A stretch of DNA of 47,432 bases from a virus, in IMG/VR virus record IMGVR_UViG_3300046680_000167, positions 1-47,432 of that record. One strand, 5' to 3'. The notes under the pieces are model-generated. The model saw nothing but the letters and a program-made list of their open reading frames with translations, searched no databases and was not told the DNA's origin. Position numbers and translations under genes: made by a program. This document shows, piece by piece, positions 1 to 47,432 of this stretch (its first letter is position 1; every line of letters begins with the position of its first letter).

Positions 1-60
1 GCGTTAGAAAATTTCCGGGAAACTTTCGAAAAAACCGCAGTGGTTACGGGAGGTCGGGAT

Positions 61-402
61 ATGTCGGACAAAGATTACGAACGTGAGGCGGCGGATGTAT
101 ACGAACTCACACAAGCCGCCATGCGCGCGATTGGTACGGCGACTGGCATCGGCGGCTTGCGGCCGACAATGCAAACCGCGTTGTTGACTTCAATCGCGTC
201 GTGCGCGCTCGCGTCGGTACACATGGCGTCGCGCAAAACACAACCGCTCGACGAGCTCATGACGATCGTACGCGCGGGCGTCGAGCTTTGGGAAGGGATC
301 CTAGAATCCGCGGTCAACAGCGCATTAAAATCGCAGTCGGGTTTAGACCGCTTGATTGACTCGGTACAGCGCGCCGCGCGCGACATGGCGGGCAAGCCAT
401 GA
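61..402 (+). CDS. Small hypothetical phage protein
   Basis: Encodes about 113 residues, mostly alpha-helical by appearance, with no motif I recognise. The ATG at 61 is chosen because GGGAGG sits about seven bases upstream; an upstream in-frame start at 40 would place that ribosome binding site inside the gene. The stop overlaps the next start as ATGA, so the two are probably translationally coupled. It is the first gene of a rightward run of small genes that ends at the terminase genes. Function unknown. Confidence 0.7.
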   Translation: MSDKDYEREAADVYELTQAAMRAIGTATGIGGLRPTMQTALLTSIASCALASVHMASRKTQPLDELMTIVRAGVELWEGILESAVNSALKSQSGLDRLIDSVQRAARDMAGKP

Positions 403-647
403 TTAAAGGCATCGGCGTAAAGAACGGCCGCCCGACGCTCATGATCGGACTGTCAAAAGAAAACTGTAAACGCCTGGTCGACGGCAAACCAATCGAGTTT
501 GCGGTCAACGAAATACCCGGACTGTACGACGCCATGCTGCAAATAAAGCTGATGGACGCGTATGTAGTTATCCTCGGCGGCGATACCGAGGAAACGATCA
601 TGTCGGATATCAAGCGCGAAATGCTGTCGACGGAGCCCAAGTCATGA
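399..647 (+). CDS. Small hypothetical phage protein
   Basis: 82 residues, starting at the ATG overlapping the previous stop (ATGA) and ending in another ATGA overlap with the next gene. The sequence alternates short beta-like and helical segments (GRPTLMIGLS, YVVILGG) and has no membrane segment or cysteine cluster. It resembles the short uncharacterised proteins that precede terminase genes in many temperate phages, but I cannot assign a function. Confidence 0.7.
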   Translation: MIKGIGVKNGRPTLMIGLSKENCKRLVDGKPIEFAVNEIPGLYDAMLQIKLMDAYVVILGGDTEETIMSDIKREMLSTEPKS

Positions 648-919
648 CCGACGCGACCGACCCAACCGAGCCGCCCGTGCTGCACACACCCGACGAGTGG
701 TATGACTATTTAGACTCGCGGCCGTCGTACCGTCAGAAGATCTTAGACTGCGTTGCGCTGATAGACGCGGTTGCGGGCAAGGTCGGCTTTCACAGGGCGA
801 TCGAAGTGTTGCCCGATGCGCCGGGTGGTCGCGTCGGGTGGTTCATTTTGGGCATGACGTGGGCGCTGCTAGCGGGCGTCGAGCGCGCGCCCGTGCCGCC
901 GACGGAGGTGCCCGAGTGA
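644..919 (+). CDS. Small hypothetical protein, paralogue of the next gene
   Basis: 91 residues. The C-terminal part carries GRVGWFILGMTWALLAG, a short hydrophobic, tryptophan-containing segment that closely matches the C-terminus of the next protein (GMGCFMLGVLWALQHN). Both also have an acidic N-terminus of the type DEWYDYL/DDVAAYI followed by a helical region and a proline turn. The pair looks like an old tandem duplication. The stop overlaps the next GTG start. The hydrophobic end could contact a membrane or another protein; no known function. Confidence 0.7.
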   Translation: MTDATDPTEPPVLHTPDEWYDYLDSRPSYRQKILDCVALIDAVAGKVGFHRAIEVLPDAPGGRVGWFILGMTWALLAGVERAPVPPTEVPE

Positions 920-1137
920 CACTCGACGACGTACACTCGCCCGACGACGTCGCGGCGTATATACAGTCGCTTAGCGCCGACGAGCGCGCCGAATGGGCGC
1001 AGCACGTAAAGGCCTTCAAGGCCCGCATACGCATGGGCGGGCTTGAAGCATGCGGCACGCTACCGATGCCGCCTCGCCGTGGCATGGGTTGTTTTATGCT
1101 CGGCGTCTTATGGGCGCTGCAACACAACGCCGATTGA
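916..1137 (+). CDS. Small hypothetical protein, paralogue of the previous gene
   Basis: 73 residues from the GTG at 916, which overlaps the preceding TGA (GTGA). A longer in-frame reading back to 838 would run through the upstream gene in another frame and is rejected. The end GMGCFMLGVLWALQHN matches the corresponding segment of the 644-919 product. Its stop codon lies directly at the left arm of a 22-bp perfect inverted repeat, which marks the end of this little operon. Confidence 0.65.
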   Translation: MTLDDVHSPDDVAAYIQSLSADERAEWAQHVKAFKARIRMGGLEACGTLPMPPRRGMGCFMLGVLWALQHNAD

Positions 1138-1212
1138 CTCGGCGCAACACACGGGCGCAGCGTCCAAGCGGCAATGGTGCCGTGCCTCGACGCCCGTGTG
1201 TTGCGCCGAGTC
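1136..1212. repeat. 22-bp perfect inverted repeat with a 33-nt loop
   Basis: The left arm (1136-1157) is GACTCGGCGCAACACACGGG plus two bases; the right arm (1191-1212) is its exact reverse complement. The loop holds a second small stem (CGGCA/TGCCG around 1169-1183), giving a hairpin on a hairpin. There is no T-tract on either side, so a classical intrinsic terminator is not obvious. It lies between a stop codon and the next gene start, upstream of the terminase genes. It may be a transcript-stability element, a factor-assisted terminator, or a site in packaging or recombination. Confidence 0.8.
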
Positions 1213-1241
1213 TATATCGACTCGAGAGAGCGACAAACACC

Positions 1242-1532
1242 ATGTGCGAGCCCGGCAAGTCGTGCGACGAGTACGACAGCAACGATGTTGATATCAGTCG
1301 CGCGATCGTGAAAGCCACGATCGCGGCGTGCCGCGAGTTGGGCGGTACCGACGTGCATATGCTTACGGCGCTAGTCGCAATGCTGCATAAGCATGCCGAG
1401 GCATTTGGTCGGCCGTTTTGGCGCATGATGCTCGACCTAACAATCGCGGGCTACATGACGACGGCGACAGTCAAGATCAAACAGTTCCGCGAGGAAATAG
1501 CGGCCAAGCGGGCCGAGGCGGCGGCCGCGTGA
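1242..1532 (+). CDS. Small hypothetical helical protein
   Basis: 96 residues beginning at the ATG at 1242 (MCEPGKSCDEYD). The frame is open further upstream to 1050, but that extension would translate the inverted repeat at 1136-1212 and the preceding gene, so the internal ATG is preferred. The protein is mostly helical, ending in an Ala/Glu-rich helix. The stop overlaps the next ATG (TGATG arrangement). Function not recognised. Confidence 0.65.
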   Translation: MCEPGKSCDEYDSNDVDISRAIVKATIAACRELGGTDVHMLTALVAMLHKHAEAFGRPFWRMMLDLTIAGYMTTATVKIKQFREEIAAKRAEAAAA

Positions 1533-1864
1533 TGGCGCTCCCAACCGTCGGTTACGTAACCCTCGACGTACCGTACGCCGAGCCCGAGCCGGGCGCAGCG
1601 CTCGACAAACTGTTGGACCGCCCACACGTGCTAAGCGGGTCGGTCGAGCCGCCCGCGCCGCCGTCGGTCGTCGTGTTTGAAGCGCCGCCGCGGTACGGCC
1701 GCGAGTACGCGCGGGCGTACCAACGCGCGACCGTATGCCCGATATGCGGCGATCCCGCATGCCCTAACCGCGACGACCCGCGCAGCCCGCGCGAACGCGA
1801 GCGCGACGAGTATTACGAACGCAACTACGGTCGACAACTCTACAGTCCCAACCGAGATTATTAG
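1532..1864 (+). CDS. Hypothetical protein with a short Cys cluster
   Basis: 110 residues. A Pro/Val-rich N-terminal half is followed by a C-terminal cluster CPICGDPACPNRDD, giving a C-x2-C-x4-C pattern that could bind zinc, and then a very charged Arg/Glu/Tyr-rich tail. The start is the ATG overlapping the previous stop, and the stop is followed immediately by the next ATG. It may be a small nucleic-acid-binding protein, but the metal site has only three clear cysteines. Confidence 0.65.
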   Translation: MALPTVGYVTLDVPYAEPEPGAALDKLLDRPHVLSGSVEPPAPPSVVVFEAPPRYGREYARAYQRATVCPICGDPACPNRDDPRSPRERERDEYYERNYGRQLYSPNRDY

Positions 1865-2515
1865 ATGACCGACACCATACAAAATGAATTCGAGTCGGCC
1901 GACGGCCAAGTGCATGCAATCGACGTGACGTTGGCGCAGCGTATATACGACCACGTCAACGACATTATTAGCGCCGACGGCGAGGGAAACCCGGTGTATC
2001 GCAGCTTGCTCGCGGCGATGTTGATTGGCCGGGCGGCGGTTGAAAACCCTAACACCTCGCTCGACGAGGTTGCGGGCGACGTCATAGCGCGCGCACGGCT
2101 CTTACTACACACGTCGACCGACGGGCCGATCTTGCCCGAGCTCGACGCGTTACCGAGCGACGAGGCCCAAGCCAAGTACGACGCTTGGGTTGCGCGCTCG
2201 GCGCCCGAGATCGCCGCGGCCGCGACGCTTTACCCGCAATACACCGACGGCAAGCCGCTGTGCTGGCGCTCGACCGAGCGACCCGACCACCATTTTTTGT
2301 TGTACTCGTTTCAGATTGCCGACGACGGCGAGGTGTTAGGCATGCTCGTACACGGGCGCGATTCATCGTTACCGGGCGCGGGCGCGTACGGGCAACCGCT
2401 CAAACAGTTGATTAGGTGCGGGTGCGGTCAATGGCAATGGGCGACGCGCGAGCAAATCAAGGAAACGCGCGAGCGCATAATCAAGATCGGAAATGAGGCG
2501 GTCGCGGCGGGCTAG
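1865..2515 (+). CDS. Hypothetical phage protein
   Basis: 216 residues, with an ATG directly abutting the previous stop. The N-terminal half is helical; the C-terminal part is beta-rich and contains a CGCGQW motif (RCGCGQWQWA) followed by a charged helix. No family recognised. It is the last of the small left-end genes before the terminase-small-subunit-like gene and probably belongs to the same transcript. Confidence 0.7.
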   Translation: MTDTIQNEFESADGQVHAIDVTLAQRIYDHVNDIISADGEGNPVYRSLLAAMLIGRAAVENPNTSLDEVAGDVIARARLLLHTSTDGPILPELDALPSDEAQAKYDAWVARSAPEIAAAATLYPQYTDGKPLCWRSTERPDHHFLLYSFQIADDGEVLGMLVHGRDSSLPGAGAYGQPLKQLIRCGCGQWQWATREQIKETRERIIKIGNEAVAAG

Positions 2516-2521
2516 TGCTAG

Positions 2522-2962
2522 TTGTTGGGAGTGGCACGATCTAGTAACAAGTACACAGATGAAATTGGCGCGGCGATTATTGAGGCGGTGCGCGGCGGCG
2601 CTTTTCGTAAGCACGCCGCCGCCGCCCAAGGTGTTACCGAGTCGGCGTTAAATCATTGGTTAGTGCGCGGCCGCGAGGGTGTTGACCCCTACGCGGCTTT
2701 CGCAATTGAGCTCGACCGCGCAGTCGCCGAGGATGCGATACGCAACCAGTCGATAATCAACGCGGCGGCGGCGGGCCTAACAGGTCGGCCCGCGGGCGAT
2801 TGGCGTGCGGCCGCTTGGTGCTTGGAACGCAAACACCCGACGCTGTACGGCGCGCGGCAAGTCGTATCGACGCCCGCACCACCCGCCGAGGTCGAGCCCG
2901 CCGCACCCGCACCCGTCGAGCGCGCACCCGCGGTTTACAGTCCGTTTAAGGCCAACGCATGA
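2522..2962 (+). CDS. Terminase small subunit-like DNA-binding protein
   Basis: About 146 residues. The N-terminal region reads as a helix-turn-helix (FRKHAAAAQGVTESALNHW) followed by a helical segment and the motif GDWRAAAWCLERKHPTLYG. That layout is typical of phage small terminase subunits, which recognise the packaging site and load the large subunit. The C-terminal tail is Pro/Ala-rich and disordered-looking. The start is uncertain: TTG at 2522 or GTG at 2531 (the latter directly after GGGAG). The gene is two genes upstream of the large terminase. The HTH protein at 3216-3797 is a competing candidate for the same role. Confidence 0.65.
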   Translation: MLGVARSSNKYTDEIGAAIIEAVRGGAFRKHAAAAQGVTESALNHWLVRGREGVDPYAAFAIELDRAVAEDAIRNQSIINAAAAGLTGRPAGDWRAAAWCLERKHPTLYGARQVVSTPAPPAEVEPAAPAPVERAPAVYSPFKANA

Positions 2963-3222
2963 GAGTCAACGGGTACACGGAAATACGAGTCAACGGCTTA
3001 ATCGGCGAGCACTGTTGGCGCATGCTCGCGAGCATAAACGCGGCGGCCGATGCGTACGTATGGGCCGACGAGGATTACAAGGGTCGCGTGCGTACGGCCG
3101 CGATCAAGCTCGGCGGTTGGGCGTTAGCGCTGTTAGAAGATCAAGCCGACGACGACGTCGAGCGGCCGCACCCGACCAAGCCTTGGGTCATATCCAGTAA
3201 CCCCCACATGTCCCGATGGTAG
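2959..3222 (+). CDS. Small hypothetical protein
   Basis: 87 residues; the ATG overlaps the preceding stop (ATGA) and the 3' end overlaps the next start by seven bases. The sequence is helical in the middle (MLASINAAADAYVWADEDYK) and ends with a short polar tail. It sits between the terminase-small-subunit-like gene and an HTH protein, so it belongs to the packaging cluster by position, but no domain is recognised. Confidence 0.65.
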   Translation: MRVNGYTEIRVNGLIGEHCWRMLASINAAADAYVWADEDYKGRVRTAAIKLGGWALALLEDQADDDVERPHPTKPWVISSNPHMSRW

Positions 3223-3797
3223 ACGCGTCGCCGCCCGTAGTGACGTCAGAGGGCCAACGCATGCTGTTGTGCGTACAAGGGTCGCTGTCGGCCATCGCGC
3301 GCGAGCTCGGGATCAAGTCGGTCAACTCGGTAAGCGAGTGGCGACGGGGTGCAAAAACACCGTCAATCGAAGCGCGTTATCGCATGCAGGAGGCTTTCGG
3401 CATACCGGCCGCGGCGTGGCAAGTCGCGCCCGGCTCGACCGTGGCGCTAACCACGCCCGACCAACCCAAGCCGACCGTACGCGGCACGACGCTCGACGAC
3501 TGTTTGAAGCTTTGGGATCAACTTGAGTCGGCGCGCGCACAGTCGGGCCTTGCAGCGTCCGAGCGCGTGCGACTGTCGGACGCCGCGTCCAAAGTATTAG
3601 CGTTGCGCGCACGCTTAGAGGGCGCGGCCGAGTTGTCGGAGGATCGATATGTATTCGAGCATCCGGCTTGGCGACGACTCAAGCGGCTACTATTAGACGC
3701 ACTTGAACCATACCCGGCCGCGGGCTTGGCTGTTAGAAAAGCAATTGCATCCGCGCCGCGTGCTAGCTTGACCGCTAGTGACAACGACGAGGATTGA
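3216..3797 (+). CDS. HTH DNA-binding protein of the packaging cluster
   Basis: 193 residues. Residues about 20-65 form an XRE-type helix-turn-helix (LSAIARELG, then VSEWRRGAKTPSIEAR). The rest is a long helical region rich in Arg/Ala with an acidic end. It overlaps the start of the large terminase gene by 20 bases, so translation is probably coupled. It may be the true small terminase subunit or a specificity factor for packaging, or a regulator of late genes. Its HTH resembles that of the small protein at 5460-5699, sharing VSEW, a following glycine/proline turn, and GI-x4-W. Confidence 0.7.
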   Translation: MVDASPPVVTSEGQRMLLCVQGSLSAIARELGIKSVNSVSEWRRGAKTPSIEARYRMQEAFGIPAAAWQVAPGSTVALTTPDQPKPTVRGTTLDDCLKLWDQLESARAQSGLAASERVRLSDAASKVLALRARLEGAAELSEDRYVFEHPAWRRLKRLLLDALEPYPAAGLAVRKAIASAPRASLTASDNDED

Positions 3798-5463
3798 TCA
3801 CGAGGTCACACGACGTCGTTACCAACGCGCCGAGCCGACGCTCGCGACGTTTGGTGACGACTTTGATCGTGCGCTAGAGCTGCAACTCTCGACGACGTTG
3901 CATATCAAGTTTCCTAATCCCGAGTACCAACAAGATCCCGAGCGGTTTTTTGTTGAGGTGTTAGGGGTGCAGCCGTGGTCTAAACAGGTCGAGATCCTAA
4001 ACGCTGTGCGAGATAATGCGCGCGTTGCGATCGCGAGCGGGCATAAAGTCAGTAAGTCGCACACGGCCGCGGGTATCGCGCTTTGGTTTTATTGCAGCTT
4101 TCCCGACGCGCGCGTTGTTATGACGTCGACCACGTCGCGCCAAGTCGACCAAATACTTTGGCGCGAGCTCCGAATGATGCGCGCGCGGTCGGGTCGGTGC
4201 GTGCCGTGCAAGCTGCAAGACCCAAGCGGCTTGATCATCAAACGCCCGTGCCCGCACTCGGCGTTGATAGACGGCGAGCAAGGCGACTTGGCGCGTACCG
4301 GGCTCAAGTCAGACGACTTTCGAGAGATCGTCGGCTTCACTGCCAAAGAAGCCGAGGCGGTCGCGGGCATATCGGGCTTGCATTTGTTGTACATCGCCGA
4401 CGAGGCGTCGGGCATTGATAATACGATCTTTGAGGCTATCGACGGCAACCGCGCGGGCGGCGCTAAGATTGTCATGTTTAGCAACCCGACCCGTAACGAG
4501 GGCGAGTTCTTTGATGCGTTCACTAGCAAGTCGCGCTTTTACTTTACGCTGCGCATATCGTCCGAGGAAACGCCCAACGCTGTAAGCGGTAAGATACTCA
4601 TACCCGGGCTTGCTACACGCGATTGGATAGAAGAAAAGAAACTCGAATGGGGTGAAGACAGCCCTATGTACCGTATCCGCGTCAAGGGCGAGCACGCGGT
4701 ATATGAAGACGCAAAGATATTTAGCATCCATTTGATTGCAGAGTCCGAGCAACGTTGGGCCGACACGGCCGACGCCGGGCGGCTGTACATCGGCATTGAC
4801 CCCGCTGGTGAAACTGGACTCGGCGACGACTCGGCGTTTTGTGTACGGCGCGGGTTTAAGATGTTGGCGTTGCGCACGCACCGCGGGCTCAACGACGAGC
4901 AACACTTAGTGCAGCTGTTGCTACTGATACAAGAGTTTGCCTTGCCGCGGGAAACGCCCGTCGTCGTCGTCGACCGCGACGGGTTGATCGGCTCGACCTT
5001 GTTTGGCCGACTGCGCGCGTACGTAAACGAGCCGCCGCACGCCCAAGCGTTTGACGTGGCGTCCGTACGCGCATCGGACCGAGCGCACCGCCGCCCGCAC
5101 GTTTACGACCGCATGCGCGACGAGCTCGCCGCCAACCTCGAACAATGGTTTAGAGACGGCGGCGCAATCTTAGAAGACGCTCGACTTGCGCACGAGCTCC
5201 ATTCAATGGAATTCGCCCAAGCGATCAACGGCCGGATCAAACTCATTCCCAAAGACAAATTGCGCAAAATGCTCGGACGCTCGCCCGACCGTTACGACTC
5301 GCTCGCGTTGTCGTGTTGGGAGCCGTTGAGCCTGCAAGCCGGCTTTGACGTTGCCGCCCGCGTAGTGGCCGCCCGCGAGGCCGCACGGCACAACTCGCTC
5401 AACACGCCGGCCGCCCGCGTCGTCGACCCTTACTCGGGCATGAATGCCTTCAAACGCAAATGA
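3778..5463 (+). CDS. terL: Terminase large subunit
   Basis: 561 residues, starting at GTG 3778. This is the ATPase-nuclease motor that packages DNA into the prohead. The Walker A-like loop is SGHKVSKS at about residue 86, slightly unusual in sequence but keeping the lysine and serine. Walker B is LLYIADEA near residue 204. The RNase-H-like nuclease domain begins at YIGIDPAG near residue 337 and continues with VVVVDRDG and a C-terminal RYDSLALS, supplying the acidic metal ligands. Length and motif order fit a full-length enzyme. It is followed, with four bases of overlap, by a tiny HTH gene and then the portal gene. Confidence 0.93.
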   Translation: MTTTRIDHEVTRRRYQRAEPTLATFGDDFDRALELQLSTTLHIKFPNPEYQQDPERFFVEVLGVQPWSKQVEILNAVRDNARVAIASGHKVSKSHTAAGIALWFYCSFPDARVVMTSTTSRQVDQILWRELRMMRARSGRCVPCKLQDPSGLIIKRPCPHSALIDGEQGDLARTGLKSDDFREIVGFTAKEAEAVAGISGLHLLYIADEASGIDNTIFEAIDGNRAGGAKIVMFSNPTRNEGEFFDAFTSKSRFYFTLRISSEETPNAVSGKILIPGLATRDWIEEKKLEWGEDSPMYRIRVKGEHAVYEDAKIFSIHLIAESEQRWADTADAGRLYIGIDPAGETGLGDDSAFCVRRGFKMLALRTHRGLNDEQHLVQLLLLIQEFALPRETPVVVVDRDGLIGSTLFGRLRAYVNEPPHAQAFDVASVRASDRAHRRPHVYDRMRDELAANLEQWFRDGGAILEDARLAHELHSMEFAQAINGRIKLIPKDKLRKMLGRSPDRYDSLALSCWEPLSLQAGFDVAARVVAAREAARHNSLNTPAARVVDPYSGMNAFKRK

Positions 5464-5699
5464 CCCGCGGGCGTCGGCTTCTAATGGCACTCGTCGAGCG
5501 TACCGAGCGGCGGGCTATCGCGGCGCGCTGCGCTGTGTCGCCGTCGTGCGTAAGCGAGTGGTTGTCGGGCGATGCGCGGCCGTGCCCGCGTGCGCAAGTT
5601 GAGCTGTGTCGGTCATACGGCATAGCGATCGACGATTGGCGCACACCGCATACACGATCGCCGTTAGGATCAAGTATTAGATTCGCCGCGCGCGCGTAA
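5460..5699 (+). CDS. Small HTH protein between terminase and portal
   Basis: 79 residues, nearly all of it a helix-turn-helix: RRAIAARCAVSPSCVSEWLS followed by a second helix and GIAIDDW. The start ATG overlaps the large terminase stop. The fold looks like a Cro/XRE-type domain related to the N-terminus of the 3216-3797 product. A DNA-binding protein inserted between terminase and portal could be a regulator or a packaging accessory factor. The 20-base gap after it has no obvious ribosome binding site for the portal gene. Confidence 0.65.
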   Translation: MTRGRRLLMALVERTERRAIAARCAVSPSCVSEWLSGDARPCPRAQVELCRSYGIAIDDWRTPHTRSPLGSSIRFAARA

Positions 5700-5720
5700 A
5701 TAGCGTGCTTTCTTCTGTGC

Positions 5721-7403
5721 GTGGCGAATGCACTGCAAAGCGTTGTCGGTCGACTGTTAGGTATTAGTACCTATCAAGCCGAGCCCGCGATTACCGTGCC
5801 CGAGGGTACCGACCTCGACGACTCGATAGTCGTAAAGCTACGAAAGCTGTTGGGCGGCCAACTGCAATTACCGTCGTACTCGCAGACTAAATGGTACCTC
5901 GACGACCTCGATAGCGCCGAGCACAACGCCGACACGGGCGACTTGCGATTGGCCGGCCGGCTCATGTCGGCCGCTCGACGCGACGGTGTTATCGGCGGCG
6001 TGCTTAGTACCCGCACGGGCGGGCTAGTACGGTTGCCGCGACGCTTTCGTGGCGATCCCGAGATCGTCAAAGCGTTGGAACTCGGCAACGACTCTGTACG
6101 GTCGGTCTTTGACGAGATGTTCCCGCCGTCGGAACTCGCATTGCTAGCCGCCGACGGGTTGCTGTTGGGCGTCGGAGTCGGCGAGCTGTTGCCGGTCAAG
6201 GGTCGCGACTACCCGGTGTTTTGTCGGTACGACCCGCAATATCTCCAATACGTATGGTCAGAAAACCAATGGTATTATTTGAGCGCGGTTGGACGGCTCA
6301 AGATAACGCCCGGTAACGGCCGTTGGATATTGCACACGCCGGGCGGTCGCATCGCGCCATGGCAAACAGGTATTTGGCGCGCGATCGGCCGCGCATATAT
6401 CCGTAAGGATCATGCGAATTGGCATAAGGATCTTTGGGAGGCCAAGCTAGCAAATCCCGCCCGCGTCGCCGTCGCACCGCAAGGTGCCAGCGAGCAACAA
6501 AAAGATAGTTGGTTTCAGGCTGTCATGGCCTGGGGTGTCAACACCGTATTCGGTATGACGCCGGGCTATGACGTCAAACTGATTGAATCCAACGGCCGCG
6601 GGTATGATTGTTTTGTAAAGACGATCGCCGACCAAAATACCGAGGCAATCATTTCGATTGCCGGCCAAACGGTAACGACCAACGGCGGCGACGCGGCTTT
6701 CCAGAACTCGGATATCCACAAAACGATCCGCGCCGACCTGATCAAGGAAACGGCCGACGGGCTGGCGTACACGCTCAACACACAAGGCATAACGATTTTC
6801 ATCGCGGGCCGGTACGGCGTCGACGCAATCGATAGCCGCCCGTGCGTAATGGAATACGACGTCACGCCGCCCAAAGACCGCAACGCCGAGGCGATTAGTA
6901 TGGTGTCGGTTGGTAATGCTATCAGCGGCCTAACAACCGCGTTGGCGTCGGCGGGCATGCAGCTCGACGTCGCGCGGCTTTGTGAACAATTCGCGATCCC
7001 GCTGGTTACGACCGACGGCGCCGATACAAACGAGCTCGAAACGGGCAAGCCCAAGCTGCGCCTATTGCAAGGCGGCGGCGGCACGGCCGAGGGCGGTGGC
7101 GTTGCGGCTAGCGCAACCGACGCGGCGATAGCGGGCGGCCAACCCGCGGCCGACACGGCTCTTAACGGCGCGCAAGTCGTGTCGCTCTTACAGGTGGTCG
7201 AGTCGACCGCGGCCGGCAAGTTGCCGCGCGAGGCGGCGATCGGGATCATGAAACGCGCTTTCCTCGTAACCGACGAGCAAGCCGACGACTTGTTAGGCAC
7301 GGTCGGCAAGGGGTTTGTACCCGCTAGCGACGCGCCGCCCGAGCGCGACACGCCGCCCGCACCGCCCGAGCCGACGCCTACCGACGACGAGGTTGCGGCA
7401 TGA
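5721..7403 (+). CDS. Portal protein, Mu gp29 / DUF935-like
   Basis: 560 residues from a GTG start. Portal proteins form the dodecameric ring through which DNA enters and leaves the capsid. Family features seen: an N-terminal segment with AEHNADTGDLRLAGRLM and RRDGVIGGVLSTRTGGL, a central region with DGLLLGVGVGELL and ILHTPGGRIAPWQ, and the segment IISIAGQTVTTNGGDAAFQ, which matches the conserved DUF935 core. The C-terminus is Pro/Asp-rich. Position directly after the terminase and before a capsid protease fits. No strong Shine-Dalgarno sequence is visible upstream. Confidence 0.88.
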   Translation: MANALQSVVGRLLGISTYQAEPAITVPEGTDLDDSIVVKLRKLLGGQLQLPSYSQTKWYLDDLDSAEHNADTGDLRLAGRLMSAARRDGVIGGVLSTRTGGLVRLPRRFRGDPEIVKALELGNDSVRSVFDEMFPPSELALLAADGLLLGVGVGELLPVKGRDYPVFCRYDPQYLQYVWSENQWYYLSAVGRLKITPGNGRWILHTPGGRIAPWQTGIWRAIGRAYIRKDHANWHKDLWEAKLANPARVAVAPQGASEQQKDSWFQAVMAWGVNTVFGMTPGYDVKLIESNGRGYDCFVKTIADQNTEAIISIAGQTVTTNGGDAAFQNSDIHKTIRADLIKETADGLAYTLNTQGITIFIAGRYGVDAIDSRPCVMEYDVTPPKDRNAEAISMVSVGNAISGLTTALASAGMQLDVARLCEQFAIPLVTTDGADTNELETGKPKLRLLQGGGGTAEGGGVAASATDAAIAGGQPAADTALNGAQVVSLLQVVESTAAGKLPREAAIGIMKRAFLVTDEQADDLLGTVGKGFVPASDAPPERDTPPAPPEPTPTDDEVAA

Positions 7404-8818
7404 GCGCCGTCGCCCGCCGCCTAACACTTGAGCCCGGCCGCCCGTACGCCCTCGACGCGCGCGCGATCGGCGAGCTGCTACCGGAAACCAAAGCCGTACG
7501 CCCTAACTATGATTATGACTGTGTAACCGTCGTGTCGGTTGCGGGTCCATTGCGCGCGCGTACCAACGCCGACGAGGATAGTTACGAGGAAATCATAGGG
7601 CGCGTCGCGTCGGCCACGGTCGCCGACACACAAGCCATTGTGTTGGAACTGTCAACGCCGGGCGGCGACGCGGCCGGGTGTGTTGAGGCGGCGCGTAAGA
7701 TACGTGCGATTTGTCAGCTGGCCGGCAAGCCGCTGTATGCGTGGGTTGTCGACCGCGCCAACTCGGCCGGGTACGCGCTCGCGTGCGGCGCCGATAAAAT
7801 CATTCTAAGCGAGTCGGGCATAGTCGGCTCAATTGGTATTATTGCGACGCGTACCGATACGAGCGTCGCGGCGCGCGCGGCCGGCGTGACGATTACGCAC
7901 TTTGCATCGGGTGCGCGCAAAGCCGATGGATATAGCGATGTACCGCTAAGCGAGCCCGAGGCGATTGCCTCACAACGCTTAGTCGACTCGCTCGCAAATG
8001 TATTCTTTGGGCTCGTAAAAGAGCGCCGAGGCGTCAACGCGCAAGCGTTGCAAGCAGGTGTATTTCATGGCGCCGACGCCGTGAGTGCGGGTTTAGCCGA
8101 CTCGATAATGTCGTTAGACCAACTAGTAACGAATATCAAAGCAGGGCCTATTATGAGCGATTCAGACGAGGTGCGTAAAGCACTTCAAAAAGCGGCGTCG
8201 GGCGACGGGCCCGATGCACAGCGCGCGGTTGCGGCGCTTGCAGCGTGGGATAAATCCGACGGCGCCGACGCGGCCGACGAAACCGAGTCGCCCGCCGACG
8301 CGGCCGACGACACTACGCCCGCCGACGCGGCCGACGAGTCCGAGCCCGCGGGCGACGACGACGACAAGCCCGCGCCCAAGGGTGCGAGCGCCATGGCTGC
8401 GCGCGCGATGAATACCGCCGCGCGAGCGCTGGCCGCCGTGCACACCATGAAAGTCGAGCGCGCGCGCGAAAAGGCTGTCGACGAGCGGTCGCGCTTGCTC
8501 GCAACCCGACCCGACCTCGACGCCGACCTTGCAAAGACGCTGCGCGATCCGTCGTGTCCAATCGCAACCGTGCGCAACCTCGTCGCGACGTTGCCGCGTT
8601 TGTCCAAGGGCGCGGGCGCATCGGCTGCACTGTCGGCCGCGGGCGCCAACCCAACGATCCCAGATCTCCAAGGCGTCGGCGCATCGCGCATGTCGGCCGA
8701 GGCAAAACTAGAACTCGATCGCCGTATGGGCGTCATTCCAACAAAGCCGGGCGTCGTGTCTAGCGAATTCACCTTACAGCTCGGCGTACCCGTGGCTGAC
8801 ACTGGAAAGGCGGGCTGA
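7400..8818 (+). CDS. Capsid maturation protease (S49/SppA type) with scaffold-like C-terminus
   Basis: 472 residues. Residues about 40-240 are a ClpP-fold S49 peptidase: STPGGDAAG supplies the oxyanion glycines, Ser122 in RANSAGYALACGADKI is the predicted nucleophile and Lys174 in SGARKADGYSD the general base. The 52-residue spacing matches SppA-type Ser/Lys dyads. The remaining part is acidic, Ala-rich and then helical, as in phage scaffolding proteins, with three repeats of ADAAD-type residues encoded at 8264-8280, 8294-8310 and 8321-8337. It cleaves scaffold and possibly head proteins during capsid maturation. The start overlaps the portal stop (ATGA). Confidence 0.88.
   Translation: MSAVARRLTLEPGRPYALDARAIGELLPETKAVRPNYDYDCVTVVSVAGPLRARTNADEDSYEEIIGRVASATVADTQAIVLELSTPGGDAAGCVEAARKIRAICQLAGKPLYAWVVDRANSAGYALACGADKIILSESGIVGSIGIIATRTDTSVAARAAGVTITHFASGARKADGYSDVPLSEPEAIASQRLVDSLANVFFGLVKERRGVNAQALQAGVFHGADAVSAGLADSIMSLDQLVTNIKAGPIMSDSDEVRKALQKAASGDGPDAQRAVAALAAWDKSDGADAADETESPADAADDTTPADAADESEPAGDDDDKPAPKGASAMAARAMNTAARALAAVHTMKVERAREKAVDERSRLLATRPDLDADLAKTLRDPSCPIATVRNLVATLPRLSKGAGASAALSAAGANPTIPDLQGVGASRMSAEAKLELDRRMGVIPTKPGVVSSEFTLQLGVPVADTGKAG
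8153..8818 (+). CDS. Predicted internal scaffold product of the protease gene
   Basis: An in-frame ATG at 8153 (MSDSDEVRKAL) falls exactly at the end of the peptidase domain and is preceded by AGGG six bases upstream. It would yield a 221-residue acidic, helical protein, the same arrangement as lambda Nu3 inside the C gene. Such nested products act as the bulk scaffold while the full-length protein supplies the protease. The evidence is positional and from the ribosome binding site only. Confidence 0.5.
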   Translation: MSDSDEVRKALQKAASGDGPDAQRAVAALAAWDKSDGADAADETESPADAADDTTPADAADESEPAGDDDDKPAPKGASAMAARAMNTAARALAAVHTMKVERAREKAVDERSRLLATRPDLDADLAKTLRDPSCPIATVRNLVATLPRLSKGAGASAALSAAGANPTIPDLQGVGASRMSAEAKLELDRRMGVIPTKPGVVSSEFTLQLGVPVADTGKAG

Positions 8819-8819
8819 T

Positions 8820-9242
8820 ATGGCCGCGGTTACTATTAAAGAGCAAGCGATTGGTTATTACGACTTCATTTTGAAGTCGGGTGTCCAAGCCGAGCGCGGC
8901 AAGATCGCAGTTATCGATACCGCCGACTCGGGCGCCATTACATTGGCGTCAACCGATACGCTGTTGATCCCGCTCGGCATCTTTACGGCCGACGTGTTGG
9001 GCGACGGCGTCAAGACTGTACAGGTTAAGTTCTTTCACGAGATCGCCGCATATTGGTGGGCCAACGACTCGGGTACGCCCGTCGTGATCGCCGATCGCGG
9101 CAAGCCTGCCTACATGCTGAATTCGACGACGGTTACGGGCGACGCAACCGGGCGTACCGCGCTCGGCACTGTGATTGACGTCGTCGCCGCCGAGGGTGTG
9201 TTGGTTTATTCGTCGTATCCATTCGCGGTCGACGCAACTTGA
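8820..9242 (+). CDS. Head decoration / stabilising protein
   Basis: 140 residues, beta-rich, with a pattern typical of lambda gpD-like or Mu-type capsid-stabilising proteins: a short N-terminal arm, GKIAVIDTADSGAITLAS, and a beta-barrel-like core ending in LVYSSYPFAVDAT. The position between protease/scaffold and major capsid protein supports the role. It starts two bases after the protease stop, so translation is probably reinitiated. It would sit on the capsid surface. Confidence 0.65.
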   Translation: MAAVTIKEQAIGYYDFILKSGVQAERGKIAVIDTADSGAITLASTDTLLIPLGIFTADVLGDGVKTVQVKFFHEIAAYWWANDSGTPVVIADRGKPAYMLNSTTVTGDATGRTALGTVIDVVAAEGVLVYSSYPFAVDAT

Positions 9243-9265
9243 TTTGAAGGGGTCGACTAACAGCC

Positions 9266-10285
9266 ATGGCATCTATTACACCTAGTTTCCTGTTTGACCT
9301 TGAGTCAAACATGCGCCTGATCACCTCGCGCGACTACGATCGATTGCTCAGCAATCTTTGGTACACGCGTATCACTAAAACCATTCCGTCGGGCGCCAAA
9401 AAAGAGCAAATCTCATGGTTGCTCGACACGGCGCAGATCCGGCCGACTGGACACGGCGGTAACGTACGCTTTGACGATATCGTCGGGCTTACTACGTCGG
9501 TCGAGAACCTCAACGCCGCGGCCGGCTTGAAGGTCAAAAAGGAACAATTCCAAGATCTCGACGGCAACGGCATTGACCTCGCGACGCATTGGTCGCGCAC
9601 GGTCGGCGCATATGCCGCGTATTGGCCGCAAAAGAGCGTCGCAAAAGCGATCCTTGCCAACCCGGTTACGTATGACGGGTTTGCATTCTTTTACAACGCG
9701 CACCCGGTCAACCCGTTTATTGTCGGCGGGCCGACGTACTCGAATATCAACACCGCGGGCTCGGGCGTGGGCGCAGTGCCTATCGACGACTCTGTGACTG
9801 TTGACGTCGCGATTAAAAACCTCGCCAAGGTTATTGCCGGCGTTGCCAATATCAAAATGCCTAACGGCGTTGACCCGCGCTTTCTACGCGTAGGTACGAT
9901 CTTGCATCCGCCCGCCATGACCGCGCGCGTGCAACAGTTGACCAACGCGAAGTTTATCGCCCAAGCGGCGGCGTCGGGCGGCGGCTCGGGCGACGTTGAG
10001 GCGACGATCCGTAACTTTGGACTCGGCCAACCCGTCGAGGTACCCGAGCTTGCGGCGGCGTTTGGCGGGTCGGACACGACTTACTACATCGCAACCGAGG
10101 ATATCTTGACCTCGGATTTGGGCGCGTTTTGCTACGTCAACCGCGAGCCGTTTACCGTGCTGTATTACGGCCCGCAAACCGACGCGCAGCTTGCGCGCAT
10201 CAAAGAGTTTCAGTGGACAAGCGAGGGTCGTAACGTCGTTATGCCCGGGCATCCATTCCTGCTCTTTAAGTGCCTCGCGGCCTAA
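9266..10285 (+). CDS. Major capsid protein, Mu gpT-like
   Basis: 339 residues. It resembles the Mu gpT family: an N-terminal region with DYDRLLSNLWYTRI, a central stretch ending FAFFYNAHPVNPF (compare the FF-x-x-AHPV element of gpT), and a C-terminal domain with REPFTVLYYGPQTDA. It forms the icosahedral shell. It follows the decoration protein and is followed by a strong hairpin terminator, the usual way to keep capsid transcripts more abundant than those downstream. The start ATG at 9266 is preceded by AAGGGG about 14 bases upstream. Confidence 0.85.
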   Translation: MASITPSFLFDLESNMRLITSRDYDRLLSNLWYTRITKTIPSGAKKEQISWLLDTAQIRPTGHGGNVRFDDIVGLTTSVENLNAAAGLKVKKEQFQDLDGNGIDLATHWSRTVGAYAAYWPQKSVAKAILANPVTYDGFAFFYNAHPVNPFIVGGPTYSNINTAGSGVGAVPIDDSVTVDVAIKNLAKVIAGVANIKMPNGVDPRFLRVGTILHPPAMTARVQQLTNAKFIAQAAASGGGSGDVEATIRNFGLGQPVEVPELAAAFGGSDTTYYIATEDILTSDLGAFCYVNREPFTVLYYGPQTDAQLARIKEFQWTSEGRNVVMPGHPFLLFKCLAA

Positions 10286-10299
10286 CAGGTTTCTAACCC

Positions 10300-10329
10300 G
10301 CCCGGCCGTGTCGCCATTCACGGCCGGGC
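10300..10329 (+). terminator. Intrinsic terminator/attenuator after the capsid gene
   Basis: An 11-bp stem GCCCGGCCGTG / CACGGCCGGGC with an 8-nt loop TCGCCATT, followed by CGTTCTCTC. The tail is only moderately T-rich, so it probably attenuates rather than stops transcription. It lies 15 bases after the capsid stop codon and before the next gene. Confidence 0.8.
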
Positions 10330-10347
10330 CGTTCTCTCGGTCATCCT

Positions 10348-10560
10348 ATGGAATTAGCCGATCCCATTCTACAGTATTTCAAATACGACCATTTGCCACC
10401 CGGCTTGCAGTCGGTAAGCAAACCATGGTGCGAGCTCGCATACGCAATCACGGCGACGTTGCCGCGTAACGCCGAGCGCACGGTCGCGTTGCGCAAGCTA
10501 CTTGAAGGCAAAGACGCGGCGGTACGCTGCGCCCTAACACACGACGAGGCTAGGACATGA
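10348..10560 (+). CDS. Small Acb2/Tad1-hairpin-like protein (candidate anti-CBASS/anti-Thoeris sponge)
   Basis: 70 residues, ATG at 10348. The pattern YFKYDHLPPGLQSVSKPW, then LA, then LPRNAERTVALRKLLEGKD followed by AAVR is that of a widespread short phage protein. It has the same helical-hairpin layout (F-x-Y-HLPP, V, LA, LP-x-x-x-E-x-x-AL-x-x-L-E) as proteins assigned to the Acb2/Tad1 hairpin group. Characterised members bind and sequester cyclic-nucleotide alarmones, disarming CBASS and Thoeris immunity. It sits alone between the capsid terminator and a small membrane protein, where accessory genes are often carried. Family membership is from pattern recall and the activity is inferred. 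Confidence 0.55.
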   Translation: MELADPILQYFKYDHLPPGLQSVSKPWCELAYAITATLPRNAERTVALRKLLEGKDAAVRCALTHDEART

Positions 10561-10736
10561 GTACGGCAGTCGGATCGATCCTCGGTATTATCGGCGCGGC
10601 ATTGGTTGCGGTCGGCGAGCTCGGCGTAATCCCGGGCGCGATCGGCGAGGTCGTCAAGCTGTTAGGTAGCGTCCTAACGGGCGGCGGCGCAGTGCATGCC
10701 GTGCACGCGGCACGCGCAGCCAAGGCGGCGGCGTAA
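10557..10736 (+). CDS. Small hydrophobic (membrane) protein
   Basis: 59 residues, ATG overlapping the previous stop (ATGA). Nearly the whole chain is hydrophobic: VGSILGIIGAALVAVGELGV then IGEVVKLLGSVL, ending in an Ala/Arg/Lys-rich tail. It could form one or two short transmembrane helices, as in small holins or superinfection-exclusion proteins, but it lies in the head module away from the lysis genes. Function unknown; the ATGA coupling with the Acb2-like gene suggests the two are made together. Confidence 0.65.
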   Translation: MSTAVGSILGIIGAALVAVGELGVIPGAIGEVVKLLGSVLTGGGAVHAVHAARAAKAAA

Positions 10737-10740
10737 CACC

Positions 10741-11220
10741 ATGGCGTCGGTCGCATACCTCGACGTTGCCGGCTTTACCGCCGCGACGCTAATACCCGAC
10801 GAGTTCATATTAGACCTCGACACACGGTATCCCGAGTTTTTGCCGACTCGGCTGTTGTATGCGTCGGCGCGTATCGACTCTCGATTGACCAAGCGATACG
10901 ACGCGCCCTTTAAAACACCGTACCCGGTTGCGGTGCTCGATTGGCTTACCCGTATCGTGTCGCATGAGGCGTGGCTAAAACGTGGCCGCGCGGCGTCCGA
11001 CGAGGATGCGCAAATGTACATGGCCGACCACGATCAAGCGTGGGCGGATATCAAAGAAGCGGCCGACTCTGAAATCGGACTGTTTGATTTGCCGCTCCGA
11101 TCAAACACTGATCAATCAGGCATACAGCGCGGGTTTCCTCGCGTGTACTCACAGCAATCGCCGTACGCATGGTCGGTCGCGCAAGCGCGTATCGGTCATA
11201 TGGAAGATGAAAACGCGTGA
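10741..11220 (+). CDS. Head-tail connector, Mu gp36 / DUF1320-like
   Basis: 159 residues, beginning MASVAYLDVAGF at 10741; an upstream in-frame start at 10696 would overlap the small membrane protein and is rejected. The sequence has the DUF1320 layout: an N-terminal hydrophobic segment, ASARIDSRLTKRYDAPFKTP, WLTRIVSHEAWLKRG and DIKEAADSEIGLFDLPL. These proteins bind under the portal as adaptors in Mu-type phages. It overlaps the following morphogenesis gene by four bases. Confidence 0.82.
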   Translation: MASVAYLDVAGFTAATLIPDEFILDLDTRYPEFLPTRLLYASARIDSRLTKRYDAPFKTPYPVAVLDWLTRIVSHEAWLKRGRAASDEDAQMYMADHDQAWADIKEAADSEIGLFDLPLRSNTDQSGIQRGFPRVYSQQSPYAWSVAQARIGHMEDENA

Positions 11221-11609
11221 CGACTTTGGAGGAACTAGCAGACCGGATCAAGTCACTGCCTCGCGCGGTACTTGACGACGCCATGCCCGAGCTAAGCCGG
11301 GTTATGCGTACGGCGCTGTTAGCGACAGTCGACGCCAAGCAAACGCCAACGGGCGAGCCTTGGGCGCCGCGCAAGGTTGGCACTGCGCCCGTGCTCGACG
11401 GTGCGGGCGCGGCGATCAAGTCGGGTTATATCGGTCGCACGGTCTTGTTTAGACTGTTGGGCGTTGAGGCTCGACACCATCGCGGGCGCATCAAAGGCAA
11501 GGTCAAGCGTCAGATCATCCCGACCGGGTCGACCGTGCCGCCGACCATGGCCGCCGCGATGGCTGCGGTTATCACACGCCGGTTTATCGAGGTCGCAAAT
11601 GGCCAGTAA
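11217..11609 (+). CDS. Virion morphogenesis / tail completion protein (gpG-like)
   Basis: 130 residues, ATGA-coupled to the DUF1320 gene. It contains GEPWAPRKVGT, the W-x-P-[RL] element seen in phage virion morphogenesis and HK97 gp10-like proteins, and a basic segment RHHRGRIKGKVKRQIIP followed by a C-terminal helix. It should act in joining head and tail. The assignment rests on this motif and the place between the connector and the tail terminator-like gene. Confidence 0.65.
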   Translation: MTTLEELADRIKSLPRAVLDDAMPELSRVMRTALLATVDAKQTPTGEPWAPRKVGTAPVLDGAGAAIKSGYIGRTVLFRLLGVEARHHRGRIKGKVKRQIIPTGSTVPPTMAAAMAAVITRRFIEVANGQ

Positions 11610-12153
11610 ACTAGGCTGGATCAATTTGTATGAGGTCGTATCGGCGAGTTTTATCGCCGAGGCGGTACCCGCAACCAACCAATTTGGTTGGCGTGTGCCC
11701 GCGCAGCATGCGATCGGCAACCGCATTGCATGGGTGCCGGGCGATCCGAGCGGTGTGGTCGGTAACATAACCGGCCCGCGCAACCCGGGTGGATACCCGC
11801 GGTCGCTAATGACCCTCAATGAAACGTTTACTATTTGGGTCAACGGATATGACCCGAGCGCGCCCGAGGTCGAGGCGGCTCAATATGCGATTACACGGTA
11901 TCTATACGACGCGTTTTTGCGCGCCGTATACAAAGCCGCTCACGGCGCGTTTTATATACGCGCCCAAAAATGGGATACGCGGCGCGTCGAGCGTCGACAC
12001 GGTGCGGTGTTGCAAGCCGTGTGCGAGCTGCAAGCGACCGTGCCTGATTTGCCGTACTCGCAAATACCGCCTTGGGCCGATGCGCCGCCCGATACCGAGT
12101 TTGAGGTCGAGGTTAATGAACTCGACGTCACAGAAACGATCACAGCGCCCTAA
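11599..12153 (+). CDS. Tail terminator / neck protein candidate
   Basis: 184 residues from the ATG at 11599, which overlaps the end of the previous gene by 11 bases. An open frame continues upstream to 11377, but that part is the shadow of the previous gene. The chain is mixed alpha/beta with Trp/Tyr-rich strands (FTIWVNGYDP, YAITRYLYDAFLRAVY) and an acidic C-terminus. The position immediately before the sheath gene is that of the tail terminator in Mu-like phages. No diagnostic motif, so the role comes from synteny. Confidence 0.6.
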   Translation: MASKLGWINLYEVVSASFIAEAVPATNQFGWRVPAQHAIGNRIAWVPGDPSGVVGNITGPRNPGGYPRSLMTLNETFTIWVNGYDPSAPEVEAAQYAITRYLYDAFLRAVYKAAHGAFYIRAQKWDTRRVERRHGAVLQAVCELQATVPDLPYSQIPPWADAPPDTEFEVEVNELDVTETITAP

Positions 12154-12169
12154 CAGTTAGGAACTAGTA

Positions 12170-13609
12170 ATGTCACAACCTGCAGTTACCATCTCCGAGT
12201 TAGATGGTGCGCTAGGCATATTGCCGCCGAGCGCTGGACTCCTAATGGCTTTCGTGGGCGCGTCGTCGGCGGGCCCGCTCAATACGCCCGCGACTTACGC
12301 GCGCGTGCCCGATCTAACCGCGGCGTTTGGCTTGGGCCCGGTTGTCGAGGCGGCCGCTTACTACATGTCAACCACGGGTCGGCCGGCGTTGATCGTGCGC
12401 TCGGCGGCGGGCGCAGCGGCGGCTGTTAGTGCTGTTACGCACGTCGGCACGGGCACGTCGGTCGCGACGATCGCGGCGTCACCCGTGCCCGCCGACGATT
12501 ACGAATACGTGATCAAGTTCACTTTGGGCGGCACCATCGCCACGGGCCCGATCTCGTACCAAGCGTCGTACGACGGCGGCCGCAACTACGGCCCGGTTAC
12601 GGCGCTCGGTACCGCCGATGAGATCACGTTGGCAGGTACAACGTTTGAGTTTGCGGCGGGCACTGTGCTCGCGGGCGACACGTATGCAGCGGTTGCCAAA
12701 GCCGCGCAGTGGACGGGCGCCGAGTTGACCACGTCGCTAACCGCGCTCGGAAATACGTTGGTCGCTTGGGAGCAAGTGACAATCGTTGGCACGCTCGACG
12801 GTACGGCGTTCGATAATATCGAAACGGCGATCGCGGGTTGGCGCGGCGTCGGCAAGTATAAGTCTTGGATTGGTAGCCCGCGCATACCCGCGATCGCCGA
12901 GTCGGCCGCGACGTACATCGCCGCGATGTCCACTATCTTTAGTGCCAAGTCGACCAAGTCGGGCACGGTTGCAGGTGCGGCCGCCAAGGTAACGTCGGGC
13001 GTTACAGGTCGCAAATATCGCCGACCTGTAAGCTTTGTGCTCGCGGCCGCGCAAGCGTGCGACGAGCAAATCAACGTTGCCGACGTCAACCGCGGGTCGT
13101 TGCCGGGCGTATCGATCCGTGACGACAACGGCAACGCCGACGAGTACGACGAGTCGCTAACGCCGGGCCTTGACGACTTGCGCATGGCGTCGTTGCGCAC
13201 TTGGGACGGTTACCCGGGCGTGTATATCAACCGGCCGCGACTGCTATCGCCGCCCGGCTCGGACTTCGAACTAATCCCGCACCGCCGCGTACTAAACCTG
13301 ACCGAGCGCGTGTTGCGTAACTATTTTATTCTACGCCTCAACAAACCAATCAAGGTCGACGCGACAACCGGCTTTATCCTCGAAACCGAGGCGTTGGACA
13401 TTGAAATGGGCGCGCGCGCTGCAATGCGCTCGTCGCTATTGGCCGCTCCCAAGGCGTCGGCCGCGTCGTTTGTGTTGAGCCGCACTGACAACGTGCTGTC
13501 GACCAAAACCTTGCACGGTACCGCGCGCGTAATCCCGCTCGGATATCCCGAGTTTATCGATATTACGGTCGGGTATGAAAACCCGGCGTTGATCACGATT
13601 GGAGCCTAA
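12170..13609 (+). CDS. Contractile tail sheath protein
   Basis: 479 residues. The order of neighbours (neck, this gene, a tube-size protein, chaperone, tape measure) identifies it as the sheath, which contracts to drive the tube through the cell envelope. The N-terminus resembles Mu gpL-type sheaths, with a small opening domain, FVGASSAGPLNTPATYARV and FGLGPVVEAAAYYM. The C-terminal core contains YPGVYINRPRLLSPPGSDF, ERVLRNYFILRLNKPIKVD and a final beta segment. A Shine-Dalgarno-like TTAGGAACTAGTA precedes the ATG. Confidence 0.87.
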   Translation: MSQPAVTISELDGALGILPPSAGLLMAFVGASSAGPLNTPATYARVPDLTAAFGLGPVVEAAAYYMSTTGRPALIVRSAAGAAAAVSAVTHVGTGTSVATIAASPVPADDYEYVIKFTLGGTIATGPISYQASYDGGRNYGPVTALGTADEITLAGTTFEFAAGTVLAGDTYAAVAKAAQWTGAELTTSLTALGNTLVAWEQVTIVGTLDGTAFDNIETAIAGWRGVGKYKSWIGSPRIPAIAESAATYIAAMSTIFSAKSTKSGTVAGAAAKVTSGVTGRKYRRPVSFVLAAAQACDEQINVADVNRGSLPGVSIRDDNGNADEYDESLTPGLDDLRMASLRTWDGYPGVYINRPRLLSPPGSDFELIPHRRVLNLTERVLRNYFILRLNKPIKVDATTGFILETEALDIEMGARAAMRSSLLAAPKASAASFVLSRTDNVLSTKTLHGTARVIPLGYPEFIDITVGYENPALITIGA

Positions 13610-13614
13610 CACTC

Positions 13615-14100
13615 ATGTCTGACGGTATTCGCGTAAACGGCAATCAATTGTCTTGGGGCTCGATCGTGCTAAAGCTGCGCGGCGAGGATTATTTCGGTTT
13701 TACGGGTATCTCATACGCCGATAAAGTCGAACGCGTCAAAGCGTACGGCATGGGTCGACACCATGCGCCGCGCGGCCGCTCGCGCGGTAAGTACACGGTT
13801 GAAAACGTCAAGCTCACGGGTTGGAAGTCGTCGGTCCAGATTTTCCGCGAGGCGTTGGCGCAAGCGTCGCTTAGCAAATCATCGTACGGCAACGTCGAGT
13901 TTATTTGCGGCGTGCTGTACTCGGAACCCGACGAGCCTAACGTGTCGGTCGAGATCGGCGGCTGTGTATTCACGGCCAACACGTCGAGCGAGGAGGAGTC
14001 GCCCGACCCCCTCAAAGAAGATATCGAGATCGATTGTATGTACATCCGTCGTAATGGATTGGTGTTGTTTGAGGACAGTGAGGGATCGCCCGCGTCATGA
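13615..14100 (+). CDS. Tail tube protein
   Basis: 161 residues, five bases after the sheath stop. The size and beta-rich sequence (SWGSIVLKLRGEDYFGFTGI, YTVENVKLTGWKSSVQIF, DIEIDCMYIRR) fit the inner tail tube subunit of contractile tails. It polymerises around the tape measure. The stop overlaps the start of the tail-assembly chaperone as ATGA. Confidence 0.8.
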   Translation: MSDGIRVNGNQLSWGSIVLKLRGEDYFGFTGISYADKVERVKAYGMGRHHAPRGRSRGKYTVENVKLTGWKSSVQIFREALAQASLSKSSYGNVEFICGVLYSEPDEPNVSVEIGGCVFTANTSSEEESPDPLKEDIEIDCMYIRRNGLVLFEDSEGSPAS

Positions 14101-14528
14101 CCGACGATACGTCAGAGTCTAAATTAGAAGCGTTGCGCGCGCGCCGTGTGGCGCTCGCCGAGGCGGCGGCCGCGCGTAATGCGCCGAGCGTCGACGAGCA
14201 AATCGCCGAGGAAACTAACAAGCTTGAAGCGGCCGAGGCGTACGACCGAGCGCAGGTCGAGCACGGCGCTAAGCAAGTTGCGTTGATCGAAACGGCCGCG
14301 GGCGATGTTGTATTGCGTCGCCCGCACGTCGCGGCTTACCGCAAGTTCCAAGACGCCGAGGGCAACAAATCCGAGTCGGCGATCGAATTCGTCAAGTCGT
14401 GTCTGTTGTACCCGCCCAAACCTACGTTTGATAAATGGTACACGGAGCAAGCCGGTATATTGCCCGACCTCGCAAACGCATGTGTTGTACTTGCAGGGTT
14501 TAGGGATAAAAACGCCAAGGGAAAATAA
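14097..14528 (+). CDS. Tail assembly chaperone, short form (gpG-type)
   Basis: 143 residues. The N-terminal half is a charged helix rich in Ala/Glu/Arg and the C-terminal half contains FVKSCLLYPPKPTFDKWY and a final helix ending NAKGK. Together with the next reading frame it forms the standard pair of tail assembly chaperones that coat the tape measure before tube growth. The reading frame ends at TAA 14526-14528, directly after the slippery sequence GGGAAAA. Confidence 0.82.
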   Translation: MTDDTSESKLEALRARRVALAEAAAARNAPSVDEQIAEETNKLEAAEAYDRAQVEHGAKQVALIETAAGDVVLRRPHVAAYRKFQDAEGNKSESAIEFVKSCLLYPPKPTFDKWYTEQAGILPDLANACVVLAGFRDKNAKGK

Positions 14529-14722
14529 TCGAGCTACGCCGCCTTATCCAACAAGATGACGGCGTAGCGGCCGAGTGTTTATTAGAACTAGTCGGGCGTA
14601 CGTCCGAATCATCGGGCGAGTACGCGCGTGCGTTTGGCGGCGCGCTCGTCGTCGTCGGGATCTTGCGCGAGCTCACACAGCTACGCCGTATTGTTTACGC
14701 CGCTTTGAGTAAAAATGGCTAA
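14097..14722 (+). CDS. Tail assembly chaperone, long form made by -1 frameshift (gpGT-type)
   Basis: A ribosome slipping back one base on G-GGA-AAA (14519-14525) avoids the TAA at 14526 and continues through ATA ATC GAG into an open frame that ends at TAA 14720-14722. The product has about 208 residues, adding some 65 residues that include IELRRLIQQDDGVAAECL and end in ALSKNG. The extension has no start of its own and exactly fills the gap before the tape measure, which it overlaps. GGGAAAA differs by one base from the lambda GGGAAAG site. This arrangement is conserved in tailed phages. Confidence 0.82.
14519..14525 (+). promoter_or_regulatory. Programmed -1 ribosomal frameshift site
   Basis: GGGAAAA in the register G-GGA-AAA, followed at once by the zero-frame stop TAA. 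This has the X-XXY-YYZ form and allows re-pairing of both tRNAs in the -1 frame. The stop codon right after it may cause pausing. Confidence 0.82.
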
Positions 14723-16808
14723 CACAGAAAATACAGCGTCATACGGCGTCGAGTTGGAGGATGGCATAAGCCAACCGGCCGACTCGGCGTCGACCAAGCT
14801 GCGCCAACTCAAGTCAGATATCGACGGCGGCAACTCGGCGCTCGGGCAAATGAAGCGCGCTATGGCGCAGCTTGAAGCGGCAACCGAGCCTAACAAAGAA
14901 GCGATCGCCGACTTGGGCGGCCAAATGCGGCGCGCCAAACAGGATATCGCCGACGCCAACGCCGAATATATCAAGCTCGGCGGCTCGTTTGCCAAGGGCG
15001 CGGGCGGTAAGCGCGGCGGCGGCAAACCGCCCATGCCGAGCGGCTATTACGACCACGATCCCGCCAAGGTGTTTGGCCCGGCGTTGCCGCCTAAACCGTT
15101 AGGGCCCGAGCTACCGCCGCCCGAGCCGATTACGCCGCCCGTGTCGGAAATCGACAAATTCAACAAAGCGGTCGGACTGCTACCCGCGCCCATACAACGC
15201 GCGGTCGGCATGGTGCAAAAACTCAACAAGGCGTCGGAGTCGTTGCCCGCGCCCTTGGCATCGATCGTCGGCAAACTAACAAACCTCAACGGCATGACCG
15301 CGGGCGCGGCGCTCAAATTTGGACTGTTGGCGGGTGCGATCATCCTCGTCGTTGTCGCCGCCGCCAAGCTCGCGAGCGCGCTGGTAACCGCGACTATTGA
15401 TATGACCAAGTTTGCGATCGCGTCGCAAAACGCACGACGGTCGGAGCTGTTGCGCCTTGAAGGTTTGAGTCGCACGCGCACGGCTATGTCAATGACGTAC
15501 GGACTCGGTAAGAACAAAGCCGAGGATATGCAAAAGGCGATCGACGAGGTCGCAGCTAAGACCGCGATCTCGCGCGACCGCGTCGCACAGTACGCCGAGC
15601 AATTGCACATGGCGGGCGCGCGCGGCGCCAACTTCAACAAAGCGTTGGAGGGTACGGCGATCGTCGCGTCGGCGGCGGGCGAGGCACACGCGGGCATGTT
15701 CGCACAGTGGGCGGCGGGTACGTCACTCATGGGCGGGTCGGTCGACCGCTTGACCAAGCGCGTCAAGGATCGATACGGCGGCATAGTCCAAAAGCAAATG
15801 AAGGATCTAAACGTCGTTGCGATGAAAAATAAGGAGTCAATGGACACTTTATTTACAGGCGCAAAAATCGAACGATTCTTAGACATGTGGCAACAGCTCA
15901 ACGACTTGATCGCAGCGTCGACCAACGCCGGCCGAGGCTTGCGCTTGGCGCTCGGGCCTGTATTTCAACCGTTCATTGACGGCGGCACGTTTGCCTTGAA
16001 GGCATTAAAGCGATTCTTTCAAGGCATAATTATCGGCGTACTCGTCGTTAGTATCGTGTTTATGAAGCTGCGGAATTTATGGCGCAGCGTATTTCCACCC
16101 GACCAATCCAAACAAATCGGCAAGGGGTTTGACGCGTTTGTGTATATCGGGCTCGCGGCGTTTGCCGTGCTAAGCGTCGCGGTCATAGCGTTGACGGTAC
16201 TTATGGGCGTGCTCGCGATAGCAACGCTGGCCGTCGCGACGCCGTTTATCATCGCGCTAGTGATTGTCGGCGCGCTCATATACGCCGTGATCAAGCTCGG
16301 TATGTTTGTCGCCAAGTGGTTTAAAGATACCGACTTCGCAACCATGGGCGCCAACGTATTTCTAGGCTTTATCGACGGCGTTAAAAGCGTTTGGACGGCC
16401 GTCACCGGCGTGTTTAGTGACCTCGGCAAGGCACTGATCAAAGCGTTTAAACAGGCGCTCGACATGCACTCGCCGTCTAAGGTGTTTGAAGCGCTCGGCG
16501 AGAATATACCCGCGGGCCTAACACTCGGGATCGAAGCGGGCACGCCCGGCGCAGTCGACGCTGTAACCGACATGGCGTCGCGGCTCGCGCCCGGCGTGGC
16601 GTTACCGCCGGCGGTTGGTACGCCCGGCGTCGAGTCGGGCGCGGCACGCGGCGGCGGGTCCATACAAATTGCATCGCTCGTCGTCAACGCGGGCCCGGTC
16701 AAAGACGGCGGCGTGGCCGACGCGCGCATGTTGGCGCAAGCGATCAAGCGTGAGCTTGAGTCGATCTTGCAAGGCGTCGCCGTGCAAATGGGCGCGGGTG
16801 CCGTGTGA
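14715..16808 (+). CDS. Tape measure protein
   Basis: 697 residues, the length ruler of the tail. At about 1.5 angstrom per residue it predicts a tail near 100 nm. The N-terminal 200 residues are coiled and Pro-rich (a hinge around residues 95-150), followed by hydrophobic segments (LKFGLLAGAIILVVVAAAKL; a second group near residues 435-540 with FAVLSVAVIALTVLMGVLAI) that may insert into the host membrane. The C-terminal part has MHSPSKVFEALGENIPAGL, the signature commonly seen at the end of tape measures. The ATG lies inside the end of the frameshifted chaperone frame. Confidence 0.88.
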   Translation: MANTENTASYGVELEDGISQPADSASTKLRQLKSDIDGGNSALGQMKRAMAQLEAATEPNKEAIADLGGQMRRAKQDIADANAEYIKLGGSFAKGAGGKRGGGKPPMPSGYYDHDPAKVFGPALPPKPLGPELPPPEPITPPVSEIDKFNKAVGLLPAPIQRAVGMVQKLNKASESLPAPLASIVGKLTNLNGMTAGAALKFGLLAGAIILVVVAAAKLASALVTATIDMTKFAIASQNARRSELLRLEGLSRTRTAMSMTYGLGKNKAEDMQKAIDEVAAKTAISRDRVAQYAEQLHMAGARGANFNKALEGTAIVASAAGEAHAGMFAQWAAGTSLMGGSVDRLTKRVKDRYGGIVQKQMKDLNVVAMKNKESMDTLFTGAKIERFLDMWQQLNDLIAASTNAGRGLRLALGPVFQPFIDGGTFALKALKRFFQGIIIGVLVVSIVFMKLRNLWRSVFPPDQSKQIGKGFDAFVYIGLAAFAVLSVAVIALTVLMGVLAIATLAVATPFIIALVIVGALIYAVIKLGMFVAKWFKDTDFATMGANVFLGFIDGVKSVWTAVTGVFSDLGKALIKAFKQALDMHSPSKVFEALGENIPAGLTLGIEAGTPGAVDAVTDMASRLAPGVALPPAVGTPGVESGAARGGGSIQIASLVVNAGPVKDGGVADARMLAQAIKRELESILQGVAVQMGAGAV

Positions 16809-17338
16809 GTTGGAACCCAATCGAGCAACCGACCGACCGACTAACGCTCGGCGGTCGACCTTCGCCCGGCTTGGTCGAGGTGTTAGGCGCAAGCCAAGGT
16901 TACAAATGGGACGAGCTTGCGGGCTACGCCATGTCGGGCGCGTTGCTCATATTTCGCGGCCGCAAACTGTCGCACTTCAAACTCAACTTTACGCTGTACT
17001 CAACACAGCATTGGTTGGAATGGGATCAGTTTAGCCCGCTATTAATCAAGCCGCCGCTCGGGCAAATCATTCGCGGCTTGGATGTTGTGCACCCGATCCT
17101 AAATTTGATCGGCATTCAACATCTAGTAATCGAGGACGTTGCCGCGCCCGAACAAACCCAAGACGGCGTCTGGACTATCGTCGTGTCGTGTATCGAATGG
17201 CGTACGCCGCGACCGGCCAAAGCCAAGGTCGACGGCGCCGAGGCTACCGAGGATGACCCGTGGGACGTCGGGATCCTTAAGGACCTAGCAAACCAATTAC
17301 AGTCGCTTGCGGGCGACTCGAACCAGAGCAACCCATGA
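16805..17338 (+). CDS. Tail/baseplate protein following the tape measure
   Basis: 177 residues from GTG 16805 overlapping the tape measure stop. The sequence has aromatic-rich strands (GYKWDELAGYAM, FNFTLYS-type strand, HWLEWDQF) and VEDVAAPEQ-like loops near a conserved-looking IEWRTPRP. The place between tape measure and baseplate hub fits a tail-tip or LysM-type spacer protein. It is ATGA-coupled to the hub gene. No definite family recognised. Confidence 0.65.
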   Translation: MSWNPIEQPTDRLTLGGRPSPGLVEVLGASQGYKWDELAGYAMSGALLIFRGRKLSHFKLNFTLYSTQHWLEWDQFSPLLIKPPLGQIIRGLDVVHPILNLIGIQHLVIEDVAAPEQTQDGVWTIVVSCIEWRTPRPAKAKVDGAEATEDDPWDVGILKDLANQLQSLAGDSNQSNP

Positions 17339-18528
17339 CCGATCCCGCATACGCAACCGTTGACGGGCGCGAGGCGATCGCCGTGCGACTGCTAGTCGGG
17401 TACGCCGGGCCGTGGCAAGCGTGGGTGCAGCTCGGCGACGAGGGCGCGTTACCACAGCCGCCCGAGCGCGTGACGATCCGGCTCGGCGACTTGGCGTTGG
17501 TCGGCGTGGTTGCGCCCGACGACGACGGTACGCAGGGCTTGCAACGCTTCACGCGCATTGTGGGCGGCGGCGGCGGTTGGGGTGCGAGCGTCGAGCGCCG
17601 CGGTTATCACAACGACGCGGGTGTCAAGGCCCGGTTGATCGCCGACGACGTCGCACGCGAGGTCGACGAAACGATCGGCACGTTTGAGCCGGCCGCAACT
17701 CGAGTCGGGTTTGACTATGCGCGCCAAGCGGGCGTCGCCTCGACCGCGCTTTCGGACGCTATCGGGCCCGGCGTCGCATGGTGGGTTGGATACGACGGCG
17801 TAACCAACGTCGGCGCGCGCCCGGTCACCACGCCCAACGCCACGTCGTACCAAGTTCTAAGCTTTGACCCGCGCGAGGATATGGCCGACGTCCAAGTCGA
17901 CGACGCCTCGACGCTCGTAATCGGCTCGACGCTAACCACGGGCCTCGACGCGCCCGGCGTCGTGCGCGAATTTGAGCTCACGTGCGAGGGCGGCTCGGCG
18001 CTCAAAATATCGGCGTGGCTTGGCGGCTCGGCGCAACAGCCTGGCCGGCTCGCGGGCTTGGTCGGCCAGCTGGTACGGCGCGTCGTGTCCGATCGCCTGT
18101 ATGGGATCTATCGGTACCGCGTCGCGACCATGCACCCGGGCGACGGCCGCGTCGACTTGCAAGCCATATCGGCGGGCGTGCCCGACCTCAATTTGATTAC
18201 GCCATGGCCGGGCGTACCGGGTGCGCACGGCAACATCGCGCCAGGGTCGGAGGTGTTAGTACAGTTTGTCGACGGCTCGCGCGCATCGCCCGTTGTCACA
18301 GCGTATGCGCCTTACGGGTCGGACTCGTTTGTGCCGACGTCGCTTGTGTTAGGCGGCAACACGGGCGAGCCGGCCGCGCGCTTGGGCGACGCCGTCGAGG
18401 TGTTGTTACCGCCCATGGTGTTTGTTGGAACGATCAACGGCTTGCCAGCGACGGGTACCGTTAGTGCGACGCTCCCCAAAGCCATCGGCAAAATAACCGC
18501 GGGTAGCGGGATTGTGAGCATTGCATGA
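17335..18528 (+). CDS. Baseplate hub/spike protein with gpV-like OB domain
   Basis: 397 residues. The N-terminal ~240 residues look like a tail hub domain of the gpD/gp44 type (VGYAGPWQAWVQLGDEG, then a long beta/alpha region). The segment from about residue 240 (YGIYRYRVATMHPGDGRVDL to GSEVLVQFVDGSRASPVVTA) is an OB fold as in baseplate protein V, and the last 60 residues form a repetitive beta tail. Such a protein closes the tube and carries the puncturing spike. Hub and spike functions appear combined in one chain, which would explain the absence of separate D and V genes. Confidence 0.72.
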   Translation: MTDPAYATVDGREAIAVRLLVGYAGPWQAWVQLGDEGALPQPPERVTIRLGDLALVGVVAPDDDGTQGLQRFTRIVGGGGGWGASVERRGYHNDAGVKARLIADDVAREVDETIGTFEPAATRVGFDYARQAGVASTALSDAIGPGVAWWVGYDGVTNVGARPVTTPNATSYQVLSFDPREDMADVQVDDASTLVIGSTLTTGLDAPGVVREFELTCEGGSALKISAWLGGSAQQPGRLAGLVGQLVRRVVSDRLYGIYRYRVATMHPGDGRVDLQAISAGVPDLNLITPWPGVPGAHGNIAPGSEVLVQFVDGSRASPVVTAYAPYGSDSFVPTSLVLGGNTGEPAARLGDAVEVLLPPMVFVGTINGLPATGTVSATLPKAIGKITAGSGIVSIA

Positions 18529-19043
18529 CAGTCATAGCGTTAGGCGCATTGACCGTCGGCGACGCCGTACCGGGCGCGACCATAGCCGTGTCGTCGGGCG
18601 TGGCCGGCGTTACGGGTGCGATACCCGACTTGCAAAGCCGCATTGTCGCGCTCAATGCGTTTGACCCGACGCCTATTACATTCGCCGAGCAACTAACGAT
18701 CTGCAATAGCATCCTCGTTAGCATTAATGCGGCGATTGCTTTTGGCATCGTACCGCCGAGTATATCCGACCAAATCGCGATCGTAACCGCGCAGCTGTTG
18801 GAACTGTCGGCGCAGCTGTTGGTTATACAGGGCGAGCTCGCAACCCTAACCGCGCTTGGTTTACCGCTTCAAGCGGGCGGGCTACGCGGGTATGCGTACG
18901 ACGGCGACGCCTCGACCGCGGGCGCCGAGTTGGGCGTCGCGATCGCGGCCGACTTTATCGGGCACGTCAACGCGGTTGTGCTGGTGACGTCGTCGGCGTT
19001 TTCGTGGGCGGCGCTCGGCGAGATCATTAAGGTGACGCCATGA
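18525..19043 (+). CDS. Baseplate-associated hypothetical protein
   Basis: 172 residues, ATGA-coupled on both sides. The middle is a long hydrophobic/amphipathic helical region (DQIAIVTAQLLELSAQLLVI) typical of a coiled coil, followed by a beta-like C-terminal part with GYAYDGDASTAGAELG. It lies between the hub/spike and the gp25-like gene and is therefore probably a baseplate or spike accessory component. I do not recognise the family. Confidence 0.6.
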   Translation: MTVIALGALTVGDAVPGATIAVSSGVAGVTGAIPDLQSRIVALNAFDPTPITFAEQLTICNSILVSINAAIAFGIVPPSISDQIAIVTAQLLELSAQLLVIQGELATLTALGLPLQAGGLRGYAYDGDASTAGAELGVAIAADFIGHVNAVVLVTSSAFSWAALGEIIKVTP

Positions 19044-19510
19044 GTTATCTAACAGATTTAATCGCGGCCGAGGTTGCGCTAATACCCGTCGGCGATCGCG
19101 CCGTACCAACGACCCTCGGGTACGGTACCGATTTGTCGTGCGTTATGGACGTGACCGCGACGCTCGACGAGGTCGACCCAATGTCGCTAACGGCCGTCGG
19201 GCAAGCCATCTCCCGCCGACTGATCACGCCGCGCGGCAACGTAACCGACGATCAAAACTACGGTTACGACTTGCGCGCATACTGCAACCGCGGCGTGACG
19301 CTCGACGAAATACGCGGCATTGCGGCGTCGGTACGCGCCGAGGCGATGAAAGATACGCGGGTCGCGAGTGCGACATGCGACGTAACTTTTGGCGTTGGAC
19401 GGCTCGCGGTGCGGCTCGCGTTGACGCTGCAAGCCAACACCGGGCCGTTTCCGTTGGTGTTTTTTGTAACCGCCGACGGCATACAATTAATTGAAAGCAT
19501 AGACGCCTAA
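19040..19510 (+). CDS. Baseplate wedge protein, gpW/gp25-like
   Basis: 156 residues. The core contains VGQAISRRLITPRG and DDQNYGYDLRAYCN, the conserved RL-x-TPRG and YG-x-DLR elements of the gp25/gpW family. These proteins link the sheath to the baseplate wedge. Located directly before the J-like gene, as in P2 (W-J-I) and many Mu-like phages. The start overlaps the preceding stop. Confidence 0.8.
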   Translation: MSYLTDLIAAEVALIPVGDRAVPTTLGYGTDLSCVMDVTATLDEVDPMSLTAVGQAISRRLITPRGNVTDDQNYGYDLRAYCNRGVTLDEIRGIAASVRAEAMKDTRVASATCDVTFGVGRLAVRLALTLQANTGPFPLVFFVTADGIQLIESIDA

Positions 19511-19512
19511 AT

Positions 19513-20682
19513 ATGGCTTTGTCAGTCCAAGACCTAACCACGCCGGTAACGCGGCAACAGGTGCAAGCGTCTATATACAACGTGCTCGCGTCGGTCGGCG
19601 TCGACACGACGGCATGGTCGTCGGGCTCGGTTGTGCGCACGATGATTGTCGGCGTGTCGGTTGTGCTCGCCGCGTTTTCGCAGCTCATGGCGTTGCTCGC
19701 GCGCGCGGGTTTTTTGGCACTGTCGTCGGGCGATTGGCTTACGCTCGTCGCCAAATACGTTTACAACGTCGAGCGCATAGAAGCCTCGTTTGCGTCGGGC
19801 GTGCTGTATGTGTCTAACAGCTCGGGCGCATCGTACGGACTCGACCCGGGCGATCTCATAGTCGCCAACGCCAACGGCTTTACATTCCGTAACCTCGCGG
19901 CGATCGTCGTCGGGCCGGGCGCGTCTAACATCGTTGTCGACATAGCGGCAACCGAGGCGGGCTCGGCGTCGACGTCTAACCCGGGCTCGATTACGCGCGT
20001 CGTGTCGTCGCTCAACGGTGTGACGTGTACTAACCCGGCGTCGCTCGTCGGGCTCGACGCCGAGGGCGACACGGCGTTGCGCGCGCGGGCAAGTGAGTCG
20101 CTCGGCGCCCTAAGTCCAATGGGCCCATGGGATGCGTACACGGCGGCCATACATAACGCCAAGCGCGCCGACGGCTCGTCGTTAGGCGTCACACGCATAC
20201 GACTCAAAGCCGACGGGTACGGCCGACTGTATGTGTACATGGCGACGGCCGCGGGCGCGGTACCCGGCTCGGACGTAATCATCGCAGACACGGCCGTACA
20301 ACGTTGGGCGGCGCCGCAAGCCATAACGGCGATCGTCAACTCGGCCACGGCGTATTTAATACCCGTTACGTACACGGTATGGATGTACAACACGTCGGGC
20401 CTAACCGAGCAACAAATCAAAGACACGATCGCGTCGGCGTTGACCGCGTTTATGGAAACGCAACCGATCGCGGGCAACGTAATCGGCGCCGACCCGGGCC
20501 GCGTGTTTACCGACGCCATACGCGCGGCCATATCCAACGCGCGACCCGAGATCTTTCACGTTGAGGTTACGGCGCCCGGTACGCCGTACGTCGAGCCGGG
20601 CCTTACCGGCGTGCCAATGCTCGGCACGGTTACGCCAACCGCGATCAACCAAGTGCCGCCGCCCGAGGGCTACAGCACATGA
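19513..20682 (+). CDS. Baseplate protein J-like
   Basis: 389 residues. Typical J features are the N-terminal SSGSVVRTMIVGVSVVLAAF, a domain with GDWLTLVAKYVYNVERI, PGSITRVVSSLNGVTCTNPA, and the motif GLDAEGDTALRARASESLG followed by GPWDAYTAAI. This is a wedge protein at the edge of the baseplate. Two bases separate it from the gp25-like gene, and it overlaps the next gene by four. Confidence 0.87.
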   Translation: MALSVQDLTTPVTRQQVQASIYNVLASVGVDTTAWSSGSVVRTMIVGVSVVLAAFSQLMALLARAGFLALSSGDWLTLVAKYVYNVERIEASFASGVLYVSNSSGASYGLDPGDLIVANANGFTFRNLAAIVVGPGASNIVVDIAATEAGSASTSNPGSITRVVSSLNGVTCTNPASLVGLDAEGDTALRARASESLGALSPMGPWDAYTAAIHNAKRADGSSLGVTRIRLKADGYGRLYVYMATAAGAVPGSDVIIADTAVQRWAAPQAITAIVNSATAYLIPVTYTVWMYNTSGLTEQQIKDTIASALTAFMETQPIAGNVIGADPGRVFTDAIRAAISNARPEIFHVEVTAPGTPYVEPGLTGVPMLGTVTPTAINQVPPPEGYST

Positions 20683-21341
20683 CCGCGCCAATCATAACAT
20701 TTCGCGACACGTTAAAAGCGATAAGCCCGCCTTGGCTGCAACAGGGCTATGCGTGGCGTATTTTGTACGCGCTTGCCGTGCCGATTGACGCGGCGGGCGA
20801 TGCGCTAAACGCAGGCATAAAGCTGCGTTTCCCTAACTTGTACTCGGGCGAGTCGTTGCCGTATATCGGCCGCGAGCGCCGCATACGCCGCGGCTTGGTT
20901 GAAACCGACGTCAACTACGCGGCGCGGTTGCGTAGGTGGTTTGAAGATCATAGGCGCCGCGGCGGGCCGTACGCACTGTTAGAACAACTATATGCGCACT
21001 ATGCGCCTAATAATTTTCGCATTGATCTTTGGTATGCGTCCGGTCGGCGGTTTGTTATGGATCCCGACGGGACGATTACAAGCGACATACCGGCGTTACC
21101 AGACGACGCATATTGGTCGCGTTGGACACTGATATATTTTACCGACGATTACACGATCGCCGACGCCGTCGACCTCGCGATCATACCGCGTGAATGGATC
21201 GCGGCGCATTGCCTCGGGTTGTTAGTCGTACTGCCAACGGGCGGCCGACTTTGGGATTACCCGCCCGAGCGCACTTGGAACTCGTCGGACACTTGGAACT
21301 CGGCCGACGCAACCGCAACCATCCCGATTGTGAGCGCCTAA
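20679..21341 (+). CDS. Baseplate/tail protein I-like
   Basis: 220 residues. The N-terminal half is helical (LKAISPPWLQQGYAWRILYA, then a segment ending LRRWFEDHRRRGGPYALLEQ), as in P2 gpI family proteins that fix fibres to the baseplate. The C-terminal half is Trp-rich and beta-like (DDAYWSRWTLIYFTDDYT, RTWNSSDTWNSADATA). The order J-like, I-like, fibre supports the role. Confidence 0.72.
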   Translation: MTAPIITFRDTLKAISPPWLQQGYAWRILYALAVPIDAAGDALNAGIKLRFPNLYSGESLPYIGRERRIRRGLVETDVNYAARLRRWFEDHRRRGGPYALLEQLYAHYAPNNFRIDLWYASGRRFVMDPDGTITSDIPALPDDAYWSRWTLIYFTDDYTIADAVDLAIIPREWIAAHCLGLLVVLPTGGRLWDYPPERTWNSSDTWNSADATATIPIVSA

Positions 21342-21344
21342 CGC

Positions 21345-22346
21345 ATGTCACATGTAATCACCGAAGTCGCCACGTTTACGCCGACGGTTACCGTACCCGA
21401 CGGCGTCGACACCATGGTCGCGGCCGCCGAAACGGTTGCGGCGATCGCCCAAGCGTTGGCCAATCGTACGCGGGCCCTCAAAGCGGTAACCGACGTCGCG
21501 GCGCGCACCAACGTTACAAACGACTTTACCGCCGCGCAGATCTTTAGCGGCGGCGTACTCGGCGGGTTGATCGCGACGCTAACCGTAACGGGCGGCACGG
21601 GTATACAAGCCTCGTCGGGCAACGTGCGCGCCAACACGGGCGACGTGATTGCGTTGCTCGGTAATATCCAAGCGTCGGCCGGCAACGTGCTCGCGTTGCT
21701 CGGCGTCGTGCGCGGTAAGACTGTTGAGTCGCTCGACAACATGACCGTCGGGTCGGACGGCACGGGTAATCTAACCGTCAACGGCACGGTTACCGCGGCG
21801 GGTAACCTAGTCGTCGGCACGATACCCGTGCCCGCGGCCATAACCGCGACCGGTTTCTTTTGTCGCGTGTCGAGCGACTATCAATACTCGGGCACGGCGC
21901 CGACCCGCAAGCCGGTCAAGTCGGCGATCTACGCAAAGACCGATGGTAACGCGTCTTGGGATCCTACTTCGAAAGTCATTATATTTAGCGCGGCCGGTAC
22001 CGGGCTCGCGGCGATACCGCTGCATGTGCCGCACGGCTCGACGCTGTCGGCGTTGCGCGTCATGTGCCGACAATTCAACGCGGCCGTGCCGCTCGCGTTT
22101 ACCTTGCGCAAGCGCATTACCGATTGGGCGGGCGTTGCGACGTCGGATGTACCGATCGGTAGTGTCGGCCAAGTCATGGGCGGCGCGGGCGTCACAGCGA
22201 TCTTTACGCACGTGTTTACGCCGTTTGTCGCCGACAACTATAACGAGACTTACTACCTGTTAGCCGAGTGCGCGGCGTCGGGCGGCGACTCGTTTGTGTA
22301 CGGCATCGAACAAAGCTTTTTAGACCCGGGCCCAAGGGGTTATTGA
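21345..22346 (+). CDS. Tail fibre protein
   Basis: 333 residues. After a short N-terminal attachment region there is a helical segment, then a repetitive beta part with GNVRANTGDVIALLGNIQAS followed by a second copy GNVLALLGVVRGKT, as in trimeric fibre shafts. The C-terminal 170 residues form a globular beta domain with LHVPHGSTLSALRVMCRQF. It probably recognises the host or links baseplate to the larger fibre that follows two bases later. It has no chaperone gene of its own nearby. Confidence 0.72.
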   Translation: MSHVITEVATFTPTVTVPDGVDTMVAAAETVAAIAQALANRTRALKAVTDVAARTNVTNDFTAAQIFSGGVLGGLIATLTVTGGTGIQASSGNVRANTGDVIALLGNIQASAGNVLALLGVVRGKTVESLDNMTVGSDGTGNLTVNGTVTAAGNLVVGTIPVPAAITATGFFCRVSSDYQYSGTAPTRKPVKSAIYAKTDGNASWDPTSKVIIFSAAGTGLAAIPLHVPHGSTLSALRVMCRQFNAAVPLAFTLRKRITDWAGVATSDVPIGSVGQVMGGAGVTAIFTHVFTPFVADNYNETYYLLAECAASGGDSFVYGIEQSFLDPGPRGY

Positions 22347-22347
22347 T

Positions 22348-25300
22348 ATGTCGTTTTTAGACGGTATTGCGTCGGGCGTTGCCCGGGCGTTGCGTGTACT
22401 CAATGCCGAGGTAGATCTGTCGGCATTTCCTACCGGGTCAACCGGGTATGTGCTTACGCTCGTAAGCCCGACGCAAGCGCGGTTTCTGGCAACGACCATG
22501 GGCGCGTCGCTTACCGACACGCCGCCGCCCGCCGTGGCTGTTGGCGGCTCGTCGCAAGTCGGCTCGTCGGACTTGGCCGCGCACGGCGATCATACGCACG
22601 CGCTCACGACGGGCGCGCCCGTCGATTGGGCGCCCGGTACGACGAGCTCGCCCGGCTCGGGCACGGCCGTCGCGTTGGCCAATCACGCGCACGGCACGCC
22701 GGAATTTGGCGTTGACTCGGGCATGATCGTGCAAGGCAACGACGCGCGCTTTGACGTGCCGTATGTGCACATGTCGCAATTCGCGCCCGACGGCATTGTG
22801 ACGACGGGCAACTTTGAAGCCGCGCTCAACGCCGCGATCGCGTACGCGTACGGGTTGCCGACGGGCGCGTACGTCGTCATGCCGCCCGGCGTGTGGCCGA
22901 TGGTTGGTAAGCTCGTGTTTTTGACGACGCCGCCCGGCGTAGAGATCGGGCTCGTCGGCGCGGGCCGTACAGTGACAACGCTCAAATGGGCCAACGTCAC
23001 CGACCCGTTATTTAATTGTATCGAGATCAATTACGCGGGCACGTATACGCCCACGTTTGAAGCGTTCGCGGGCGCGTTTCGAGACTTTACGATCCATGCG
23101 GGCGACGCGTATACGTCGCGCGCACGCGGTATCTACATGCGTCAAGCGGTATTCACCCGCTTTGACAACATCGATATTGTCGCGTTTGCGGGCAACAACG
23201 GTACGGCGCTGTGGCAGTCCGACGTAAACGACGATCTCGACCCGGGTTACAACTCGCAAAACATCATCTTTTACAATGTGCAGTTTGCGAGCTGCTACAC
23301 GGGCGCGCACTTGGTCGGTATTGCGCCCGTCGTATTTGACAAGTGTTGGTTTAATAATTGTTTCAATCATGCAGTGGTATTGGGCGGCGGCGCGATCGGC
23401 GTCATGGCGCAGTTTCACTCGTGTATGTTTCAAGGCGGCGCAGCGGGCGCCGATCCCGCACAGCCTGCGTACATCGCAACGACCTCGCCCAACCCGGGCG
23501 GCAACCGGATCAAGATTGACGGTCAAGGTTATACCGAAGGTGTGCGCGAATGGTTGTTAGACGCGCTCGCGCCCGCGTCGTCGTATGACTGGTTTGATAT
23601 TAGCGGTTTGAATTACAACGGCGTCGTCGGCGGCTGTCGCGTCGGCGGGCCTAACGCGCGTTTGAGTCTAACTAACATGCGCGACGCGCCGACGGGCCCG
23701 GTGCTCGTGTCGGCACGCATGCTGCAAACGTTGATCCTCGACGACGGCGTCGGCGATCCTCTAAGCACGCCGGCTAAGTACGACATTGATTTGTACACGC
23801 TTGAAGGCACAACAATCGTCGGACGCGGCCGTGTGTGGGGTGGCCAAGTCGCGGCGGCGCCGACGCTCGTAACGTTGTTGCGGCCGTATTGTTCCGAGAT
23901 ATTCGACTTGCGCGAGCGCACGTTGACGACGCTGTCGAGCGGCAAGGTCACTTCACACTTGGGCACAATGCACGGCGACGCGGCCGTGTCGGCGTCGTTG
24001 CCGACGTCGCCCGTGTACATCGCGGCCGATCCTGATTTTGGCGGCAACCCGAGCATGGTTGCGACCAAAGCCGACGTTAGCGGTTTGCTCGCAACGCTAA
24101 GCGACCCGCCGCCGTCGGGTGGTCGCGCGGCGGGCTTGCTCGTCGTGTTTGCCGCGACGTCGACCGACAACACTGGGTACCGACGGATCGTCGTGTACTC
24201 GGGTAGCGTCGCCAGCACGTCGGTCAATTACTGCGCGGTCGGCGCGCGCGATCCATTGGTGCCCGCGGCCGCCGACAAGCTTTACGCAATCGTGCACGGC
24301 AACGCGGCGGGCGGCGGTACACCCGGGTGGAACCTCGTAAGCGCGCACGCCGCGGGCACGTCGCCACACGTTGTCATGGCGTCGCAACCCGTATGGAAGC
24401 CGCTAAGCGGTAACGGGTTTGAGCTGTTTACGTTGTTTGACGACGCGTACGCACCCGAGATCTCGGGCGTCGAGCCCAACCCAATCGACGCCGCAATGAA
24501 TCACATACAAATGCCGCTGCATGAAAGCGGGCTGTATGCGAGCGACGTCAAGATCGCATTTGTCGCCGTACTGAAACGCGCGCCCGGTCCGACTGTTAGT
24601 GAACTGATACGCGACGCGGCGCGCTTGGAATTCGCGCCCGACTATCACGCGTCACAGCACAAACACGGCGGGCTCGACGAGGTCGCGACTGTGACGCCGG
24701 CCGCCAACGCGATCCCCAAAGCGCTGGGGACGGGGTTGCTCGCGCCCGGGTGGGTGCCCGCGCAGGTGTCGCAAGTGATCTTTGACGCGGCGGGCACAAC
24801 TACGTACGTCGTGCCAGCGGGTTTCAAAGTGACCGACGCGTATATCGCGGGCGGTGCGGGCGGCGGCGGCGGCGGCGGCGGCGGCGCGGGCGGCATGTCG
24901 GCGGGCGTAAACGCGGGCGGCGGCGGCGGCGGCGGCGCGGCGGGCGGTAGCGCCGTGATCAACCGTATTCCGTTGGCGATTGCAGCGGGCACCTCGCTCG
25001 ATATCGTTGTCGGCGCGGCGGGTACGGGCGGCGCAGCGGGCACGGCCGGGCCCGCTGGTACGGCCGCGGCGGCGCTTGGTACAGCGGGCGGCGCGGGCGG
25101 CGCGGGCGGCGCGTCAAGCGTATCGATCACGGCGGGCGCGTTGCTCGTGTCGTGCGTCGGCGGTGCGGGCGGCATTTTAGGTGGGACGCCCGCGACGCAA
25201 ACCGGCCCGGGCGGTGCGGGCGGCAACTCTCCGCGCGCGGGCGGCACGTCGGGAAACAACGCGGGCACGGGCGGCACTAGCGGCGCGGCCACGGCCGGCG

Positions 25301-25755
25301 GCACCCCAAACGTCGCGTCGACGGCCAACGCGGTCGTATCCACCCAGTTCGGACTTGCGGCCGCGGGTTACGTTACGGCGGGCACGGGCGGCGCAGCGGG
25401 CGCGTCGTCGGGCGGCACGCACGGCGGCGGCGGCGGCGGCGGGGTGGGCGGCGCAAGCGCACCCGGTTGGGGCTTTGCCATCGGCACGCACCCGGTGCCG
25501 CCCGCAACGGGCGCGGGCTCGGGTGCGTCGCAAAACGGCGCGGCGGGCGGTAACGGAAACTCGGCCGGCAACGCAACCAACGGCGGCACGCCCTCGACTA
25601 ACACGGGTACGGGCGACGCCGGCCGAGGCGGTGCGGGCGGCGGCGGCGGCGCGGGCGGCGGCGCGGGCTCGGTTACGGGCGGCACGGGCGGCGCGGGCAC
25701 GGCGGGCGCAGTGGGATCGGCCGGCTTGGTCATGCTCGTGTTAGCCCAAGCGTAA
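22348..25755 (+). CDS. Very large tail fibre/spike with a polyglycine-rich C-terminal region
   Basis: 1135 residues, the longest gene here. Residues 1-150 form an attachment region with HGDHTHALTTGAP and NHAHGTPEF, the metal-site His motifs seen in trimeric fibres. Residues about 155-480 look like a right-handed beta-helix of the pectate-lyase/tailspike kind (LPTGAYVVMPPGVW, RARGIYMRQAVFTRFDNIDI). A lectin-like beta region follows, then a second DYHASQHKHGG segment near 770, and from about 815 to the end an extremely Gly/Ala-rich domain with runs of Gly. Such domains form polyglycine-II bundles in adhesins such as S16 gp38. This is the likely receptor-binding protein. Confidence 0.82.
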   Translation: MSFLDGIASGVARALRVLNAEVDLSAFPTGSTGYVLTLVSPTQARFLATTMGASLTDTPPPAVAVGGSSQVGSSDLAAHGDHTHALTTGAPVDWAPGTTSSPGSGTAVALANHAHGTPEFGVDSGMIVQGNDARFDVPYVHMSQFAPDGIVTTGNFEAALNAAIAYAYGLPTGAYVVMPPGVWPMVGKLVFLTTPPGVEIGLVGAGRTVTTLKWANVTDPLFNCIEINYAGTYTPTFEAFAGAFRDFTIHAGDAYTSRARGIYMRQAVFTRFDNIDIVAFAGNNGTALWQSDVNDDLDPGYNSQNIIFYNVQFASCYTGAHLVGIAPVVFDKCWFNNCFNHAVVLGGGAIGVMAQFHSCMFQGGAAGADPAQPAYIATTSPNPGGNRIKIDGQGYTEGVREWLLDALAPASSYDWFDISGLNYNGVVGGCRVGGPNARLSLTNMRDAPTGPVLVSARMLQTLILDDGVGDPLSTPAKYDIDLYTLEGTTIVGRGRVWGGQVAAAPTLVTLLRPYCSEIFDLRERTLTTLSSGKVTSHLGTMHGDAAVSASLPTSPVYIAADPDFGGNPSMVATKADVSGLLATLSDPPPSGGRAAGLLVVFAATSTDNTGYRRIVVYSGSVASTSVNYCAVGARDPLVPAAADKLYAIVHGNAAGGGTPGWNLVSAHAAGTSPHVVMASQPVWKPLSGNGFELFTLFDDAYAPEISGVEPNPIDAAMNHIQMPLHESGLYASDVKIAFVAVLKRAPGPTVSELIRDAARLEFAPDYHASQHKHGGLDEVATVTPAANAIPKALGTGLLAPGWVPAQVSQVIFDAAGTTTYVVPAGFKVTDAYIAGGAGGGGGGGGGAGGMSAGVNAGGGGGGGAAGGSAVINRIPLAIAAGTSLDIVVGAAGTGGAAGTAGPAGTAAAALGTAGGAGGAGGASSVSITAGALLVSCVGGAGGILGGTPATQTGPGGAGGNSPRAGGTSGNNAGTGGTSGAATAGGTPNVASTANAVVSTQFGLAAAGYVTAGTGGAAGASSGGTHGGGGGGGVGGASAPGWGFAIGTHPVPPATGAGSGASQNGAAGGNGNSAGNATNGGTPSTNTGTGDAGRGGAGGGGGAGGGAGSVTGGTGGAGTAGAVGSAGLVMLVLAQA

Positions 25756-25778
25756 GACTAACAGTCAGATAAGGCGGC

Positions 25779-25819
25779 GGTACATGCGGCGTGATACACT
25801 CACACATGCCGCATGTACC
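25779..25819 (+). promoter_or_regulatory. Hairpin at the start of the holin-like gene
   Basis: 12-bp perfect stem GGTACATGCGGC (25779-25790) / GCCGCATGTACC (25808-25819) with a 17-base loop. The loop holds the GTG at 25791, and the ATG at 25806 runs into the right arm. No T-tract follows, so it is more likely to control translation timing of the lysis gene than to terminate transcription. Confidence 0.6.
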
Positions 25820-26003
25820 TCGACCTGTAACGCCTCGGCGTGTCGAGAGCATTGAGAGTGCGATCGCACACGTGTTTGCATGGTGCGCTCGCATTGAGCG
25901 CCGTCTAAGCTGGATTGCCGCTGTACTGTTGATTAGTTTGTTGATCGTAATCGCGCTTATATGCGTTGGTCTGTTTATTATGGTTAAGGAAAGTTGGATA
26001 TGA
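25806..26003 (+). CDS. Holin-like membrane protein
   Basis: About 65 residues from ATG 25806, or 70 from GTG 25791. A polar N-terminal helix (VESIESAIAHVFAWCARIER) precedes one strong transmembrane segment WIAAVLLISLLIVIALICVG and a short C-terminal tail. This resembles XhlA-type holins: an amphipathic helix and a C-terminal membrane segment, located just upstream of an endolysin. Holins make the inner-membrane lesion that lets the lysin out. The stop overlaps the amidase start as ATGA. A hairpin covers the start region. Confidence 0.68.
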   Translation: MPHVPRPVTPRRVESIESAIAHVFAWCARIERRLSWIAAVLLISLLIVIALICVGLFIMVKESWI

Positions 26004-26569
26004 TGATCGTCGTACCGCCTACCATTAAACATCGCACCCGCGCAGCCGACCCGGCCAACTACTCCAAGATGCGCCGCGAGCCACGCTTGATCGTCATACA
26101 CTCGACCGAGGGTCGCGAGGGCGACGGCGCGACCGACGACAACGTTGCAGCGGGCATTGCCAAACCCAAACCGGCCGGCCAGCGCACCTCGTTTCACGAC
26201 GTGGTCGACGGCGACTCGGTAACGCATTGCGTGCCGTACCTGCTTACGGCTTGGCACGCCGGCCACACGGCTAACCTGATCGGAATCGGCGTCGAGCTGT
26301 GCGGCCGCGCCGACCAAACCCGCGACCAATGGCTGGATGAAACATCCGGCCGCACGCTCGGGATCGCTGCGCGGTTGGTCGGCGAGTTGTGCCGCGAGTT
26401 TAAAATACCCGTCGTGTACCTCGACGCGCCCACGCTCAACGCATCCAACCCGCGCGGCATTACCATGCACCGCGACGTATCGAACGCATGGCATGAGTCA
26501 ACGCATACCGACCCGGGCCCGCACTTTCCTATCGTCGAGTTTATGGACGCGGTGCGCGGCGTGCGTTAG
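26000..26569 (+). CDS. N-acetylmuramoyl-L-alanine amidase endolysin
   Basis: 189 residues from ATG 26000, with AAGGA about ten bases upstream. It has the type-2 amidase/PGRP fold: LIVIHSTEG with the first zinc histidine near residue 32, SFHDVVDG, LLTAWHAGH, and IGVELCG. The C-terminal HTDPGPHFP supplies the third ligand region and ends the domain. It cleaves the amide bond between muramic acid and the stem peptide. There is no signal peptide, so export depends on the holin-like protein upstream. A strong terminator follows 35 bases later. Confidence 0.92.
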   Translation: MMIVVPPTIKHRTRAADPANYSKMRREPRLIVIHSTEGREGDGATDDNVAAGIAKPKPAGQRTSFHDVVDGDSVTHCVPYLLTAWHAGHTANLIGIGVELCGRADQTRDQWLDETSGRTLGIAARLVGELCREFKIPVVYLDAPTLNASNPRGITMHRDVSNAWHESTHTDPGPHFPIVEFMDAVRGVR

Positions 26570-26603
26570 GTCTTAGGCGTCCGACAATCCAATCGACGGC
26601 GAG

Positions 26604-26640
26604 ACCCGCTAACACACTTAGGTGTTAGCGGGTTTTGTTT
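26604..26640. terminator. Strong terminator at the end of the late operon
   Basis: 12-bp perfect stem ACCCGCTAACAC / GTGTTAGCGGGT with a 6-base loop ACTTAG, followed by TTTGTTT on the plus strand. It ends the rightward morphogenesis-lysis operon. The leftward gene at 26625-26879 also ends inside its right arm, so it separates converging transcripts. Confidence 0.93.
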
Positions 26641-26879
26641 TGCCGAGGGCCCGCCGCCCACAGCTGGATTGTCACGTCGCGCGCGTACCGGCCGACGTAG
26701 TGCGCGGTCGGGTCGGGATAACCGATCGCCCAACCGAGCGCGAATAACACCCGCTCGTAATCGTACTTGCCGTTGAGCGCGACATAGATTTGTCGAGCGG
26801 TCATAGGCCCGCGGCGCTGCAATACGGCCGTAACCGCGGCGCCGACTGTTGGTATGTCGTCGGTTTCATTTCCTGGCAT
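26625..26879 (-). CDS. Small winged-helix-like protein
   Basis: 84 residues starting MPGNETDDIP at 26879; the longer in-frame reading upstream is Arg-rich shadow sequence and rejected. The segment VGAAVTAVLQRRGPMTARQI then YVALNGKYDYERVLFAL looks like a winged-helix domain as found in small phage regulators. Its stop codon is within the late-operon terminator. It is the last gene of a short leftward group that includes the tRNA-like gene. Confidence 0.65.
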   Translation of the reverse strand: MPGNETDDIPTVGAAVTAVLQRRGPMTARQIYVALNGKYDYERVLFALGWAIGYPDPTAHYVGRYARDVTIQLWAAGPRQNKTR

Positions 26880-26986
26880 CGGTCTCTGAACTCGCGGGCG
26901 ACGGCTAGAAACGCGCACACGCCAAATATTACTATCACGAGGATTAGAAAATATGTGGCGTCGTCGTCGTCGTCGGGTGGAGGCAT
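26801..26986 (-). CDS. Small membrane protein
   Basis: 61 residues: an acidic N-terminus MPPPDDDDD, one clear transmembrane segment TYFLILVIVIFGVCAFLAVA, then a charged cytoplasm-like tail. It overlaps the beginning of the 26625-26879 gene by 79 bases in another frame, which lowers confidence in its C-terminal part. No good ribosome binding site is visible. It could be a superinfection-exclusion or lysis-related protein. Confidence 0.45.
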   Translation of the reverse strand: MPPPDDDDDATYFLILVIVIFGVCAFLAVAREFRDRCQEMKPTTYQQSAPRLRPYCSAAGL

Positions 26987-26998
26987 ATATATGAAAAC

Positions 26999-27049
26999 GA
27001 CGGCGCCGAGCTATCACGGGGGGGGGTGTGATTTTAGCTCGACGCCGTC
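26999..27049 (-). terminator. Terminator following the tRNA-like gene
   Basis: Arms 26999-27012 and 27036-27049 pair over 14 positions in the leftward RNA, with one U-G wobble at the single non-complementary base, and an inner AUCAC/GUGAU stem closes a loop containing a run of nine C. The leftward transcript continues with GUUUUC, a short U-rich tail. The wobble favours the leftward direction. Confidence 0.72.
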
Positions 27050-27053
27050 GCAG

Positions 27054-27136
27054 TGGAGTGTCCTAGAATCGAACTAGGTAGGCCGTTAGACAGTTGGTGT
27101 ATAACCAACCCTCGCGCCGTACGAGACTAACACTCC
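27054..27136 (-). tRNA. tRNA-like gene, anticodon AUA (would read UAU, Tyr)
   Basis: Leftward cloverleaf of 83 nt. The acceptor stem GGAGUGU/ACACUCC is perfect, followed by A73. The T arm is CCUAG-UUCGAUU-CUAGG. The anticodon stem GUUGG/CCAAC has a seven-base loop UUAUACA, giving AUA at positions 34-36. The variable region of 14 nt can form a small stem (GUC/GGC), as in class II tRNAs such as tRNA-Tyr. The D arm (UCUCG/CGAGG with a UACGGCG loop) is set off by an extra base. CCA is not encoded. A34 in a two-codon box is very unusual, so it may be a divergent phage tRNA, a decayed one, or an att-site remnant near the integrase. Confidence 0.65.
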
Positions 27137-27239
27137 GATATGGATTGGGCCATGCAGTCGGCGGCGGCATGTTATCGATCTGTGACGGCATGACCCGCCC
27201 GAGTTTCCAACGCCCATCGCCGACCGCAAGGCCCGCACA

Positions 27240-27683
27240 CTATGAGTCCGACCCGTGTATCGCGTCAAGCGCGGCGCGCAAGGCGTTGCGTTCAATTCGC
27301 AACACCCGCACCTCACGGCGCAAATCAACGATCGTCGTCGAGTCGTCGACCCGGGACACGTGCGCTTTGACGGCGGCCGTCGTCGCGTTGCCGAGGTCTA
27401 TGTACTCGACTTGCGACGGACGCTTGGCGACGGCCGCACGCGCGGCGGGCTTGGGTTTGCGGCCGGGCTTTTTACGTTTGGCGGCTAGGATCGCCTTGGC
27501 CTCGGCGGGCGGCTTGGGCCGCTCGGCTGCGGGCTCTTTACCTTGCGCGCGGCGTACTGAAACCAAGTGGTATACGGTCGACTCACCGACCTTTAGACGC
27601 TTAGATATAGCTGTCGCAGGCCAACCCTTATCAAATAGGGTTAGTACCTCGTCGCGGCGCTCATTGGATTCTGACAGTGTCAT
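27240..27683 (-). CDS. HTH DNA-binding protein with basic linker and coiled coil
   Basis: 147 residues from ATG 27683, with GAGG five bases upstream. N-terminal helix-turn-helix: RRDEVLTLFDKGWPATAISK then LKVGESTVYHLV. A Lys/Pro/Ala-rich basic linker (KRKKPGRKPKPAAR) follows, then a C-terminal helix with heptad-like leucines (IVDLRREVRVLRIERNALRA). The design suits a dimeric repressor or nucleoid-type regulator. It lies between the tRNA-like gene and a small leftward gene, both probably co-transcribed. Alternatively it could be a transposase-like resolvase HTH; no catalytic domain is present. Confidence 0.72.
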   Translation of the reverse strand: MTLSESNERRDEVLTLFDKGWPATAISKRLKVGESTVYHLVSVRRAQGKEPAAERPKPPAEAKAILAAKRKKPGRKPKPAARAAVAKRPSQVEYIDLGNATTAAVKAHVSRVDDSTTIVDLRREVRVLRIERNALRAALDAIHGSDS

Positions 27684-27695
27684 GCATGCCTCGGA

Positions 27696-27995
27696 TTAGT
27701 AGTGTTGTGTCTCTTTAGATGGGTCGCCGCCATCGCGACGACGCCCGGTCATTATATCCCGATGCCAACCGACGAGCGGATCGCCCTCGCCCGACCACTC
27801 GGCGGCGGCCGCTAACGCGATTAGCGGGTCGGCGTAACAGAAGCCGCGCTCAAAAGTCGGCATGTCGCTCGACCCGTAACAAAGCCGAGCCTTGCCAAAC
27901 GCCATTGGCCAAACGCTAACCGCCCAACCGTCGCCCAAGTCGCGCCAATAGAGCGAGCCCTCGGCCAGTGGGTTGGTTTTTTCGTCGCGTGTCAT
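27696..27995 (-). CDS. Small hypothetical protein
   Basis: 99 residues beginning MTRDEKTNPL. It is Trp/Tyr-rich (SLYWRDLGDGWAVSVWPM, FGKARLCYGSS), ends in a polar Arg/Gly-rich tail and looks like a compact globular protein, similar to short accessory proteins found near phage integrases. It is transcribed divergently from the integrase; the intervening 143 bases hold promoter-like sequences for both. Function unknown. Confidence 0.68.
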   Translation of the reverse strand: MTRDEKTNPLAEGSLYWRDLGDGWAVSVWPMAFGKARLCYGSSDMPTFERGFCYADPLIALAAAAEWSGEGDPLVGWHRDIMTGRRRDGGDPSKETQHY

Positions 27996-28026
27996 GTCCG
28001 TACCCCCGTGTCAAATCTGCAAAACG

Positions 28027-28056
28027 CGTATAACGCGCACGTTTAGTCGTTTGCAA
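28027..28056 (-). promoter_or_regulatory. Candidate leftward promoter with operator-like half-site
   Basis: In the leftward direction TTGCAA (28051-28056) is followed after 18 bases by TATACG (28027-28032). The same TATACG is part of CGTATAAC, the element found in the immunity-region operators. Read rightward, ATAAC-N6-GTTTA (28030-28045) is one imperfect copy of ATAAC-N6-GTTAT. It would drive the 27696-27995 gene group and may be repressor-controlled. Confidence 0.4.
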
Positions 28057-28075
28057 CGTAGTTGTTGTGCGCACA

Positions 28076-28104
28076 TTGATAATCGGCGCGACACGTACAA
28101 AATA
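28076..28104 (+). promoter_or_regulatory. Candidate integrase promoter
   Basis: TTGATA (28076-28081) and AAAATA (28099-28104) are separated by 17 bases, a sigma70-like layout, with the expected start about 28 bases before the integrase ATG. A small CGGC/GCCG stem lies in the leader. Prediction from consensus only. Confidence 0.42.
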
Positions 28105-28138
28105 GAGAACGGCAAAACGCCGCCCGATAGGAGTGCGC

Positions 28139-29686
28139 ATGGCTCGCCCGGCTAGTGGATTGATTACTGTTGACCGCCAAGGGATCGCGATCGCGCGTGT
28201 GACGCTTGCAAAAGGCGTCGCGCGTATCTCGGTAAGGTTACATCGCTCGGTAGACGCCGAGGGTGTGTGCGAGGTGTGCTTGGTACACGTCGTCGAGCAC
28301 GCGCGAGAACTGTTTGCGCGCGCCGCGTTGACCCGCGATGAGATCCGCGACGCGCTGTCGGCGGCGTGCGCTAAAGCCGTCGTGTGTCGCACCGTCGCCC
28401 AAATGCAAGCGTATTGGGAAGGCGTGCGCGCGCGCGATATCGTCGCACGGTTGGCGCGGCCGGCCGCCATGCCGACCTTTAAAGACGTCGCCGACATGTG
28501 GTTGACGGGTAAGGTCAAAGCCGACCACCCGGGGATAAAGATGCGCGGCACTGTCGGCGTACGCCAAGCGCGGGCAAAGTTGACGACGTACGCACACCCG
28601 CTAATCGGTCACATACCCGTCGACCAAATCGAAGGCAAACACCTCGCTATGGTGTTTGGGTCGGCTACCGCACGCGCCAACCTATCCGACCTTACGCGTG
28701 TCAATTTGTGGGACATATGCGCGCGCGTCGTATCTCTCGCGCATGAGCCGCTAAAGCTAATCGAACGTAGCCCAATCACTAAGTACGACCGACCGACGGC
28801 TACAGGGCGACGACGCGCCGCACTTGAGCCGCAAGACGACGCCGACCTCATGCGCTCGCCCGCCACGCACATACACGATCGCGTGTGGTGGGGTTTCCTC
28901 GCGCGTGAAGGCACGCGCGTACGTGAGCTGTCGTGTCTCAAGTGGTCGGCGCTGTCGTCGACGTCCGACATACTCACGATTTGGATGCATAAGACACAGC
29001 GTCAAGGCAAGTGGAAGCTCAACGCCGACACGGCCGCCGCACTGCGCGCGTACCGGGTGCTGTGCGGCAACCCACCCGCCGACTCGTACATGTTCCGGCC
29101 GACGGTGTCGGCGTCGGGTCAAGCGGCCGCTTACCGTCGAGCGCTTGAGTTGGCCGGCGTACGCACACGTCGACCCGAGCTGTGGGAGGATGACGACACG
29201 ACGGGCAACGTGCGCGCACACGACTTGCGCGCACTGATGGTAACCATGGCGTTGGCCGACGAGCGGCCCGACTCGTACATACGTGAGCGCACGGGTCACA
29301 AGTCCGAGCGCATGATCAAAACGTACGACCGCGACGCCGAGCTGTACCGTGCCAACGGTTGGCGGCGCTTGGTCGGCATGGTCGAGGCAATACCCGAGCT
29401 CGCGGCCGTGGCACGCGGCGAGGTCGTCGAGTTGGCGCCCATACGAGATAGCCTCGGCCGAGTGCGTAACCGGCCCGGCGTCGCACCGTCGAGGTCGGCC
29501 GCCGCCCGCAAGGCGTACCGTCAAAAACTGCGCGAGCGCGAGCGGTCGGGCGTATACACGGCGTCGCGATCGCCTGCTACGCGTCGCGCCAAGTATCGCG
29601 CGGTAAAGCCGAATAAAGCCAAGCCCGATATTGCCATCGCTGAAATCGTAGCAATTCCAAATACATCTGATTATGCCGCGGAATAG
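28139..29686 (+). CDS. int: Tyrosine recombinase (phage integrase)
   Basis: 515 residues from ATG 28139, with AGGAG five bases upstream (a GTG at 28133 overlaps that ribosome binding site and is rejected). Catalytic elements are AREGTRVREL (first Arg near residue 259), a Lys in MHKTQRQGKW, AHDLRALMVT (H-x-x-R near 360), GHKSERM and the nucleophile Tyr in IKTYDRD near 396. An N-terminal SAM-like DNA-binding domain precedes them. An extra basic tail of about 100 residues follows the catalytic domain. It integrates and excises the phage at a host att site. The excisionase-like HTH at 31029-31271 may be its partner. Confidence 0.9.
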   Translation: MARPASGLITVDRQGIAIARVTLAKGVARISVRLHRSVDAEGVCEVCLVHVVEHARELFARAALTRDEIRDALSAACAKAVVCRTVAQMQAYWEGVRARDIVARLARPAAMPTFKDVADMWLTGKVKADHPGIKMRGTVGVRQARAKLTTYAHPLIGHIPVDQIEGKHLAMVFGSATARANLSDLTRVNLWDICARVVSLAHEPLKLIERSPITKYDRPTATGRRRAALEPQDDADLMRSPATHIHDRVWWGFLAREGTRVRELSCLKWSALSSTSDILTIWMHKTQRQGKWKLNADTAAALRAYRVLCGNPPADSYMFRPTVSASGQAAAYRRALELAGVRTRRPELWEDDDTTGNVRAHDLRALMVTMALADERPDSYIRERTGHKSERMIKTYDRDAELYRANGWRRLVGMVEAIPELAAVARGEVVELAPIRDSLGRVRNRPGVAPSRSAAARKAYRQKLRERERSGVYTASRSPATRRAKYRAVKPNKAKPDIAIAEIVAIPNTSDYAAE

Positions 29687-29803
29687 AAGCACTATTTCAT
29701 GCACGCCCGTAAGTGTACGAAAGCGTTGAAAGTATTCATGACCGCCCAAATCACAACTCTACTTGAGCGCTAGCAACGCTCGGTAACGCCACGACGACGG
29801 CTA

Positions 29804-29846
29804 AACGGCCCGCAACATGATCGTGTTGCGGGCCGTTGCTTTGTGT
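29804..29846 (+). terminator. Terminator after the integrase
   Basis: 14-bp stem AACGGCCCGCAACA (29804-29817) / TGTTGCGGGCCGTT (29824-29837) with a 6-base loop TGATCG, followed by GCTTTGTG. It lies 118 bases after the integrase stop. The sequence between stop and hairpin (29687-29803) has no gene; it is less GC-rich than its surroundings and could contain attP. Confidence 0.85.
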
Positions 29847-29908
29847 GGCCTAATAATCGTGTGCGCGGCGATAACAAAACCCCGTCGCGGCAACATGAGG
29901 TACCCGTC

Positions 29909-30127
29909 ATGACGTCCATACCTGCCATCGCCACGCTATCGCCCGCAACCATCGCCGCGGCAACGGTGCGTGCCGCCGTCAACGCAGATCGGTTGCTCGC
30001 TTGGATGCGCGCATACTTGCCGACCGACCAAGCCGACGCGCTCGTCGAGTACGCGTGCGCTGCATACGCGCACGGCAACGGCTTGCTTGAGTCGACCGAC
30101 GACGTCGACGACGAGGTCGCGCAGTGA
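29909..30127 (+). CDS. Small hypothetical helical protein
   Basis: 72 residues from ATG 29909, preceded by GAGGT seven bases upstream; the longer in-frame reading from 29843 is rejected on this basis. Sequence is Ala-rich and helical (SPATIAAATVRAAVNADRLL, then LVEYACAAYAHGNGLL) with an acidic tail. First of five closely coupled small genes between two terminators. A GATAACAAAAC half-operator-like sequence lies at 29870-29880, upstream of it. Confidence 0.62.
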   Translation: MTSIPAIATLSPATIAAATVRAAVNADRLLAWMRAYLPTDQADALVEYACAAYAHGNGLLESTDDVDDEVAQ

Positions 30128-30342
30128 AAGGCGATCGCGCTCGCATCATCCGCGCAATGCTGCGCGCGGGTCACTCGGATCAAGAGATCCTCGACGAGCT
30201 CGGATGCTCGCGCCAAGCGATCGCGTCGGCTCGCAAACACGAGCCGCGCGACGCTGTCGTCGGTCGTCTTGAGCTTACGATCGCAGATCTAAAACAGCGT
30301 GTTTTACAGCTCGAAACGACGATCGCGAGTTACCACAAATGA
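30124..30342 (+). CDS. Small HTH plus coiled-coil protein
   Basis: 72 residues from GTG 30124, overlapping the previous stop (GTGA). A resolvase/transposase-type helix-turn-helix (HSDQEILDELGCSRQAIASA) is followed by a coiled-coil C-terminus (LELTIADLKQRVLQLETTIA). It is probably a dimeric DNA-binding regulator. It is ATGA-coupled to a small membrane protein. Confidence 0.65.
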   Translation: MKGDRARIIRAMLRAGHSDQEILDELGCSRQAIASARKHEPRDAVVGRLELTIADLKQRVLQLETTIASYHK

Positions 30343-30500
30343 CCGACGGTGGACTCATCATCGCGGGCATCGCAATCGGGCTCGGACTGCGATCGCTCGG
30401 CACGGGCATCGCGCTCGGGCTCGTGAAAGTTGCCGAGGCGATCCAGGCGGCCGCACTCGCGCGCGTCGCCGTGCGATTGTCCGAGGTCAACAACCCATGA
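30339..30500 (+). CDS. Small hydrophobic protein
   Basis: 53 residues, ATGA overlaps on both sides. The N-terminal two thirds is one long hydrophobic/glycine-rich segment (LIIAGIAIGLGLRSLGTGIA) followed by an amphipathic Ala/Val-rich helix. Likely a membrane peptide; possible roles include exclusion or holin-like activity, but nothing specific is seen. Confidence 0.58.
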   Translation: MTDGGLIIAGIAIGLGLRSLGTGIALGLVKVAEAIQAAALARVAVRLSEVNNP

Positions 30501-30784
30501 CCGCCCATTTTAACCCGGCCGATCTAACCGAGCGCGACGTCGCCCGCGTGCTGTACGACGCCCGCGAGCGCGTGTTTGGGCTCGGGCTCAACGACGTCGT
30601 GCACGCGCTCGGTCACGGCGCGCCCGGCCGCGCTGTCGTGTACAGCGTCCTACAAATGTTTGTATCGCTCGGACTTGTAAACTCAACGTCGACATACCCG
30701 CGCTACATGCACCCGCCCGAGCCGGTGTACTGGTTGACCGCCGAGGGTGTCGCAGCATGGGAGATCGTACGACATGAAGTTTGA
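30497..30784 (+). CDS. Small winged-helix-like protein
   Basis: 95 residues from ATG 30497 (MTAHFNPADL), overlapping the previous stop. The arrangement GLNDVVHALGHGAPGRAVVY, then LGLVNSTST, then EPVYWLTAEGVAAWEIVRHE resembles a winged-helix domain with a beta wing near the end. It is the fourth gene of the set between integrase and the 30950 terminator. Probably a regulator; function unknown. Confidence 0.62.
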   Translation: MTAHFNPADLTERDVARVLYDARERVFGLGLNDVVHALGHGAPGRAVVYSVLQMFVSLGLVNSTSTYPRYMHPPEPVYWLTAEGVAAWEIVRHEV

Positions 30785-30935
30785 AGCCGTACTGTTGGTG
30801 TTGTTGGGCGTGGCTTTGGGCGTCGCGGCGTCGGGCGCGCACGTGTCGGCCGATGCGGGCGGCATGACCGAGCGGCAAGCCGAGCGCATAGCGTCGGCGC
30901 TAGAACGAATGGAGCGACAGTGTGGGCGGCGGTAA
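30774..30935 (+). CDS. Small membrane-anchored or secreted peptide
   Basis: 53 residues from ATG 30774, overlapping the previous gene by 11 bases. The N-terminus KFEAVLLVLLGVALGVAASG is a signal-anchor-like hydrophobic segment with an Ala/Gly end; the rest is a charged helix (MTERQAERIASALERMERQ). It could be exported or anchored in the inner membrane. A terminator follows 14 bases later. Confidence 0.6.
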   Translation: MKFEAVLLVLLGVALGVAASGAHVSADAGGMTERQAERIASALERMERQCGRR

Positions 30936-30949
30936 GCTTAAAAGCCAAA

Positions 30950-30983
30950 CGGCGGGCTAGGGACACAACCCCCTAGCCCGCCG
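30950..30983. terminator. Bidirectional terminator between converging operons
   Basis: 13-bp stem CGGCGGGCTAGGG (30950-30962) / CCCTAGCCCGCCG (30971-30983) with an 8-base loop. Read leftward the stem is followed by TTTGGCTTTT, a good U-tract, so it mainly ends the long leftward recombination operon. It also lies just after the rightward small-gene set. Confidence 0.87.
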
Positions 30984-31028
30984 CATGCATGACCCAGCTC
31001 GTCGCAAAGAAGACCAGACACACGCACC

Positions 31029-31271
31029 TTATGCCGAGCGCGCCCCGATTTCAACTAACAGGCGATCGAAGTCGTCGAGCGGCGGCGGGCTCGGGTGCGT
31101 GGCTTCTAACGCCGCCAACAACGGCGCGGCGGCGACGGCCGTGCACCTCGGCCCGAGCTGTAGCACGGCGACATGGTGTGTCTTGGCGAGTCCGAGCACG
31201 CGCGCCCAAGACATACCCGTCGTCGCGAGTGCGTTGCGCCGCGTGATCATGACGACGGCGCCGACCGTCAT
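31029..31271 (-). CDS. Excisionase-like small HTH protein
   Basis: 80 residues from ATG 31271, ATGA-coupled to the upstream leftward gene. The segment SWARVLGLAKTHHVAVLQLG then a turn and LLAALEA matches the winged-helix layout of HTH_17/excisionase proteins (S-W, GV-x-LL-x-LG, then an ALEA helix). An excisionase would direct the integrase toward excision, and its place as the last gene of the leftward early operon, under repressor control, fits prophage induction. Assignment is from pattern only. Confidence 0.55.
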   Translation of the reverse strand: MTVGAVVMITRRNALATTGMSWARVLGLAKTHHVAVLQLGPRCTAVAAAPLLAALEATHPSPPPLDDFDRLLVEIGARSA

Positions 31272-31414
31272 GTCCGAGCCTCGGCCGCTGTGCACACAAG
31301 GTCGGCGTGCTCGACCGCCTTGACGTGGTCGGCGTTGAGTCGCCATGACGCCATATACGCAAGCGTCCAACGCAGTCGGCGCAGCTCGGTTTGCAACCCG
31401 TACACGTCGGTCAT
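31268..31414 (-). CDS. Very small hypothetical protein
   Basis: 48 residues (MTDVYGLQTELRRLRWTLAY...). Helical, Arg/Leu-rich in the first half. Linked by ATGA overlaps to the gene on either side, which is the main reason to call it real. No family recognised. Confidence 0.55.
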   Translation of the reverse strand: MTDVYGLQTELRRLRWTLAYMASWRLNADHVKAVEHADLVCTAAEART

Positions 31415-31713
31415 AAAACATCCTCGGGCCGAGGCTCGCCCGTGTGTAGCTCGACCTCGACCAACGGGTCGGGCGCGTCGGGCGTCGGGTACAGCGCCGA
31501 CGTGTGCTCGTGTTGTACCGACTCGACTTTGTAAGACACCTCGATCGTGTCGTCGCCGCGGGTCGCACGCGTAATCGACAGCGTCAACGACACTCGGCCC
31601 GGGTGCCACTTGAGATCGGCGATCGGCGTTTGCATGCGCCCGTACGCACTGTTGAGCGCGCGGTCAACTTCGGTCATTTGTTCGTATGTCAACGGCTTGT
31701 ATTCGAGTGTCAT
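31411..31713 (-). CDS. Hypothetical beta-rich protein
   Basis: 100 residues from ATG 31713, with AAGGAAAG upstream, a clear ribosome binding site. Helical beginning (YEQMTEVDRALNSAYGRM), then beta strands (RVSLTLSITRATRGDDTIEV), then an acidic tail (ending PRPEDVL). Part of the leftward recombination operon with four-base overlaps on both sides. Function unknown. Confidence 0.65.
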   Translation of the reverse strand: MTLEYKPLTYEQMTEVDRALNSAYGRMQTPIADLKWHPGRVSLTLSITRATRGDDTIEVSYKVESVQHEHTSALYPTPDAPDPLVEVELHTGEPRPEDVL

Positions 31714-31895
31714 AGTATCCGACTTTCCTTGTGATAATAGAGACGGCCCAAGCCAAACCCGCCGAGCACTAGCCCGGTCATTGGCAACAACAAAAGCGAG
31801 CGCGCGCCGTACGTAGGTATGACGACCATGTATATCGACAGCATGTTGCAGCCGAGCCCAAGCCCGTACATTACGCCGTTGAATAACTGGCTCAT
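31710..31895 (-). CDS. Small membrane protein
   Basis: 61 residues, two hydrophobic segments (FNGVMYGLGLGCNMLSIYMV and SLLLLPMTGLVLGGFGLG) and a basic end. ATGA overlaps connect it to the helicase gene before it and the small gene after it. It could be a membrane peptide of superinfection exclusion or similar; nothing specific. Confidence 0.62.
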   Translation of the reverse strand: MSQLFNGVMYGLGLGCNMLSIYMVVIPTYGARSLLLLPMTGLVLGGFGLGRLYYHKESRIL

Positions 31896-33112
31896 ACCGA
31901 CGCCTCGGCCGGCTCAAGCGTCGACCGTATGCGTTCGACGAGCGACGTTTGACGCAGCGCCGCGTTATGTTTCAAGGCACGCGCTAACCCGCGCTCGTCG
32001 CCAACCAACGTCACGTGTTGTTTGGCGCGCGTAATCGCTGTGTACAGTATCGAGCGACTCAGCATGTGCGTGTGTGTCGAGTGACATATGACTATCACTC
32101 GCGCGAATTCCGAGCCCTGTGTTTTGTGTACGGTCAACGCATACGCAGGCTGTAAGGCGTCGTGCTCGTCGCGGGTTTCATACGTCACCACCCGGCGCAG
32201 CTCGGGAAACGACACGACGACTTTGGGATCGTCGGGCCCGATAGCCTCGACCACGCCGATCTCGCCGTTCATAACGTCAAGGTCATAGTTGTTACGTGTT
32301 TGGATTACACGTGTACCGTACCGTACCGCGCACTTACCATCGCCGCGCGCCAACAGTTTGCCCGCGCGCTCGCGGTTTAGTGCCGCGTCGAGCATGTTGT
32401 TGAGGGCGTCGCACCCGGCCGCGCCCGCGTATTGCGGCGCGAGTACGACGACGGCGTTAGGGTCGGGCGCGAGTAACACGGCTGTACGTACGACGTCGAC
32501 CACGTCGGCCGCGTCGTCGACCTCTAAGAACTCAAAGCCCGCGCACTCGTCGAGTTCCAACGGCCCGCCGTCGAGTACCCGCGGTGCATTGCGGATAACC
32601 CATGAGCCCTCGGCGGCGCGATGGTTGGTTTTCAAGCGCGCAACAGGTACCGCGCCCGAGTCGATTAGATCGCCAAACATGCGGCCGAGTCCAACGGGCG
32701 GCAATTGATCGGCGTCGCCTATGAGTACCAACCGCGACCGCCGCGAGCCTTCTAACAGGGCTTGCGCGATCTCATAGTCAATCATGCTTGCCTCGTCGAT
32801 AAAGACGACCGAGGCGTCCAAGGGCGATCGATAGTCGTACGCCCAACCTTGGCGCGACCAACCTAACAGCCGATGGATCGTTGACGCGTCGCGACCCGTA
32901 GCTTGCGCCATACGTCGAGCGGCTTTACCCGTCGGCGCCGCAAGCTTGATCGCGCTGTCGTCGATGCCCGCCGCGCGCAACGCCGCGAGCGCCGCACCTA
33001 GCGTTGTCGTTTTGCCCGAGCCGGGCGGGCCTGTAACGCACGCGAATTGCGCCGAGCACATAAGGTCGACGGCCGATGATTGCGAGGCGTCTAGGGTGTG
33101 TGCGGCGGTCAC
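31892..33112 (-). CDS. RecD-like SF1B helicase (motor half of a split RecD2)
   Basis: 406 residues from GTG 33112, which overlaps the preceding stop (GTGA). Helicase motifs in order: Walker A TGPPGSGKTTT, VVFIDEASMID (II), VLIGDADQLPPVGLG (III), a long loop region, VMNGEIG, PAYALTVHKTQGSEF (V) and LYTAITRAKQHV (VI). It lacks the OB/HhH N-terminal region of RecD2, which is encoded separately at 34480-35379. Together (299 + 406 residues) they equal one RecD2 of about 700. This 5'-3' helicase probably works with the Cas4-like nuclease in DNA end processing and recombination. Confidence 0.88.
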   Translation of the reverse strand: MTAAHTLDASQSSAVDLMCSAQFACVTGPPGSGKTTTLGAALAALRAAGIDDSAIKLAAPTGKAARRMAQATGRDASTIHRLLGWSRQGWAYDYRSPLDASVVFIDEASMIDYEIAQALLEGSRRSRLVLIGDADQLPPVGLGRMFGDLIDSGAVPVARLKTNHRAAEGSWVIRNAPRVLDGGPLELDECAGFEFLEVDDAADVVDVVRTAVLLAPDPNAVVVLAPQYAGAAGCDALNNMLDAALNRERAGKLLARGDGKCAVRYGTRVIQTRNNYDLDVMNGEIGVVEAIGPDDPKVVVSFPELRRVVTYETRDEHDALQPAYALTVHKTQGSEFARVIVICHSTHTHMLSRSILYTAITRAKQHVTLVGDERGLARALKHNAALRQTSLVERIRSTLEPAEASV

Positions 33113-33711
33113 GACGACACCCGTACGTAAGTGACGCCGTTGTCGGTCAACAATTGTTTGTTCGGTTTGGAGATGGGATCCGGGCAAGCAACAAACCATT
33201 GTTGGGCGTCTGTCCCGTCACTCGTTGCGAGTTGGGTTAGATCGGCCGATTTGTAGAAATTAATTTGGCGCAAAAGCTCGCCGACTCCAGGAAAGCGCGT
33301 TTTGACCTCGATTAGAAATCGCTTTTCAACAGTCCAATTCAGATCAATGTGCGAGTGCGGGCCGACCGTGCCGCTGCAACACGACGTCCCAACGTCTGAC
33401 TTCCATCCGGGAGTAGACCTGTATGCGTACCTGCCGCGACCCCAAATATATACATCCAAAAACCCAATGGTATTTTGAATGCGCCCGCGACCAGACAGGG
33501 GTGTTTCTAAAAACGCTTTGACGTAAGCCACGCTAAAGCCTCTTAGTCTAATATGGCCTATGTCCTTATCTGGTTCCGACCAATAACGTTTGACAAACTC
33601 GTCGGCGCGAGTCGCGAGCCTTTCACATATCCTGTCGTGTTGCGGCGTGCGGCGATCGGGATCGCTAAAACCCATGCGCGCGATCAACGTGTTTTGATGC
33701 GCGTGCGTCAC
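33109..33711 (-). CDS. PD-(D/E)XK nuclease-like protein of atypical composition
   Basis: 200 residues. A nuclease core is suggested by NTIGFLDVYIWG (acidic residue), KRFLIEVKTRFPGVGELLRQ (E-x-K followed by a GELLRQI-type helix) and INFYKSA. This is the form of phage and mobile-element PD-(D/E)XK enzymes whose conserved Gln follows the EVK strand. The DNA is visibly less GC-rich than its neighbours, with codons such as TTT, AAT and AAA more frequent, which suggests recent acquisition. It lies inside the split RecD2 cluster. It could be a recombination nuclease or a Holliday-junction-type enzyme. Confidence 0.65.
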   Translation of the reverse strand: MTHAHQNTLIARMGFSDPDRRTPQHDRICERLATRADEFVKRYWSEPDKDIGHIRLRGFSVAYVKAFLETPLSGRGRIQNTIGFLDVYIWGRGRYAYRSTPGWKSDVGTSCCSGTVGPHSHIDLNWTVEKRFLIEVKTRFPGVGELLRQINFYKSADLTQLATSDGTDAQQWFVACPDPISKPNKQLLTDNGVTYVRVSS

Positions 33712-34004
33712 GACGGCTCGCCCTCGCTGCGCCCGTCGCCCGTTGTTGCGGCCGGCTCGACGGCGCCCGCCGCCCGCATGTCGTCGGCGTAGTTTGCCAA
33801 AGCGTTGGTTACAAACGCTTGCAGGATCCCATGCAGCGGTATGTTGTACGTACGCGCGTAGTCAACGACGAGCATAACCGCGCACGTGAGTGGCGTGTAT
33901 TGATCGCCGCCGCGGGCCTTGACGACGTCGAGCGCCGCCGCCCATGCCTCGCGTGCAATTAATACTTGGTCGGGTGTTTCTTTTTGCATTTCTGTAACGG
34001 TCAT
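33708..34004 (-). CDS. Small hypothetical protein
   Basis: 98 residues from ATG 34004 (MTVTEMQKETPDQVL), ATGA-coupled to the upstream gene; the longer in-frame reading overlaps that gene and is rejected. Helical (WAAALDVVKARGGDQY, CAVMLVVDYARTY), ending in an acidic, disordered tail. No recognised family. It is one of three genes inserted between the two halves of the split RecD2. Confidence 0.62.
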   Translation of the reverse strand: MTVTEMQKETPDQVLIAREAWAAALDVVKARGGDQYTPLTCAVMLVVDYARTYNIPLHGILQAFVTNALANYADDMRAAGAVEPAATTGDGRSEGEPS

Positions 34005-34483
34005 GGCTTGGGCCCTCGAATGGTTGTGATTTTGGGGATGAGACAAACGCAGCGTGTGTTAGGCGCGAGCACCGCGGCGCATACTTCACAGCGCGGCGCA
34101 ATCTTATATATGTAGCGATACTCAACGATTTGGTTTAGGCGGTTGACGTACAAACCCATTCGCATGCCGCCCGACATGCCGCGGTCACAATAAAATACCC
34201 GCTTGGCGGCGTGGTACCCCCACGCAAACCCGGCGTGCATGCCGCGCGTACGCTGCGCCAAGTCCGAGTCGTCGAGCGCGCCCGACGACGCGTACAGCAC
34301 GTGCGATGCGTAAGGCGCTTCGTTACGGTAAAGCGAGTCGCGCATGCACGCGATCGCATAGCGGCGGTTTAACCACCCGTTGAACCATGCAAATAACCAC
34401 TTGGTACCCCACGGCGCCCAACGCGGCGCGTAGCCCGCGTAAGGCGACTCAAGTACGACCAAGCGCGGCGCGTCGACGCTCAC
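34001..34483 (-). CDS. DUF7768-like protein (nucleoside-deoxyribosyltransferase-type fold)
   Basis: 160 residues from GTG 34483, overlapping the previous stop (GTGA). The pattern LVVLESPYAG at the start, then YAIACMRDSLYRNEAPYASH, GMHAGFAWGY, VFYCDRGMSGGMRMGL and VEYRYI is that of short phage proteins with the DUF7768/DUF4406 fold, related to nucleoside 2-deoxyribosyltransferases. The C-terminal CEVCAAVL and CVC cysteines look like an added zinc site. A role in nucleotide or modified-base metabolism is possible; substrate unknown. Confidence 0.7.
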   Translation of the reverse strand: MSVDAPRLVVLESPYAGYAPRWAPWGTKWLFAWFNGWLNRRYAIACMRDSLYRNEAPYASHVLYASSGALDDSDLAQRTRGMHAGFAWGYHAAKRVFYCDRGMSGGMRMGLYVNRLNQIVEYRYIYKIAPRCEVCAAVLAPNTRCVCLIPKITTIRGPKP

Positions 34484-35379
34484 GGGCCCTCGCCGACGCG
34501 CTGTACGATGAGCTCGGCGACGCGTGCCTCTAAGCGGTCGAGCTTGGATGAGTAGATACGCAGCGCCCGCTTGACGATTACGCCCGACCCGACCGCATGG
34601 CGTATGCCTGCCATGACCGCGTCGCGCCCAACGCCTAAGACGCGCTCGACCTCGGCTTGAAACACCCGCGGCCGCATGCACACGTGACCCTCGATCGCGT
34701 GCTCACCTAAGACGTGCTCAATGCCCGCGGCGATGCGTCGCGGCGCGTCGTGTGGCACGCCCGACTTGCGCGCGACCACGTCGGCACGCGTCCAACCAAA
34801 CCCATGCACCTTACGAAACAACTCGTAAGGGTCGGCTCGGATGCGCTCGACCGCGTGCTCGGCGGTCAACCACTCCGACATGCAGCGGCCGATTTGTGAC
34901 GTGGTTAGCCCCCACCCGCGCAGCGTTACTTGGTGCTCGCGGTCGGCGCGCGCGGCGACGTACGCCGTGTGTATTTCGTCGGCGCGCGCATCCGATATGC
35001 CGTCGACCAACGCCAACCGCCGCGGCGTGTGCTCGATGCACGCCCAAAGCTTATCGACGCCGCCGCACCACTCGACGAGGGCCCGAGCGCGCTTTTCGCC
35101 GACGTTTGGCAACGTCGCGACAAGCCATGCGATCGCACCGTCAACCGAGGTCGGCGGCGATAGCTTGACGGTCGCGACCGCGATTTGATCGCCCCACTTG
35201 GGATCTGTTTTGACGGCGCCCGACACTTCGATTGCGTCGCCCTCGCGGGCGCCGACGATCACGCCGACGATTGACGTCAACGTGCCATCGGCGCCGCGCA
35301 CTTTACCAACGCCCCAACCGCTCGCGCCGTGTTGGCGCCATGACGCGAGCTCGCCCGATACTGTTGCAGTCGCACTCAT
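34480..35379 (-). CDS. RecD2 N-terminal half as a separate protein (OB and helix-hairpin-helix)
   Basis: 299 residues. It contains an OB-like N-terminus (GWGVGKVRGADG, ending DPKWGDQIAVATVKLSPPT), then the HhH region (LPNVGEKRARALVEW, LVDGISDARADEI), then DPYELFRKVHGFGWTRADVV. This is the order and wording of the RecD2 N-terminal part up to just before its motor domain. The motor is encoded at 31892-33112, separated by three genes. ATGA-coupled to its neighbours. It may load the motor on DNA or bind branched structures. There is no Walker motif. Confidence 0.8.
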   Translation of the reverse strand: MSATATVSGELASWRQHGASGWGVGKVRGADGTLTSIVGVIVGAREGDAIEVSGAVKTDPKWGDQIAVATVKLSPPTSVDGAIAWLVATLPNVGEKRARALVEWCGGVDKLWACIEHTPRRLALVDGISDARADEIHTAYVAARADREHQVTLRGWGLTTSQIGRCMSEWLTAEHAVERIRADPYELFRKVHGFGWTRADVVARKSGVPHDAPRRIAAGIEHVLGEHAIEGHVCMRPRVFQAEVERVLGVGRDAVMAGIRHAVGSGVIVKRALRIYSSKLDRLEARVAELIVQRVGEGP

Positions 35380-36212
35380 GCGGCAAAATCTCCCGTGTCA
35401 AACGACGTATCCTCGTCGTCGGCGACGTGCGTAATCGTGGCTTTGAGGGCGTCGAGCGTTTCACGGCAACGCACGACGAGCTCGGGATCGTTAAGCGTCG
35501 GCTCGGCAACCTTGGCGCCCGACGCCGGGTCGACCCGCGACGTCATGTGCGGCGTCAACACGGGTACCGCAAACAGACCGGATTTATCAACGGTCAATTT
35601 CATATTGATTGTAAACCAATCAATAGGCTTGTTAGCGAGCTTGCCGCTAGACAGCTTGCGTTTGTTGGTATGGTACTTGGCCAGGTATTCGGTCAGAGCC
35701 TTTTCACTGGTTTTCTTGAAACCCATTAGGAAAGGCTCGGACGTCGCAAGGTCGACGCCCAACACCGTGTAGCGATCGCTGCAATTCCTAAACGGCTTGC
35801 CCTTGGCGGTGCGGCCCCACTCGTAATCCTTGCACCCGCGGCAACGGCGTTGCTCGGCTTGACCGTCGGTATGCGTAATCGTGCCAGTAATACAATCGTT
35901 GGTTACGCAGATCAGATTGGTTTTCTTTTCTACGTCGTCATATTCCGACCATGCGCGCCAACCGTGTACGTAGATCAACACTACTTGAAGCGTCGGCGAT
36001 TGCACTTGCGTCGCCGTGTCGTAAAAGCAGTCTTTGCGGAATGGCGTACCCGACTCGTCGAGACCTTGTTTGTTAAACACCTTGCGGGCGAGCTTGATTT
36101 TATCGACGCCAATCGCTTGGCTGTACCCGTCGGCGATACTGTCCTCGCCGTAGATGGACAAGGCGGCCGCGCTATCGGCGGCTGTGATTGATGTTGCCGG
36201 TTCCGTCGTCAT
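35376..36212 (-). CDS. Putative single-strand DNA-binding / recombination protein
   Basis: 278 residues, beginning MTTEPATSITAADS at 36212 and overlapping the nuclease gene by 41 bases. A cysteine cluster (CVTNDC, then CRGCKDYEWG and FRNCSDRY) suggests a zinc-binding insert inside a beta-rich core (LQVVLIYVHGWRAWSEYDDV, WFTINMKLTVDKSGL). The acidic C-terminus DDEDTSFDTGDFAA is like the tails of SSB proteins. Such proteins are common beside phage recombination nucleases. The assignment comes from context and the tail, not a clear family match. Confidence 0.5.
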   Translation of the reverse strand: MTTEPATSITAADSAAALSIYGEDSIADGYSQAIGVDKIKLARKVFNKQGLDESGTPFRKDCFYDTATQVQSPTLQVVLIYVHGWRAWSEYDDVEKKTNLICVTNDCITGTITHTDGQAEQRRCRGCKDYEWGRTAKGKPFRNCSDRYTVLGVDLATSEPFLMGFKKTSEKALTEYLAKYHTNKRKLSSGKLANKPIDWFTINMKLTVDKSGLFAVPVLTPHMTSRVDPASGAKVAEPTLNDPELVVRCRETLDALKATITHVADDEDTSFDTGDFAA

Positions 36213-37287
36213 GAGTATTAGATCCTTGTAGTTGTGCCAGAGCGGTTTCCGCCCGGCGTTGCTCGGGCGTTTCTAAGCTTTGATAGCCGTCAGTCAAACA
36301 CGCGCGTGCATAAGCGCACCGCGTACACTTTTCGTCGGGCCGATCAAAAAACCGACCCATGCGCACCATCCCGACGACGGCGCGCACGCGTGCATACAAG
36401 CGCGGTACGTCGTGCTCGCCGACGCCAACGCGGCACCAACCGCCGCCGCGCAGCTCGCCCTTGACGTACTTATGGTCGGTCGGCGCGCCGTAACCCCAAT
36501 GCGCTAGATCCTCGGCGCGGGTGACGTACTTAGTGCCCGCGCGCAAGTACGGCACAAAGTCGCCGAGGTGCACGTGGTGCGCTGCAACCGGGTATTGCCC
36601 GTGCGTGGGCGCAAAGCCGAGCTCCGACCGCGTGCCCGCACCCGCGCCCGGCCGCGACTTAGCAAACGCGATCATGCGTGCCTCAAACTCGGCCCGCGAC
36701 TCGCCCGGTAGCACGGTAAAGAACATGCCCGCCGACAACGCAAGCGCGTAAATGCCGCCTTCCCAACCGTGGTCAAGTTCGATCGGGTGCGGCTTGGCCG
36801 CCGACGTTTTCCAATCGCACATAGCGATCGCGCCCGGTTGGCCGCGCGGCTCGTATATGCAGTCGACGTGTCCAGAAAACCAATACTCGCCGAGTCGGAC
36901 TATGAAACCCGACTCAAGCGCAATCACCCGCGCCGCGCGTCGGTACAGCGTCGCGACCGCGCCCATAACCATATGCGCACGCTCGTCGACGAGCTTGTCT
37001 AACGACGCGTCGTCGTCGCGCCAACGCAGCGATCCCGCCCGCGACATATAGTCGTGTATGAAAGCCCGCGCGTCGGCGTGCGTACCGAGGCCCGCGGCGA
37101 TGGCTTCATGCGTCGCCGTGCCGAGTACAGCGCGCCCCGATGACGTAAAATCCGCGTCATGCGACGCCGGATCATTTTGCTCATACCAAAAGCGTTTTGG
37201 GCAACCGTAGTCGCCCGTTATGCCGACCAAGTGCGACTTATGTATCGGTTGGTCGACCGACCCGTACGCCCGATGCGCCCATGACAT
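36172..37287 (-). CDS. Cas4/RecB-like PD-(D/E)XK nuclease with Fe-S cysteines
   Basis: 371 residues from ATG 37287. Nuclease motifs: LGTATHEAI (conserved His), FSGHVDCIYEPRG (Asp) and IAMCDWKTSAA (D-x-K). The four cysteines expected for a 4Fe-4S cluster are present: one in YGCPKRFWYE and three in EKCTRCAYARACL, as in Cas4 and AddB. It should resect DNA ends. It is the first gene of the leftward early operon, and its start codon lies ten bases from an operator within its promoter. The predicted transcript begins at the ATG. Confidence 0.88.
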   Translation of the reverse strand: MSWAHRAYGSVDQPIHKSHLVGITGDYGCPKRFWYEQNDPASHDADFTSSGRAVLGTATHEAIAAGLGTHADARAFIHDYMSRAGSLRWRDDDASLDKLVDERAHMVMGAVATLYRRAARVIALESGFIVRLGEYWFSGHVDCIYEPRGQPGAIAMCDWKTSAAKPHPIELDHGWEGGIYALALSAGMFFTVLPGESRAEFEARMIAFAKSRPGAGAGTRSELGFAPTHGQYPVAAHHVHLGDFVPYLRAGTKYVTRAEDLAHWGYGAPTDHKYVKGELRGGGWCRVGVGEHDVPRLYARVRAVVGMVRMGRFFDRPDEKCTRCAYARACLTDGYQSLETPEQRRAETALAQLQGSNTHDDGTGNINHSRR

Positions 37288-37293
37288 GAACGC

Positions 37294-37323
37294 CGTATAA
37301 CGTTTGTGTTATCGCGGCCGCAA
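37294..37323 (-). promoter_or_regulatory. Leftward early promoter (pL-like) with embedded operator
   Basis: Leftward TTGCGG (37318-37323) and TATACG (37294-37299) are 18 bases apart. The dyad ATAAC-GTTTGT-GTTAT (37297-37312) lies between and overlaps the -10. The start of transcription would fall at or next to the ATG of the nuclease gene, giving a leaderless message. The dyad matches the operator at 38325. Confidence 0.55.
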
Positions 37324-37419
37324 GATAAATACGCGTCGCACACACATGCGTACTCAAATTCGGCCGTGTGGTGCGATCCTGTTGCGGCGCGTTTGTATAC
37401 GGCGCAATACACGATCCTA

Positions 37420-37731
37420 ATGCAAGCCGAGCACTGGGCCGTCGCCTTACATTTGTACCTAGTGCCGCGCGATGCGGGCGCGCCATCGCGCAAATACACC
37501 GATGATTACGCAGGCGTCGTGTATTATGCGACGCCGCGCGATATCGCGCTCGGGTGTGCGCGGCACGTGCTCGGGCCCGACGCTGTCGACGCCGACGTGA
37601 CCGCGTTAGCCGTCGACGTGTGCGGGCCTATGGCTTACGAGCCGGAACAACCACGCCGCCTACGGTACGAGCTAACCGTTTCCGCGGTCGAGTTGGTGCA
37701 CGCGTTTTGGTCGACGCGCGCGTCGCTTTGA
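37420..37731 (+). CDS. Hypothetical protein convergent with the repressor gene
   Basis: 103 residues from ATG 37420. Earlier in-frame GTG starts exist (37306, within the operator; 37364) and the true start is uncertain. The sequence is mixed alpha/beta (AEHWAVALHLYLVPRDAG, YTDDYAGVVYYAT, IALGCARHVLG) and looks like a real protein. Its 3' end overlaps the end of the leftward repressor gene by 104 bases on the opposite strand. Position in the immunity region suggests a lysogeny or exclusion role; no family recognised. Confidence 0.55.
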   Translation: MQAEHWAVALHLYLVPRDAGAPSRKYTDDYAGVVYYATPRDIALGCARHVLGPDAVDADVTALAVDVCGPMAYEPEQPRRLRYELTVSAVELVHAFWSTRASL

Positions 37732-38263
37732 TCGCGCCCGCTGCAACCGCGCCCGCCAACGCTTTGGCTTGAATTGCCTCATGGTACGCGGCGCGCATGG
37801 CGTCGGCGCGCGGCGTGTGGTCGGCCCGCTCGGCCTCGTACACGCGCACATAACGCTCAACGTATGCGCGTGTGATGGTTTGGTAACGGCCCGCGGGCGA
37901 GTCGACGTGCTCGGCAAACGCCTCGCGTGCCTCGGGTGACGCCGCCGCATGGTCGAGCGCTGCGCGTATGGCTGCATGGTCGAGCGCCGCCGTGGCCGCC
38001 GTCGACGCGCTCGCGGCGCCGCCAAACAGTAACCCGTGCGCATCGCATTCGAGCACTGACACGGCGGCCGCAAAGTGCGGCGTTGACATGTCGTGTTTGC
38101 CCGAGTCCCAGCGTGCGACCTGTACGTAGTGCACGCCCATAGCGGCCGCAAATGTGCCACGTGTAAAGCCGCGGCTTAGGTACATCGCATGCACACGCCG
38201 ATTAAGCGTCGGCTCGCTAAGAGGGTCGACGATGTTGGGCGTCGGCGCGTCGGAATTAGTCAT
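37628..38263 (-). CDS. Phage repressor (CI-like, XRE HTH)
   Basis: 211 residues from ATG 38263; upstream in-frame ATGs would lie on the promoter -10. The N-terminal 80 residues are an XRE-type helix-turn-helix (LNRRVHAMYLSRGFTRGTFA, MGVHYVQVARWDSGKHDMST). The rest is Ala-rich and helical, ending in a basic tail (RASTKTRAPTRPRKRLA). No S24/LexA autoproteolysis domain is seen, so induction must differ from lambda. Transcribed divergently from a Cro-like gene, with the operator ATAACAAACTTGTTAT between them. The predicted promoter gives a nearly leaderless message, as for lambda cI. Confidence 0.75.
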   Translation of the reverse strand: MTNSDAPTPNIVDPLSEPTLNRRVHAMYLSRGFTRGTFAAAMGVHYVQVARWDSGKHDMSTPHFAAAVSVLECDAHGLLFGGAASASTAATAALDHAAIRAALDHAAASPEAREAFAEHVDSPAGRYQTITRAYVERYVRVYEAERADHTPRADAMRAAYHEAIQAKALAGAVAAGAIKATRASTKTRAPTRPRKRLARTVGGVVVPARKP

Positions 38264-38274
38264 AGTCGCACGCA

Positions 38275-38304
38275 TATCTAATCGCACACATGTGGGGGTG
38301 TCAA
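38275..38304 (-). promoter_or_regulatory. Repressor maintenance promoter (pRM-like)
   Basis: Leftward TTGACA (38299-38304), 18-base spacer, TAGATA (38275-38280). The start would be about five bases before the repressor ATG at 38263. It lies 20 bases left of the operator at 38325-38340, so bound repressor could contact polymerase here. Confidence 0.6.
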
Positions 38305-38314
38305 GGGCGTAACA

Positions 38315-38343
38315 TTGACGCCGTATAACAAACTTGTTATGCC
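38315..38343 (+). promoter_or_regulatory. Rightward early promoter (pR-like)
   Basis: TTGACG (38315-38320), 17-base spacer, TATGCC (38338-38343), with the operator dyad occupying the spacer and the first bases of the -10. Transcription would start about two bases before the Cro-like ATG at 38352, again leaderless. The -10 is weak by consensus. Confidence 0.5.
38325..38340. promoter_or_regulatory. Repressor/Cro operator dyad
   Basis: ATAACAA-AC-TTGTTAT is a perfect 7-bp palindrome around a two-base centre, located between the divergent repressor and Cro-like genes. The flanking CGCCGT on the left is shared with the copy at 37297-37312. Confidence 0.72.
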
Positions 38344-38351
38344 GCGCGACT

Positions 38352-38849
38352 ATGGATTTGTATTCATGGATCGATCAATCGGGTTACCTCACGGCGGCTT
38401 GGGCCGACCGTTGGGGTGTCCAATATTCAACATTGAGCAACATTGCTCGTTACAAATCGCGGGCGTCGTACGACGTCGGCGTCAAAATCGTTGCGGGCAC
38501 GGCCGGCGCTGTGACGCTTGCCGAGGTATGCGGGCCCGCGCCGAGTCCGTTGCCAAGCTTCCCTGACAAGCGTTACCAAAAGCGCGCTGTGACGCCCGCT
38601 GCGCCCGTGCCGTCGTCGGCCGCCGCGCGTCGAGCCGCACCCGCGCCCGCGCCCAAGCGTGTGCGCACGCCCAAGCCCGCACCCGCCGCGGCGGTTGCTA
38701 CGCCCAAGCCCAAGCGCGCGCCCAAACCGGCCGCCGCCGCCGCCGAGCCCGCACGTGGTCGCGGTCGGCCCAAGGTGCGCATACCCGCTGATTACGTGCC
38801 GCCCGCACCCGCCGCGGCGCCCGCGCGTCGCGCAAAGCAGGTGGCATGA
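38352..38849 (+). CDS. Cro-like HTH protein with long basic Ala/Pro tail
   Basis: 165 residues from ATG 38352; an in-frame TTG upstream lies in the operator and is rejected. Residues 1-50 are HTH-like (WIDQSGYLTAAWADRWGVQY then STLSNIARY). From about residue 60 the chain is low-complexity Ala/Pro/Lys/Arg and includes GRGRPKVRIP, an AT-hook-type motif. The protein may combine specific operator binding with non-specific or A/T-rich DNA binding. It is the first gene of the rightward early operon and ATGA-coupled to the next. Confidence 0.65.
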   Translation: MDLYSWIDQSGYLTAAWADRWGVQYSTLSNIARYKSRASYDVGVKIVAGTAGAVTLAEVCGPAPSPLPSFPDKRYQKRAVTPAAPVPSSAAARRAAPAPAPKRVRTPKPAPAAAVATPKPKRAPKPAAAAAEPARGRGRPKVRIPADYVPPAPAAAPARRAKQVA

Positions 38850-39316
38850 TGGCCCGCACCCCACGCGCACCCGCCAAGCCGCAAGGTGAACGCGAACAAC
38901 GCGAGCTCGAATGCGTGTTGACCGAGGCCGAGGTGTTGGCCCGCGGCGATGCCATGTCGGCCGCCGAGCTCGAAATACGTACTCACAAGTCGACCCGTAA
39001 AGGCATTACCGGGACGATCAACGACCTCGCCGAAAAGCGATTGAAGTTGGCCGAGGTAATCGAAACGGGCAAAGAAAAGCGCAAGGTAGATTGCGAGTGG
39101 TTGCCCGATTACGCGGTCGGCCAAACCGTATGCACCCGCCTCGACACTAACGAGGTAATCGAAACGCGGCCGCTCACATCGGAGGATCGCCAAACTGGTT
39201 TGGCGCTCGTACCCGACGCCGCCGACGCCGACCCGCAACCCGACGGCACTGTCGCCGTTACGACCGCGCGCACGCCTCGCCGTGCGTCCAAGGAAATCGA
39301 ACACACATACGAGTGA
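38846..39316 (+). CDS. Hypothetical early protein
   Basis: 156 residues from the tandem ATGATG at 38846, overlapping the Cro-like stop. A basic N-terminus, a long charged helix (ECVLTEAEVLARGDAMSAAE, LEIRTHKSTRKG) with coiled-coil character, a WLPDYAVGQTVCTRLDTNEV strand pair, then a disordered C-terminus. Similar proteins occur in front of replication genes in several phages but have no known function. Seven bases separate it from the primase-helicase. Confidence 0.65.
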   Translation: MMARTPRAPAKPQGEREQRELECVLTEAEVLARGDAMSAAELEIRTHKSTRKGITGTINDLAEKRLKLAEVIETGKEKRKVDCEWLPDYAVGQTVCTRLDTNEVIETRPLTSEDRQTGLALVPDAADADPQPDGTVAVTTARTPRRASKEIEHTYE

Positions 39317-39323
39317 TATATAA

Positions 39324-41921
39324 GTGACCGACGACTCGACGGTAACACCTATTAGTGAAGCTCGGCGACGTCGCGACGCGGTCTATGCGCCGCCCGACAT
39401 GCCATTGATCCCTACGCTGTCGGAGGCACATAGAGCGCACCTTGCGTCAAGCGGGCTCACTAAAGAAACTGTCGAGTCGGCACGGTTATATACACTAAGC
39501 ACCCGCAATGAAATGATCGCCGTACTCGGGCGTACCAACGTGCCGCGCGGCGATGCCATTGCGTTTCCATTTTATATGCCGGGCGCGGCGACGCCGTACG
39601 GTTACCGGGTGCGACCCGACGCGCCGCGCACAATCAAGCCGTCCAAGCCGGGCGGCAAGGTGCGCGTCGTCAAGTACGACCAACCGCAAGGCGACTCGAT
39701 CGGCGTCATGGTGTATTACCCGCCCGCCGCCCGCGCGGCCGGCGCGTACGCCGACGTTGACGCGGTGCTGTACTTTACCGAGGGCGAAAAAAAGGCGCTG
39801 ACACTCGACCAATGCGGGTACACGTGCGTTGGCCTTACGGGTGTTTGGAATTGGGCCGACTCGGACGCGCGCAAAACCGATCGGACGATATGGCGCTTGC
39901 ATCCTCGGATCGCCGAGCACGTGCGCGTGTCGGGCCGACGCTGCGTAATCGTTTTTGATCAAGACGCGCACGTCAATCCCGAGGTCATGGGCGCCGCGCG
40001 CAAGCTGTGCGGCGCGTTGTTGGACGCGGGCGCATCGCACGTGGCATTCGCTACGCCGCCCGAGTGGTGCCAACAAAAAGGCATTGACGATTACTACGCA
40101 GCGCACGGCGCCGAAAAGCTGCGCGAGTGCTTAGAAGACGCATCGGAGATATCGCCCGACGCCGCCGACGGCCGCGCGATACCGCTTGGACGCTTGGAGG
40201 CTTGCAAGGGCGCGCCCATACCCGACGGGTTGGTGTTGCCGCCGACGTATGAGATCTCGGAAACTGGGCGCGTCGTACAGCACGCGGGCGAGCGCACCAA
40301 TGAAGTGTCGCCGCGCCCAATGTTGGTGACCGGCTTTTACGCCGACCACTTGACGGGCGAGCAAACCGCCGACGTCGCATTTCGCGCCGCGACGGGCGCA
40401 TGGGCGACGGTGCGTGTATCGCGCAAGGCGTTGGTCGACGGCCGGGCGATGGTGACCGAGCTCGGGCCGTTGGGCGCGCCCGTAACCAGTGTGTCTATCA
40501 AGCATGCCGTACCGTGGTTTGCCGCATATGAAACCGCCAACGGGTCGACGCTGCGCGTACGTCGGTCGACCGCGCACACGGGTTGGCTCGGTACGTCGGG
40601 CGTGTTCATGTCGCATGAGTCGATCTACGCGGGCGACGATCCCGACGTTGTGCCCGCGGGTGAATTGGTACGGCTCACACGCGTACTTACGCCGCGCGGG
40701 TCGGTCGAGGCACACACCGCGGCACTACGTGCGGCTTGGGTTGCATCGCCGCTTATGCGTGTGGCGATATGCGCGGCGCTCGCGGCGCCCATGTTGGGCC
40801 CGCTCGGTATGCGTGGGTTTGGCGTGCACCTGTGTGGCGACTCGTCGCGAGGTAAGACAAGCATGTTGCGCATCGCCGCGAGTGTGTATGGCGATCCCGA
40901 CGACCCACAGTGGCTTGCGAGTTGGAATACAACCGCCAACGCGGCCGAGGCACGTGCCGCGACGCTGTGCGACTTGCCGTTGTTTTTTGACGAGGTCGGC
41001 GCGTCCGATCCCGAGTCCGTACAGCGGCTGATTTATACCTTGGTGAACGGCGAGGGTCGCGCGCGGTTGACCCGCGAGTCGACGCTCAAACACACAGCGT
41101 CATGGCGTACGGTTGTTGTGTCGTCGGGTGAAATGCCGATGACGTCGGACACCATGGCGACGGGCGCCCAAGCGCGTGTGATTGATCTAATCGTCGACGG
41201 GTTTGGGTCGCTCGACGGCGACTCGGTTGGGATCGAAAGCGTGCGCGCAGCATGCACCGCCAACGCGGGATCTTTCGGGTGCGAATGGCTGCAACTGTTG
41301 GTCGGTTTTGGGCCCGATGTTTGGCGCGATCTGCGCGACGAGCGACGCGACAAAAAGAGCTTATTTTTAGGCTCGGGACGTACGTCGCCCGTGCGCGGCC
41401 GCGTCGCCGAGTACGCCTCGCTTTTGATGTTGGTCGAGGGCTTGTTAGTCGACGAGTTCGACATGCCCGAGGCGGGCGTAAGCGTCGCCCAAACACTCGC
41501 CGACGACGGGTCGGAAACCATGCCCGCCGCGGACTCAATGGCGCGCGTGCTCGCCGATTGGTTACGCACGCGGCCCGATAGTTTCCCGTCGGCCGACGTG
41601 ACCGGGCGCGGTGCGATCCGGGTGCGCTCGGGCGCGCATGCAGTCGAGCGTAACGGCATTCGCGTGTACTCGGCCGAGGGCGAGTTGGTCGAATTGTTAA
41701 TCATCCCGACGCGCCTAAAAGAGCTGTGCTCGAAACATGGCAAGTCGCACCGCGCAGTGCTGCGCGACTGGGCGGCGCGCGGGTGGATTCGTACGTCGAT
41801 GGACGGCAATAGAACGCGTCACGAGGTGTTGCGGTCGGAGGAGGGCCAACGCCAAAGCCGTTGGATTTGCTGGCTTGGACCAAATCCACTCGAAAGCGAC
41901 CAATCCAATCCTGAAATCTAA
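39324..41921 (+). CDS. Primase-helicase (DUF3854 Toprim-like plus DUF927 helicase)
   Basis: 865 residues from GTG 39324. Residues about 145-260 are Toprim-like: YFTEGEKKALTLDQCGY (catalytic Glu) and CVIVFDQDAHVNPE (D-x-D). After a linker, the DUF927 helicase domain has DVAFRAATGAWATVRV, Walker A CGDSSRGKTSML near residue 505 and Walker B LPLFFDEVGA near 550, then VVVSSGEMPM as a sensor-type motif. A final domain of about 150 residues is helical and may bind DNA. Such fused enzymes start replication of plasmids and phages. A candidate origin with iterons lies directly downstream. Confidence 0.88.
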   Translation: MTDDSTVTPISEARRRRDAVYAPPDMPLIPTLSEAHRAHLASSGLTKETVESARLYTLSTRNEMIAVLGRTNVPRGDAIAFPFYMPGAATPYGYRVRPDAPRTIKPSKPGGKVRVVKYDQPQGDSIGVMVYYPPAARAAGAYADVDAVLYFTEGEKKALTLDQCGYTCVGLTGVWNWADSDARKTDRTIWRLHPRIAEHVRVSGRRCVIVFDQDAHVNPEVMGAARKLCGALLDAGASHVAFATPPEWCQQKGIDDYYAAHGAEKLRECLEDASEISPDAADGRAIPLGRLEACKGAPIPDGLVLPPTYEISETGRVVQHAGERTNEVSPRPMLVTGFYADHLTGEQTADVAFRAATGAWATVRVSRKALVDGRAMVTELGPLGAPVTSVSIKHAVPWFAAYETANGSTLRVRRSTAHTGWLGTSGVFMSHESIYAGDDPDVVPAGELVRLTRVLTPRGSVEAHTAALRAAWVASPLMRVAICAALAAPMLGPLGMRGFGVHLCGDSSRGKTSMLRIAASVYGDPDDPQWLASWNTTANAAEARAATLCDLPLFFDEVGASDPESVQRLIYTLVNGEGRARLTRESTLKHTASWRTVVVSSGEMPMTSDTMATGAQARVIDLIVDGFGSLDGDSVGIESVRAACTANAGSFGCEWLQLLVGFGPDVWRDLRDERRDKKSLFLGSGRTSPVRGRVAEYASLLMLVEGLLVDEFDMPEAGVSVAQTLADDGSETMPAADSMARVLADWLRTRPDSFPSADVTGRGAIRVRSGAHAVERNGIRVYSAEGELVELLIIPTRLKELCSKHGKSHRAVLRDWAARGWIRTSMDGNRTRHEVLRSEEGQRQSRWICWLGPNPLESDQSNPEI

Positions 41922-41974
41922 TGTGGTTAGTTTGTTTGGCGCGCAACCCTACGGAATCCCATGACTTTCAGACT

Positions 41975-42183
41975 CCTAATCCACTTAACCCAATTAACCA
42001 CTCCAAAACACAAGCGGTTCACATGTGCAGGTGTGTGCATGCGTGCGTGCACATGCCCGCCCGCGATCACACTGCAGATCCATCTGGGTTAATTGGTTAA
42101 GTGGATTAGATAGATATAAATATAAGAAATTACACAGCTTTTTGGACCGCTACCTAATCCACTACCTAATCCACCTAATCCAC
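41975..42183. other. Candidate replication origin: iterons, inverted repeat and AT-rich stretch
   Basis: The gene-free 41922-42191 stretch holds five copies of CCTAATCCAC: three close together at 42153, 42165 and 42174, one at 41975 and one inverted at 42101-42109 (nine of ten bases). The 41975-42000 and 42085-42109 segments form a large inverted repeat of about 25 bp with a one-base bulge. The loop holds a purine-pyrimidine alternating GT/GC tract (42021-42056). An AT-rich stretch (42104-42145) follows. Iterons next to a melting region, beside the primase-helicase, fit an origin. Confidence 0.75.
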
Positions 42184-42191
42184 TCGCCCAA

Positions 42192-42746
42192 ATGCGCACA
42201 CCAACACGCACCCGTCGCACACCGCGCAGCCAAGACCCGGACCTCGGTAGGGGGTCTGGCGCGCCGCCTACGCCAGCCGCCGCCGCCGCGGCCGTCGAGC
42301 ACGTGGCCGACCGCGCCGCGCCGCCCGAGCCCGCACAGGCGCCGCAAACGGCCCGCACATGGGTCGACGAGGTCGCCGACCTTGACGCGTCATGGGTCTT
42401 GGACTTGCCCGCCCCGGTAAGCCTACGTCTACAGCTACGCCTAGGCGTAGATGAGGTATGGGTTACGGCGAGCCGCGAGCACTACACCGCACTACGTCGC
42501 ACTCGGTCGCCTGTGTTTACCCGGGACGAATGGTCAGCGCTCGTATGCGCAGCCGTGGCCGGCCGTGCAGGTGCGCAGCTGTCAGAGTATGTGCGACGCA
42601 AAGCCTCCGCGCCGCATTGGCAACTCACACACGAAACCACACTAGGCGGCGTTTCGGGAGATGCGCCTACAGGGCGCGTTTGGACAGTACGGGACGTGTG
42701 TAGTGCGTGGCTGTGCGACTTGGCTGGGGTCGAGGTGGCAAATTGA
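42192..42746 (+). CDS. Hypothetical protein downstream of the origin
   Basis: 184 residues from ATG 42192. The N-terminal 60 residues are Pro/Ala-rich and disordered; the rest is a compact domain with LRLQLRLGVDEVWVTASREH and WSALVCAAVAGRAGAQLSEY. Codon use here is slightly different from the late genes, for example more CTA and CGT. It starts eight bases after the last iteron, so it may be the first gene read after the origin; an origin-linked role is only a guess. Confidence 0.62.
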   Translation: MRTPTRTRRTPRSQDPDLGRGSGAPPTPAAAAAAVEHVADRAAPPEPAQAPQTARTWVDEVADLDASWVLDLPAPVSLRLQLRLGVDEVWVTASREHYTALRRTRSPVFTRDEWSALVCAAVAGRAGAQLSEYVRRKASAPHWQLTHETTLGGVSGDAPTGRVWTVRDVCSAWLCDLAGVEVAN

Positions 42747-43453
42747 CACACGATCCGACCGTGACACCGCGCACTGCAAAGCACACTGCTACAGACACAA
42801 ACGCACCTATGCCGACGTGTAACCCAGTGGCAGACGTACAGCCTAAGACGGCGCCACGCCGTGCCCGGTCACGGGTGAAAATCAACACGGCATCGTACGA
42901 GCCGCACGACATATGCGTGCTCGCGGTCGACACGGCGACGACGTCGGGTTGGGCAATTCGAGTGCGTGGGCGGCTCGTCGCGAGCGGCCAAATCGACACT
43001 CGGCAACATGGTCATGTTGCCAGAATCGTCGGTCGAGCGGCCGCCGCGGCGCATCGGCACGGCGTCAAGCTTTGGGTTGTATTGGAGCGTGCATGGGGTG
43101 GTCATCTAAATACGATCGTTGCGCTCGGCATGGCTCGCGGGCGTTGGGTTGACGCGTGCCGCGGCGTGGTTGCGAGCACGCGCATTGTGTCGTGCATGCC
43201 TAATGAATGGCGCGCGGGCCTGTTTGGCGGCAAATGGTCGCGGGTCGAGCGCGACGAAATACGAGCACACGAAATGCGCACGGCGTCGGCGGAAACCAAG
43301 CGCAACGACTTGGGCGACGACGAGTGCACGGCGATTTGTATATCGGCATGGGCGGCACGCGCCGCGAAAACAAGCGGGTCATATGAGCGTACAAAGCGAA
43401 CTAAAAGCCGTAAGGCTAAGACTGCAGGGCCAAGCCAAACGGTCGACCCTTGA
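42743..43453 (+). CDS. RuvC-like crossover junction endodeoxyribonuclease
   Basis: About 236 residues if translation begins at TTG 42743, which overlaps the previous stop (TTGA); a GTG at 42707 or ATG at 42809 are alternatives. The RNase-H-like core has the acidic residues in order: VLAVDTATTSGWAIR, LWVVLERAWGG and LGDDECTAICISAW. It would cut Holliday junctions or branched replication DNA before packaging. The N-terminal 45 residues are low-complexity and the C-terminus is basic. Its end overlaps the next gene by 71 bases. Confidence 0.8.
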   Translation: MTHDPTVTPRTAKHTATDTNAPMPTCNPVADVQPKTAPRRARSRVKINTASYEPHDICVLAVDTATTSGWAIRVRGRLVASGQIDTRQHGHVARIVGRAAAAAHRHGVKLWVVLERAWGGHLNTIVALGMARGRWVDACRGVVASTRIVSCMPNEWRAGLFGGKWSRVERDEIRAHEMRTASAETKRNDLGDDECTAICISAWAARAAKTSGSYERTKRTKSRKAKTAGPSQTVDP

Positions 43454-43739
43454 AGCGTTGGACGCGGCGATCCTAGCGGTCGACCGGATCGCGACGCTCG
43501 GCGAGCTTGCGGCGCGTTGTAAAGGCGGCGCGACTTTAGAGGTCAACCCGCACCGCGGCATGTACCAAACAGTCGCCGAATACCTCGACGATCGCGACTT
43601 TGATCCGTCGGAGTTGCCGCCCGATGGCATCGCGGGCGACGACTTATACATACTGCAATTCTATCCCGACTCGGCAGTCGGCATGCGTTACGTGCTCGGG
43701 CCAACGCTTGAGTACGTATTGAGCAAGGCGGCCACATGA
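43383..43739 (+). CDS. Hypothetical protein
   Basis: 118 residues from ATG 43383 (MSVQSELKAVRLRLQG). A longer in-frame reading back to 43119 runs through the RuvC-like gene and is rejected. The protein is helical in the first half and then acidic (AEYLDDRDFDPSELPPDG), finishing with beta strands. ATGA-coupled to the next gene. No known family. Confidence 0.63.
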   Translation: MSVQSELKAVRLRLQGQAKRSTLEALDAAILAVDRIATLGELAARCKGGATLEVNPHRGMYQTVAEYLDDRDFDPSELPPDGIAGDDLYILQFYPDSAVGMRYVLGPTLEYVLSKAAT

Positions 43740-43921
43740 CGCCCGTGCTCGCGCGGCACATGCGCGATTGGCGCGCGCGCAACGGCGTTACGCTACCCGA
43801 GCATGCCGCGATGATTGGCATACCCGTCGCCGCTTTAGAGCGCATCGATCAAGGCAAGCGACCGCGGCCGCGCACGCTCGCGCGCGTCGTGAGTTGGCTT
43901 GCGTTATGGGAGCATCGCTAA
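43736..43921 (+). CDS. Small XRE-type HTH protein
   Basis: 61 residues, almost entirely one helix-turn-helix: HMRDWRARNGVTLPEHAAMI then GIPVAALERIDQGKRPRP. The size is that of Cro-like regulators. Its place in the rightward early operon suggests a second transcriptional switch, for example toward late genes, or a host-regulator antagonist. Start overlaps the previous stop. Confidence 0.68.
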   Translation: MTPVLARHMRDWRARNGVTLPEHAAMIGIPVAALERIDQGKRPRPRTLARVVSWLALWEHR

Positions 43922-43925
43922 CTAT

Positions 43926-44183
43926 ATGCCGATTGGATTTGTTAGGCGGCCGCTTACAGGGCCATGGGATGAGATCGTATTGACCGTGCCGCGCGACCGC
44001 GTCGAGTCGCCGCCGTACTGCGCGCTCGAAGGTATCGAAGCGGCGCGCCGCATAAGCTCGGTCATGTTTGGATACGTGGCGACGGCCGCGGAGTGCCTTG
44101 ACGAGCGCGACATGCGTGCACGGCTAAACGCGTTGCGTCGACGGTACGACGAGCGAATAGTTAAACTGTACTCACTGCCCTAA
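43926..44183 (+). CDS. Hypothetical protein
   Basis: 85 residues from ATG 43926 (MPIGFVRRPL). Beta-like N-terminus (EIVLTVPRDRVESPPY) and a charged helical C-terminus (LDERDMRARLNALRRRYDER). Five bases after the HTH gene. No recognised family. Confidence 0.6.
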   Translation: MPIGFVRRPLTGPWDEIVLTVPRDRVESPPYCALEGIEAARRISSVMFGYVATAAECLDERDMRARLNALRRRYDERIVKLYSLP

Positions 44184-44199
44184 ACCGAGGTGTTAGATC

Positions 44200-44433
44200 A
44201 TGTGTAAGTCGTCACTGTTAGCCATCGTCGTCGCCGTGTGCGGCGCAGCGTGCTCGGGCACGTTGTCGGGTTACGAGTCGGACCGCGGCGCCGTGTTGGC
44301 CAAAGTCCAAACAGGTATCCAAGTCGCCGCGTGTGTCGACACGGCGATCCGTGAGGCGGCCGCGGCCGAGGCGGCGGCCACAGCGGCCACACTGCAAGCC
44401 GCAACCACACCCGCGCCCACACCGGCCAAGTGA
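44200..44433 (+). CDS. Small lipoprotein
   Basis: 77 residues, with GAGGTG eight bases upstream of the ATG. The N-terminus MCKSSLLAIVVAVCGAAC ends in a lipobox (GAAC), so cleavage before Cys18 and lipid attachment are likely. The mature part is a short helical, Ala-rich chain ending in Pro-Thr repeats. Small phage lipoproteins may act as outer spanins or exclude other phages; the distance from the lysis module argues for exclusion or host-surface change, but this is open. The stop overlaps the next GTG. Confidence 0.68.
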   Translation: MCKSSLLAIVVAVCGAACSGTLSGYESDRGAVLAKVQTGIQVAACVDTAIREAAAAEAAATAATLQAATTPAPTPAK

Positions 44434-44726
44434 AACCCGACGACGCGATCGAGCTGCTGGAGGCGTTGGCGCGACGGTTTACCAACCCGCCCGCGTTGGC
44501 GCTGTCAGTTGTTGAAATTGTACGACGGTCGCTTGCGTTGGTAGAACGCTTGCCGGCCGTCGTGTTCCTTGTACTCGACGCCCAAGGCGCAGCGATCGCG
44601 GCGTACTCGGACGTTGACGCGGCCAAACATCGCGCGGCACGTGAGCCCAACGCACGCGTACGACGCATGCGGGTCATGCGTGCCGACCTTACACCCGACG
44701 TCGTCGTCGAGGGCGACGACGAATAA
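44430..44726 (+). CDS. Hypothetical protein
   Basis: 98 residues from GTG 44430, overlapping the lipoprotein stop (GTGA). Helical beginning, then beta strands LPAVVFLVLDAQGAAIAAYS, then a basic and finally acidic end. The hydrophobic strand is short for a membrane segment. Function unknown; coupled translation with the lipoprotein suggests a joint role. Confidence 0.6.
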   Translation: MKPDDAIELLEALARRFTNPPALALSVVEIVRRSLALVERLPAVVFLVLDAQGAAIAAYSDVDAAKHRAAREPNARVRRMRVMRADLTPDVVVEGDDE

Positions 44727-44741
44727 ATACACGTCGTGCGT

Positions 44742-44757
44742 ATAACGTTCTTGACAT
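44742..44757 (+). promoter_or_regulatory. Operator-like half-dyad with promoter-like sequence
   Basis: CGTATAAC at 44739-44746 repeats the immunity-region element; ATAAC-N6-GACAT is an imperfect dyad. TTGACA at 44751-44756 could be a -35 box for the gene starting at 44791, but the expected -10 region (CAAATG) is poor. This 64-base gap is the only break in this part of the gene array. Confidence 0.38.
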
Positions 44758-44790
44758 AGCGTCGGAACGTCGGCAAATGTCGCCCTCACA

Positions 44791-45009
44791 GTGATTGAGC
44801 TAGCCGGGGTGACGATCATCAAACAAACCGAGCGCGCGGTATGCATACGGATCAACGGGGATCGGGTATGGATACCGCGCGCTTACTTATTGGCGTCGCG
44901 TCGAGGCTCGGGCATACGGCGCGTTTGGGTTTCCGAGTTTTGGGCCAATCGATATTGGCCGGGCGGCGTACCAACTCGGGTCACGTGGGTTGTCGGGTCA
45001 AAGCCATGA
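44791..45009 (+). CDS. Small hypothetical protein
   Basis: 72 residues from GTG 44791. Compact, Trp/Arg-rich, beta-like (VTIIKQTERAVCIRING, RVWVSEFWANRYWPGG). Its spacing after a CGTATAAC element suggests it starts a separately regulated group. ATGA-coupled to the next gene. No recognised family. Confidence 0.58.
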   Translation: MIELAGVTIIKQTERAVCIRINGDRVWIPRAYLLASRRGSGIRRVWVSEFWANRYWPGGVPTRVTWVVGSKP

Positions 45010-45209
45010 CGTCTAATACCGATTCAAACACCTCGCCCTTGGTACTAGGTGCGATGTTTATGTGTGTACTGATATCGTTAGTCGTATTTGTATACGCCGA
45101 CGCATATTCGTTTGAGCGCATATGCAAGACGGTAAACGGACACGTTGCATACATGCCGCGAGGCAAGGTGTGCATGCGTGACGACGGCACGACGGTCGAG
45201 GTGCGCTAA
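45006..45209 (+). CDS. Small single-pass membrane protein
   Basis: 67 residues from ATG 45006 (MTSNTDSNTSPLVLG). One strong transmembrane segment (LVLGAMFMCVLISLVVFVYA) and a C-terminal domain of about 35 residues with two cysteines (ERICKTVNGHVAYMPRGKVC), which could form a disulfide if exported. This is the design of small envelope proteins such as exclusion factors or inner spanins. The stop overlaps the next ATG (TAATG). Confidence 0.62.
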   Translation: MTSNTDSNTSPLVLGAMFMCVLISLVVFVYADAYSFERICKTVNGHVAYMPRGKVCMRDDGTTVEVR

Positions 45210-45442
45210 TGCTAACCATCGGCGATACCGAATGGACGTCGTACAGCGATGCAACGCAGCGCCAAATGGTACGCCGCACGTGCGGCGGGTATGTCCTGCT
45301 AGTCGAGCCCTCGACGGGCAAGTATTGGGTCTATGACGCGCGGCACGTGGTTGCGTACGGCCAACGCGACACAGCACGCCAAGCGATGCGCGACGCTATG
45401 GAGGCAACCCGACCCGGGCCCGCACACGGGGGTTACGAATGA
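45209..45442 (+). CDS. Small hypothetical protein
   Basis: 77 residues. Beta-rich (MVRRTCGGYVLLVEPSTGKY, WVYDARHVVAYGQRD) followed by a helix (TARQAMRDAMEATR). Starts at the ATG sharing its A with the previous TAA and overlaps the next start by four. No known family. Confidence 0.6.
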   Translation: MLTIGDTEWTSYSDATQRQMVRRTCGGYVLLVEPSTGKYWVYDARHVVAYGQRDTARQAMRDAMEATRPGPAHGGYE

Positions 45443-45699
45443 AACCGATCGACGATATCGATCCCGAGCGCATCAAACTCATCGGCAAGGCGTCGCACGA
45501 CGCTGCGTTGGCGGCGATGCAAATACTAGTCGAGCGCGTGTCAAGCGACGAGGCGATCGCGGCGACCGTGGCCACGTGCGCGTCTATGTGCTTTGCGCTC
45601 ATGTCAATGGGCGCGTCTAAGTCGCTCGTCGAGGAAAGCTTACACAAGGCTCTCGACGGCATGTATCGGGCCTATCCCGATAAGGTGCGCACGCCATGA
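45439..45699 (+). CDS. Small helical hypothetical protein
   Basis: 86 residues, almost all helix (IKLIGKASHDAALAAMQILV, SSDEAIAATVATCASMCFAL). Four-base overlaps on both sides. Could form a small helical bundle. Function unknown. Confidence 0.6.
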   Translation: MKPIDDIDPERIKLIGKASHDAALAAMQILVERVSSDEAIAATVATCASMCFALMSMGASKSLVEESLHKALDGMYRAYPDKVRTP

Positions 45700-46091
45700 T
45701 TACCATCACAGCGCATACCGTCGTGCACACGGCCGTGTTTGGTCGCGTGCGCGGCGGCAACGTATTCGGCGTCGTGTACCGCGAGCACGCGGCCGCACCT
45801 TGGCAACTGGACTACCGCTTTAGGTGGGATTCTGACGACGCTGTCAGCCTGTATACGGCCGTCGCAAAACCCGTCGCGGGCGTTGAGCCGGCCGACGAAA
45901 TGGCCATTGCGCACGCGTTGAGCGACTCGCTCTGCGGCACGCTGCGCGAGTTTGGCACGGGCGACATTTACCGGCTCGACTTTGAGGGCGACGCGCGGTC
46001 GGGCGTTGAGGCATGCGCGATCATCATGTCGCAACCATGGGCGCGGCACGTCCAATACGACTACATGCCGCCGACGGGCGCCGAGGCATGA
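45696..46091 (+). CDS. Hypothetical protein
   Basis: 131 residues from ATG 45696. Beta-rich N-terminal half (ITAHTVVHTAVFGRVRGGNV, WQLDYRFRWDSDDA), then a helix (ADEMAIAHALSDSLCGTLRE) and a final strand region. Its last 31 bases overlap, on the opposite strand, the end of the leftward lipoprotein gene. No recognised family. Confidence 0.6.
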   Translation: MITITAHTVVHTAVFGRVRGGNVFGVVYREHAAAPWQLDYRFRWDSDDAVSLYTAVAKPVAGVEPADEMAIAHALSDSLCGTLREFGTGDIYRLDFEGDARSGVEACAIIMSQPWARHVQYDYMPPTGAEA

Positions 46092-46639
46092 CCACACACG
46101 CCGACGAGGTTGACGCCGTGCGCTTGCGCGACCCGGCAACTGTTGCCGATTGGGCATGTCTCGTACGGCATGCCTTGCGCGGCCACGTTGCAGCCGTATT
46201 CAGAGTTGCCGGCGTGCCATCGGAGCTCGCCGTACCAATTCGATTGGTATTCGCACGTGACGCGGTTGCCATCGGCGAGCACGCATACCGGCGTTACGGC
46301 CGGCTCGGGCTCGGGCGTGCCCGCGTCGGCGTCGTTGGCGTCGTTGGGCTGCGCTGGGGCAACGGGCGGTGCGGGCGGTGCGGGCGCAGCTGGTACGGGC
46401 GCGGGCACGGGCGTTACGACGGGTTGCGCTGCAACAGGTGCGGCCGGCGTCGGCTCGGGATCGTACGCGGGCACGGCGGGCGTCGGCGCGACGGGTGGAT
46501 GCATTGGGACGATTGGGTCGGCGCTGTTGGACGTTTGCGCGGGCTCGATTTGGAGTGACGACGACGGCACTACATCGGAGGCACAACCTGACATGACAAC
46601 CGATACCAACAAAACCAGAGTCGAGCGTACGCGCAGCAT
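46061..46639 (-). CDS. Cys-rich lipoprotein on the opposite strand (candidate lysogenic-conversion gene)
   Basis: 192 residues from ATG 46639 (MLRVRSTLVLLVSVVMSGC). The signal peptide ends in a lipobox MSGC, so a lipid-anchored product is likely. A long Pro/Ala-rich linker follows (about residues 40-115), then a C-terminal domain of about 75 residues with six cysteines (CVLADGNRVTCEYQSNWYGE, YGCNVAAQG, ETCPIGNSCRVAQ, GVCGHA), suited to disulfides in the periplasm or on the cell surface. It is the only leftward gene in a rightward array, as expected for a moron expressed from the prophage. GGGG precedes the start. Confidence 0.75.
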   Translation of the reverse strand: MLRVRSTLVLLVSVVMSGCASDVVPSSSLQIEPAQTSNSADPIVPMHPPVAPTPAVPAYDPEPTPAAPVAAQPVVTPVPAPVPAAPAPPAPPVAPAQPNDANDADAGTPEPEPAVTPVCVLADGNRVTCEYQSNWYGELRWHAGNSEYGCNVAAQGMPYETCPIGNSCRVAQAHGVNLVGVCGHASAPVGGM

Positions 46640-46889
46640 GAAACCCCAATCGGACGATCGCGATATGGACATGAGGGTCGCAACGCTAATAGCCGAGGCG
46701 GCGGCCGCCAAAGCCGACGAGCTCGACGCGACCAACGGCGAGATCTTTGCCGCGGCGGCGTCGCTAGTGGGCGCGCTCGTATGCCATGACCTAACTGTCG
46801 ACGTTGAGGCGATTATCACACACTTGGGCTCGACCGTGCGCGCTGTGACTGTAGCAGGTCGACGCGCAGCCATGCAGGCCCAGCGATGA
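46593..46889 (+). CDS. Small helical hypothetical protein
   Basis: 98 residues from ATG 46593, with GGAGG 12 bases upstream; ATG 46638 is an alternative that would avoid overlap with the leftward lipoprotein start. The chain is charged at the N-terminus and then helical (DMRVATLIAEAAAAKADELD, AAAASLVGALVCHDLTV). ATGA-coupled to the next gene. Function unknown. Confidence 0.58.
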   Translation: MTTDTNKTRVERTRSMKPQSDDRDMDMRVATLIAEAAAAKADELDATNGEIFAAAASLVGALVCHDLTVDVEAIITHLGSTVRAVTVAGRRAAMQAQR

Positions 46890-47149
46890 CGCGTGACTTC
46901 AAGCGAGGCGACACTTGGACACGCGAGGAAATGCGCGCAATCGGGCCAATCCTCAACGACATACTCGGGCACATGGCGCTCGTCGTGAACACGTGTGTTG
47001 AGCCGGGCGACCGCGACGAGGCGTGTTTGATGGTTGCTGCATTAATCATCAAACGCCATGCCAAGCGACACGGCCGCACGCTTGACTCACTGTGGGTGCA
47101 GCTGCGCGAGAACATCGAAGCGGCACAACGCGCAGCGGCCATGACATGA
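46886..47149 (+). CDS. Small hypothetical protein
   Basis: 87 residues, overlapping neighbours at both ends. Helical with an acidic-aromatic beginning (FKRGDTWTREEMRAIGP) and a long C-terminal helix (LDSLWVQLRENIEAAQRAAA). No domain recognised. Confidence 0.6.
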   Translation: MTRDFKRGDTWTREEMRAIGPILNDILGHMALVVNTCVEPGDRDEACLMVAALIIKRHAKRHGRTLDSLWVQLRENIEAAQRAAAMT

Positions 47150-47361
47150 ATATCACTACGGATGCGCTAGGGGAGCTCGTGTGTAGCGTCACAGCACGGG
47201 ACATATACGCTACCGCATGGGCGGTACTCGCATACGCTATGACAGCGCCGCAAGCATGCGCATGTGATAGCTGCTTTGCATACACGTGCGATGCATTCGC
47301 ATCATGCAGGTATAGATATGTGGTGTGTGATGAAGCTGGATATATACCTGCATCCAAATAA
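47146..47361 (+). CDS. Small Cys-rich hypothetical protein
   Basis: 71 residues from ATG 47146, overlapping the previous stop. The C-terminal half contains six cysteines (CACDSCFAYTCDAFASCRYR and a later C), arranged close enough for a zinc site or disulfides. The last 71 bases of the window after it (47362-47432) have no gene; if the ends join, the gap to the first gene would be 131 bases. Confidence 0.58.
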   Translation: MNITTDALGELVCSVTARDIYATAWAVLAYAMTAPQACACDSCFAYTCDAFASCRYRYVVCDEAGYIPASK

Positions 47362-47432
47362 CCTAATGGTTACGCGATGTATGCCATGTGTGTGCCCACA
47401 CCCCCCTATGCAACAGTCTGGGGTAAGGTAAG

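Follow-up and report, generated by a model that had tools for sequence, protein, structure and literature searches.

The closest described systems to the gene analyzed here are Acb2 and Tad1, two proteins of the sponge type that have a helical hairpin in common. The Acb2 protomer comprises one short N-terminal helix and two long antiparallel helices, and in Tad1 a beta sheet is present at the N-terminus (PMC12043709). In Pfam, the hairpin is represented by PF24729 (Acb2_Tad1_hairpin), a model of 58 positions with a curated cut-off of 27 bits, which was not mentioned in the literature that we searched. T4 Vs.4, which is Acb2 (PDB 7uq2; the counterpart from phage p26 is PDB 8h2j), exceeds this cut-off (7e-20). 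A third group comprises short PF24729 proteins, which are PHROG 1454-like and include 'Acb2 homolog 43' (PDB 9ptq), for which our literature search retrieved no paper. We compared these systems with a small gene of the IMG/VR record IMGVR_UViG_3300046680_000167, whose 47,432 nucleotides constitute the window of this analysis. The gene had been predicted from the sequence to encode an Acb2/Tad1-type anti-defence protein.

The gene at positions 10,348–10,560 (+) is an ATG open reading frame (ORF) encoding 70 residues, MELADPILQYFKYDHLPPGLQSVSKPWCELAYAITATLPRNAERTVALRKLLEGKDAAVRCALTHDEART. It carries exactly the residue pattern given in the original prediction, F11-x-Y13-x-H15-L-P-P, L30-A31, L38-P39, and E43-R44-x-x-A47-L48-x-K50-L-L-E53. 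The comparison with its closest relative, on the viral contig L001, resulted in a dN of 0.23 and a dS of 0.90, and 30 of the 56 nucleotide differences fall at third positions; the ORF thus represents a genuine, conserved gene under purifying selection. Because the relatives are numerous, the core residues are invariant, and dN is low relative to dS, the pattern is not a product of chance.

Profile searches place the 70-residue protein in PHROG 1761 (1.4e-26, residues 4–67) and PHROG 5120 (1.1e-15, residues 6–68), neither of which carries an assigned function in PHROGs. The PHROG 1761 profile is 148 positions long and the protein covers only its C-terminal half, which does not represent a difference in kind. 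By tblastn, relatives were found in at least 334 isolate-phage records, including Vibrio, Erwinia, Acinetobacter, Brevibacterium, Gordonia, and Mycobacterium phages, and nearly all of the listed relatives are labeled 'hypothetical protein'. A pattern search of viral contigs added 38 loci, and the family alignment submitted against genome_contigs retrieved a single locus (Kocuria). Across 35 diverse members, eleven residues do not vary (L16, E43, L48, R49, K50, L51, L52, E53, K55, D56, and R60), and the signature of the family is an almost invariant LRKLLExKDxxVR helix. The family is thus already catalogued, without a function and outside the Acb2/Tad1 model of Pfam, and as such it is a diverged offshoot of an already known type of protein. 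Some members are extended. In Ochrobactrum phage vB_OspP_OH (L055, 765–1133), the family member makes up the C-terminal half of a 122-residue protein, a domain fusion whose N-terminal part resembles a zinc-ribbon domain; this protein is annotated as anti-TRAP and has weak Pfam matches. Upstream of the match at L020 and L022, the reading frame of the hairpin domain includes N-terminal extensions that resemble each other (KLIHWPDTTPI-DNLLT-REHGDF), and the member at L025 has a long C-terminal extension.

For the kinship analysis, the protein was submitted against PF24729, and no match was obtained even at an E-value of 10. Among 36 relatives, however, 10 matched PF24729, all of them under the 27-bit cut-off, with a best E-value of 4.2e-4, at most 20.9 bits, and a best match spanning profile positions 2–56 of 58. 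Neither the whole window nor any of 30 records that carry the family contained a PF24729 match above the cut-off. We then used short PF24729 proteins as a bridge. This group was gathered with the motif 'REKSLAITKLEEAMFWANAAIAR' as a lead, and the recovered proteins were confirmed as PF24729 above the cut-off; all eight bridging proteins tested exceeded it, with E-values from 1.4e-7 to 1.9e-27. The Acb2-type group was assembled around T4 Vs.4. Comparison of the window family with the short group by hhalign resulted in 82% over 34 columns, whereas the best of 30 column shuffles reached 3.8% and reversed profiles remained below 0.4%; a second pair of alignments gave 89.6% over 52 columns. The short group in turn aligned with the Acb2 group at 88.6%, and its profile retrieved from the PDB both 'Acb2 homolog 43' (9ptq, 3.9e-10) and Tad1 (7uav, 4.9e-4). 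In reciprocal hmmsearch of the window family against the short group, the median real member outscored every one of more than 2,000 shuffled decoys, so that over half of the real members beat the best decoy. PHROG 1454 matches both sides, with 4e-6 to 9e-6 for members of the window family and 7e-4 for T4 Vs.4; across 61 genomes of one bacterial family, it gave one weak match.

The direct comparisons gave a different result. The window family reached 0.09% against the Acb2 group in hhalign and nothing exceeding decoys against a Tad1 fragment, and PDB searches with the 70-residue protein and with family-only profiles yielded no Acb2 or Tad1 match of weight (9ptq appeared at an E-value of 1.1). 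A profile including T4 Vs.4 found 9ptq at 0.0086, which was not counted because that member biases it. The kinship is therefore transitive: the window family links to the short PF24729 proteins, these link to Acb2 and Tad1, and the direct link is undetectable. On this chain, we consider it highly probable that the PHROG 1761/5120 family belongs to the Acb2/Tad1 hairpin superfamily, as a remote member. The Acb2/Tad1-type assignment of the original prediction thus holds as a remote relationship, borne by the profile–profile comparisons (82–90%) and the predicted fold, and does not hold as a direct similarity to either protein; likewise, the profile search against the hairpin family succeeded below the cut-off with relatives and failed with the protein itself.

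The predicted fold is in line with this placement. AlphaFold2 on the family alignment gave a model with a pLDDT of 92 and three helices at residues 6–11, 18–37, and 42–69. In the model and the alignment, the predicted short N-terminal helix (10,363–10,380, +) precedes a conserved F-x-[YF]-x-HLP loop; predicted long helix 1 (10,399–10,458, +) contains the nearly invariant L20, S24, and A31; and predicted long helix 2 (10,471–10,554, +) carries the invariant E43, LRKLLE, K55-D56, and R60. A model of a short PF24729 protein shows the same elements. The modeled fold is a short helix followed by a two-helix hairpin, as in the Acb2 protomer, which agrees with the hairpin that had been expected for this gene. 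Given the sub-cut-off matches of relatives and this hairpin, the outcome named beforehand as refuting the prediction, in which both a profile match and a two-helix hairpin would be lacking, was not observed. When the model was submitted to Foldseek against predicted viral structures, its own family came first, followed by hits named 'Acb2/Tad1 hairpin domain-containing protein', which accounted for 16 of the 50 listed viral hits with a best probability of 1.00 and were the main named hits outside the family. Against the PDB, the same model returned only noise, with neither Acb2 nor Tad1; as a bona fide short PF24729 control model likewise returned noise, this result is uninformative and weighs little against kinship.

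The resemblance could also be convergent, given that two-helix hairpins are simple and that any short hairpin with an LA...LP...E...AL.KL spacing would score. The undetectable direct similarity to Acb2 and the noise of the PDB fold search would fit such an origin, which is nevertheless already disfavored, and we regard it as quite improbable. Out of 24,736 Pfam models submitted against the 36 relatives, PF24729 alone recurs widely and no other family matches more than two; shuffled and reversed profiles score far lower than the real ones; PHROG 1454 recognizes both the window family and T4 Vs.4; and the viral-structure search picks Acb2/Tad1 hairpin proteins by name. Together, the sub-cut-off matches of relatives, the profile–profile links, and the predicted hairpin leave common descent with the Acb2/Tad1 hairpin as the preferred reading.

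With respect to the individual systems, the 70-residue protein is most like the short PF24729 proteins, with which it shares the length, the arrangement of one short and two long helices, an aromatic N-terminal loop, and an LA...LPxxxE...A..KLxE core in register. Reading of the alignment pairs the core residues, in family and short-protein numbering, as E43/E53, A47/A57, K50/K60, L51/L61, and E53/E63, and F11 and Y13 pair with the F-x-F of the short proteins. In contrast, several features of the short group are missing from the window family, namely its invariant histidines, R34, the arginine of GREK, and the FWANAAIAR end, and the window family has LRKLLExKDxxVR instead. With the short proteins numbered by the first row of their alignment, invariant R34 aligns with S24, although in helix 1 the alignment is uncertain by one or more residues, and invariant R52 (of GREK) aligns with A42; where the short group has its invariant M65, W67, and N69, the window family has K55, A57, and V59. 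The invariant charges of the family itself (R49, K55, D56, and R60) stand instead of the short-group arginines, and in the chained alignment the conserved arginine of WACRAV in T4 Vs.4 falls on invariant R60. Acb2 resembles the 70-residue protein in its helical hairpin and short N-terminal helix, whereas the latter has no long insert between the helices. Tad1 is connected through the same chain, since part of it matches the short PF24729 profile; the modeled protein is all-helical, without the N-terminal beta sheet of Tad1, and has no direct similarity to it.

The ligand contacts of Acb2 include Y11, K26, and R67. Along the chained alignment, the 70-residue protein seems to have no basic residue of the K26 or R67 type: aromatic Y13 of the N-terminal loop is kept, the helix-1 basic position is S24 (subject to the uncertain register in that helix), and the position of the arginine at the start of helix 2 is taken by A42. 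Of the Acb2 ligand-contact types, only the aromatic residue seems to be retained in the aligned sequences. Thus, the fold is common to the Acb2 superfamily, and the pocket, if any, probably differs. The changed residues of the pocket region suggest that the ligand or the binding mode is not simply that of Acb2. The sequestration of cyclic nucleotides or gcADPR, as proposed earlier, is a putative function; the basic positions of that region are not conserved in the family.

The loss of these basic positions bears on a second reading, in which the protein has the superfamily fold and no longer sequesters nucleotides, but binds a host protein as an adaptor or inhibitor, for counter-defence or take-over of another kind. 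The family invariants R49, K50, E53, K55, D56, and R60, which differ from the short PF24729 invariants, would suit it as well, and the nomadic position of the gene suits any accessory function. Against this, no interaction partner is known, and a small-molecule ligand that is itself conserved would account more easily for invariance across phages of hosts as different as actinomycetes, Vibrio, Acinetobacter, and rhizobia than would a rapidly evolving host protein. We judge host-protein binding unlikely, although of some weight, and prefer signal binding.

The gene sits among Mu-like genes. The flanks comprise Portal_Mu, Peptidase S49, and gpT capsid genes, with sub-threshold gp36 and Phage_tail_S matches. 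Immediately upstream is the major capsid protein of the Mu-like gpT type (9,266–10,285, +; PF10124, 2.2e-7), and downstream is a Mu gp36-like protein (10,741–11,220, +; PF07030, 9.5e-5, just below the cut-off). The spacer between the capsid stop codon and the gene contains a very stable stem-loop (10,300–10,329, +); the spacer folds with -28.5 kcal/mol, at a z-score of -4.6, and none of 200 shuffled sequences was as stable. The stem-loop lacks a T tract and does not appear in the terminator scan list. At the same place, L001 has an inverted repeat of different sequence followed by TTTTT, which makes the capsid terminator proposed for this position plausible, possibly as a weak one.

The capsid protein search retrieved 74 relatives in viral contigs, of which 72 were examined and 69 have a detectable gp36 gene. 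The 70-residue gene lies between capsid and gp36 in only one of the 69, the nearest relative (L166, on the same contig as L001). In 62, the gap between the two genes is 3–182 bp, and in six it is occupied by other material of 392–1129 bp. As the 70-residue gene is missing at this site from 68 of the 69 relatives that share both flanking genes, this gene and the 59-residue ORF that follows it constitute an optional cassette inserted between capsid and gp36 in this lineage. The capsid–gp36 junction looks like a variable cargo site. Unrelated ORFs occupy it at L213 (1231–1727), L231 (4024–4510), L234 (4009–4473), L235 (3422–3816), and L236 (4066–5197), and that of L234 could be a beta-rich decoration protein. 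A tblastn search of 50,697 isolate-phage records with the capsid protein retrieved no match, in contrast to its 74 relatives in uncultured viral contigs; the window thus seems to belong to a Mu-like head lineage without a cultured representative in that isolate-phage collection.

Second in the cassette, the 59-residue ORF (10,557–10,736, +) is hydrophobic, with a best 19-residue Kyte–Doolittle mean of 2.18, so that its description as a small membrane protein is reasonable. Its ATG overlaps the TGA stop of the 70-residue gene as ATGA, as had been noted from the sequence. A counterpart with 77.5% identity over 40 residues is present in L001, without the ATGA overlap. Searches for the ORF in the neighborhoods of other family members and in isolate phages retrieved no match, and a pattern search of viral contigs yielded no relative beyond L001. 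The proposal that the two genes form an immune-evasion pair is therefore weak, as the 59-residue ORF accompanies the gene only in one close relative and is not coupled by ATGA there. Small lipoprotein-like or membrane-helix ORFs follow or overlap the family members at L019, L023, L026, L032, and L055; none of them is homologous to the 59-residue ORF.

The position next to the capsid gene raises a third reading, in which the protein contributes to the structure or assembly of the head, for example as a small connector or decoration helper. The family member of Gordonia phage Pimento likewise lies between the capsid and head-to-tail adaptor genes, and some other relatives of the window have unrelated, possibly structural ORFs at the same site. 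Set against this are the near-complete absence of the gene from that site in relatives with the same head genes and the places of other family members, which include the vicinity of lysis genes, of a topoisomerase, and of small genes at a distance from head modules. In Vibrio phage martha, the member lies just before a gene annotated as portal; in Nocardia phage NS-I, between the minor tail protein and lysin genes; in Brevibacterium phage AGM1, it adjoins the holin; in Acinetobacter phage ZZ1, it is near a topoisomerase; and in Mycobacterium phage BigNuz, it is among small genes near the right end. Such varied neighborhoods fit an accessory gene and do not fit a fixed part of the virion, and a head function is accordingly improbable. 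In Citrobacter phage phiNP (L058, 2501–2680), the member lies directly after the Rz gene and is unannotated in the GenBank record.

From the profile links, the predicted fold, and the optional and mobile placement of the gene, we propose, with about even confidence, that the 70-residue protein is a divergent sponge-type counter-defence protein, encoded by an accessory gene in a Mu-like head module. In the proposed mechanism, the protein would form a small oligomer of helical hairpins, the oligomer would bind a signaling small molecule made by the bacterial immune system, and the bound signal would be kept from its effector, as by Acb2 and Tad1. The signal-binding function by itself is offered tentatively, at or slightly short of an even chance. 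A more specific version, in which the LRKLLExKDxxVR family constitutes a new branch of sponges, with altered invariant charges that bind a signal taken by neither Acb2 nor Tad1, is a good deal more speculative; if it were true, the ligand of the family would indicate an immune messenger with which no sponge has so far been associated.

If the sponge-type reading is right, a family catalogued in two PHROGs of unassigned function and present in hundreds of isolate-phage records becomes a candidate counter-defence family, testable by a standard panel of ligand-binding and rescue assays. For Acb4, rescue was assayed with T4 lacking acb1 and acb2 (PMC11722364). As its conserved residues are unlike those of the known sponges, the family could extend the action of sponges to further signals or hosts.
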